From NCBI GenBank assembly GCA_023259015.1, contig JAHFRC010000008.1, positions 1 through 43,700 of the forward strand: a stretch of DNA of 43,700 bases, written 5' to 3'. The stretch is from Nitrosomonadales bacterium (lineage in GTDB: Bacteria > Pseudomonadota > Gammaproteobacteria > Burkholderiales > Gallionellaceae). Numbering within the stretch: the first letter of the stretch is position 1; each line of letters opens with the position of its first letter. The notes beneath the pieces are model-generated. The model was not told the origin of the DNA and made no database searches. It worked only from the letters and a program-made list of their open reading frames with translations. Below are positions 1 through 43,700 of the stretch, in pieces. The position numbers and the translations under genes are program-made.

Positions 1-60
1 CATATCTCCGCACCGGCTCCGTGGTTGATGGGCGGCATTTCCATGATGCCCGGCGTGTAA
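1..60 (+). CDS. C-terminal end of a CDS entering from the left edge (...HISAPAPWLMGGISMMPGV*); product unknown
   Basis: Frame 1 is open from base 1 to TAA at 58-60; too short to identify. Confidence 0.3.
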   Translation, partial: HISAPAPWLMGGISMMPGV

Positions 61-256
61 TGATGCAACTGCTGTATGCATGATAATACAGGTAGGTTAA
101 ATTCGTGTCTTCCATTTGCACAAGGCAATAATCCTGAGTCTCAAACATTCGCCCCTAGTGTGTTGCTGCCATCCACCGGTTTCTGCTTTTGGGCGTGAAC
201 CGCATTTCGCCGCCAACTTAAACCGCAGGAATCTTTTGTTCGCTTAAGGCCATGCA

Positions 257-958
257 TTATTTCATTGGCATTGGGGTCTCATTCGATAATTGTTCTTTAC
301 CCATGCGCGCATTCATTTCATTCCACAGCTCCACTTGGGCATCGGCTTCCTCTTTCGCATCATTACGCCCATCCTTCTGTTCTTTGGAGAGCCATAATCC
401 ATCAGCGTTCAGGCTATGTTCCGGAAACAGTTCGATGCGCTCGTTGGCCGGTTTGATCGTCTTGTCCATTGTGTCGAGCACCAAGGGCATGACGCCCGGT
501 TCAGACTGGTAGGTTAGCACCATATATGACTGATCTGCCGATTTCATGGAGTGGACATGGGTGATTTTCATTTTTTCTATGCCGATCCCTAAAGCCTCGA
601 GCGTAACGTATTTTGCAATCACATGATCCGCCTGGCTGCCCGCGTTGCGCTGCAGCATCTCGAATGGGGTGGACCAGTGTTTGCGGCCCCAAATTTCCTC
701 TTCTGTTTTGACCGGGATACGGTTGAAAAACTCGTTGGTTAACGCCAGTTTCTCGGCAATCGGCTTGTTTTTGTTGTCCATAACCAGCGAGTTCCAGGCG
801 GCAATTCGGTCGGCAGCTTCCGGGCCGTAAGCCTTTTCGGTTTCTTTGATTGCCCTGTTGGAGATGGGGGCCTTTCCAAGCTCAGCTGCACCCGCAGCCA
901 GCATATGGACAGCAAAGAATGCAGCAAGGCAGAGAGCGATCCAATTATGTGTTTTCAC
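257..958 (-). CDS. LapG-like transglutaminase-like cysteine peptidase family protein (BTLCP/Peptidase_C93), secreted, apparently catalytically degenerate
   Basis: Signal peptide MKTHNWIALCLAAFFAVHMLAAGAA; family signatures WGRKHWSTPFEMLQRNAG, HVIAKYVTLEALGI, PLVLDTMDKTIKPANER, SLNADGLWL; catalytic Cys and His positions substituted. Confidence 0.8.
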   Translation of the reverse strand: MKTHNWIALCLAAFFAVHMLAAGAAELGKAPISNRAIKETEKAYGPEAADRIAAWNSLVMDNKNKPIAEKLALTNEFFNRIPVKTEEEIWGRKHWSTPFEMLQRNAGSQADHVIAKYVTLEALGIGIEKMKITHVHSMKSADQSYMVLTYQSEPGVMPLVLDTMDKTIKPANERIELFPEHSLNADGLWLSKEQKDGRNDAKEEADAQVELWNEMNARMGKEQLSNETPMPMK

Positions 959-1194
959 GGTTATGCTATCCCCATTTTTGTTTTATTACCGGGAAGTAAA
1001 ATACGCTTTTAATCTGGCGAGCAATAATACCAAGCGGAAACCATAAACTATGATACCCGCAATCTAGCAGCTAATTCCCTTCTTTGGTATAGGCCAATAG
1101 ATTGCAATTGCCCCCGGAAACCGGAAAATAGGCATGCTGATACAGCCAGGCCACAGTTAAACTATTGCATATCTATCAGCCCTGGTTTGCCAAC

Positions 1195-2892
1195 ATGCGT
1201 ATCCTGTTCCTGACCCATAGCTTCAACAGCCTCACCCAGCGCCTGTTCGTTGACTTGACGCAGGATGGGCATGAGGTATCCATCGAGTTCGATATAGCCG
1301 ATTCAGTGACCGAGGAGGCCGCCGCGCTTTATCAGCCGGACATTGTCCTGGCGCCCTTTCTCAAGCGCGCGATTCCAGATACGGTGTGGCGCAATCATGT
1401 TTGCATGGTGGTTCATCCCGGCATTGTCGGAGACCGTGGCCCTTCCGCGCTGGACTGGGCTATCCAGCGTGGAGAGAGCGAATGGGGGGTGACCGTGCTG
1501 CAGGCGGATGCGGTGATGGACGCGGGCAATGTCTGGGCTACGGAAACTTTTTCGATGGGCGTGGAAAAGAAGAGCAGCCTGTACCGCAACCAGGTCACGG
1601 AAGCGGCCAGCAAGGCCGTCAGGTCTGCCGTTGTGCGCTATCTCGATGGCGGGTTCCAGCCTTGCCCATTGGAGCAATGGCCAAATGCGCGCGGAGAGGA
1701 ACGGCCTCTCATGCGCCAGGCAGACCGGAAAATAAATTGGGAAGCAGACGACACGCACACGGTACTGCGCAAGATTCATGCGGCGGATGGTTTTCCCGGC
1801 GTGCGCGATGAACTTTTCGGTTCGCCCTGTTTTCTTTTCGATGCGCGCGCAGAACCGGATAGGGCAGGCAGCGCAGGCGCATTGCTGGGCTGGCGCGGCC
1901 ACGGCGTGGTTAGGGCCACGCGCGACGGCGCGGTGCGCATCGGGCAGGTGCGCAGGATTGATGGCGAACACGCTTTCAAACTGCCGGCATCAATTGCTTT
2001 TGCTTCCGCATTGGAGAGTCTTCCATTATTGGATGATGCCGGCGCGGATGGCATCCGCTACGAGGAGGCGGATGGCGTCGGCTACCTGTATTTTGATTTC
2101 TACAACGGCGCCATGTCCACCGCGCAATGCCGCCAACTGCTAGCGGCTTACCGCAAGGCCTGCGCACGCCAGACGCGAATCATCGTGTTGATGGGCGGTG
2201 AGGATTTCTGGTCGAACGGGATTCACCTCAACCTGATAGAAGCGGCCAGCAGCCCGGCGGATGAATCATGGGAAAACATCCAGGCCATGGATGACATGGC
2301 CGAGGCCATCATCAGGACGACCAGCCACCTGACCATCGCTGCACTCGGGGGCAACGCCGGTGCGGGCGGCGTGTTTCTGGCACTGGCGACAGACAGGGTG
2401 TGGGCGAGGCAGGGCGTCGTGCTAAACCCGCATTACAAGAACATGGGAAATCTTTACGGCTCGGAGTTGTGGACTTACACGCTGCCGAAACGCGTGGGCG
2501 CTACGCGAGCAGAGAGCATCATGCACAACCGCCTGCCGCTCGGTGCTGCGCAGGCGTTGCGCATGGGCATTGCAGACGCCTGTATCGAAGGGGATATGGC
2601 ATCTTTCCGCATGGAGGTGAAGAAACGCGCCATGGAATTATCCCTCATGCCGGATCACGGCGAGCATCTGGCCGCCAAGGCGGAAATGCGCCAGCGCGAA
2701 GAATCAATCAAGCCGCTTTTGCTTTATCGCGAAGCCGAACTGGCCGAGATGCGGCGCAACTTTTACGGCTTCGATCCGAGCTACCACTATGCGCGCCACC
2801 AGTTTGTGCACAAGGCGTTACATGCATGGACGCCAAGGCATTTGTGCCGGCACCGTGACATTGGGCGACATATACAGCGCGTCAATTTTTAA
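1195..2892 (+). CDS. hypX: Hydrogenase maturation protein HypX/HoxX (formyltransferase-like N-domain plus enoyl-CoA hydratase-like C-domain)
   Basis: MRILFLTHSFNSLTQRLFVDL start; VVHPGIVGDRGPSALDWAI; C-terminal crotonase-like GGNAGAGGVFLALATDRVWAR; ORF opens at 1165 but 1195 ATG preferred. Confidence 0.9.
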   Translation: MRILFLTHSFNSLTQRLFVDLTQDGHEVSIEFDIADSVTEEAAALYQPDIVLAPFLKRAIPDTVWRNHVCMVVHPGIVGDRGPSALDWAIQRGESEWGVTVLQADAVMDAGNVWATETFSMGVEKKSSLYRNQVTEAASKAVRSAVVRYLDGGFQPCPLEQWPNARGEERPLMRQADRKINWEADDTHTVLRKIHAADGFPGVRDELFGSPCFLFDARAEPDRAGSAGALLGWRGHGVVRATRDGAVRIGQVRRIDGEHAFKLPASIAFASALESLPLLDDAGADGIRYEEADGVGYLYFDFYNGAMSTAQCRQLLAAYRKACARQTRIIVLMGGEDFWSNGIHLNLIEAASSPADESWENIQAMDDMAEAIIRTTSHLTIAALGGNAGAGGVFLALATDRVWARQGVVLNPHYKNMGNLYGSELWTYTLPKRVGATRAESIMHNRLPLGAAQALRMGIADACIEGDMASFRMEVKKRAMELSLMPDHGEHLAAKAEMRQREESIKPLLLYREAELAEMRRNFYGFDPSYHYARHQFVHKALHAWTPRHLCRHRDIGRHIQRVNF

Positions 2893-2925
2893 ACATGCCG
2901 TCTTCGCGGAAATGGTGAGGCCGTA

Positions 2926-3342
2926 TTATTCCTGCACCACTTCAAAATCATGCGTGATATCCGCTGTCTTGCCCAGCATGATGGAAGCGGAGCAATATTT
3001 TTCCGCAGAAAGCCTGATTGCGCGTTCCACCTGTTCCGGCTTTAAATCCTTGCCGCTCACGATGAAGTGAAAGTGTATGCGGGTGAACACCTTGGGATCT
3101 TCCGTGGCGCGCTCCGCCTGAATTTCCACCACGCAGTCGGTGATTTGCTGGCGGCTTTTTTTCAGGATGTGGATGACATCGTAAGTGGTGCACCCGCCGG
3201 TGCCTAGCAGCACCATTTCCATCGGGCGCGGCCCGAGATTGCGTCCTCCGCCGTCCGGCGGGCCATCCATCAGGACGGCATGGCCGCTTTCGGTTTCGCC
3301 CAGAAAGGATACTTGTTCCACCCACTTGATGCGTGCTTTCAT
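2926..3342 (-). CDS. OsmC family protein
   Basis: 138 aa; MEMVLLGTGGCTTYDVIHILKK and EKYCSASIMLGKTADITHDFEV are typical OsmC/YhfA motifs with two Cys. Confidence 0.88.
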   Translation of the reverse strand: MKARIKWVEQVSFLGETESGHAVLMDGPPDGGGRNLGPRPMEMVLLGTGGCTTYDVIHILKKSRQQITDCVVEIQAERATEDPKVFTRIHFHFIVSGKDLKPEQVERAIRLSAEKYCSASIMLGKTADITHDFEVVQE

Positions 3343-3366
3343 GATGTGCCCCGCTGTTTTTTGATG

Positions 3367-4116
3367 TCAGGATTTTAACCGATACCACAACAGGCCGATA
3401 ATTTCGTGCATGAAAATCCTGCTGTCACGCAGGGCTTCGGCGCGCGGCACGAAACTGAGCAGGTCGGTGCGGTAACGGGTGGTGAAGGCGGTGGGTGCAG
3501 GCACGGCCTCGAATCCGGCTGAGCGGAATGCCAGGATTGAACGCGGCATGTGCCAGGCGTGGGTTACCAGATAGACGCGTCTGATGCCGGCCTGTTGCAG
3601 GATATGGTAGCTGTAGCGCGCATTTTCCAGTGTGTTGCAGGAGGCATCTTCGACCCAGCGCACCGGAACCTTGAATTCCTGCTCCAGGGCGGCCTGCATT
3701 TGCCGCGCCTCGGAGAGATTGTTGCCGAGCGGCTTGCCGCCGGTGACCAATACCGGCTTGCCGGTTTCGCGCTGTAGTTTCGCGGCGTAACGCAGACGCG
3801 CCAATGTGGCTTCGCCCACGGTGTCTGCCGCATATTCCGGCGCATGAAAATAAGTGCCGCCGCCCAACACCACGATGGCATCGGCGGGCTGCGCCCGCGT
3901 ATCAACTGTGCTGGGTGGTCCTTCCAGAAGATGCAACGCGCCCTTGGCGAAATAAGGGGTGGCGCACAGCCACAGCAGAGCAAACGAACCGATGAGCAGC
4001 GCGCGCCCGAGGCGCGGGTAAGGGCGGGCAATCAATAACCCAGCCAGCGCGGCAAGCAGCAGATTGAACGGCGGGAGCAGGAATGCGCTGATCAGGTTGG
4101 TGACAAACCAGGACAT
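3367..4116 (-). CDS. YdcF family (DUF218/ElyC-SanA-like) membrane protein
   Basis: N-terminal TM segments, ADAIVVLGGGT, VTGGKPLGNNLSEARQM, EDASCNTLENA, VTHAWHMPRSILAFR. Confidence 0.85.
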   Translation of the reverse strand: MSWFVTNLISAFLLPPFNLLLAALAGLLIARPYPRLGRALLIGSFALLWLCATPYFAKGALHLLEGPPSTVDTRAQPADAIVVLGGGTYFHAPEYAADTVGEATLARLRYAAKLQRETGKPVLVTGGKPLGNNLSEARQMQAALEQEFKVPVRWVEDASCNTLENARYSYHILQQAGIRRVYLVTHAWHMPRSILAFRSAGFEAVPAPTAFTTRYRTDLLSFVPRAEALRDSRIFMHEIIGLLWYRLKS

Positions 4117-4277
4117 GGGGCTACTAAACGCAGGGCGCGGCGTTGCCGCAACTCGCGCATGATACCTGAGCCGGCATCCAGCCAATAACCGTTGCGCTTT
4201 GAAACAGCGTAGAGCATGGGCAGGAAAAAATCCTGCTCCGCATTTCTAAAATGTTTGCTAAAATAACTTCCGTATTC

Positions 4278-4440
4278 AAGGTGCCGGATGGTTTACGCCA
4301 TCCGGTTAAACGGGAAACAGGTGAAATACCTGTGCTGCCCCCGCAACGGTAAGCAAGTGTGGACGTGTCAGAATGCCACTGTGAGCAATCATGGGAAGGC
4401 GATGCGTTTTGTCTTGCGAGCCCGTATATCGGCCCTGAAT
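4278..4440 (+). promoter_or_regulatory. Cobalamin (AdoCbl-type) riboswitch
   Basis: GGTGCC..GGTTAAACGGGAAACAGGTGAAATACCTGTGCTGCCCCCGCAACGGTAAGC..GCCACTG..GGGAAGG..GCGAGCCCG in canonical order, upstream of btuB; exact ends approximate. Confidence 0.95.
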
Positions 4441-4612
4441 GCAGGAATCCGCATGGATTCCACAGGTCGGGAAATGCAGCGGGCGGCGCATGGACGGCAG
4501 AATGGCCATGCCATACCGGTTAATCCATACTTCCTTCCTGTTATATCTGCTGCATCTCCTGTTATTGAACGTTCCAGCGGGGTCGCTATGGAACTTGCTC
4601 AGGAAAATATCA

Positions 4613-6463
4613 ATGAAACAGCAGAAACTTTTCGCCGCCATTTTGTGCGCGGTTACTCCCTTGTCTTACGCAGCTGACGATACACTGGATGAAATCGTGG
4701 TGACGGCTACACGCATCGCGCAACCATTGAAGCAGTCCTTAAGCAGCACCACTGTGATTACCCAGGAAGACATCCGCAATTCGCAGGCGCCGGACGTGCT
4801 GACCATCCTGCGCAATGTAGCGGGAGTGGAATTCTCCCAGAGTGGCGGAACAGGCAAAGCTTCCAGCCTGTTCCTGCGCGGCACGGATAGTACGCATGTA
4901 TTGGTGCTGGTGGATGGCGTGCGCGTCAGTTCCGCCACTTTCGGTACAACCGCAGTAGACCAGCTGATGCTGGATCAGATCGAGCGTATTGAGGTGGTGC
5001 GCGGCAATGTCAGCAGTCTCTATGGGTCGGAGGCCATCGGCGGGGTGGTGCAGATTTTTACCAGGCATGGACGCGGTGCGCCTGCCGCAAACATAAGTGC
5101 TGGCCTTGGCAATCAGGGTACGCGGCGACTGTCTGCCGGGATTGGCGGCGCCGCTGACGGTACGGATTTCAGCGTCCAGCTCTCCACGTTCAGAACCGGC
5201 GGTGTGTCGGCGCTCAATCCGGCGCTGGTGCTCACCGCCAACCCGGATCGCGACGGCTATCGCAACAACAGCCTGTCCGCCAATGTGGGCCATGCGTTCA
5301 ACGCCGATCACCGCGTTACGGCAACGCTGTTCGGCAGCAACGGCAATAACCAGTACGACAATGCATTCGGGCTGCCGACAGACATAAATACAAATCGAGC
5401 GCAGATATGGAAACTCTCGCTGGCCTCGGATGACCAGATCACTGATGCCTGGCACAGCAAAGTACAACTGGCAAATGGTGTGGACCAATACCGGGATTAT
5501 TTGAAAGGTGCGCCCGTTGCGGGCGGCTCGCTGTACCAGACTTCAAACAATCATTTGATCTGGCAGAACTCTTTCCACCTGGACGAAGATAAGCGGCTTT
5601 TGCTCGGCGCCGAAACATTGCGGCAGTATGTGTCCAGCGATCTCAATCCGGGCTATGTGCAGAACTCACGCAAGATAAATAGTGTATTCGCCGGCTATAC
5701 CGGGCGCTATGGGGCGCATCAGGCGCAGTTCAACCTGCGCCACGACAGCAACTCGCAATACGGCGGCGAAACCACCGGCCTGCTTGGCTATGGTTATGCG
5801 CTCACCAATGCATGGCGCGCCACCGCCAGCTACAGTACGGCTTTCCGGGCACCCACCTTCAACGAGTTGTACTATCCGGACACTGGTTGGGGCGGCGGAA
5901 ACCCGGCGCTAGAGCCGGAGCATTCGCGCAATATGGAAGCCGCGTTGCGTTATTTTGTGGCAGGCGGTCAACAGCTTGATTTAGTGTATTTCGACAATCG
6001 CATCCACAACTTAATTTCCGGCTGGCCACCGGTCAATGTTAATAAGGCGCGCATTGACGGGGTCGAGCTCAGTTATGCCGGGTGGTTCGGGAATACCAAC
6101 GTGAAGGCCGCACTGACTTCGCAAGCCCCGCGCGACGCCGCCACAGGTGTGCAACTGGACAGGCGCGCCAAGCTGCATGGCAACCTCGGCATCACCCAGC
6201 AATTCGGCGCATGGCAGGTTGGCGGCGAATGGCTGTATAGCGGTACCCGGGAAGATAATTTCACCGATCCCAATACCTTTGTAACGACACGTAAGACACT
6301 GGCCAGCTATAACGTGTTCAACCTGACCGCCGGTTATGCTATCAACAAGGGCACCAGGCTATCGTTGCGTGCGGACAACCTGGCCAACCAAAATGACAGC
6401 AATGCATATGGCTACAACCCCTTGGGGCGCACCTTGTTTGTCGGACTGAGTTATCAGCAGTAA
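4613..6463 (+). CDS. btuB: TonB-dependent vitamin B12 outer membrane receptor
   Basis: Signal peptide, TonB box-like DEIVVTATR, plug domain, terminal aromatic residues; directly downstream of the cobalamin riboswitch. Confidence 0.92.
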   Translation: MKQQKLFAAILCAVTPLSYAADDTLDEIVVTATRIAQPLKQSLSSTTVITQEDIRNSQAPDVLTILRNVAGVEFSQSGGTGKASSLFLRGTDSTHVLVLVDGVRVSSATFGTTAVDQLMLDQIERIEVVRGNVSSLYGSEAIGGVVQIFTRHGRGAPAANISAGLGNQGTRRLSAGIGGAADGTDFSVQLSTFRTGGVSALNPALVLTANPDRDGYRNNSLSANVGHAFNADHRVTATLFGSNGNNQYDNAFGLPTDINTNRAQIWKLSLASDDQITDAWHSKVQLANGVDQYRDYLKGAPVAGGSLYQTSNNHLIWQNSFHLDEDKRLLLGAETLRQYVSSDLNPGYVQNSRKINSVFAGYTGRYGAHQAQFNLRHDSNSQYGGETTGLLGYGYALTNAWRATASYSTAFRAPTFNELYYPDTGWGGGNPALEPEHSRNMEAALRYFVAGGQQLDLVYFDNRIHNLISGWPPVNVNKARIDGVELSYAGWFGNTNVKAALTSQAPRDAATGVQLDRRAKLHGNLGITQQFGAWQVGGEWLYSGTREDNFTDPNTFVTTRKTLASYNVFNLTAGYAINKGTRLSLRADNLANQNDSNAYGYNPLGRTLFVGLSYQQ

Positions 6464-6559
6464 GTTTTGAGGCGACAGGATGCGTGCTTCGACGCCCCCT
6501 GTTTTTCTGCTAGAGTTGCTACCTGTTCAGGTGGTTTAAATTGAAAAGGAGAAATACAA

Positions 6560-7150
6560 ATGCAATTACAAAATAGACAAGCTGGAATATTTGCCGCGCT
6601 GGTGCTTCTGATGGCGGCTACGCGCATCTACAGCCATTTGGGCTCTGCGGTGTCTTTGCCGGATGCCAGTTGGCCGGTGTTTTTTCTGGCCGGTTTTTAT
6701 TTGGCGCGTCTTTCCTGGCCTGCCGTAGCGGCTTTTGTATTCCTGCTGCTGGAGGCTGGTTCTGTTGATTATTACGCGATTGCCTTTCGTGGCGTAAGCG
6801 ATGAATGTTTTTCGCCCGCTTATTGGTTCTTGATTCCCACCTATGCCTGCCTGTGGTATGCCGGCCGCTGGGTTGCCCCGCGCCTGCACAAAACCTGGGC
6901 AAGTTTTGGATTGCTGGTCGCCGTGGCATGGGGTGCGACATCGGTAGCATTCCTGATTTCCAATCTCAGTTATTACCTGCTTTCTGCCCGCTTCGCAGAC
7001 ATGAGCATGCTGCAATATGCCGGGAGCGTTGCAAAATATTATCCACCGTACCTGTCTTGCACCCTGTTGTATCTCGCATGCGCCGCAATACTGCACGTGC
7101 TGCTGGGCAATACAGGTAAAAATACCGCGCATTTCTCAGAACGCATTTAG
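6560..7150 (+). CDS. btuM: BtuM-like cobalamin uptake membrane protein (solitary S-component-like)
   Basis: 196 aa polytopic protein directly after btuB under the riboswitch; Cys in RGVSDECFSPAYWF at the region expected for the conserved BtuM Cys. Confidence 0.75.
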   Translation: MQLQNRQAGIFAALVLLMAATRIYSHLGSAVSLPDASWPVFFLAGFYLARLSWPAVAAFVFLLLEAGSVDYYAIAFRGVSDECFSPAYWFLIPTYACLWYAGRWVAPRLHKTWASFGLLVAVAWGATSVAFLISNLSYYLLSARFADMSMLQYAGSVAKYYPPYLSCTLLYLACAAILHVLLGNTGKNTAHFSERI

Positions 7151-7152
7151 GT

Positions 7153-7752
7153 ATGGCAGATAGCCCGGCGCAGCACCGCGCGCGCATGGCGCGCAAAAAA
7201 GCGGTGATTGACCAGCATGTTGCCGAAGCCAGCATCGAACGCGGTGTGGTCATCATCAACACCGGCAACGGCAAAGGCAAAAGTACGGCGGGTTTCGGCA
7301 TGCTGGCGCGTGCGCTCGGCCACGGCATGCGCGTCGGTGTGGTGCAATTCATCAAGGGTGCGTCCTCCACCGGCGAGGAAGAATTTTTCCGGCGCTTTCC
7401 CGAGGTGAGTTACCACGTCATGGGCGAAGGCTTTACCTGGGAAACGCAGGACAGGGAGCGCGATATCGCTGCCGCGCAGGCAGCCTGGAACAAGGCATGC
7501 GAGTTGCTGAGCGATGCGCGCTATGCGGTGGTGCTGCTGGATGAACTCAATATCGCACTCAAGCTGCAGTACGTGCAAGTGAAGGATGTGCTCGCCGCCT
7601 TGCGCAAACGCCCTGCCGCGCAACATGTCGTGATTACCGGGCGCGGCGCACCCGATGCGCTGATCGAATTTGCCGATACTGTCACTGAAATGCACCTCGT
7701 CAAACATGCCTACCACGCAGGCATCAAGGCGCAGCCAGGCGTGGAACTCTGA
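7153..7752 (+). CDS. cobO: Cob(I)yrinic acid a,c-diamide adenosyltransferase
   Basis: P-loop INTGNGKGKSTAGFGMLARALGHGMRVGVVQFIKG; VVLLDELNIALK. Confidence 0.95.
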   Translation: MADSPAQHRARMARKKAVIDQHVAEASIERGVVIINTGNGKGKSTAGFGMLARALGHGMRVGVVQFIKGASSTGEEEFFRRFPEVSYHVMGEGFTWETQDRERDIAAAQAAWNKACELLSDARYAVVLLDELNIALKLQYVQVKDVLAALRKRPAAQHVVITGRGAPDALIEFADTVTEMHLVKHAYHAGIKAQPGVEL

Positions 7753-7811
7753 TCGCTACACCACCCTGCGATAGCCATGACAATCACCCCCGCTGAATTT
7801 CCTGTGCTGAT

Positions 7812-8750
7812 GTGCAAGGAAAGCGTGTGTTGAATACCGCAATCATGATGGTATGCGCGCTGTTGCTCGACCGTCTGCTGGGCGAGCCGCGCCGCTGGCA
7901 TCCGCTGGTGGGCTTCGGCAACCTTGCGGTATGGATGGAGCAGCACATGAATGGCGGCGCGCATTCCGCATTGCGGCTGCGTGTTCACGGCGTGCTGGCA
8001 TGGGGGCTGGTCATCGCACCGTGGTTGGTGCTTGTCTGGCTGTTGTGGCGGCAGCCTCTGTTGCAGCTGCTCGCCGGAGTATTGGTTTTGTATTTTGCGC
8101 TCGGCATGCAGAGCCTGAACGAGCACGCCGGACGCGTCCAGCAAGCCTTGCAGGCCGATGATCTGGCGCTTGCGCGGCTGCGTGTGGGCGAGATCGTCAG
8201 CCGCGATACCACTGCGATGCAGAAACAGGATGTCGCTCGCGCCGGAGTCGAATCGGTGCTGGAAAACGGCAGCGATGCGGTGTTCGGCGCGCTGTTCTGG
8301 TTTGCGCTGGCGGGTGCGCCCGGCGTGCTGCTGTATCGTCTGGCGAACACCTTGGATGCGATGTGGGGCTATCGTACACCGCATTACCGCTACTTCGGCT
8401 GGGCGGCGGCGCGGCTGGATGATGTGCTGAATTTCATTCCGGCGCGGCTCACCGCGCTGACCTATGCGCTGCTCGGCAACACGCGTATTGCCTTGCACTG
8501 CTGGCGGCAACAGGCGCGCGCATGGGACAGCCCGAATGCCGGGCCGGTGATGGCGAGCGGTGCGGGCAGTTTGATCGTGCAACTCGGCGGTGCGGCAAAT
8601 TACCATGGCGTATGCGAAGAGCGCCCGGCACTGGGCGCAGGCCATGCGCCGGATGCTGCGGACATCGCGCGCGCCACGGCGCTGGTGCGGCGCGGTGCGT
8701 GGCTATGGGTGTTGCTGCTCTTGCTGATTGGAGTGTTGCTGCATGCTTGA
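7812..8750 (+). CDS. cbiB: Adenosylcobinamide-phosphate synthase
   Basis: LLDRLLGEPRRWHPLVGFG; VSRDT; ESVLENGSDAVFGALFWFALAG; start may be 7830 or 7845. Confidence 0.93.
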   Translation: MQGKRVLNTAIMMVCALLLDRLLGEPRRWHPLVGFGNLAVWMEQHMNGGAHSALRLRVHGVLAWGLVIAPWLVLVWLLWRQPLLQLLAGVLVLYFALGMQSLNEHAGRVQQALQADDLALARLRVGEIVSRDTTAMQKQDVARAGVESVLENGSDAVFGALFWFALAGAPGVLLYRLANTLDAMWGYRTPHYRYFGWAAARLDDVLNFIPARLTALTYALLGNTRIALHCWRQQARAWDSPNAGPVMASGAGSLIVQLGGAANYHGVCEERPALGAGHAPDAADIARATALVRRGAWLWVLLLLLIGVLLHA

Positions 8751-9723
8751 ACACGGCGGACAAACTCGCGCTGCGGCTGCACGCTACGGCATTGCGCTGG
8801 GGAATTGGCTGGATCTTTCCACCGGCATAAACCCGATACCCTTCGAGCCGCCGCCGGTTCCGCCGGATGCATGGGGGCGCCTGCCGCAGGAGCAGGATGG
8901 TCTGGAGGAGGCTGCGGCGGCGTATTACGGCACACTCGATGTGCTGCCTGTGGCCGGCTCGCAGGCGGCAATCCAGGCGTTGCCGCGCTTGCGCGACTGC
9001 ATACGCGCTGGCGTATTGGCGCCAGGTTACATCGAGCATGCGCAAGCCTGGCGCAACGCGGGGCACGAGGTAGTGAATATAAATGCAGATGAAATCAATA
9101 CCCATCTGGAAGAGATATCCGTGCTGGTATTGATGAATCCAAACAATCCGACTGGCGCCGCATTTGCGCTCGAACAATTGCGCGAATGGCATGGGCGGCT
9201 GGCAGAACACGATGGCTGGTTGATCGTTGACGAGGCGTTCATCGAGGCCACAAAGATGAGTAGCATGGCGCAAGCGCAGATGCCGCAAGGATTGATCGTG
9301 CTGCGTTCAATGGGAAAATTCTTCGGCTTGGCTGGTGCGCGTGTCGGCTTCGTGCTGGCGCGAACGGCATTGCGCAACGCATTGCGTGAAGCGCTTGGTC
9401 CATGGGCTTTATCCGGCCCATCGCGTTTCGTGGCGCAAGCCGCACTGCGCAACCGTGCGTGGCAGGCGGCAACACGCGAACGCCTGCTGCAAGATGGCGT
9501 GCGCCTGGCGCAATTGCTGCACGCGGCGGGGTTGCCGCCTGCCGGGGGTTGCGAGCTGTTCCAGTGGGTGCCAACCAAACAGGCAGAAACCATTCATCGG
9601 CAGTTGGCGCAGCGCGGCATACTCACGCGCTACTTTGCCGAGCCAGGCAGTCTGCGTTTTGGCTTGCCCGGCAGTGAGGCTGATTGGGGCAGATTGCGCG
9701 CAACTCTGGGCGAGATTCTGTGA
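8743..9723 (+). CDS. cobD: L-threonine-O-3-phosphate decarboxylase (aminotransferase class I/II fold)
   Basis: [47 protein letters not shown]; located within the cob operon. Confidence 0.92.
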
Positions 9724-11216
9724 TGGCCGCCACCACCTTGATGATCCAGGGCACGACTTCCGATGCAGGCAAGAGCCTGTTGGCCACGGCACTGTGTCGC
9801 TGGCTGGTGCGGCAAGGCATCAGCGTCGCGCCATTCAAGCCGCAGAATATGGCGCTGAACAGCGCAGTAACGGAGGATGACGGCGAAATCGGGCGCGCAC
9901 AGGCAGTGCAGGCTACTGCCTGTCGTATCGCACCACACACCGACATGAATCCGGTGCTGCTTAAACCCAACAGCGACACCGGTGCGCAGGTCATCATCCA
10001 CGGACGCGCCATCGGCAATCAGGATGCGCGCGCTTATCACGACTATAAACGTGTGGCACGCGCGGCAGTACTGCAATCGCATGCGCGGCTTGCGGCGCAC
10101 TATCAGGTTATCGTCGCCGAAGGCGCGGGATCGCCCGCCGAGATCAACCTGCGCGCAAACGACATCGCCAACATGGGGTTCGCCGAGGCGGTGGATTGCA
10201 AGGTGATCCTGATCGCCGACATCGACCGGGGCGGTGTGTTTGCCCATCTGGTGGGCACACTGGCGCTGTTGTCCGCCAGCGAACGGGAACGTGTGGCGGG
10301 TTTCGTCATCAACCGTTTTCGCGGTGATTTGAGCCTGCTGCAACCGGGGCTGGATTGGCTGGAGCGCGAGACCGGCAAATCGGTGCTGGGCGTCCTGCCC
10401 TGTCTGCACGGACTGCATCTGGATGCTGAGGATGCATTACCTGTTTCCCATGCTCGCGCTCAACCGCATGATGGCAACAAGTTGCGCGTGATCGTGCCGG
10501 CATTGCCGCGCATCAGCAACCACACCGATTTCGATGCACTGCGCGCGCATCTGCAAGTCGATTTGCATTTTATTGCGCCGGGCGAGAAACCGCCGGCTGC
10601 CGACCTGGTGATCCTGCCCGGCTCGAAAAACGTGCGCGCCGATCTGGATTTTTTACGCGCACAGGGCTGGGAAAATTACTTACAACGTCATCTGCGCTAC
10701 AGCGGCAAGCTCATCGGCATCTGCGGCGGCTTTCAAATGCTGGGCCGGTGGCTGCACGACCCGCACGGCGTGGAAGGAGCGGCGGGCAGCAGCGCGGGGC
10801 TGGGCTGGCTGGATATGGAAACCACATTGCAGCGCGACAAGCAGTTGCGCAATTGCAGCGGAAAACTGGCATTCGGTAATGCGCAAGTAAAGGGCTACGA
10901 GATACATGCCGGCATCAGCAGCGGTGCGGCGCTGGCACGCCCTGCGCTGTGGCTGGAGCATGGTGCGGATGGCGCCATGAGTGAAGACCGGCAAATACTC
11001 GGCACTTATCTGCACGGCCTGTTCGATACTCCGGCGGTATGTGCATCGCTATTGAGCTGGGCCGGATTGCACGATGCGGACGCCCTCAATTACACCGCGC
11101 TACGCGAGGCCACGCTGGAGCGCTTGGCAGATATGGTAGAACAGCATCTCGATACTTCGCGCTTGCGCCAACTGCTCGGTTTATCCTGCGATGAGGAGGT
11201 GTTGTGCGCACCCTGA
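9723..11216 (+). CDS. cobQ: Cobyric acid synthase
   Basis: [62 protein letters not shown]. Confidence 0.96.
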
Positions 11217-11719
11217 TCCTCGGCGGCGCGCGCTCCGGCAAAAGCCGGCTGGCAGAGCGCATGGCGCAGGAAAGCCAACTCGCCGTCACCTATATCGCCA
11301 CGGCGCAGCCACAGGATGCGGAAATGGCGCAACGCATTGCCGCGCACCGCGCGCACCGCCCGGCGCACTGGGCGAGCATTGAAGAGCCGCTGGCGCTGGC
11401 TGCCGCACTGCAACGCCACGCCGCAGAAAATCACTGCGTGCTGGTGGATTGCCTGACGCTGTGGTTGACTAACCTGCTGCTGCACCCCGATACCGCCATG
11501 TTCGAACGCGAACGCGCGGCATTGCTTGATATTCTGCCAGAGTTGCCAGGCCAGATCATTCTGGTCAGCAACGAAACCGGTTTGGGTATCGTGCCGCTGG
11601 GCGAAATTACGCGCCGCTACTGCGACGAAGCGGGCTGGCTGCACCAGGAATTGGCGACAAGGTGCGAGCGCGTGCTGCTCACCGTTGCCGGAATCCCACT
11701 CACCCTGAAAGGAACATGA
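11204..11719 (+). CDS. cobU: Adenosylcobinamide kinase / adenosylcobinamide-phosphate guanylyltransferase
   Basis: GTG start; [56 protein letters not shown]. Confidence 0.96.
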
Positions 11720-12771
11720 AAATGCCGGATTGGATCAATCTTCCCGTTAAACCACTCGACCTCAAAACAGGAACAGCGGCGCTCGCGCGCCAGGCACAAT
11801 TGACCAAACCGCCCGGCTCGCTGGGGCAACTGGAGGCGCTGGCGGTGCAACTGGCCACGATGCAGGGCATGGAACGGCCGGCGGTAGATCAAGCCGCCAT
11901 CATCATATTTGCCGCTGACCATGGCATTGCGGCAGAAAATGTATCCGCCTTCCCGCAGGCGGTTACCGGCGAGATGGTGAAAAACTTTGCGCGCGGCGGT
12001 GCAGCGATCAGCGTGCTGGCAAAGACACTTGGTGTGCGGCTGGAAGTGGTGAATCTCGGCACGGTGAATGATCCGGGCGAATTGCCGGGTGTGGTGCGCG
12101 CAATCATTGCACCCGCCACCGCAAATTTCGCCGCAGCCCCGGCGATGACCGGGGCGCAGCTTGCGCAGGCGCTACAGGCGGGGCGCGACAGCGTACTGCG
12201 CGCGCGTGATCGTGGTGCGCAGATTTTTATTGGCGGTGAGATGGGCATCGCCAACACCACATCGGCGAGCGCCGTTGCCTGCGCGCTGCTGCGGGAATCG
12301 CCGCAACTGCTGGCGGGCCCGGGCACCGGACTGGACAACAAAGGCGTGGCGCACAAGGCAGCAGTAATCCAGCGTGCGCTGGATTTGCACCGTGCCAATT
12401 TAGCGCAGCCGCTGGATGTGCTGCGCCATGTGGGTGGCTTTGAAGTTGCGGCGCTGGCAGGCGCGTATCTGGCTACCGCGCAAAATGGCGTGCCGGTTCT
12501 GGTGGACGGCTTCATCAGCTCGGTTGCGGCGCTGGCTGCCGTACGCTTTAATCCGGAAGTGCGCAACTGGATGTTTTTCGGGCACGCCTCAGCCGAACCG
12601 GGACACCAGCGCGTACTCACCGCACTCGATGCGCAACCACTGTTGCAGCTCGGTATGCGCCTGGGCGAGGGCAGCGGCGCGGCCACCGCCCTGCCCTTGC
12701 TGCGCTTGGCCTGCGCGCTGCATAACGGCATGGCGACTTTTGCCGAGGCGGCGGTCTCCGGAAAACTGTAG
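11716..12771 (+). CDS. cobT: Nicotinate-nucleotide--dimethylbenzimidazole phosphoribosyltransferase
   Basis: [78 protein letters not shown]. Confidence 0.97.
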
Positions 12772-12786
12772 CCAAGGAATGCATTG

Positions 12787-13347
12787 ATGCCGCTTGCCAT
12801 TGGTTTGCTGCGCCACGGTGATACCGGCCTTTCCGGTTTTCGCGGCGCGCTGGATGATGAACTTGCACCGCTGGGCTGGCGGCAAATGGAACAGGCAATC
12901 ACAGGCAAGGAATGGGATATGGTGATCAGTTCGCCGCGCCTGCGTTGCGCGGCCTTTGCGCAAATGCTGGCGGCACGCTACGGACTGCCGCTGCATCTGG
13001 ACGAGCGGCTGGCGGAAATGCACTTCGGCGCATGGGAAGGCAAGACAGCGGCGGAATTGATGCAGAGTGACGCCGAAGCGCTGCAAAATTTCTGGCAAGA
13101 CCCGGAACGTTACCCGCCTCCGGAAGGGGAGCACATGGAAAAGTTCAGCGCACGCGTACTGCAAGCGTGGAGCGACATCCAGCAACAATGCGCCGGGCAG
13201 CGCGTGCTGGTGGTGACGCATGGCGGGGTGATCCGGCGCATCCTCTGCCACGTGCGCGGCTTGCCGCTCGGCGAATTGCTGTCGCTGGAAGTGGCGCATG
13301 GTTCGCTGCACATGAGTTGCCCGAACGGGACGGAGAAAACCCCATGA
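12787..13347 (+). CDS. cobC: Histidine phosphatase family protein, probable alpha-ribazole phosphatase
   Basis: LLRHGDTGL; ERLAEMHFGAWEGKTAAEL; VTHGGVIRRILC; operon context. Confidence 0.88.
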   Translation: MPLAIGLLRHGDTGLSGFRGALDDELAPLGWRQMEQAITGKEWDMVISSPRLRCAAFAQMLAARYGLPLHLDERLAEMHFGAWEGKTAAELMQSDAEALQNFWQDPERYPPPEGEHMEKFSARVLQAWSDIQQQCAGQRVLVVTHGGVIRRILCHVRGLPLGELLSLEVAHGSLHMSCPNGTEKTP

Positions 13348-14090
13348 GTTTTTTGCGCCCGCTGTGGGTCGCCATGCAATTGCTTACCCGTTTGCCTGCG
13401 CCGCAAAGCGGCGCAGCGGATGCAGTGGCGGCGGGAAGGTCGCTGCTGTGCTATCCGCTGGTGGGCTTGTTGATCGGAGCAATACTCGCTGCTGCGGACA
13501 GGCTGCTCGCGCCCTATTTTCCGCCATTGCTGCTGGCCGCGCTGCTGCTTGCGTTGTGGGTGGCGCTCACCGGCGCGTTGCATCTGGACGGGCTGGCAGA
13601 CAGCGCAGACGGCTGGCTGGGCGGCTTTGGCGACCGCGAGCGCACGCTGGCGATCATGCACGACTCTCGCAGTGGATCGGCAGCCATCGTCGCTGTTGCG
13701 TTAGTGCTGTTGTTGAAATTTTCCGCGCTGACGGCCATTGCTGGTACGCAGCATTGGCGCGAGTTATTGCTCGTGCCAATGCTCGGGCGTGCCCTGTTGC
13801 CGTTGCTGTTCTTGACCACGCCATGCGCGCGCCCGGACGGTATGGCGGCCAGCCTGGCTATCCATCTGCCACGCCGCGCCGCATGGCTGGTGGTAGCGCT
13901 AAGCCTGTTGTTGGTGGTGCTGGCCGCGCCATCAGGGATAAAGCTGGCAGCGATCGGCCTATTGGTTTTTATTGCACTGCGCCAGATGATGCTGGCGCGC
14001 ATCAGCGGCATGACAGGCGATACGGCGGGAGCGCTGGTGGAATTGGTGGAAACCGCCGCCCTTATAATGCTTGCTGCCTGTCTGTATTAA
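13344..14090 (+). CDS. cobS: Adenosylcobinamide-GDP ribazoletransferase
   Basis: MQLLTRLPAP; TGALHLDGLADSADGWLGG; DRERTLAIMHDSRSGSAA; GMTGDTAGALVELVE. Confidence 0.95.
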   Translation: MSFLRPLWVAMQLLTRLPAPQSGAADAVAAGRSLLCYPLVGLLIGAILAAADRLLAPYFPPLLLAALLLALWVALTGALHLDGLADSADGWLGGFGDRERTLAIMHDSRSGSAAIVAVALVLLLKFSALTAIAGTQHWRELLLVPMLGRALLPLLFLTTPCARPDGMAASLAIHLPRRAAWLVVALSLLLVVLAAPSGIKLAAIGLLVFIALRQMMLARISGMTGDTAGALVELVETAALIMLAACLY

Positions 14091-14116
14091 TGCGTTTTCT
14101 GGTAAAAGTGCGCGCT

Positions 14117-14541
14117 ATGAATATGACCAGCTCCCAGCTTTAACCTCTGCCTGCTCGGTTACGTCAAACCCTACTGGCGCGCCTTTGAGGTATCCATACT
14201 CGGCATGGTAGCAACCGCAGCTACAGAACCGCTGCGGCCAGCACTGCTAATTCCAATTCCATTTCATCGGTGAAACTATGTTGGCTTCCTCGCTCACTCC
14301 TGATGGAACTACTAGCCATTCGACTAAGCCCGCAAGCGGGCAAGTCGCTGGTTATAGCCGTGCTACCTGCACTGTCTTCGTCGTTCGCTCGTCGCCGCCT
14401 TGTTTGACCTTCGAAATAGAATTGGAATAAAACCCATGCTGGACGGCATATTTATGCATAAGGACGATACCGTCCCGTTTGTTTCCGATATTTGTTCTGG
14501 CAATCTTTTTCGTGCGCGGCTTGGCCTCTTTTGTGGGTGCT
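14117..14541 (+). pseudogene. msbA: 5'-terminal remnant of msbA (lipid A export ABC transporter), frameshifted, truncated and interrupted by an inverted-repeat element
   Basis: MNMTSSQL-(frameshift)-NLCLLGYVKPYWRAFEVSILGMVATAATEPLRPALL | element | KPMLDGIFMHKDDTV-(frameshift)-PIFVLAIFFVRGLASFVGA; matches the order of MsbA TM1-TM2. Confidence 0.82.
14251..14427. mobile_element. 177-bp inverted-repeat (MITE-like) element inserted in the msbA remnant, flanked by TAA
   Basis: Left end TTCCAATTCCATTTC and right end GAAATAGAATTGGAA (one mismatch); removing the element plus one TAA restores CTG CTA AAA CCC (Leu-Leu-Lys-Pro) in msbA; internal GCCCGC-AA-GCGGGC hairpin. Confidence 0.72.
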
Positions 14542-14613
14542 AAAAGTTGACAGCCACTCCTGCAGCCATTAAATTCCATATCCCGGCAACTCAGCCAATC
14601 AAAGGAGATAACC

Positions 14614-15216
14614 ATGTCCGTTCTTGTTGGTAAACCCGCCCCTGATTTCAGCGCCGTTGCCGTGACGGGCAACAACGAATTCAACGCAAGCTTTAATTTG
14701 ACGAAACACATAGAAGGAAAATATGCCGTACTATTTTTCTATCCGCTGGATTTCACTTTCGTCTGTCCTTCCGAGCTGATCGCTTTCGATCATCGCCTGG
14801 ACGAGTTCAAGGAGCGTAATGTGGAGGTGATCGGCGTTTCAATTGACTCGCAATTCACCCATCTGGCATGGAAAAATACGCCCATCAATAATGGCGGCAT
14901 CGGCCATGTGCGCTACCCGCTGGTGGCGGATATCAAGCACGAAATCTGCAAGGCATACGATGTGGAAGCAGGTGGCGGCGTGGCTTACCGCGGCTCATTC
15001 CTGATTGACCGCGTCGGCGTGGTGCGCCATCAGGTGGTGAATGACCTGCCGCTGGGACGCAACATCGACGAAATGCTGCGCATGGTGGACGCGCTGCAAT
15101 TCCACGAAGAGCATGGCGAAGTCTGCCCCGCCGGCTGGCATAAGGGCAAGGCGGGCATGGGCGCCTCTACCGAGGGTGTGGCGAAGTACCTGGCTGAACA
15201 TGCCAAGGAGCTATAA
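14614..15216 (+). CDS. ahpC: Typical 2-Cys peroxiredoxin (AhpC/TSA family)
   Basis: FYPLDFTFVCPSELIAF (peroxidatic Cys) and HGEVCPAGWHKG (resolving Cys); RBS aaaggagataacc. Confidence 0.93.
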   Translation: MSVLVGKPAPDFSAVAVTGNNEFNASFNLTKHIEGKYAVLFFYPLDFTFVCPSELIAFDHRLDEFKERNVEVIGVSIDSQFTHLAWKNTPINNGGIGHVRYPLVADIKHEICKAYDVEAGGGVAYRGSFLIDRVGVVRHQVVNDLPLGRNIDEMLRMVDALQFHEEHGEVCPAGWHKGKAGMGASTEGVAKYLAEHAKEL

Positions 15217-15220
15217 GCTG

Positions 15221-15835
15221 TCATAAGCCTCTCCTTTCCCTCGCATCCATCAGATTTTTCATGCAGGATGAAAGCCTGTCGGCCTCATTCTGCGTGATGC
15301 GCTCATTGAATTCGTACACATCCTCCGTCTCATCCTCATTTTTGGTGAACCCAATCCTGAAATTTGCCAGCGGTATCGCAATCAGTAAATTTATCGCGGT
15401 ATCCCATTCCATGGGCGCCATATACCCCTCGTTATGCGGGCTGCCCCCGTTTTCATTGGCCAGGAATTGAACCCCGGAGTCGGTTTTTATCCAGCCCTTG
15501 CGGATTTTTCCGGCGCTTGTATACCTGAGCTTGCCGTCCTGTATCAGGGGTTTGCCATCCCGCATGATTATTCTCTTGGCGTCCACCTTGAACATCCCAA
15601 ACAGCATCCCGGAATCTTTCATCGACACCATGACCAATGCATTAATCCATAAATTATCCTTCGTTTCCCCGGTTATTCTTAATCCGCACCCCGACTGTTC
15701 GCCATTCCTGAAATACCCAATTGCCGCCTGGTATTGGTTCAATGCGACGACCGGGGAAGGCGGGTTGGCCAGAGCCTGAAGCGGCAGAAATGCGCCAAAG
15801 AAAAACATCAACTGTTTCACGAAATCCTTCTTCAC
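15221..15835 (-). CDS. Hypothetical secreted protein
   Basis: 204 aa, signal peptide MKKDFVKQLMFFFGAFLPLQALA; no family recognised. Confidence 0.65.
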   Translation of the reverse strand: MKKDFVKQLMFFFGAFLPLQALANPPSPVVALNQYQAAIGYFRNGEQSGCGLRITGETKDNLWINALVMVSMKDSGMLFGMFKVDAKRIIMRDGKPLIQDGKLRYTSAGKIRKGWIKTDSGVQFLANENGGSPHNEGYMAPMEWDTAINLLIAIPLANFRIGFTKNEDETEDVYEFNERITQNEADRLSSCMKNLMDARERRGL

Positions 15836-15979
15836 TTAATCAACGATGATCTGGAATTGCTGTGGTTGGGTTTGCAATTGTTTTGGGCAACTTGTTTGAT
15901 GATGAATAATAACGCTACAAGAGGCAAGAATGTTCGGTTATTCTTGGATTTTGCAAAAATTAACCTTTACGGATCAAGT

Positions 15980-16444
15980 ATGCGTTACTGGCTGATGAAA
16001 ACCGAGCCATCCGATTGCAGCATTGACGACCTCGCTGCCATGCCCGGCCAAACCGTGGCATGGTATGGGGTTCGCAACTATCAGGCGCGCAACTTCATGC
16101 GTGACCAGATGCGCGCAGGAGATGGTGCGCTATTCTACCATTCCAATTGTGCCACACCGGGCATTGCCGGTATCGCGCGCGTTGCCAGCACGGTTTATCC
16201 GGATGCCACGCAGTTTGAGCGCAACAGCAAATACTACGATCCCAAGGCTACGCCGGAGACCCCGCGCTGGTTCAATGTGGATGTGCAATTGGTGCGTAAA
16301 ATTCCGCTTATCCCGATCCGGGAATTGCGCCGGCATCCGGAACTGGAAAGAATGCGCGCCCTGCAGCGCGGCAACCGCCTTTCCATCACCCCGCTTGATC
16401 CGGCGGAGTGGAATTTCATCCTGAAAAATCTGGTGCGCGATTGA
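15980..16444 (+). CDS. EVE domain-containing protein
   Basis: MRYWLMKTEPSDCSIDDL...TVAWYGVRNYQARNFMRDQMRAGDGALFYHSN; typical EVE/thymocyte nuclear protein 1-like. Confidence 0.93.
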   Translation: MRYWLMKTEPSDCSIDDLAAMPGQTVAWYGVRNYQARNFMRDQMRAGDGALFYHSNCATPGIAGIARVASTVYPDATQFERNSKYYDPKATPETPRWFNVDVQLVRKIPLIPIRELRRHPELERMRALQRGNRLSITPLDPAEWNFILKNLVRD

Positions 16445-17244
16445 TGGAATGGTATGCGGCATATCTCGCGCTGGGTGCCTTTGTCGGCTTCTTCGCGGGG
16501 CTGTTCGGCATCGGCGGCGGCCTCGTGCTCGTACCCGTATTGAGCATATTGTTTGAGGCGCAAAACCTCGCTACCCAAAGCAATCTGCACCTTCTCGCCC
16601 TTGGCACCTCGATGGCCGCCATTATTCTCAGCGCCGTATCCAGCGCCTATACACACCATGGCCATGGCGCAGTCAACATCATTATTGTGCGCGCCATTAC
16701 GCCCGGCTTGCTGCTCGGCACCGCGCTTGGCACCTTGCTCGCCAGCCATGCAGCACCGGTTTACCTGATAGCATTCTTTGCGTTGTTCGTGTATTTTGCC
16801 GCACTGCAAATGTTGCTCAACCTCAAACCCAAGGCTGCGTGGCAGTTGCCCGGGCGATTAGGCATGACGCTGGCCGGCGCCGTTATCGGCACCATCAGCA
16901 GCCTGGTTTCCATCGGCGGCGGAACCCTCAGCGTTCCCTTCATGCTGCTGCATGACATACCCCTCAAACAAGCCATCGGCACCTCGGCCGCACTCGGCCT
17001 GCCCATCGCCATCGGAGGCACAATCGGCTACATCGTGACGGGTTTGACAGTGGATGCCTTGCCGCCCAATACCCTGGGATTTGTTTATCTGCCCGCTTTG
17101 TTCTGGGTTGCAATCGCCAGCATCATTACCGCGCCACTTGGCGCGAAAGCCACGCACCGCCTGCCGCTCAAGCTGTTGCGGCGCGGCTTTGCCGTATTGC
17201 TGCTGTTACTGGCGACGAAGATGCTGTTGAAGGTGTTGGGTTGA
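16444..17244 (+). CDS. Sulfite exporter TauE/SafE family protein
   Basis: GFFAGLFGIGGGLVLVPVL and second half-repeat GTISSLVSIGGGTLSVPFML; start overlaps stop of upstream gene. Confidence 0.93.
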   Translation: MEWYAAYLALGAFVGFFAGLFGIGGGLVLVPVLSILFEAQNLATQSNLHLLALGTSMAAIILSAVSSAYTHHGHGAVNIIIVRAITPGLLLGTALGTLLASHAAPVYLIAFFALFVYFAALQMLLNLKPKAAWQLPGRLGMTLAGAVIGTISSLVSIGGGTLSVPFMLLHDIPLKQAIGTSAALGLPIAIGGTIGYIVTGLTVDALPPNTLGFVYLPALFWVAIASIITAPLGAKATHRLPLKLLRRGFAVLLLLLATKMLLKVLG

Positions 17245-17277
17245 TCAGGTGAGGGCAGAAGGAATCCATCTACCAAA

Positions 17278-19113
17278 TTACCGGGGGTGGATGGCGGAAA
17301 TATATTTCCGGTCTTCGCCCAGGATGTGCCCGCCCAGCCAATTGGACAGGAATGCAATAAGTTCGGTTTCGATATGGTCGCGCAGACCGAGGTTGTATTG
17401 CTGGCGGATTTCCTTGATCTTGGTCATTGCTTTGTTATGGATCTGGCGATGGCTTTCCAGGCCGGGGTAGTTGTATTTTTCCAGCAGCTCTTCTTCGCGC
17501 CGGAAGTGGCTCAAGGTGTAATTTACCATTTCATCCAGCACCCAGCTTATGACATGCCGGTTCCCCACGATTTGCGAAAGGTAGAGCTGGTTGAACAGGG
17601 CGACCATGCCTTGGTGGTCACGGTCGATGGCGTCATTGCCCACGCTCATGTCGGGGGTCCATTCGATCAGTCCGACGAAGGTGCGTTTCTTCATGATCAA
17701 GAGAAAGGCGTCTACAATTTTGGGGTCGAACTGGCTTCCCGCGCGTTCGCTTATGAAGTCGATGGCTTCCTGCAACGGCCACGGCTCCTTGTAGGGGCGC
17801 CTGTGGGTGAGGGCGTCGAAGACGTCCACGATAGCCACGATACGGGCGGCCAGCGGAATCTGGTCGCCTGACAGCTTGTCGGGATAGCCCTTGCCGTTGT
17901 ACCACTCGTGGTGCCAGCGGGCGACCTGATAACCCAGCCTTAGGTAGTTGTTGTCTTCGGCCATCTGCGCCGCCCTGGACAGGATTTCGCTTCCAACCAC
18001 GGTGTGGGTTTCGACAGCGCTTCGCTCATTGGTGTCGAGTGTGCCAGGCTTGAGAAGAATGCGCTCTGAAACGGCGACTTTGCCCACGTCGTGCAGGATG
18101 CTGGCAATCCCTATCTGGTCAAAGGGGATGTCGCCCGAATTATCGGCATGCCCCCGCTCGTGGAGAGTCCAGGCTATTTCATCGGTGAGGCGCGCCACAC
18201 GGAGCACATGGTCGCCGGTGTCGGTATCCTTGTACTCAGCCAGGTAGCCCATGGATACGACAGTTGCGCGCTGGAGGCGGCGCACGAGCTCCTGATTGTA
18301 GAGCTGGTCGAATTTAAGTGAAGCCGCCTGAATAAAAGCCTGGAGGGAAGCCTGCTCTATCAGGCCGAGAGGTTCGCGGCGCGGCAGGTAAAATACAATG
18401 GAATCGTTGGCCTGGGATTGCCTGCGCAAGACAAGATCATAGCCGTTTTGCGAAACGCCAGAACCGGTCAACGCGGATTGAATCCTCTCATCGCGGATGT
18501 GGTCGAGCGTTTTCCCGGCCATTGGGGCGAACTGGCCAGAGCCGCTGACAACCAGAATATATTGCCCTGCGCTCGCATCGACTGAATGGGAAACCGCAAA
18601 AATCCCTCCCTCCGATGCGATACCCATCTGATCCAGAGTTGCAAGGGCTTGCAACCCAAGGCTGGGGATGGTTTGACATTCATTGATGGCTGCCGCGCCC
18701 TTCAGGGCAATGTGCTGGATGGAAAGCAAACGGCTGGTGTGAATGCCATCGCGAACGGCCTGAACCGAGGCATCTGTGGAAGGTTGCAGCAAAACCCGCA
18801 CACCGGGCTTGTCTGCCAGCCGTTCCATGGCTTGCTGGCTGGGCGGGCAGATGAACCGTGCCAGCAACTGGATGCAGGGGTTTGAAACCTGCTGGAAAAT
18901 TTGATCCAGTTGTTCGGCCCATAGCTGGTTTTTTTCGCTATCGATATCCACGGCAATCAACGCGGTATCGGCGCGTGCGGCGATGGGCAACAGATCATGG
19001 ATGCTGCTGCTGATGGTCAGGGTGCCATGCGCATCCTGACTGAACAAACTGGAGAGTGAATGCACAAAATCCGCATCATTGGAGCTCACAGCCACGACAA
19101 GATCAATGTTCAT
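17278..19113 (-). CDS. HD-GYP domain protein (probable c-di-GMP phosphodiesterase) with C-terminal bacteriohemerythrin domain
   Basis: HD-GYP: ILHDVGKVAVSERILLKPG, THTVVGSEIL, HHEWYNGKGYP, VDVFDALTHRRPYK; hemerythrin: RDHQGM, HFRREEELL, HRQIHNKA, HILGEDRKY. Confidence 0.92.
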   Translation of the reverse strand: MNIDLVVAVSSNDADFVHSLSSLFSQDAHGTLTISSSIHDLLPIAARADTALIAVDIDSEKNQLWAEQLDQIFQQVSNPCIQLLARFICPPSQQAMERLADKPGVRVLLQPSTDASVQAVRDGIHTSRLLSIQHIALKGAAAINECQTIPSLGLQALATLDQMGIASEGGIFAVSHSVDASAGQYILVVSGSGQFAPMAGKTLDHIRDERIQSALTGSGVSQNGYDLVLRRQSQANDSIVFYLPRREPLGLIEQASLQAFIQAASLKFDQLYNQELVRRLQRATVVSMGYLAEYKDTDTGDHVLRVARLTDEIAWTLHERGHADNSGDIPFDQIGIASILHDVGKVAVSERILLKPGTLDTNERSAVETHTVVGSEILSRAAQMAEDNNYLRLGYQVARWHHEWYNGKGYPDKLSGDQIPLAARIVAIVDVFDALTHRRPYKEPWPLQEAIDFISERAGSQFDPKIVDAFLLIMKKRTFVGLIEWTPDMSVGNDAIDRDHQGMVALFNQLYLSQIVGNRHVISWVLDEMVNYTLSHFRREEELLEKYNYPGLESHRQIHNKAMTKIKEIRQQYNLGLRDHIETELIAFLSNWLGGHILGEDRKYISAIHPR

Positions 19114-19587
19114 TTTTTGCGCATGGATTTAGGATTGGGTTGTTGTTTGATGCGGGATGTGGCTTATAGTGTTTGCGATGTCTGGGTTTCGTCACTGGTT
19201 TAATTGTAGCATTCAGTAGTGAGGTAAGCTGAAAAAATGGACACCGGCACTTGGTCAGTGGCGGATCTTTGAAGACGAAAATGCGGATATATTTGGCGGC
19301 ATGTTCCACTTCCGGGTTCAGAAAACGTGGTAGGCTTCTCGAACCATGCAATCCTGATCTTGAATTGTTTGCATCACAAACTGGTAATCGAAGGTGGCCT
19401 TGAGGCTGTGCAATAACCAAGATTGGCATATTGCATCAGAATGTTAGGGTGCATGCGTAGCGGAGCGCATTCAACAAGACAACCCATGTACACCACTCCT
19501 TCGGGTTGGCTGTTGACGCTAAAATCATAAAGTGATTTAATTTTCAGATGTAATATGCTCTCGGATAAAATCAAAAAGGCAACCTGC

Positions 19588-20727
19588 ATGTCCTACCGCA
19601 AGATCGGCATTTCTGAAATCACATTGGGTGATCCATTACCCTATGACGTGTTCGATTCACTTGGCAATTTATTGCTGCACAAGGGTTATGTGGTGACCGA
19701 TCTCCGGCAAACGGAAGTCCTGATGAAGCGTGGGCTGTATGCTGATTCTTCCAGGCCGGACAGGGTGCATGCGCTTTCTTCCATGCAAACTTCGCCCAAA
19801 AGACTATCTGTCCTGCAAATGATCAACATGGCCAATGACAGGCTGCAGCGCATTCTGCTCAATCTGCCGAGCCAGATCAATGCGGAGTCCAAGATTTTGG
19901 ATATTGCGAAAACTGTCATTTCTGCTGTTGAGCGGAATTCCGATATCGCGCTCGCCTGCCTCATGCTCAACCAGTCATCCGAAATGTATGCGGTGCGGCA
20001 TTGCACGGACACGGCTATCGTTTCCATCCTGGTGGCGCAAACCATGGAAAAGCCCATCGAAGAAGTGATGTCGATCGCCGCTGCCGCATTGACCATGAAC
20101 ATCGGCATGCTGAACTATCAAGACAAGCTGCAACATAAGGAAGTCGCGCTCACCATGAAAGAACGCATGCTCCTGCGCCAACATCCCCAGACAGGGGTGG
20201 ATGCGTTGCAACGGGCCGGAATCAGGGACGCCAACTGGTTATCGTACGTTAAACACCATCATGAAAATGAGGATGGAAGCGGCTATCCGGATGGATTGTC
20301 CGGCAAGGATATTCCTCAAAATGCCAAGATCATTTCGCTGGCGGATCGCTACTGTGCGCGCGTTTCAGCCAGGAGCTACCGCAAGTCGTTGTTGCCCAAT
20401 ACTGCGTTGCGCGATATTTTTATCGATCAGAGCAAGAGCATCGATTCCATGCTTGCCGCTTATTTCATCAAGGAACTGGGCCTTTATCCCCCGGGCACCT
20501 TAGTGCGCCTGCAGAACATGGAGATCGGGGTTGTGACGCAGAAAGGAGACACTCCCACGACACCGGCAGTGCATATCATTGTCGGGGCCGGAGGTGAGTT
20601 GCCGAAAAAAGAAATCATGCGGGATACGGGAAAAGATATTTATGCCATCCGAGAGGTGCTTCACGAGAAGAAGCTGACCATGCGGATCGAAATGAGCAAA
20701 CTGTGGGGAGCCGAAGCCAATTCATAA
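19588..20727 (+). CDS. HD-GYP family protein with degenerate HD motif
   Basis: HHHENEDGSGYPDGLSGKDIPQNAKIISLADRY retained, but canonical LHDIGK replaced by LTMNIGM; alternative upstream start at 19555. Confidence 0.87.
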   Translation: MSYRKIGISEITLGDPLPYDVFDSLGNLLLHKGYVVTDLRQTEVLMKRGLYADSSRPDRVHALSSMQTSPKRLSVLQMINMANDRLQRILLNLPSQINAESKILDIAKTVISAVERNSDIALACLMLNQSSEMYAVRHCTDTAIVSILVAQTMEKPIEEVMSIAAAALTMNIGMLNYQDKLQHKEVALTMKERMLLRQHPQTGVDALQRAGIRDANWLSYVKHHHENEDGSGYPDGLSGKDIPQNAKIISLADRYCARVSARSYRKSLLPNTALRDIFIDQSKSIDSMLAAYFIKELGLYPPGTLVRLQNMEIGVVTQKGDTPTTPAVHIIVGAGGELPKKEIMRDTGKDIYAIREVLHEKKLTMRIEMSKLWGAEANS

Positions 20728-20965
20728 TGTGGCGTCTGGACTGGCGGTTATTGGCGCAGTATTTTTCCTTGAATTTTCGCTTCGCGCCATAGGGTGTTCA
20801 GGCAAACCATAATTGCAGGTTCGAAACGCTGGCCGGCAGTTGCGGGTCTCGATGTTCTAGCGTATTAAAATTTTCGGATTCACCATAAGTAATCCGCGTC
20901 TTCCAGCAACGGCAGATTATTCGTGTCAACTTTGCCGCCGCGCGCGGCACGTGAAGAAGGGCGCC

Positions 20966-21517
20966 ATGACCGCTGCTACCCGTTACACCAAAATGGCGAT
21001 TGCCCTGCACTGGCTGGCGGCGCTGCTTGTCTTCGCCACCTTTCCGCTCGGGGTTTATATGCATGGATTGGCGTTTTCGCCGTTCAAGCTGAAGCTGGTC
21101 AGCTACCACAAATGGATAGGCGTCACGATTTTCCTGCTGACCGTGGTGCGCCTGGTCTGGCGGACGACGCATACTCCGCCGCCGCTGCCGGAAACCATCC
21201 CCCTGTGGCAGCAACGCGCCGCCGATGGCCTGCATCTCCTGCTTTACGTGTTGCTGCTGGTTATTCCCATCTCGGGCTGGCTGATGAGTTCGGCCAAGGG
21301 CGTTCCCGTGGTCTATCTGGGACTGGTGCAATTGCCCGACCTGGTGGCTAAAGACAAGGCGTTGGGCGACCTGCTGGAGGAATCTCATGAGGTGCTGGTT
21401 TTCGGGCTGCTGCTGCTGGTTGTCATGCATGTAGCCGCAGCCCTCAAGCACCACTTTATCGAGCATGACGCCACGCTGCGCCGCATGCTGCCTTTCATCA
21501 AAGAACCCAAACCATGA
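20966..21517 (+). CDS. Cytochrome b561 family protein
   Basis: RYTKMAIALHWLAALLVFATFPLG; YHKWIGVTIFLLTVVRLVWR; ESHEVLVFGLLLLVVMHVAAALKHHF. Confidence 0.92.
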   Translation: MTAATRYTKMAIALHWLAALLVFATFPLGVYMHGLAFSPFKLKLVSYHKWIGVTIFLLTVVRLVWRTTHTPPPLPETIPLWQQRAADGLHLLLYVLLLVIPISGWLMSSAKGVPVVYLGLVQLPDLVAKDKALGDLLEESHEVLVFGLLLLVVMHVAAALKHHFIEHDATLRRMLPFIKEPKP

Positions 21518-22083
21518 AAAATTTACTCCGTTATTTCCTTCCGCCGCTACTGCTTGCCGGTGCAATGAGCGGCACGCATGCTGCCGAATTCAACCGGGTG
21601 CAGCCTGACAAAAGTGCGCTGACATTTGCATACAGACAGATGGGCGTGCCGATGGAAGGCAAGTTCCGCAAGTTTGCGGCCCATATCGCTTTCGACCCAA
21701 ACAAACTCAGCGCAGCCCAGGCGCAGATCGAGATCAATCCCGCCGACATCGACACCGGCCTCAGCGATGCCGATGCCGAAGTGCTCGGCAAGCTGTGGTT
21801 CAATATCAAGGCGTATCCCAGCGCGCAATTTGTCGCCACCGGTGTCAAGGCCCTGGGCGGCAACCGCTACGAGGCGTCCGGCAAACTTACCATCAAGGGT
21901 AAGACACAGGATGTGCCAGTCATTTTCACCTTCAAGCCGGAAGGCGTCCTTGGCATCTTTGACGGTGCTTTCACCCTGAAGCGGCTGGATTATGCTATCG
22001 GAGAAGGCGAATGGACGGATGTAAGCGCCGTTGCCAATGAAGTACAGGTCAAGTTTCACATCGTAGCCAATGCTGCAAAATAA
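21514..22083 (+). CDS. YceI family protein (copy 1)
   Basis: Signal peptide; ALTFAYRQMGVPMEGKFRKF; GKLTIKGKTQDVPVIFTF. Confidence 0.9.
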   Translation: MKNLLRYFLPPLLLAGAMSGTHAAEFNRVQPDKSALTFAYRQMGVPMEGKFRKFAAHIAFDPNKLSAAQAQIEINPADIDTGLSDADAEVLGKLWFNIKAYPSAQFVATGVKALGGNRYEASGKLTIKGKTQDVPVIFTFKPEGVLGIFDGAFTLKRLDYAIGEGEWTDVSAVANEVQVKFHIVANAAK

Positions 22084-22113
22084 CCATCCCACCAACTATC
22101 AAGGAGAAAACTC

Positions 22114-22680
22114 ATGAAAGAATTTGTCGCCCTCGCTGTTGCTGCCTCCCTGTCCGCCGCCGCCTTCGCGGCATCGGAGACATATGTCATCGACAACAAA
22201 CATACCCTTCCGCGTTTCGAGTACAACCACTTGGGTTTTTCCACCCAGATCAGCAGGTTTGACAAGACCAGCGGCACCATCATCATAGACCGTGTCGCCA
22301 GGACAGGCTCTGTTGATGTGACAATTGACGCGAAATCCGTGAATACCGGCATTCCGCTCTTCAACGAGCACATCCAGGGTGAAGATTTCTTCGACACCGC
22401 GAAATATCCCACCATCACCTTCAAATCCAAAAACATGAAATTCGACGGTGACAAATTAACCGGCGTGGAGGGCGAGCTAACCATCAAGGGCGTGACCAAG
22501 CCGGTGATGCTCACCGTGACATCCTTCCAGTGCAAGCCCCACCCCATGCTCAAGAAAGATGCCTGCGGCGCCAATGCAACCACCCAGATCAAGCGCTCTG
22601 AATTCAACGCCGGCAAATTTGCTCCCGGCGTTAGCGACGAAGTGACCCTGACCATTCCTGTCGAGGCTATCAAGGAATAG
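22114..22680 (+). CDS. YceI family protein (copy 2)
   Basis: Signal peptide; YVIDNKHTLPRFEYNHLGFSTQISRFDKTSGTI; GELTIKGVTKPVML. Confidence 0.94.
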   Translation: MKEFVALAVAASLSAAAFAASETYVIDNKHTLPRFEYNHLGFSTQISRFDKTSGTIIIDRVARTGSVDVTIDAKSVNTGIPLFNEHIQGEDFFDTAKYPTITFKSKNMKFDGDKLTGVEGELTIKGVTKPVMLTVTSFQCKPHPMLKKDACGANATTQIKRSEFNAGKFAPGVSDEVTLTIPVEAIKE

Positions 22681-22682
22681 CG

Positions 22683-23801
22683 ATGCGCATCGGCGTCCCC
22701 AAGGAAATCAAGGATCACGAATTCCGCGTTGGCGTCACTCCGCAGGGCGTGCGTACGCTGCGTGCCGCCGGGCACGAGGTAATTGTCGGGACGCGTGCAG
22801 GGGCCGCCATCGGGTTTTCCGATGCGCTGTATGCGGAAGCGGGCGCTGTCATTGCAACATCACCGCAACAGGTCTATGCCTGCGACATGGTGATCAAAGT
22901 CAAGGAGCCGCAGCCCCCGGAAGTTCCGCTTATCCGCGAAGGCTTGGTGCTGTTCTGCTTTCTGCATCTGGCCGCCGCGCCTGAACTCGCAGAACAGCTC
23001 ATGCGCAGCAAGGTCATTGCCATCGCCTATGAGACAGTGCTCGATGCGCAGGGTGGCCTGCCGCTGCTCACGCCGATGTCTGCTGTGGCAGGGTGCTTGT
23101 CGGTGCAGATGGGGGCATGGGGGCTGACCATGATTAACGGCGGGCGCGGCGTGCTGCTCTCCGGCATGCCGGGCGTTGCGCCCGGCAAGGTGGCCATACT
23201 CGGCGGGGGCGTGGTGGGCACCCATGCCGCGCGTATCGCAATCGGTATGGGGGCGGATGTCACGCTGCTGGAGCAAAAGCTGGTGCGCCTGCGCCTTCTC
23301 GCCGAGATGTTCGGCGCGAGTTTGAAGACGCGCCATTCCGATTCCGACGCAGTCGAACAATGTGTGCGCGAGGCCGACCTCGTCATCGGCGCGGTGCTGG
23401 TGCCGGGCAAGCACGCACCTCGCCTCATCAGCCGCAATCTGGTCAAGGCCATGCGCCCCGGCTCGGTGATCGTGGACATTTCCATAGACCAGGGCGGTTG
23501 TGCCGAAACCTCGCGTCCCACCACCCACAGCCAGCCGATCTATATCGAAGAAGGCGTGGTGCACTACTGCGTTGCCAACCTCCCCGCCGCCACGTCGCTC
23601 ACCTCCACCGAAGCGCTCACCCATGTCACCATGCCCTACGCGCTGGCTCTCGCCAACAAAGGCGTGGCGCGCGCCATGCTGGAAGATGCGGGACTCAGGA
23701 GCGGCCTCAACCTGTGCGCCGGACGCATCACCCACGGCAGCCTCGCAGAAGATCTGGGCTACCCGGCACTCGCGCTGGAGCAAGCGTTGGCGATGATTTG
23801 A
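22683..23801 (+). CDS. ald: Alanine dehydrogenase
   Basis: MRIGVPKEIKDHEFRVGVTPQGV; VKVKEPQPPEVPLIREG; AILGGGVVGTHAARIAIGMGADVTLLE. Confidence 0.95.
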   Translation: MRIGVPKEIKDHEFRVGVTPQGVRTLRAAGHEVIVGTRAGAAIGFSDALYAEAGAVIATSPQQVYACDMVIKVKEPQPPEVPLIREGLVLFCFLHLAAAPELAEQLMRSKVIAIAYETVLDAQGGLPLLTPMSAVAGCLSVQMGAWGLTMINGGRGVLLSGMPGVAPGKVAILGGGVVGTHAARIAIGMGADVTLLEQKLVRLRLLAEMFGASLKTRHSDSDAVEQCVREADLVIGAVLVPGKHAPRLISRNLVKAMRPGSVIVDISIDQGGCAETSRPTTHSQPIYIEEGVVHYCVANLPAATSLTSTEALTHVTMPYALALANKGVARAMLEDAGLRSGLNLCAGRITHGSLAEDLGYPALALEQALAMI

Positions 23802-23925
23802 GCCGGGTAATTGCAAACGCCGGCAATGCAAAACTTTCTTTGCCCGCCCGAATTCTGAATTTGCATTCGCCATGACTCAGGCGTAGAGTGCCGCCCCATT
23901 CTTCCATGGTGATAGAGGAAGCGGT

Positions 23926-25797
23926 ATGAGCAGTGCAGAAAAGAAGAAGAATTTACCCGCCCTCATGCTGGGCGCAATTGGCGTGGTTTACGGCGACATC
24001 GGCACCAGCCCGCTGTATGCCCTGAAAGAAACTTTTGCCGGGCACCATCCGCTGCCCGTCGTGGAAGCCAATATCCTCGGCGTGCTGTCCGTGATGTTCT
24101 GGACCATCATGCTGCTGGTGTCGCTCAAGTATGTCGCCATCATCATGCGTGCAGACAACCATGGCGAGGGCGGTTCGCTATCCCTGCTGGCGCTGGTGAA
24201 TGAGTTGACGGCGCAGCGTCCAAAAATCAAATGGCTTGTCACCATGCTCGGCGTGTTTGCCGCCGCGCTGTTTTATGGTGACAGCATGATTACTCCGGCG
24301 ATCTCGGTGTTGTCGGCAGTCGAGGGGCTGGATGTGGTCTCGCACCGGTTCAACGGCTACATTCTACCCATCACCCTCATCGTCCTGACCGGGTTGTTTT
24401 TCATCCAGAAGCGTGGCACCGGCATGGTGGGCGCGGCATTCGGCCCGATCATGGTGTTCTGGTTTTGTTGCCTGGCTGTGTTGGGCACCATCTCCGTCGC
24501 GCAAAGCCCCCATGTCTTGTGGGCGCTGAATCCCGCCCATGCGTTCCACTTTTTAACGGCTGACCCAAAAGTGGCTTTCCTGGCGCTTGGCGCCATCGTT
24601 CTTGCCGTGACTGGCGGCGAAGCGTTATATACCGACATGGGGCATTTCGGTAAATTCCCGATCCGTTTCGGATGGTTCACTTTCGTATTGCCCGCTCTGG
24701 TGTTGAATTACTTCGGGCAGGGCGCATTGCTGCTGCACAATCCGCAAGCCATCGAAAATCCGTTTTACCTGCTTGCCCCCGCCTGGGCGCTGATGCCGAT
24801 GGTGGTGCTGGCTACTACGGCGACGGTCATCGCTTCGCAAGCCGTCATATCGGGTGCATTTTCGGTAGCCAATCAATCCGTGCAGATGAGCCTATTGCCG
24901 CGCATGGAAATCCGCCATACATCGGGCAAGGCGCAAGGACAGATTTATGTTCCGTTCACCAATTGGACGCTGTATCTGGCGGTGGTCTTTCTTGTATTTG
25001 CCTTCCAGAGCTCCAGCAACCTGGCAGCAGCTTATGGCATCGCCGTCACCGGCACCATGATGATAGACACCATGCTGATTGCCTTTGTGATCGTGCTGGC
25101 ATGGCGCTGGCCTGCTCCTCTTACCATCCTGTTAATCACCACATTTCTGGCGGTGGATATGGCTTATTTTTCTGCCAATGCAATCAAGATTCCGCAAGGC
25201 GGTTGGTTTCCTATTGGCATTGCCGCCTTGTCCTTTGCCGTGCTGACGACATGGAAACGCGGAAGGGGATTGCTGTTCGCCGAAATTGCGCGGCAGTCGG
25301 TTCCCATGCAGGCAATTATTGACGGTGTAGATGGCATACCGAGAGTGGAAGGTACTGCGGTATTCCTGATTCCCACGAGCGACGGCGCGCCGTCGGCCAT
25401 GCTGCATAACATCAAGCACAACCATGTGCTGCACGGACGCAACATACTGCTGACCGTAGTGGTCGAGGACAAGCCTCATGTCACCAGAGGCAACAGGCTC
25501 CTGATCAAGGATTTGGGCAAGAATTTTTACTGGGTGCGGGTTTTTTACGGCTTCATGGAAACACCCGACATCCCGGCTGCGCTGGAGTTGTGCGCAACAC
25601 ACGGGTTGACCTTCGACATGATGTCCACCTCGTTTTTCATTTCCCGCGCCCTGATCGTTTCCAGCCCCAATCCCGGCATGGCCAGATGGCGGGAGCAATT
25701 GTTTATAGCGTTGTCCAGAAACGCCATGAACGTGGCGGATTTTTTCAAGATACCTGCCAACCGCGTCATTGAAATGGGGACGCGGATTGAAATCTGA
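23926..25797 (+). CDS. kup: Low-affinity potassium transporter Kup
   Basis: [47 protein letters not shown]; 623 aa. Confidence 0.97.
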
Positions 25798-25849
25798 GCC
25801 TCAGGAATGCCCGTATTTACCCGCACATGATTCAACCCAACGGGCAGCG

Positions 25850-26755
25850 TCAAAACCGCCCCACAATTCCACCGCGCTTCAGCATGGAAAAACGCTTTTC
25901 CTCGTCGAGCGATACCACCCTGGATAAGTAAGCGATATTTTTTTCGATCGATTCCAGGTAATAATTGTTCTCGACCCCGAACAGCTCATTGAAATGGAAA
26001 GATAGCTTGGTATAGGTGCCGCCAAGCTCGCTATCAAGTTTACGCCGGGTGGTCTCGTAGAATTCATGGGTCTTGTTCAGCATGTCGTGGATGCTCTGGT
26101 AATCTCCCAATTGTGCTTCCTTGAACTCCAGATACAGAAGCAATAGTTTTTCCAGATAAGCGCGGTCAGACATCTGCCCGACCATATCTGCGGTCGCAAC
26201 GATTTGTCCGATCAGGAGTATGCGTGCGTCGGGGAAGTTGATTCTCTGGAATGGCAGCAGATGGTTGGTGCCCTGGATTATAAATTCCAGAGATATCACC
26301 CAGTCGGGCGGGAAATTTTGGGCAACGATATAACGCTGCATGAATTCAATGCCCCGGTCAACATGTTCCCGCGTATGCTGTGCGCCGGTGCCGGTTTCTT
26401 CACCGGGCACTTGCCCGTAGCCAACATCGTGCATCAGGGTGGCCATCATGATCATCGTCATCTCACTGTCAGCCAGCCGGGTGCCTGAAATATGCACACC
26501 GTGCATGAGCCGCACTGCACACAAGAGGACATCCAGCGTGTGGGGCAGGTCGTGGTATGGCGTTTTGATGGGGCAGTAGCCGGGATATTCGCCACGGAAC
26601 AAACGCACTACGTCATCGAAGGTGGTTTTAGCGGGGGTGAAATCATAGGCAGCGTTAATGCACCTGACAATATCGGTTATTTTTGGCCAAACTTCATCCG
26701 GATTGCTGTTGGTGAAGAGGTTGTAAATATCGGCGGGCGCCGGAGGATTTTTCAT
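25850..26755 (-). CDS. HD-domain protein of the class I cyclic nucleotide phosphodiesterase (PDEase_I-like) type
   Basis: YHDLPHTLDVLLCAVRLMH (PDEase-like YHNxxHxxDV), MMATLMHDVGYGQ. Confidence 0.75.
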   Translation of the reverse strand: MKNPPAPADIYNLFTNSNPDEVWPKITDIVRCINAAYDFTPAKTTFDDVVRLFRGEYPGYCPIKTPYHDLPHTLDVLLCAVRLMHGVHISGTRLADSEMTMIMMATLMHDVGYGQVPGEETGTGAQHTREHVDRGIEFMQRYIVAQNFPPDWVISLEFIIQGTNHLLPFQRINFPDARILLIGQIVATADMVGQMSDRAYLEKLLLLYLEFKEAQLGDYQSIHDMLNKTHEFYETTRRKLDSELGGTYTKLSFHFNELFGVENNYYLESIEKNIAYLSRVVSLDEEKRFSMLKRGGIVGRF

Positions 26756-26850
26756 TTTTATTAAAAAAGAAAAAAATTTAGTTTGAAGCGCTATTCCGGT
26801 AGTACGGTCCCCTTGATTTCAATGCGGTTAACAAGTTGGCGGTGATGCTA

Positions 26851-27597
26851 TCAGCGACCCGCTGTTCCATTCAATGCCTTCTCCAATTCTGGTGCGGGCA
26901 AAAAACCTGGATTCAGCACACCATCAGCAAAGATCAGCGCCGGGGTGCCGTTTACATTGAGTTTCTTTCCCAATTCCAAGACTTTTGCCGATGGTGTATC
27001 GCATGCGCCGGCAGGCGGAGGCACGTTGTTCAACATCAGATTGTCCCATGCCTTGACTTGATCCTTGCTGCACCATACCGCTTTCACTTTCTCGTCGGAA
27101 CCCTGAAATATCGGATATAAGAACAGGTAGAGGGTAACGTTATCTATTTTTTTCAGTTCCAGCTCCAATTTTTTACAGTAGCCGCAATTCGGATCGGTGA
27201 AATAAGCCATCTTACGCTGGCCGTTGCCCTTTACCTTTTTCATTGCGATTTCGAAGGGCAGGCTATTGAAGTCAACTGCAAATAACTGGCGTGCGCGTTC
27301 CTCGGTGAGATTGCGCATGGTCTTCAGATCGTAAACATTGCCATCGATGAGGTATTGCGCTTTCTCGTCGGTGTAGAGCAGGTGGTCGCTCGTCACCACT
27401 TCATACAAACCGAGAAAGTTTGCCTTGTTGACCTTGTCGATTTTGCCTAGCTGTGGATGATTTTTCTGCAGCAACTCCTTGATTGCTGGAGAATCGCCGT
27501 TAGAAACCTGCGCCCCTTTCGCCGGAGCACTGATTTCGGCGGTATAAGCATGGGAACAAGCGAATGCGGCAAGCAACAATATAAACGATCTGAACAT
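26851..27597 (-). CDS. dsbC: Thiol:disulfide interchange protein DsbC
   Basis: Signal peptide; YLIDGNVYDL; FTDPNCGYCKKLELEL; NGTPALIFADG. Confidence 0.92.
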   Translation of the reverse strand: MFRSFILLLAAFACSHAYTAEISAPAKGAQVSNGDSPAIKELLQKNHPQLGKIDKVNKANFLGLYEVVTSDHLLYTDEKAQYLIDGNVYDLKTMRNLTEERARQLFAVDFNSLPFEIAMKKVKGNGQRKMAYFTDPNCGYCKKLELELKKIDNVTLYLFLYPIFQGSDEKVKAVWCSKDQVKAWDNLMLNNVPPPAGACDTPSAKVLELGKKLNVNGTPALIFADGVLNPGFLPAPELEKALNGTAGR

Positions 27598-27704
27598 GAT
27601 GGAATCCTGCGTAGTTTATCAATGGGTCGAATCATAACATACAGGCATTGTTCCACTCCCTCGCCCATTGCTTTATAATCACGGTCCTTCACGGAAAGTG
27701 ATTC

Positions 27705-28712
27705 ATGCGCATCGGCTCCCACCAGCTTAAAAACAACTTGATCGTCGCTCCCATGGCCGGCGTGACCGACCGGCCTTTCCGCATGTTGTGCAGGAGCATG
27801 GGCGCGGGCATGGCTGTAAGCGAAATGGTGGCTTCCAACTCGTTGCTGTACGGTTCGGAAAAAACCAAACGGCGCGCCAATCACCAGGGCGAACCCGGCC
27901 CGATTTCGGTGCAGATTGTAGGAGCCGACCCCGGGATGCTGGCGCAGGCAGCACGCCACAACGTGGATGCGGGCGCGCAGATCATAGACATCAACATGGG
28001 CTGTCCGGCAAAAAAAATCTGCAACGTGATGGCCGGTTCAGCGCTGTTGCAGAATGAGCCTTTGGTGGGGCGGATACTTGAAGCGGTGGTGGCTGCGGTG
28101 GCCGTGCCGGTGACGCTGAAGATACGCACCGGCTGGGACAAACAAAACCGCAATGCGGTGCGCATCGCGCAGATTGCCGAAACAAGCGGCATTCAGGCGC
28201 TGGCCATCCACGGGCGCACGCGCGCCTGCGCCTACACCGGCGAGGCGGAATACGACACCATCGCGGAAGTGAAAGCCGGCGTGAGCATTCCCGTTATCGC
28301 CAACGGCGACATCACCACCCCGGAAAAAGCCCGTCATGTCTTGCAGCACACCGGCGCGGATGCGGTGATGATAGGCCGCGCCGCGCAGGGCCGCCCATGG
28401 CTGTTCCGCGAAATCGCGCATTTTCTCGATAGCGGCGAGCATTTGCCCGCACCGCGGGTGGATGAAATCCGGCGCGTGCTGTTCGATCACCTGCACGACC
28501 TGTACAGTTTTTACGGCGAGCACACCGGCTTGCGCGTGGCGCGCAAGCATATCTCCTGGTACACCAGGGGCATGGCCGGTTCGGCGCAATTCCGCCACTA
28601 CATGAACCGGTTGGAAAGCATCCCGGAACAATTAAGGGCAATAAACGATTTTTTTGAGAGGCAATTGCAGTGCGGGGAGCGCCTGCACTATGCCGAGGAA
28701 CTGGCAGCATAA
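27705..28712 (+). CDS. dusB: tRNA-dihydrouridine synthase B
   Basis: IVAPMAGVTDRPFRMLCRSMGAGMAVSEM; INMGCPAKKICN; IHGRTRACAYTGEAEY; GRAAQGRPWLFREI. Confidence 0.96.
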   Translation: MRIGSHQLKNNLIVAPMAGVTDRPFRMLCRSMGAGMAVSEMVASNSLLYGSEKTKRRANHQGEPGPISVQIVGADPGMLAQAARHNVDAGAQIIDINMGCPAKKICNVMAGSALLQNEPLVGRILEAVVAAVAVPVTLKIRTGWDKQNRNAVRIAQIAETSGIQALAIHGRTRACAYTGEAEYDTIAEVKAGVSIPVIANGDITTPEKARHVLQHTGADAVMIGRAAQGRPWLFREIAHFLDSGEHLPAPRVDEIRRVLFDHLHDLYSFYGEHTGLRVARKHISWYTRGMAGSAQFRHYMNRLESIPEQLRAINDFFERQLQCGERLHYAEELAA

Positions 28713-28726
28713 GCAGTAAGCAGGGG

Positions 28727-28784
28727 CCCCGCAAAGCGGGGATGTGAGCGTCCGCGAGTGCGGAAGGGTCGTTGCGAAGCAACG
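28727..28784. repeat. Three consecutive short-loop hairpins between dusB and fis
   Basis: CCCCGC-AAA-GCGGGG, TCCGC-GAGT-GCGGA, CGTTGC-GAA-GCAACG. Confidence 0.7.
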
Positions 28785-28875
28785 GGGCACACACCGGCCT
28801 CCTCCTTGCGAGGGTTGCCGCCGCCGCCGAGGTGATGCAGACAAGGACTAGAGTGGAATGTAATGAGGTGGCTGC

Positions 28876-29139
28876 ATGAAAAAAAGGGAGCGTTGCGTGT
28901 TGAATGAGAATGAGGTTGCGCGTTATGTGCGCAAGGCAATGGATGAATATTTCAAGGATCTCGATGGCGAAGACCCATCCTGTGCAGTGTATGACATGGT
29001 GATCAATTGCGTCGAAAAGCCGCTGATCGAAACCGTGCTGCACCACGCGGAAGGCAACCAGACGCGGGCGGCGGAATTGCTCGGGCTGAACCGCAACACC
29101 CTGCGCAAGAAAATCCTTGCGCACGGCATCAAGAATTAA
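28876..29139 (+). CDS. fis: DNA-binding protein Fis
   Basis: [37 protein letters not shown]; dusB-fis synteny. Confidence 0.95.
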
Positions 29140-29161
29140 CCGGCGGGAAACGGAACTGGAT

Positions 29162-30727
29162 ATGGCAATCATCAAACAGGCGCTCATCAGCGTATCGGAC
29201 AAGGCAGGCATACTGGAATTTGCACAAGGTTTGCAACAGCTCGGCGTAAGAATCCTCTCCACCGGCGGCACCGCCAAAATGCTTGCCGATAAAGGCATTG
29301 CGGTCACCGAAGTGGCAGACTACACCGGTTTCCCGGAAATGCTGGACGGCAGGGTAAAAACACTGCAACCGAAAGTCCATGCCGGCATCCTGGCGCGGCG
29401 CGACTTGCCGGAGCATGTCGCCACACTGGAGAAGCACGGCATTCCGACGATAGACCTGGTGGTGGTCAACCTGTATCCGTTCAGCGCCACCGTAGCTAGG
29501 CCCAGTTGCTCACTGGAAGATGCCATCGAGAATATAGACATCGGTGGGCCGACCATGGTGCGCGCAGCGGCGAAGAACCATGCGCATGTCGCCATCGTCA
29601 CCGACCCGGCGGACTACCCGGACGTGCTGGCCGAGATGCAAACCAACAGCGGTGCGGTGAGCGACGCGACGCGTTTCGACCTGGCAAAAAAAGCCTTTTC
29701 GCACACCGCCGCTTACGACTCAGCGATCAGCAACTACCTGACCGCGATCAATGCGGATGGCGCGAAAAACGCGTTCCCGGCGCAGATCAATTTCAACTTC
29801 GCCAAGGTACAGGACCTGCGCTACGGCGAAAATCCGCACCAGAGCGCGGCGTTCTACCGCGACCTCAACCCGGTGCCGGGCGGCATCGCCGATTACACCC
29901 AGTTGCAAGGCAAAGAGCTTTCCTACAACAACATCGGCGACGCCGACGCGGCGTGGGAACTGGTCAAGACCTTCGAGCAACCGGCTTGCGTCATCGTGAA
30001 GCACGCCAACCCGTGCGGCGTGGCGATTGCCGATAGCGCGCTCAACGCCTACAATCTGGCCTATGCCACCGACACCACTTCCGCGTTCGGTGGCATCATC
30101 GCCTTCAACCGCGAACTGGATGCCGCAAGCGCGGCGCAGATCACCACCAACCAGTTCGTCGAACTCATCATTGCACCCAGCGCCTCCCCGGAGGCGCTCA
30201 AAATCACGGCGGCAAAACAGAATGTACGTGTGCTCACCGTGCCTCTTTCCAATGCGCACAACCAGTGGGACATGAAGCGCGTCAGCGGCGGCCTGCTGGT
30301 GCAATCGCCGGATGCGCTCAATGTGCAGGCAGCGCAGCTCAAAGTGGTAAGCAAGGCGCAACCCAGCACCGGACAACTGCAAGACTTGCTGTTTGCCTGG
30401 CGCGTGGCGAAATATGTGAAGTCAAATGCCATCGTGTTCTGCAAAAACGGCCAGACGCTGGGTGTGGGCGCGGGGCAAATGAGCCGCGTGGACAGTACGC
30501 GCATCGCTTCGATCAAGGCGCAAAACGCGGCCTTGAGCTTGACGGATTCCGTGGTGTCATCCGATGCGTTTTTCCCGTTCCGCGACGGCATAGACGTGCT
30601 GGCGCAGGCGGGCGCGAAAGCGGTGATCCAGCCCGGCGGTTCGATGCGCGATGAGGAGGTGATTGCTGCCGCCGACGAACACGGTTTGGCGATGGTGTTT
30701 ACTGGTTTCCGTCACTTTAGACACTAA
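29162..30727 (+). CDS. purH: Bifunctional AICAR formyltransferase/IMP cyclohydrolase
   Basis: [63 protein letters not shown]. Confidence 0.97.
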
Positions 30728-30735
30728 TACATCTA

Positions 30736-30804
30736 GCCACAGAGATCACAGAGTACACAGAGAGGTAAGCAGGTTTTCTCTGTGATCTCTGTGTCCTCTG
30801 TGGC
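30736..30804. repeat. Imperfect inverted repeat of CACAGAG-type units between purH and purD
   Basis: Left arm gccacagagatcacagagtacacagag, right arm ctctgtgatctctgtgtcctctgtggc. Confidence 0.75.
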
Positions 30805-30819
30805 AAAAAGGGGTTGAGA

Positions 30820-32106
30820 TTGAAGATTCTGGTGATAGGTTCCGGCGGTCGCGAACATGCGCTGGCTTGGCGCCTGGCGCAAGGCGCCAAGGTGCAGAAA
30901 GTGTATGTCGCGCCGGGCAACGCGGGCACCGCGCTGGAAGACGGCGTGGAGAATGTCGCCCTCAGCGCCATCCCAGACCTCATCGCATTCGCCAAACGCG
31001 AAGACATCTACATGACCGTCGTCGGGCCGGAAGCGCCGCTGGCGGCGGGCGTGGTGGATGCGTTCCGCGCCGCAGGACTGAAAATATTCGGGCCGACCAA
31101 GGCCGCCGCGCAACTGGAATCCTCCAAGGATTTCGCCAAGCGCTTCATGGTGCGCCACAACATCCCCACCGCCTTCTTCGAAACCTTCAGCGATGCTAAT
31201 GCAGCACGTGCCTTTATCGAGGAGCACGGCGCGCCCATCGTCATCAAGGCCGATGGGCTGGCGGCGGGCAAAGGCGTGGTTGTGGCGATGAGCAAGGAAG
31301 AAGCCTTCGCCGCGATAGATATGATGCTGTCCGATAACAAGCTGGGCGATGCTGGCGCGCGCGTGGTGATCGAGGAATTCCTCGCGGGCGAAGAAGCCAG
31401 CTTCATCGTCATGGTGGATGGCAAAAATGTTCTGCCGCTGGCCACCAGCCAGGATCACAAGCGGTTACTGGATGGCGATAATGGCCCCAATACCGGCGGC
31501 ATGGGCGCGTATTCGCCTGCACCGGTAGTTACGCCGCAACTGCATGCGCGCGTGCTGCGTGAAGTGATACAGCCCGTGGTGCGCGGCATGGAAAGCGAGG
31601 GTGTCACTTACACCGGCTTCCTCTATGCCGGTCTGATGATAGATGCGCAAGGCAACATCAAAGTGCTGGAATTCAACTGCCGCATGGGCGATCCGGAGAC
31701 CCAGCCCATCATGTTGCGCCTGAAGAGCGACTTCGCGGTGATCGTCGAACACGCTATTGCCGGAACATTGAACCAGGTGGAAGCGGAGTGGGATACACGC
31801 ACTGCGCTGGGCGTGGTGATGGCGGCGGCAAACTACCCCGATACGCCGCGCAAGGGCGATGTCATCACCGGGCTTCCCAATGCTCATGGGGCAAAAAAAC
31901 TTGAAGACGCGCACGTATTTCATGCCGGAACCACGATGCAGGACGGCAAGGTTGTCACCAGCGGGGGACGCGTGCTATGCGTTACTGCGCTCGGCACCAT
32001 GGTGAAGCGGGCGCAGCAGCGCGCCTACGAAATCGCCGACACCATCCATTTCGAGGGCTGCCAGATGCGGCGCGACATTGGCTATCGCGCCATCGGGCGC
32101 AAGTGA
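30820..32106 (+). CDS. purD: Phosphoribosylamine--glycine ligase
   Basis: ILVIGSGGREHALAWRLAQ; IKADGLAAGKGVVVA; LEFNCRMGDPETQPIMLRLKSD; TTG start at 30814 or 30820. Confidence 0.96.
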   Translation: MKILVIGSGGREHALAWRLAQGAKVQKVYVAPGNAGTALEDGVENVALSAIPDLIAFAKREDIYMTVVGPEAPLAAGVVDAFRAAGLKIFGPTKAAAQLESSKDFAKRFMVRHNIPTAFFETFSDANAARAFIEEHGAPIVIKADGLAAGKGVVVAMSKEEAFAAIDMMLSDNKLGDAGARVVIEEFLAGEEASFIVMVDGKNVLPLATSQDHKRLLDGDNGPNTGGMGAYSPAPVVTPQLHARVLREVIQPVVRGMESEGVTYTGFLYAGLMIDAQGNIKVLEFNCRMGDPETQPIMLRLKSDFAVIVEHAIAGTLNQVEAEWDTRTALGVVMAAANYPDTPRKGDVITGLPNAHGAKKLEDAHVFHAGTTMQDGKVVTSGGRVLCVTALGTMVKRAQQRAYEIADTIHFEGCQMRRDIGYRAIGRK

Positions 32107-32153
32107 TTCGTTCCCACCGACACTATTGATTCGGCACGAATAGAGCAGTAACT

Positions 32154-32218
32154 CCGTTCGGCCTGAGCTTGTCGAAGGCTTGTAGCCATTCATGGTTCGA
32201 CAAGCTCACCACGAACGG
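32154..32218. repeat. Inverted repeat of the CGTTCG...GAGC(T/C)TGTCGAAGG type
   Basis: Left arm ccgttcggcctgagcttgtcgaaggct, right arm ggttcgacaagctcaccacgaacgg; single-arm copy at 32483-32507. Confidence 0.8.
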
Positions 32219-32376
32219 TTTCATACTTTACAAGTGCCGGGACAATAAACAGAACGGGAAAATGCAACGCTCCCCCGTTTTTCTTGACGCAAGTCAACCT
32301 GACGCAAAACTTGACTTATACTTGACTCATGGACAGCCGAAAGAAGAACAATACCGCAACAGGGAGCCGTTAATCC

Positions 32377-34074
32377 ATGCCCACGCTAGACTGGCTCAAC
32401 CGCGCCGAGGCGCTTACCGCAGCGGACAAGGTGCCGTACCGCGTGCTGCTGCCGGTGGCGGAATACACCGCACCGCCCCCGTCCGTTCGTCCTGAGCCTG
32501 TCGAAGGAGAAGGGGCGGGAGCGGCGCCGGGGGAAAGCATCCACGACAACCTCCTCATCCACGGCGACAACCTCGATGCGCTCAAGGCGCTGCTGCCGTT
32601 CTATCGCGGTCGGGTGAAGTGCATCTTCATCGACCCGCCGTACAACACCAAAAGCGCATTCGAGCACTACGATGACAACCTCGAACATAGCCAGTGGCTT
32701 TCGATGATGCAGCCGCGTCTGGTGCTGCTGCGCGAACTGCTGGCCGAGGACGGCAGCATCTGGGTGACCATAGACGACAACGAAGGGCACTACCTCAAGG
32801 TGCTGATGGATGAGGTATTTGGGCGGCAGAATTTTGTGGCGAATGTGATTTGGCAGAAAAAATATTCACCACAGAACGACGATAAAGGCATTACTCTGGC
32901 GCACGATCACGTACACATCTATTCAAAAAACAGAAATAGTTTTGCAATTAATTTGCTTCCGCGTACTGAAGCAATGAATGCGCGCTATGCAAACCCTGAT
33001 AATGATCCTAAGGGTGTTTGGAAAAACGGTGATCTGACTTCAAAGACTAAGGCGAAGGGTCACTCTTACCCTATCACGGGGCCAGATGGTCAAGTTCACT
33101 ACCCTTCTCCAGGCAGGCAATGGGCTCCTTCACAAGATACTTTTGATAGATGGATGGCTGAAGGAAAAATATGGTTTGGCCTATCAGGTACAAACAGGCC
33201 ATCCATAAAACAGTACCTGTCTGAAGTTCAGGCTGGAATGGTTCCATTGACGATTTGGTTACGCGAAGATGTGGGTGATAACCAAGAGGCAAAAAAAGAA
33301 ATCACAGTGCTAAATTCGTCTGAAATATTTGATACACCTAAACCAGAGCGTTTAATCCAACGTATCCTTCACATCGCCACCAACCCCGGCGACCTCATCC
33401 TCGACAGCTTCTTAGGCTCCGGCACCACTGCCGCCGTCGCGCACAAGATGGGGCGGCGCTGGATCGGCATCGAGATGGGCGGCCATGCCGAGACGCATTG
33501 CATCCCGCGCATGCAAAAAGTGATCGAAGGCGAACAGGGCGGCATTTCGCAGGCGGTGAACTGGCAGGGCGGCGGCGGCTTTCGTTTCATGCGGCTGGGC
33601 GAACCGATGTTCGAAGCGGACGGCAGCATTCATCCGGCGGTGCGCTTCGCCACGCTGGCGGGTTTTGTGTGGATGCAGGAGACGGGGTTGCCTCTGGGTA
33701 ATTCGTCGTTCCGGCGTAGGCCGGAACCCAGTCGGACAAAAATCCCGCATAGCGGACAAGATGTTGTCCCGCTGCGCGGGGCCGGTGAATTACTGGATTC
33801 CGGCCTGCGCCGGAATGACGCAAAGGGCAACACGCCGTTGCTGGGCGTGCATGAAGGCCGCGCGATTTATCTGCTGTTCAACGGCATCCTCGGCGACAAG
33901 CGCCCGCAGTCCGGCAACGTGTTGACGCAGGAGGTGCTGGCCGCGATCCACCGCATCTGCCCGCACGAGGGCGAGAAGCTGATTTACGGCGAGGCGTGCC
34001 GTCTGGGCGAGAAGCGGCTGGCGGCGGAAGGCATTACCTTCAAACATATTCCTTACGATGTGAAGGCGCGATGA
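32377..34074 (+). CDS. mod: Type III restriction-modification system DNA methyltransferase (Mod), carrying in-frame palindromic repeats
   Basis: FIDPPYNTKSAFEHYDDNLEHSQWLSMMQPRL (DPPY motif IV), LILDSFLGSGTTAAVAHKMGRRWIGIEMG (SAM-binding FGxG). Confidence 0.93.
   Translation: MPTLDWLNRAEALTAADKVPYRVLLPVAEYTAPPPSVRPEPVEGEGAGAAPGESIHDNLLIHGDNLDALKALLPFYRGRVKCIFIDPPYNTKSAFEHYDDNLEHSQWLSMMQPRLVLLRELLAEDGSIWVTIDDNEGHYLKVLMDEVFGRQNFVANVIWQKKYSPQNDDKGITLAHDHVHIYSKNRNSFAINLLPRTEAMNARYANPDNDPKGVWKNGDLTSKTKAKGHSYPITGPDGQVHYPSPGRQWAPSQDTFDRWMAEGKIWFGLSGTNRPSIKQYLSEVQAGMVPLTIWLREDVGDNQEAKKEITVLNSSEIFDTPKPERLIQRILHIATNPGDLILDSFLGSGTTAAVAHKMGRRWIGIEMGGHAETHCIPRMQKVIEGEQGGISQAVNWQGGGGFRFMRLGEPMFEADGSIHPAVRFATLAGFVWMQETGLPLGNSSFRRRPEPSRTKIPHSGQDVVPLRGAGELLDSGLRRNDAKGNTPLLGVHEGRAIYLLFNGILGDKRPQSGNVLTQEVLAAIHRICPHEGEKLIYGEACRLGEKRLAAEGITFKHIPYDVKAR
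32483..32507 (+). repeat. Intragenic repeat arm encoding VRPEPVEG inside mod
   Basis: ccgttcgtcctgagcctgtcgaagg, same family as 32154-32218. Confidence 0.8.
33705..33819. repeat. Intragenic inverted repeat in the mod 3' region, translated as FRRRPEPSRT...LLDSGLRRND
   Basis: Left arm gtcgttccggcgtaggccggaacccag, right arm ctggattccggcctgcgccggaatgac. Confidence 0.88.
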
Positions 34075-34092
34075 TAAAAATTACAGCCCCAT

Positions 34093-34178
34093 CGTCATTC
34101 CCGCGCAGGCGGGAATCCAGTGGGGTAAAACAAAATGCATTTTTGTCTTGCTGGATTCCCGCCTGCGCGGGAATGACG
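34093..34178. repeat. Inverted repeat between mod and res (same broad family as 33705-33819 and 38491-38663)
   Basis: cgtcattcccgcgcaggcgggaatccag ... ctggattcccgcctgcgcgggaatgacg, near-perfect long hairpin. Confidence 0.9.
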
Positions 34179-34203
34179 GTATTTGAAAGTTGGGTGGTAA
34201 ATA

Positions 34204-36864
34204 ATGGCTGACCTGAAGCTCAAGAATTACCAGTCCGCCGCGCTGTCGGCACTGTCGGATTTTTTGCACGCCTCAACCCAGGTGGGCGCGGCCAGCGCGT
34301 TCCAGCAGCAAGTGGAGCGTGCTTATCAAGCCGAGCCGTTCGGCGCAGTGCCGTGCGTGTGTCTGCGCATTCCCACTGGCGGCGGCAAGACGCTGATGGC
34401 TTCTCACGCTATCGTGCGCATGGCGCGCGAGTGGCAATCTTCGGACGCGCCGGTGGCGGTGTGGCTGGTGCCTTCGGATGCGATTCGTTCGCAGACGCTG
34501 GGCGCATTACAGACACCGGGGCATCCGTATCGCGTGGCACTGGAAGAAGCCTACGGCCAGCGCGTGCAGGTGTGCGACCTCGACCGCGTAAGCACGCTCG
34601 CGCCGACTGATTGGGGGCGGCAGGCGATTGTTGTGGTGGCGACGATACAGAGTTTCCGCGTGGAGCAGACCGATACGCGCAATGTGTATGCGTTCTCGGA
34701 AGCGTTCGAGCGGCATTTCAAATCGCTGTCGGCGGAGAAACTGGCAACGCTCTCCGTTGTGCCGGATGCGCATGTGACGGAAGCGGACGCGGCGGCCAAT
34801 GCGATGCTCAAGGCCTACGTCGGCCAGCCGCGCTTTTCACTCGCTAATTGGCTGGCGTTGCAGAATCCGCTCATCATTGTGGACGAGGCGCACAACGCGA
34901 AGACGGACAGGAGCTTCGCCGCGCTGATGCGGCTGAACCCATCGGCGATTCTGGAATTGACCGCGACACCGTTGCCGCACAAGAGCAATGTGCTGTATCA
35001 CGTTTCGGCGCAGGAGTTGCAGGCGGAACAGATGATCAAGCTGCCTATCACTTTGCGCGAGCATCCCGAGGGCGCGCAGGCCGCGATATTCGGCGCGGTG
35101 CAGACGCGGCAATGGCTGGAAACCGAGGCGCAGCAGGCGCAGGCTGCGGGCGATGCCTATGTACGACCCATCGTGCTGTTCCAGGCGCAGAACGTGAACG
35201 ACAAGTTGCCGCCGGAAACGGTGCGCCAGCATCTCATCAGCGAATTGCACATCCCCGAGGAGCAGATTGCAATTGCCACGGGCAGCCAGCGAGACATCGA
35301 AGGCGTGGACATCGCTTCGCCCGATTGCCCGCTACGCTACATCATTACGGTACAGGCGCTGCGCGAGGGCTGGGACTGCCCGTTCGCCTACATCCTGTGT
35401 TCGTTGCAGCCGCTTTCATCCGCGACCGCGATCGAGCAGTTGCTCGGGCGCGTGTTGCGTATGCCTTACGCGAGCAAGCGCAACCGCGACGCTCTCAACC
35501 GCGCCTATGCGCATGTGTGCGAGAGTACGTTCGCGCAGGCGGCGGGCGCGCTGGTGGACAGGCTGGTGTCCAACATGGGATTCGAGGCGCTGGATGTGGC
35601 TTCGATGATCGCGCCGCAGATGCCGCTGTTCGATGGCGTGCCGCAACCCGCAACGGCATTGCCGCCGGTGACGACCTTGCTGGAAGTGTCGAGCGATAAC
35701 GGCTTGCAGCATCTGGCGGGCGTTTCCGTTGCGCCTGCACCCTCTGGCCGTGGCGTGCATGTCACCGTGACGGGGCATGTGGACGAGGCGGTGGAGAAGG
35801 TGTTGCTGGCCGCCGAGCGCAGCGAGAAGAAGCGCGATGCCATGCGCGACAAGATCACTCAGCACAATGCGGTGGTGGCGGCGGAGACTGCGCCCGCGAT
35901 GCGCGGTGTGCCGTTCGTACCGGTTCCACCATTAGGTTATCGCAGCGATGTGCAGGCGAATTTATTTCCGCTGGAGCGCGAGGCGGTGCTGGAGAGCGTG
36001 GATTTGAATTTGCTGGCGCAACCGGTTTCATTGCCGGGCTTTCAGGTGGTGGAGCAGGACAATGCGTTCGAGATTTATCTCGACGAGCAGAACAAGGTGA
36101 AGATGAAGGCGGCGGATGCGCATCAGCTTACGCTCGACAGCGTGAACGTGAACATCACGGCGGACGATCTGGTGCGCTGGCTGAACCGCGAAGTGCGCCA
36201 GCCGGATATCGTGCAATCACATCTGCTGGCTTATCTGCGCGCGATGGTGAACTACCTGACCAATGAACAGCGCGTTGCACTCAACACGCTGGCGCGTATG
36301 CGCTTCATCCTTGCGCGCCGCATCGATGCGCAGATCGGCGACATGCGCGAGGCGGCAGCCAAGGCGCAGTTCCGCCAACTGGTGCTGGATGGCGGCTGGC
36401 AAGTGGAGCCGGACTGGAAGCATCCATTCGTTTTCGAGACTGGGTGCTACCCCGCACCTGCGGGCAGCCGCTATAACGGGCGCTGGGAATTCCAGAAACA
36501 TTATTACCCGGTGCTGGCCGATTTGAAAGACAAGGGCGAGGAGTTCGAGTGCGCGCGTTTGATCGACCGTCATCCCAAGGTGAAGCAGTGGGTGCGCAAT
36601 CTCGACCGCGATCCGGGATTCTGGTTGCCGGTTTCAAGAGGCCGCTTCTTCCCGGATTTTGTAGCCGAGCTGAACGATGGCCGCATCGCAGTGATCGAGT
36701 ACAAGGGCGCGCACCTGCGCAACGATCCGCATGAAATCGAGAAGAGACAGGTCGGCGAACTGTGGGCGAAGAACAGTAACGGCAAGTGCGTATTCCGTTT
36801 TATTTATCTTGATGACAACGGGATGAATATGGAAGCGCAGATTGATCAGGCTTGCGGTGCATGA
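34204..36864 (+). CDS. res: Type III restriction endonuclease subunit Res (DEAD/DEAH helicase plus C-terminal nuclease)
   Basis: IPTGGGKTLMASHAI (Walker A), LIIVDEAHNAKTDRSF (DEAH), IEQLLGRVLRMPYA (motif VI), C-terminal FPDFVAELNDGRIAVIEYKG (PD-(D/E)XK-like). Confidence 0.94.
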   Translation: MADLKLKNYQSAALSALSDFLHASTQVGAASAFQQQVERAYQAEPFGAVPCVCLRIPTGGGKTLMASHAIVRMAREWQSSDAPVAVWLVPSDAIRSQTLGALQTPGHPYRVALEEAYGQRVQVCDLDRVSTLAPTDWGRQAIVVVATIQSFRVEQTDTRNVYAFSEAFERHFKSLSAEKLATLSVVPDAHVTEADAAANAMLKAYVGQPRFSLANWLALQNPLIIVDEAHNAKTDRSFAALMRLNPSAILELTATPLPHKSNVLYHVSAQELQAEQMIKLPITLREHPEGAQAAIFGAVQTRQWLETEAQQAQAAGDAYVRPIVLFQAQNVNDKLPPETVRQHLISELHIPEEQIAIATGSQRDIEGVDIASPDCPLRYIITVQALREGWDCPFAYILCSLQPLSSATAIEQLLGRVLRMPYASKRNRDALNRAYAHVCESTFAQAAGALVDRLVSNMGFEALDVASMIAPQMPLFDGVPQPATALPPVTTLLEVSSDNGLQHLAGVSVAPAPSGRGVHVTVTGHVDEAVEKVLLAAERSEKKRDAMRDKITQHNAVVAAETAPAMRGVPFVPVPPLGYRSDVQANLFPLEREAVLESVDLNLLAQPVSLPGFQVVEQDNAFEIYLDEQNKVKMKAADAHQLTLDSVNVNITADDLVRWLNREVRQPDIVQSHLLAYLRAMVNYLTNEQRVALNTLARMRFILARRIDAQIGDMREAAAKAQFRQLVLDGGWQVEPDWKHPFVFETGCYPAPAGSRYNGRWEFQKHYYPVLADLKDKGEEFECARLIDRHPKVKQWVRNLDRDPGFWLPVSRGRFFPDFVAELNDGRIAVIEYKGAHLRNDPHEIEKRQVGELWAKNSNGKCVFRFIYLDDNGMNMEAQIDQACGA

Positions 36865-36875
36865 ACAGAGGAAAC

Positions 36876-36983
36876 ATGCTGTCATCCCGCGCTCTCGCCG
36901 TCTACCTGAAGCGCGGCGGCCTGATCGCCTACTCCACGGAATCCTGCTATAGCTTGGGTTGCGACCCATGCAACCGCAACTGA
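36876..36983 (+). pseudogene. tsaC: 5'-terminal remnant of a tsaC/yrdC gene
   Basis: RALAVYLKRGGLIAYSTESCYSLGCDPCNRN* versus intact RALAAHLKRGGLIAYPTESCYGLGCDPRNRKAV encoded about 1 kb downstream. Confidence 0.88.
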
Positions 36984-37020
36984 CGTCGTCTCGGCCAACA
37001 AGATTTCAGGGGAAAACTCC

Positions 37021-37926
37021 ATGAGCAAGAAGCGCGCGTTACCCGAAGAACCCGAAAACCATCTGGTGGTGTTTCAGGAAAAAGCCATCCGCCGTACCTG
37101 GCATAACGAGGAGTGGTGGTTTGCTATTGTGGATGTGGTGGCCGTTCTCACCGATTCGGTTCAGCCAGAGGGATACGTCAAGGATTTACGGCGCAGAGAC
37201 AAGGAATTAGCCAAAGGGTGGGGGCAAATTGCCACCCCCCTTCGGATTGAAACCGGGGGTGGGGTGCAGCGTGTGAACTGCGCCAACACCGAAGGCTTGT
37301 TCCGCATCATCCAGTCCATCCCCTCGCCCAAGGCAGAGCCGTTCAAGCGCTGGCTGGCGCAGGTGGGTTATGAGCGGGTGAAGGAGATCGAGAACCCGGA
37401 ACTGGCGAGCGTCCGCACCCGCGAGTTGTATCAGGCCAAGGGTTATCCGCAGGCGTGGATCGAGAAGCGCTTGCGCTCGATTGCTATTCGCGGCGAACTG
37501 ACGGACGAATGGAAAGAGCGCGGCGTGCAGGAGGGCAAGGAGTATTCCATCCTCACCGCCGAAATCGCCCGCGCCACCTTTGGCATTACACCGGGGGCGC
37601 ATAGCAAGCTCAAAGGGTTGGGCAATGTAAAGACCGGCAACAATCTGCGCGATCACATGACCGATCTGGAGTTGATCTTCACCATGCTGGGCGAAGCCAG
37701 CACCACGGAAATCGCGCGGCGCAAGGATGCGCAGGGCTTTAACGATAACCGCAAAGCGGCCAAGGAAGGCGGCGCCGTGGCAGGTAATGCCCGCAATGAA
37801 TTGGAGTCAAAAACAGGAAAGCCAGTCGTAAATAAAACGAACTATCTGGGTACGGCAGGAAAAGCAATTATCACCAGTGGCCCCGCCAGAAAAGCCCTAT
37901 CCAAAGGCCGGAAGGGCAAGGCGTGA
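37021..37926 (+). CDS. Bro-N domain (BRO family/DinD-like) protein
   Basis: VVFQEKAIRRTWHNEEWWFAIVDVVAVLTDS...YVKDLRRRD, EYSILTAEIARATFGITPGAHSKLKGLG...LRDHMTDLELIFTMLGEASTTEIARRKDAQGF. Confidence 0.85.
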   Translation: MSKKRALPEEPENHLVVFQEKAIRRTWHNEEWWFAIVDVVAVLTDSVQPEGYVKDLRRRDKELAKGWGQIATPLRIETGGGVQRVNCANTEGLFRIIQSIPSPKAEPFKRWLAQVGYERVKEIENPELASVRTRELYQAKGYPQAWIEKRLRSIAIRGELTDEWKERGVQEGKEYSILTAEIARATFGITPGAHSKLKGLGNVKTGNNLRDHMTDLELIFTMLGEASTTEIARRKDAQGFNDNRKAAKEGGAVAGNARNELESKTGKPVVNKTNYLGTAGKAIITSGPARKALSKGRKGKA

Positions 37927-38483
37927 CGGCAAGGCTACATGTTGCAATCCGCGCCCTTGCCGCACACCTCAAGCGCGGCGGCTTGATCGCCTATCCCACC
38001 GAATCCTGCTATGGTCTGGGCTGCGACCCGCGCAACCGCAAGGCGGTGCAGCGGCTATTGAAACTCAAGCAACGCCCGCAAAGTAAGGGGCTGATTCTGA
38101 TTGCAGGTAACTATGCGCAGCTTGCGCCTTACCTGAAACCGCTTTCTCTGGATGCGCAGGAAAAATTACGTGATGATGGCGCACGGGCGATCACTTACCT
38201 GATGCCCGCCAAGCCAAACTGCCCGCGCTGGCTGCGCGGCGCACACGACACGCTTGCGGTGCGCATCACTGCACATCGTCAGGCGGCAGCATTGTGCAAT
38301 GCGTTGCACATGGCCCTAGTTTCCACCAGCGCCAATTTCAGCGGCGGCAAGCCTGCGCGCACTTATGCGCAATGCAAAAAACTGTTCAGAGATAAAGTGT
38401 GGGTGTTGCCCGGCAGGGTGGGAAAACGTAAGAAGCCGTCCACGATACGCGCGTGGGCGGGTGGTAAAATCATCCGCGAGTAA
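37923..38483 (+). CDS. tsaC: L-threonylcarbamoyladenylate synthase (YrdC/Sua5 family)
   Basis: GTG start overlapping the upstream stop (GTGA); RGGLIAYPTESCYGLGCDPRN, KQRPQSKGLILIAGN, VSTSANFSGGKPART. Confidence 0.93.
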   Translation: MTARLHVAIRALAAHLKRGGLIAYPTESCYGLGCDPRNRKAVQRLLKLKQRPQSKGLILIAGNYAQLAPYLKPLSLDAQEKLRDDGARAITYLMPAKPNCPRWLRGAHDTLAVRITAHRQAAALCNALHMALVSTSANFSGGKPARTYAQCKKLFRDKVWVLPGRVGKRKKPSTIRAWAGGKIIRE

Positions 38484-38490
38484 CGCAAAT

Positions 38491-38663
38491 CCGTCATTCC
38501 GGCGCAGGCCGGAATCCAGCAAAATGATAATTCCTGCATAGCAGCCAAAAACAGGTGTTGCCCCTACGGGGGTTCGTTAATAGACTGGATTCCGGCCTGC
38601 ACCAAAGGTAGGCAATCCACTATCCGCTAAAGCGGATGTGGAATTGGCACCGCCGGAATGACG
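38491..38663. repeat. GGAATCCAG-type inverted repeat upstream of hemF with its right arm interrupted by a second hairpin-forming segment
   Basis: ccgtcattccggcgcaggccggaatccag ... ctggattccggcctgc | ~50 bp with ATCCGCT-AA-AGCGGAT | gccggaatgacg. Confidence 0.78.
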
Positions 38664-38685
38664 ACAATCAACAACCGGAGAAAAA

Positions 38686-39582
38686 ATGGACAGTGCAGCA
38701 GTCAAAAAATTTCTACTCGGACTACAGGATGCGATCGTCGCCCGCCTTGAGCAAGTGGACGAGGAAAAATTCCGCCGCGACAGTTGGGAGCGGCAGAATG
38801 GCGGTGGCGGATGCTGCTTCATCCTGGAAGAGGGCAAGGTGCTGGAACGCGGTGGGGTGGCGTTTTCCCATGTGATGGGAGATAAAATGCCGGTTTCTGC
38901 CACGGCACACCGCCCGGAACTGGCGGGTTGCAGTTGGGAGGCGATGGGCGTGTCGCTGGTGCTGCATCCGCGCAACCCGTATGCGCCCGCCACGCACATG
39001 AATGTGCGCATGTTCATGGCGAAAAAACCCGATGGTGAAACCGTGTTCTGGTTCGGCGGCGGCACGGACCTTACGCCTTACTACGGCTTCGCGGAGGATG
39101 CGGTGCATTTTCACCAGACCTGCAAGAATGCGCTCGATCCGTTCGGTGCGCACCTCCACCCCAAATTCAAGAAATGGTGCGACGACTATTTTTTCCTCAA
39201 GCACCGCAACGAGCCGCGCGGTGTGGGCGGCATCTTCTTCGATGACTTGAGTGAACCGGATTTCGACACCTGCTTCGCCATTCAGCAAAGCGTGGCCAAC
39301 CATTTCATTCCGGCTTACCTGCCCATTCTGGAACGCCGCAAGGACACGCCCTATGGCGAGCGCGAACGCGATTTCCAGTTGTATCGCCGTGGGCGTTATG
39401 TCGAGTTCAACCTGGTGATCGATCGCGGCACCATCTTCGGACTGCAATCGAACGGCCGCACCGAATCCATCCTGCTTTCCATGCCGCCGCTGGTGAAATG
39501 GCGCTATGATTGGCATCCGGAGAAAGGCACGCCGGAGGCGAAACTACATGAAGAATTCCTGGTGCCGAAAGATTGGGTGTAA
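38686..39582 (+). CDS. hemF: Oxygen-dependent coproporphyrinogen-III oxidase
   Basis: [91 protein letters not shown]. Confidence 0.97.
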
Positions 39583-39663
39583 AAAGAAACCCCGCTGGAA
39601 GGTTAATGTCCTACCGGAGGAGAGTTGAGAGCAACCAGTTTTGGAAGCGGGCCGGAGGAAATC

Positions 39664-40113
39664 ATGCAGAGACTGAAAAACCTGTTGCTTGTGTTAAGCG
39701 CGATTGAGTTGTTTGTCGCACCGACCTGGGGATATGCGCAGAATATTGATTGCCGTTCCTGCCATGTAGTCAGCGGAGCGGCGGGCGCAAGGGACTTCAG
39801 CCATATCTACGGCAACCCATCCTCCCACCACCCGGTCGGCATTCAGTATCCTGCCGGCTTAAATGCCAAACCAAATTTCAACCAGCCGAACGGCCAAAGC
39901 GCCGGGATTGCTTTCTTTGACAGCAACGGCAACGGCCAGCCCGACAGCGATGAAATTCAGTTGTTCGGCGCAAGCGGCGTTGCTACAGTCGAGTGCGCTT
40001 CATGCCACAGGGAACATGGAAATGCACCGCCTCCTGCCGAGGCAGCCCACAACCGCTACCTGCGTGTTGACAATGCCGGCAGCGCGCTGTGCGTAACCTG
40101 CCATAATTATTAG
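39664..40113 (+). CDS. Secreted triheme c-type cytochrome with an EF-hand-like loop
   Basis: Signal peptide; three CXXCH motifs (CRSCH, CASCH, CVTCH); DSNGNGQPDSDE loop. Confidence 0.85.
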   Translation: MQRLKNLLLVLSAIELFVAPTWGYAQNIDCRSCHVVSGAAGARDFSHIYGNPSSHHPVGIQYPAGLNAKPNFNQPNGQSAGIAFFDSNGNGQPDSDEIQLFGASGVATVECASCHREHGNAPPPAEAAHNRYLRVDNAGSALCVTCHNY

Positions 40114-40350
40114 CGCTAGCTTTCCAATTGCTGCATTCAGATTAATGGATGCCATCCTTACGCTGGGCAAACAGAATCCTGACAAAACAGTGCGGATCCT
40201 TCAGCCCTCAATTTGTCCGGGTGTCAGTTTCTGCATATTCATCCTGGTTCATGCAGGGTTTGGCATGGCATGCCGCGCGGGTCGCTATGTTAAACTGTGC
40301 GCCATATTTGCGCACCTTTCTGAGGGGGTTGTGTTTCGAGGGGATCGGCC

Positions 40351-40446
40351 ATGCCTGGAAGCACAAACGGCGCGGCCATCAGCTGCGTGGGGCAGGCAAA
40401 TGAAATTTCGCATCTAGTGTCGTTAATCAGAGATAACGAAACATGA
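40351..40446 (+). pseudogene. aroC: 5'-terminal remnant of aroC with upstream promoter-region homology from about 40282
   Basis: MPGST-(deletion)-NGAAISCVG versus intact [29 protein letters not shown]; shared upstream GCTATGTTAAACT. Confidence 0.75.
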
Positions 40447-40636
40447 AACAGTGTCTTTTTTCACCATGCTGCGTTGTACCCCCTTGCCGTATACCCCATA
40501 CGGCTGCGGGTCTACGCCTTGCCTGGCAGAGCGTGGTTGTTGCCGCTTTAGCGGCTTTACAACCACGGCCTACCACTTGCTGGCAAAAAAATCCATCTAT
40601 TTCCTTTGTCCCGTTATCTCTGATTCACGACACCAG
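40414..40636. mobile_element. ~223-bp MITE-like element with ~30-bp terminal inverted repeats and internal hairpins
   Basis: Left ctagtgtcgttaatcagagataacgaaaca; right (revcomp) ctggtgtcgtgaatcagagataacgggaca (26/30 identical); internal GCCGTAT-ACCCC-ATACGGC and CGTGGTTGT...ACAACCACG hairpins. Confidence 0.7.
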
Positions 40637-40783
40637 GGGTTTATTGAAAATGGGCTACCCGTTTCACCGTCAGCAAATATCGTTGAACACTCCGGAATCG
40701 CTGCCTGATGCGGCATTCGGGATGAACAGTCCAACTGCGGGCATATACCCGGCTTAAAAGTTGGGCCGGCACAGAGCAACCCC

Positions 40784-41968
40784 ATGTCACCATCACAACT
40801 CGAATTCTTTCCATTCCTCGCGGTCGCCTATGCAGTATCGTTATACGCGGTTACGCTTGTTTTTGCGGCGATCCTCCTGCGGTTGGGCTCATTCAAAGAA
40901 GCGCTCACCCTGTCGCCAAGCCGCTATGGCTCCATTGATGGCTTGCGCGGGATTCTTGCCGTCGGTGTATTTGTGCACCATAGTTTCACGGCCTATGGAT
41001 ACTTTGCGCATGGCCGCTGGGCGTGGAGTTCGAGCGCAGTATTCAATCAATTGGGCCAGACAACAGTGGCTCTATTCTTCATGATCTCGGGCTTTCTCTT
41101 TACCATAAAGGCAATGTCGCCAAAGGTAGACTGGAAGGCGCTTTACACATCCCGCATCGCACGATTGTTCCCCTTGTACATAATAATCGTGTGCATTGTG
41201 TTTCTCGCCATATTCATTCTGTCAGGCGGCGTTATCAGGGAATCCGCCCGGGATATTGCAAGAGAATTCGGACTCTGGCTTTGCTTCGCCAGGCCAAACA
41301 TTAACGCATATCCGAAGAGTTGGACATTGATTGCCGGTGTTAATTGGAGCCTGGCGTATGAAGCCCTGTTTTATCTTTTTGGGGTGCCGCTGCTGCATCT
41401 GGTTTCGAGGCTTATCTCTGTCCACGCCGCATTCCTTGTAACGTCCGGGATGGTTTTTGTTTCGTTGGCGCTTGGGTGGTATGACACTGGGGTTGGCGTA
41501 AGCATAATTCATTTTCTTGGAGGGATACTGACGGCGTATGCCTTTACAATTCCCGGGATTAGGGAACTCATGCAAAAGACTCAATTCAAGTACCTTGCGG
41601 CCATTGCCGCCTGTTCCCTGCTTTTCATGCAGTACGCCTTCAATGTTGCCGCAATCTTGAGCACGATTACCCTGTTCGCCGCCATTGTGGGCGGAGCGTC
41701 CGTATTCGGCATTCTCAAATCCAGAGCGGCGATTTGGCTCGGCGATGTCAGCTATGGCATCTATCTCATCCATGGAATGGTGCTATGGGTTACGTTGGCA
41801 AACCTCCGCACCATGCTGGACCTCAATCAAATTGACCTGTTTTTATATTTTCCAATCGTCATCCTGGTGTCGGGAGTTATAGTCACCCTGGCAAGCCTTA
41901 GCTACATCAAGATAGAAAAGCCGGCCATGGCGTTTTTTACAGGCAAGGGCAGGAGAGCCGGCAATTAG
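40784..41968 (+). CDS. Acyltransferase 3 family (OafA/YrhL-like) integral membrane protein
   Basis: SIDGLRGILAVGVFVHHS; FFMISGFLFTIKA; RIARLFPLYIIIVC; WLGDVSYGIYLIHGMVLW. Confidence 0.93.
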   Translation: MSPSQLEFFPFLAVAYAVSLYAVTLVFAAILLRLGSFKEALTLSPSRYGSIDGLRGILAVGVFVHHSFTAYGYFAHGRWAWSSSAVFNQLGQTTVALFFMISGFLFTIKAMSPKVDWKALYTSRIARLFPLYIIIVCIVFLAIFILSGGVIRESARDIAREFGLWLCFARPNINAYPKSWTLIAGVNWSLAYEALFYLFGVPLLHLVSRLISVHAAFLVTSGMVFVSLALGWYDTGVGVSIIHFLGGILTAYAFTIPGIRELMQKTQFKYLAAIAACSLLFMQYAFNVAAILSTITLFAAIVGGASVFGILKSRAAIWLGDVSYGIYLIHGMVLWVTLANLRTMLDLNQIDLFLYFPIVILVSGVIVTLASLSYIKIEKPAMAFFTGKGRRAGN

Positions 41969-42114
41969 TTTTTGCAGCAGGCTTCGCGCAACATGGCATC
42001 GATCAGATTCGCTCCAGCGGTGGCGGGCTACACGGTGGCGGGCTACTATCAGCCGGGGCGTGATGGCTATGTTAAACTTGCCGCATCAAATTGGCGTTTT
42101 TGAAGGATGCGGTC

Positions 42115-43209
42115 ATGTCTGGAAACACACTCGGCACTTTGTTCACGGTAACCTCGTTCGGCGAGTCGCACGGTGCGGCCATCGGCTGCGTGGTGGATGG
42201 CTGTCCGCCGGGGATGGAGATTTCGGCGCAGTACATCCAGCGCGAACTCGACCGGCGCAGGCCCGGCACTTCGCGCCATGTCACGCAGCGGCGCGAACCG
42301 GACACGGTGGAAATCCTCTCCGGCGTGTTCGAGGGCAAGACCACCGGCACGCCCATCGCATTGCTGATCCGCAACGAAGACCAGCGCAGCAAGGACTACG
42401 GCGACATCGCCGAAACCTTCCGCCCGGGCCATGCCGACTACACCTACTGGCAGAAATATGGCATCCGCGACCATCGCGGCGGCGGGCGCGCGTCGGCGCG
42501 CGAAACGGCGGTGCGCGTCGCCGCGGGGGCGATCGCAAAAAAATGGCTGCATGAAAAATACGGCGTCATCGTGCGCGGCTATCTGGCGCAACTCGGCGAG
42601 ATCAAAATTCCTTTCAAGAGTTGGGGAGATGTGACCGAAGAAGGTAACAGCTTTTTCATCGCCGATGCCAGCTATATTGCACAACTGGAAGATTACATGG
42701 ATGCACTGCGCAAGTCCGGCGATTCCATCGGCGCGAAGCTCACCGTGGTGGCGGAAAATGTGCCGGTGGGCTGGGGCGAGCCGGTGTATGACCGTCTCGA
42801 TGCCGATATCGCCTACGCGCTGATGGGCATCAATGCGGTGAAAGGCGTGGAAATCGGCGCGGGTTTCGCCGCAGTCACGCAACACGGCAGCGAGCATGGC
42901 GATGAAATGACACCGCAAGGTTTTTCATCGAATAACGCGGGCGGCATACTCGGCGGCATCTCGACCGGGCAGCACATCGTGGCGCACATCGCCATCAAGC
43001 CCACCTCCAGCATCCGCATCCCGCGCCGCTCGATCAATAAGGCAGGCGAACCCGTGGAAGTCTCCACCGAAGGCCGCCACGACCCGTGCGTAGGCATCCG
43101 CGCCACGCCGATTGCCGAAGCCATGCTCGCGCTGGTGCTGATCGACCATGCGCTGCGGCATCGGGGGCAGAATGCGGATGTGCAGTGCGGGACGCCGAAG
43201 TTACGTTAG
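42115..43209 (+). CDS. aroC: Chorismate synthase
   Basis: [83 protein letters not shown]. Confidence 0.97.
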
Positions 43210-43233
43210 GCTTCTGACATCGGCACCACGCAG

Positions 43234-43700
43234 ATGAAGAATCCATACCGAAGCAATCGTTGGATCACATTCCGAGAAGAATTGATCGAGTTAGATGATG
43301 GAAGATGCGTTAGGTGCGAAAAGACTCGGAACGCTGGCGCAGTTCTACAGGTGCATCACAAGAAGTACCTGTCGGGGAAAGCTCTATGGGAGTATCCATT
43401 TGAACTCTGTGAAACCCTGTGTAAGAGATGCCACGCGGAAGAGCATGGAGAAATCCGCCCAGCAACAGGATGGGAGTGCGTTGGGCAGGATGATTTAGGT
43501 GGCCTTTATGGCGCATGTGACCGCTGCGGTACGGAAATTCGCTACGTATTCTTCGTTCAACACCCCAATTGGGAGCCTATGTCCATTGGCACCATTTGTT
43601 GTGACGATTTGACAGGCACCAAGATAGCATCAGACAGCAGAAAATATGATGAACGGCTGGCGCGGTTCATGAAGTCAAAGAGGTGGCGTGAAGAAGATGG
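43234..43700 (+). CDS. HNH-endonuclease-like protein with extra CxxC zinc-ribbon, truncated by window edge
   Basis: Open frame not in ORF track (no stop before the edge): MKNPYRSNRWITFREELIELDDGRCVRCEKTRNAGAVLQVHHKKYLSGKALWEYPFELCETLCKRCHAEEHG...CDRCG...ICCDD. Confidence 0.75.
   Translation, partial: MKNPYRSNRWITFREELIELDDGRCVRCEKTRNAGAVLQVHHKKYLSGKALWEYPFELCETLCKRCHAEEHGEIRPATGWECVGQDDLGGLYGACDRCGTEIRYVFFVQHPNWEPMSIGTICCDDLTGTKIASDSRKYDERLARFMKSKRWREED

Follow-up and report, generated by a model that had tools for sequence, protein, structure and literature searches.

How does the 5' end of a housekeeping gene come to lie, cut short, in front of a Bro-N gene that is itself followed by a complete copy of the same housekeeping gene? 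The question is raised by the purD-hemF interval of a 43,700-nucleotide stretch of DNA (the window), which belongs to contig C71 of a 1.79-Mb metagenome bin that is 73% complete and comprises 94 contigs. As listed in Table 1, five co-oriented features (mod, res, a tsaC 5' remnant, a Bro-N gene and an intact tsaC) are found between purD and hemF, and mod, res and Bro-N are the only genes besides the remnant that separate purD from the intact tsaC. An earlier note, made from the letters alone, had described the succession of remnant, Bro-N gene and intact tsaC behind res, and the open reading frames, the Pfam and NCBIfam matches and an agreement of the two tsaC copies at 77/93 nucleotides all bear it out.

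Table 1. Positions of the features of the purD-hemF interval in the window
Feature	Position	Strand	Evidence or remark
purD	30814..32106	+	left core flank of the slot; ORF
mod, type III DNA methyltransferase	32377..34074	+	Pfam N6_N4_Mtase; PADLOC MTase_III, 640 bits
res, type III restriction subunit	34204..36864	+	Pfam ResIII; PADLOC REase_III, 741 bits
tsaC 5' remnant ORF, 35 codons + stop	36876..36983	+	77/93 nt identical to intact tsaC; Pfam and NCBIfam matches
joint CATGCAACCGCAACTGA, contains GCAACCGCAA	36967..36983	+	identical to the Bro-N leader of G036
Bro-N leader, open 18-codon frame MQPQL...P*	36968..37023	+	overlaps the Bro-N start
Bro-N gene	37021..37926	+	Pfam Bro-N; PADLOC candidate PDC-S13, DinD-related
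intact tsaC, GTG start	37923..38483	+	NCBIfam TsaC type 1
hemF, right core flank	38686..39582	+	Pfam Coprogen_oxidas

The remnant is a dead and diverged copy of the tsaC 5' end

The remnant ORF begins with an ATG 11 bases past the res stop, carries GAGGAA in front of it and ends in TGA, and both its position and the GAGGAA motif appear exactly as would be expected of a tsaC gene directly downstream of res. It aligns with the intact tsaC, 1062 bp away, over 93 nt without a gap (83%); no other direct repeat in the region is as long or as good. The models Sua5_yciO_yrdC of Pfam (E=4e-5) and TsaC of NCBIfam (E=7e-6) both match the remnant. The earlier note had spoken of a 36-codon copy with 26 of about 31 residues identical to the intact protein. 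A tsaC N-terminus with a stop is indeed present, and the copies are homologous and diverged, but the counts are 35 codons and 25/31 residues. Moreover, the tsaC-derived part runs only to about 36966-36980, and the last four codons together with the stop most likely come from the Bro-N leader rather than from tsaC.

The remnant carries P25S and G31S, whereas P is found in 117/118 and G in 118/118 of the relatives at these near-invariant positions, which argues that the copy is dead. Ten synonymous and four non-synonymous differences (25 codons) separate it from the intact gene. Because these differences are mostly synonymous, the copies are diverged alleles and not a fresh tandem duplication, as the earlier note had also held. 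The most fitting reading is that both alleles diverged as working genes and that the remnant probably lost P25 and G31 only afterwards. Outside this locus, the only YrdC-domain gene that a genome-wide search for further tsaC or sua5 genes recovered is a TIGR00057-type paralogue on contig C16, and no second copy of the remnant/Bro-N/tsaC unit was found elsewhere in the genome. Short paralogue matches like that of C16 appear in many relatives; thus, redundancy of tsaC was ruled out as the cause of the remnant.

The remnant runs into the leader of the Bro-N gene

Most close relatives of the Bro-N gene have unrelated sequence upstream, beyond the ribosome-binding site. The leader comparison draws on one other genome, G036, whose Bro-N (87%) does not adjoin tsaC and is preceded by CATGCAACCGCAACTGA at 54 bases, the same distance as in the window. 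The window and this leader are identical at 17/17 positions of the joint, the similarity runs on to the start codon, and the 18-codon frame is open in both, overlapping the Bro-N start in G036 (L057:1448-1503) as in the window. A second Bro-N type, which stands in tandem with Bro-N in L059 and L066, starts with the residues MQPQ, and the short frame resembles it there. At the matching place tsaC reads GACCCGCGCAACCGCAA, and GCAACCGCAA is common to the joint, or leader, and to tsaC near 38032-38041. The tsaC 5' end and the leader of G036 have no word longer than 10 nt in common; this longest one is located at the joint, and a word of at least 10 nt was reached in 3/300 shuffles.

Because the leader identity is complete and GCAACCGCAA also occurs in tsaC, we take this site to be the joint of a mod-res-tsaC allele and a Bro-N-tsaC allele; within the remnant, tsaC sequence would thus give way to the Bro-N leader at GCAACCGCAA or next to it. 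The change from CCGCGC to CCATGC could represent two transitions, in which case the joint would lie at the word's other edge. That the stop codon of the remnant had arisen by a decay mutation was also considered, and this was dropped after the match with the G036 leader.

The Bro-N gene and the type III system

The window Bro-N matches PADLOC PDC-S13 with 373 bits and is accordingly a candidate defence protein, for which no description was found in the literature searched. An NCBIfam profile search of this protein yielded no match, placing it below the cut-off of DinD (NF008573), whereas the DinD of G144 scores 443 bits against a cut-off of 242. Full-length relatives of Bro-N exist, C-terminal tail included, many named ones among them from Gallionellaceae, and the window gene keeps its own C-terminal tail at the right side (compare L113). 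A viral source was examined and set aside, as a search of IMG/VR returned a single distant match (42%) and hence no sign of a phage carrier. RhuM is the left neighbour of Bro-N in G036 and G185 and is missing in the window. In G195 (L184), the Bro-N before tsaC has an in-frame internal deletion of ~40 residues, with a conserved C-terminal motif gone.

Relatives of res at 80-82% are found in G040, G174 and G053, located away from tsaC. In G040 and G174 (L085, L086), the closest type III systems carry a Bro-N relative between their mod and res genes, so that Bro-N is repeatedly found in the company of restriction genes. The window mod contains, at 33687-33827, an in-frame stretch of ~140 bp of palindromic CGTCATTCCGGCG-type repeats, which is shorter in L085 and L086, and similar repeats occur at 34093-34178 and 38488-38522.

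The slot before tsaC is a turnover hotspot for defence-type genes

The tsaC neighbourhoods of 120 Gallionellaceae relatives were compared, in 98 of which purD and tsaC share a contig. The purD-tsaC gap is below 400 bp in 88 of these 98 and has a median of 33 bp over all of them, and the two genes are adjacent in all three congeners; we take purD-tsaC-hemF to be the ancestral order. Inserts of 561-7202 bp interrupt purD-tsaC in 10/98 relatives, as opposed to 0/106 for tsaC-hemF (Fisher p=0.0005), and none was seen in dusB-fis or fis-purH (0/72 each). The purH-purD gap is also enlarged in 21/83 relatives (e.g. L260, L282, L280), so that there may be a hotspot on either side of purD.

Defence- or toxin-type genes, a label assigned by family and not by test, and for many of them denoting candidate families, stand upstream of tsaC in 16/120 relatives, a count that takes in relatives whose purD has been relocated or is missing from the contig. 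They comprise type IIG (G040), SoFic/Fic (G009, G062, G065, G024), type I HsdR (G180, G045, G163), DUF1016 (G180), an AbiLi-like ATPase with RloB (G018), RhuM with Bro-N (G185), ORF6N (G125) and PIN (G041). Bro-N lies directly before tsaC in four other genomes, namely G185, G195, G201 (41% identity) and G153 (fragments), and a true DinD does so in a fifth (G144). These neighbours are co-oriented with tsaC, and most of them end at most about 60 bases from its start, several overlapping it, while those of G018 and G180 lie farther away. Thus, the position immediately upstream of tsaC is a hotspot of turnover for defence-type genes, and a limited literature search found no earlier description of it.

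Relatives free of inserts have an empty purD-tsaC junction and no remnant, and none with the remnant alone was seen in the empty-site comparison that the earlier note had proposed. Since a second tsaC 5' fragment is absent in all 120 relatives, the remnant is private to the present genome among these and tied to the inserts. The remnant is nonetheless tsaC of the Gallionellaceae type, which together with the insert-free relatives indicates that incoming DNA settled next to tsaC and orphaned a 5' end. A second case of truncation comes from G040 (L043:2318-2364), where a 47-nt piece from the 5' end of a mod gene, matching the window mod at 41/47 positions, lies between purD and the type IIG gene; in another genus, too, a mod gene therefore probably once followed purD immediately and was truncated likewise. 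Swaps in the purD-tsaC slot can, as these two loci suggest, leave 5' fragments at the left joint.

Origin of the two tsaC copies

The intact tsaC scores 206 bits against the NCBIfam TsaC type 1 cut-off of 175, and its GTG start overlaps the Bro-N stop (GTGA), comparable to an ATGA overlap in G185. Its nearest relatives are the three congeners (80%), to which it is 77% identical in nucleotides, while the congeners are 83-84% identical among themselves; these values are proportional to those of purD and dusB, and no mosaic signal was seen in tsaC and hemF. As a whole, the intact gene fits vertical descent in the genus, which would mean that the donor was congeneric, that only the 5' end was replaced, or that the polarity of the exchange was reversed. 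By identity, the remnant is placed nearest to the congener G001 (83%), followed at 81% by the intact copy and several others. The phylogeny of remnant versus intact copy that the earlier note had called for could be built on only 75 usable columns and has very few supported forks, and AU tests reject neither a grouping of the remnant with the intact copy nor one with the congeners. In genus g9, several genomes (e.g. G011, G020, G057) have no type 1 TsaC, their matches being confined to longer Sua5-like frames (mostly ~330-370 aa) and other, distant ones; G185, which is assigned to g9 as well, has the order Bro-N-tsaC-hemF.

Proposed recombination of two slot alleles

We propose, with a probability of roughly 0.78, that the arrangement arose through recombination between two alleles of the slot, in one direction or the other. 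In the version that we prefer, and which we give about an even chance, leader-BroN-tsaC DNA recombined into a purD-mod-res-tsaC-hemF chromosome. The purD-tsaC junction would take up and lose defence-type genes, and in the earlier state tsaC would have stood directly behind res. The incoming DNA would have carried leader, Bro-N and tsaC in an order found in other Gallionellaceae. At the right end it would have crossed over through ordinary homology in tsaC/hemF, and at the left end an illegitimate joint at GCAACCGCAA would have linked the old tsaC, at about its 36th-40th codon in the numbering of the intact gene, to the Bro-N leader. The old 5' end would thereby have been cut off and left to decay as the remnant, the outcome being one working tsaC joined to Bro-N by the stop/start overlap. 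The genomes compared display the empty site, a remnant that has diverged, the sequence of the joint and, for both alleles, the gene order or a near equivalent, whereas the polarity and the route, most likely transformation, are what we infer from them. ComEC is encoded in 36/40 family genomes sampled, all congeners included, and was not found in the present 73%-complete bin, which leaves transformation plausible. The joint itself is best read as resembling homology-facilitated illegitimate recombination, one end of the DNA having presumably crossed over through homology while the other was joined at a short shared word. That process, which involves segments of 3-10 bp (PMC6382021), has been described for A. 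baylyi, S. pneumoniae and P. stutzeri (PMC6382021, PMC4437187).

The same joint may also be read with the polarity reversed, such that purD-(leader)-BroN-tsaC-hemF was resident and a purD-mod-res-tsaC5' fragment came in, with the homologous crossover in purD, the illegitimate joint at the Bro-N leader and a foreign remnant. The breakpoints are identical under both polarities, and the vertical descent that the intact tsaC appears to reflect would suit this reading; nothing speaks decisively against it. The missing RhuM fits either direction, and the distance of the remnant to the congeners, once dead-gene changes are discounted, does not exceed its distance to others. We consider this reversal less likely, though a serious contender, and Bro-N-tsaC is favoured only slightly as the incoming allele.

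The tsaC 5' end might instead have been duplicated in tandem within the genome, for instance by template switching during an insertion, after which the upstream copy decayed. The two copies are of the same family and close together, and the dead-gene changes P25S and G31S would be expected of a decaying duplicate, but too many of the differences (10/14) are synonymous for a model in which the intact copy accepts synonymous changes only and the remnant is free (p=0.018; ~0.05 with transition bias), and we hold such a duplication to be quite improbable.

Still less probable is the integration of a site-specific mobile element in the 5' end of tsaC that brought a replacement 5' end with it, which the earlier note had favoured. 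Formally, the layout can be described as an insert of 1062 bp that is bounded by GCAACCGCAA on either side. This insert contains only Bro-N, however, and no integrase was found within the window, no tyrosine recombinase on contig C71 and no att-like repeat recurring at other occupied sites. The remnant occurs in 0/120 relatives, 16 of which have this place occupied by other genes, and no tsaC 5' end lies to the right of the Bro-N leader in G036. Of the earlier proposal, the arrival of DNA beside tsaC and the orphaned 5' end stand, and the integrating element is not supported. An assembly artefact, conceivable for an incomplete bin of 94 contigs, is hardly credible, as the window has no runs of N, the copies are too diverged (83% alike) to be an assembly duplicate, and independent assemblies again show Bro-N adjoining tsaC and the leader adjoining Bro-N.

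Why this slot should be used is a matter for conjecture. The start of tsaC, a gene of the conserved tRNA modification t6A, might be a preferred docking point for incoming defence genes, which would be retained if their stop codon lay against or across the start of tsaC and they thereby shared its transcription and translation; Bro-N/DinD proteins might be preferred at this point through an influence on RecA-dependent exchange or t6A-linked stress. We regard this proposal as rather doubtful.

Comparison with known systems

SXT integrates at prfC by targeting the 5' end of the gene and supplying a new one. SXT-like elements resemble the window in that an old 5' end is left behind and a complete gene is restored, but the window differs from them in having no integrase, attachment repeat or recurrence. 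The Bro-N protein of the window belongs to the same broad family as DinD (as a PDC-S13 match), with a true DinD occupying the slot in G144. As in homology-facilitated illegitimate recombination, a presumed homologous crossover on one side is paired with a short shared word on the other, here as read from the sequence.

In Vibrio, modules have been proposed to displace one another in sequence and leave orphan genes behind, and homology-facilitated illegitimate recombination was put forward as the route for the displaced T6SS modules (PMC5361080). The displacement of T6SS effector-immunity modules in V. cholerae is alike in that a new module displaces the old and a leftover persists beside it (PMC5361080), except that what is left over in the window is the dead 5' end of a housekeeping gene instead of a working immunity gene. 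Integrase-less hotspots that exchange their contents via flanking core genes are well described (PMC5635113, PMC10250203). The purD-tsaC slot shares with such defence hotspots, including cDHS1/2 of P. aeruginosa (PMC10250203), the fixed core flanks, the varied defence genes, the empty sites in relatives and the lack of a recognisable mobile element (PMC5635113); it differs from them in being tiny, in lying within a row of biosynthetic genes, in usually holding one gene or system and in having been traced across genera rather than within a species. The window thus offers, at base resolution, the scar of a defence-gene swap made without a mobile element beside a conserved housekeeping gene, a scar suggesting that the 5' end of a core gene can be overwritten and restored during such swaps, and the compact hotspot either side of purD is a place to seek new defence genes in this family of iron oxidisers. 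The gene order is unusual, but the exchange behind it is of an ordinary and known kind.
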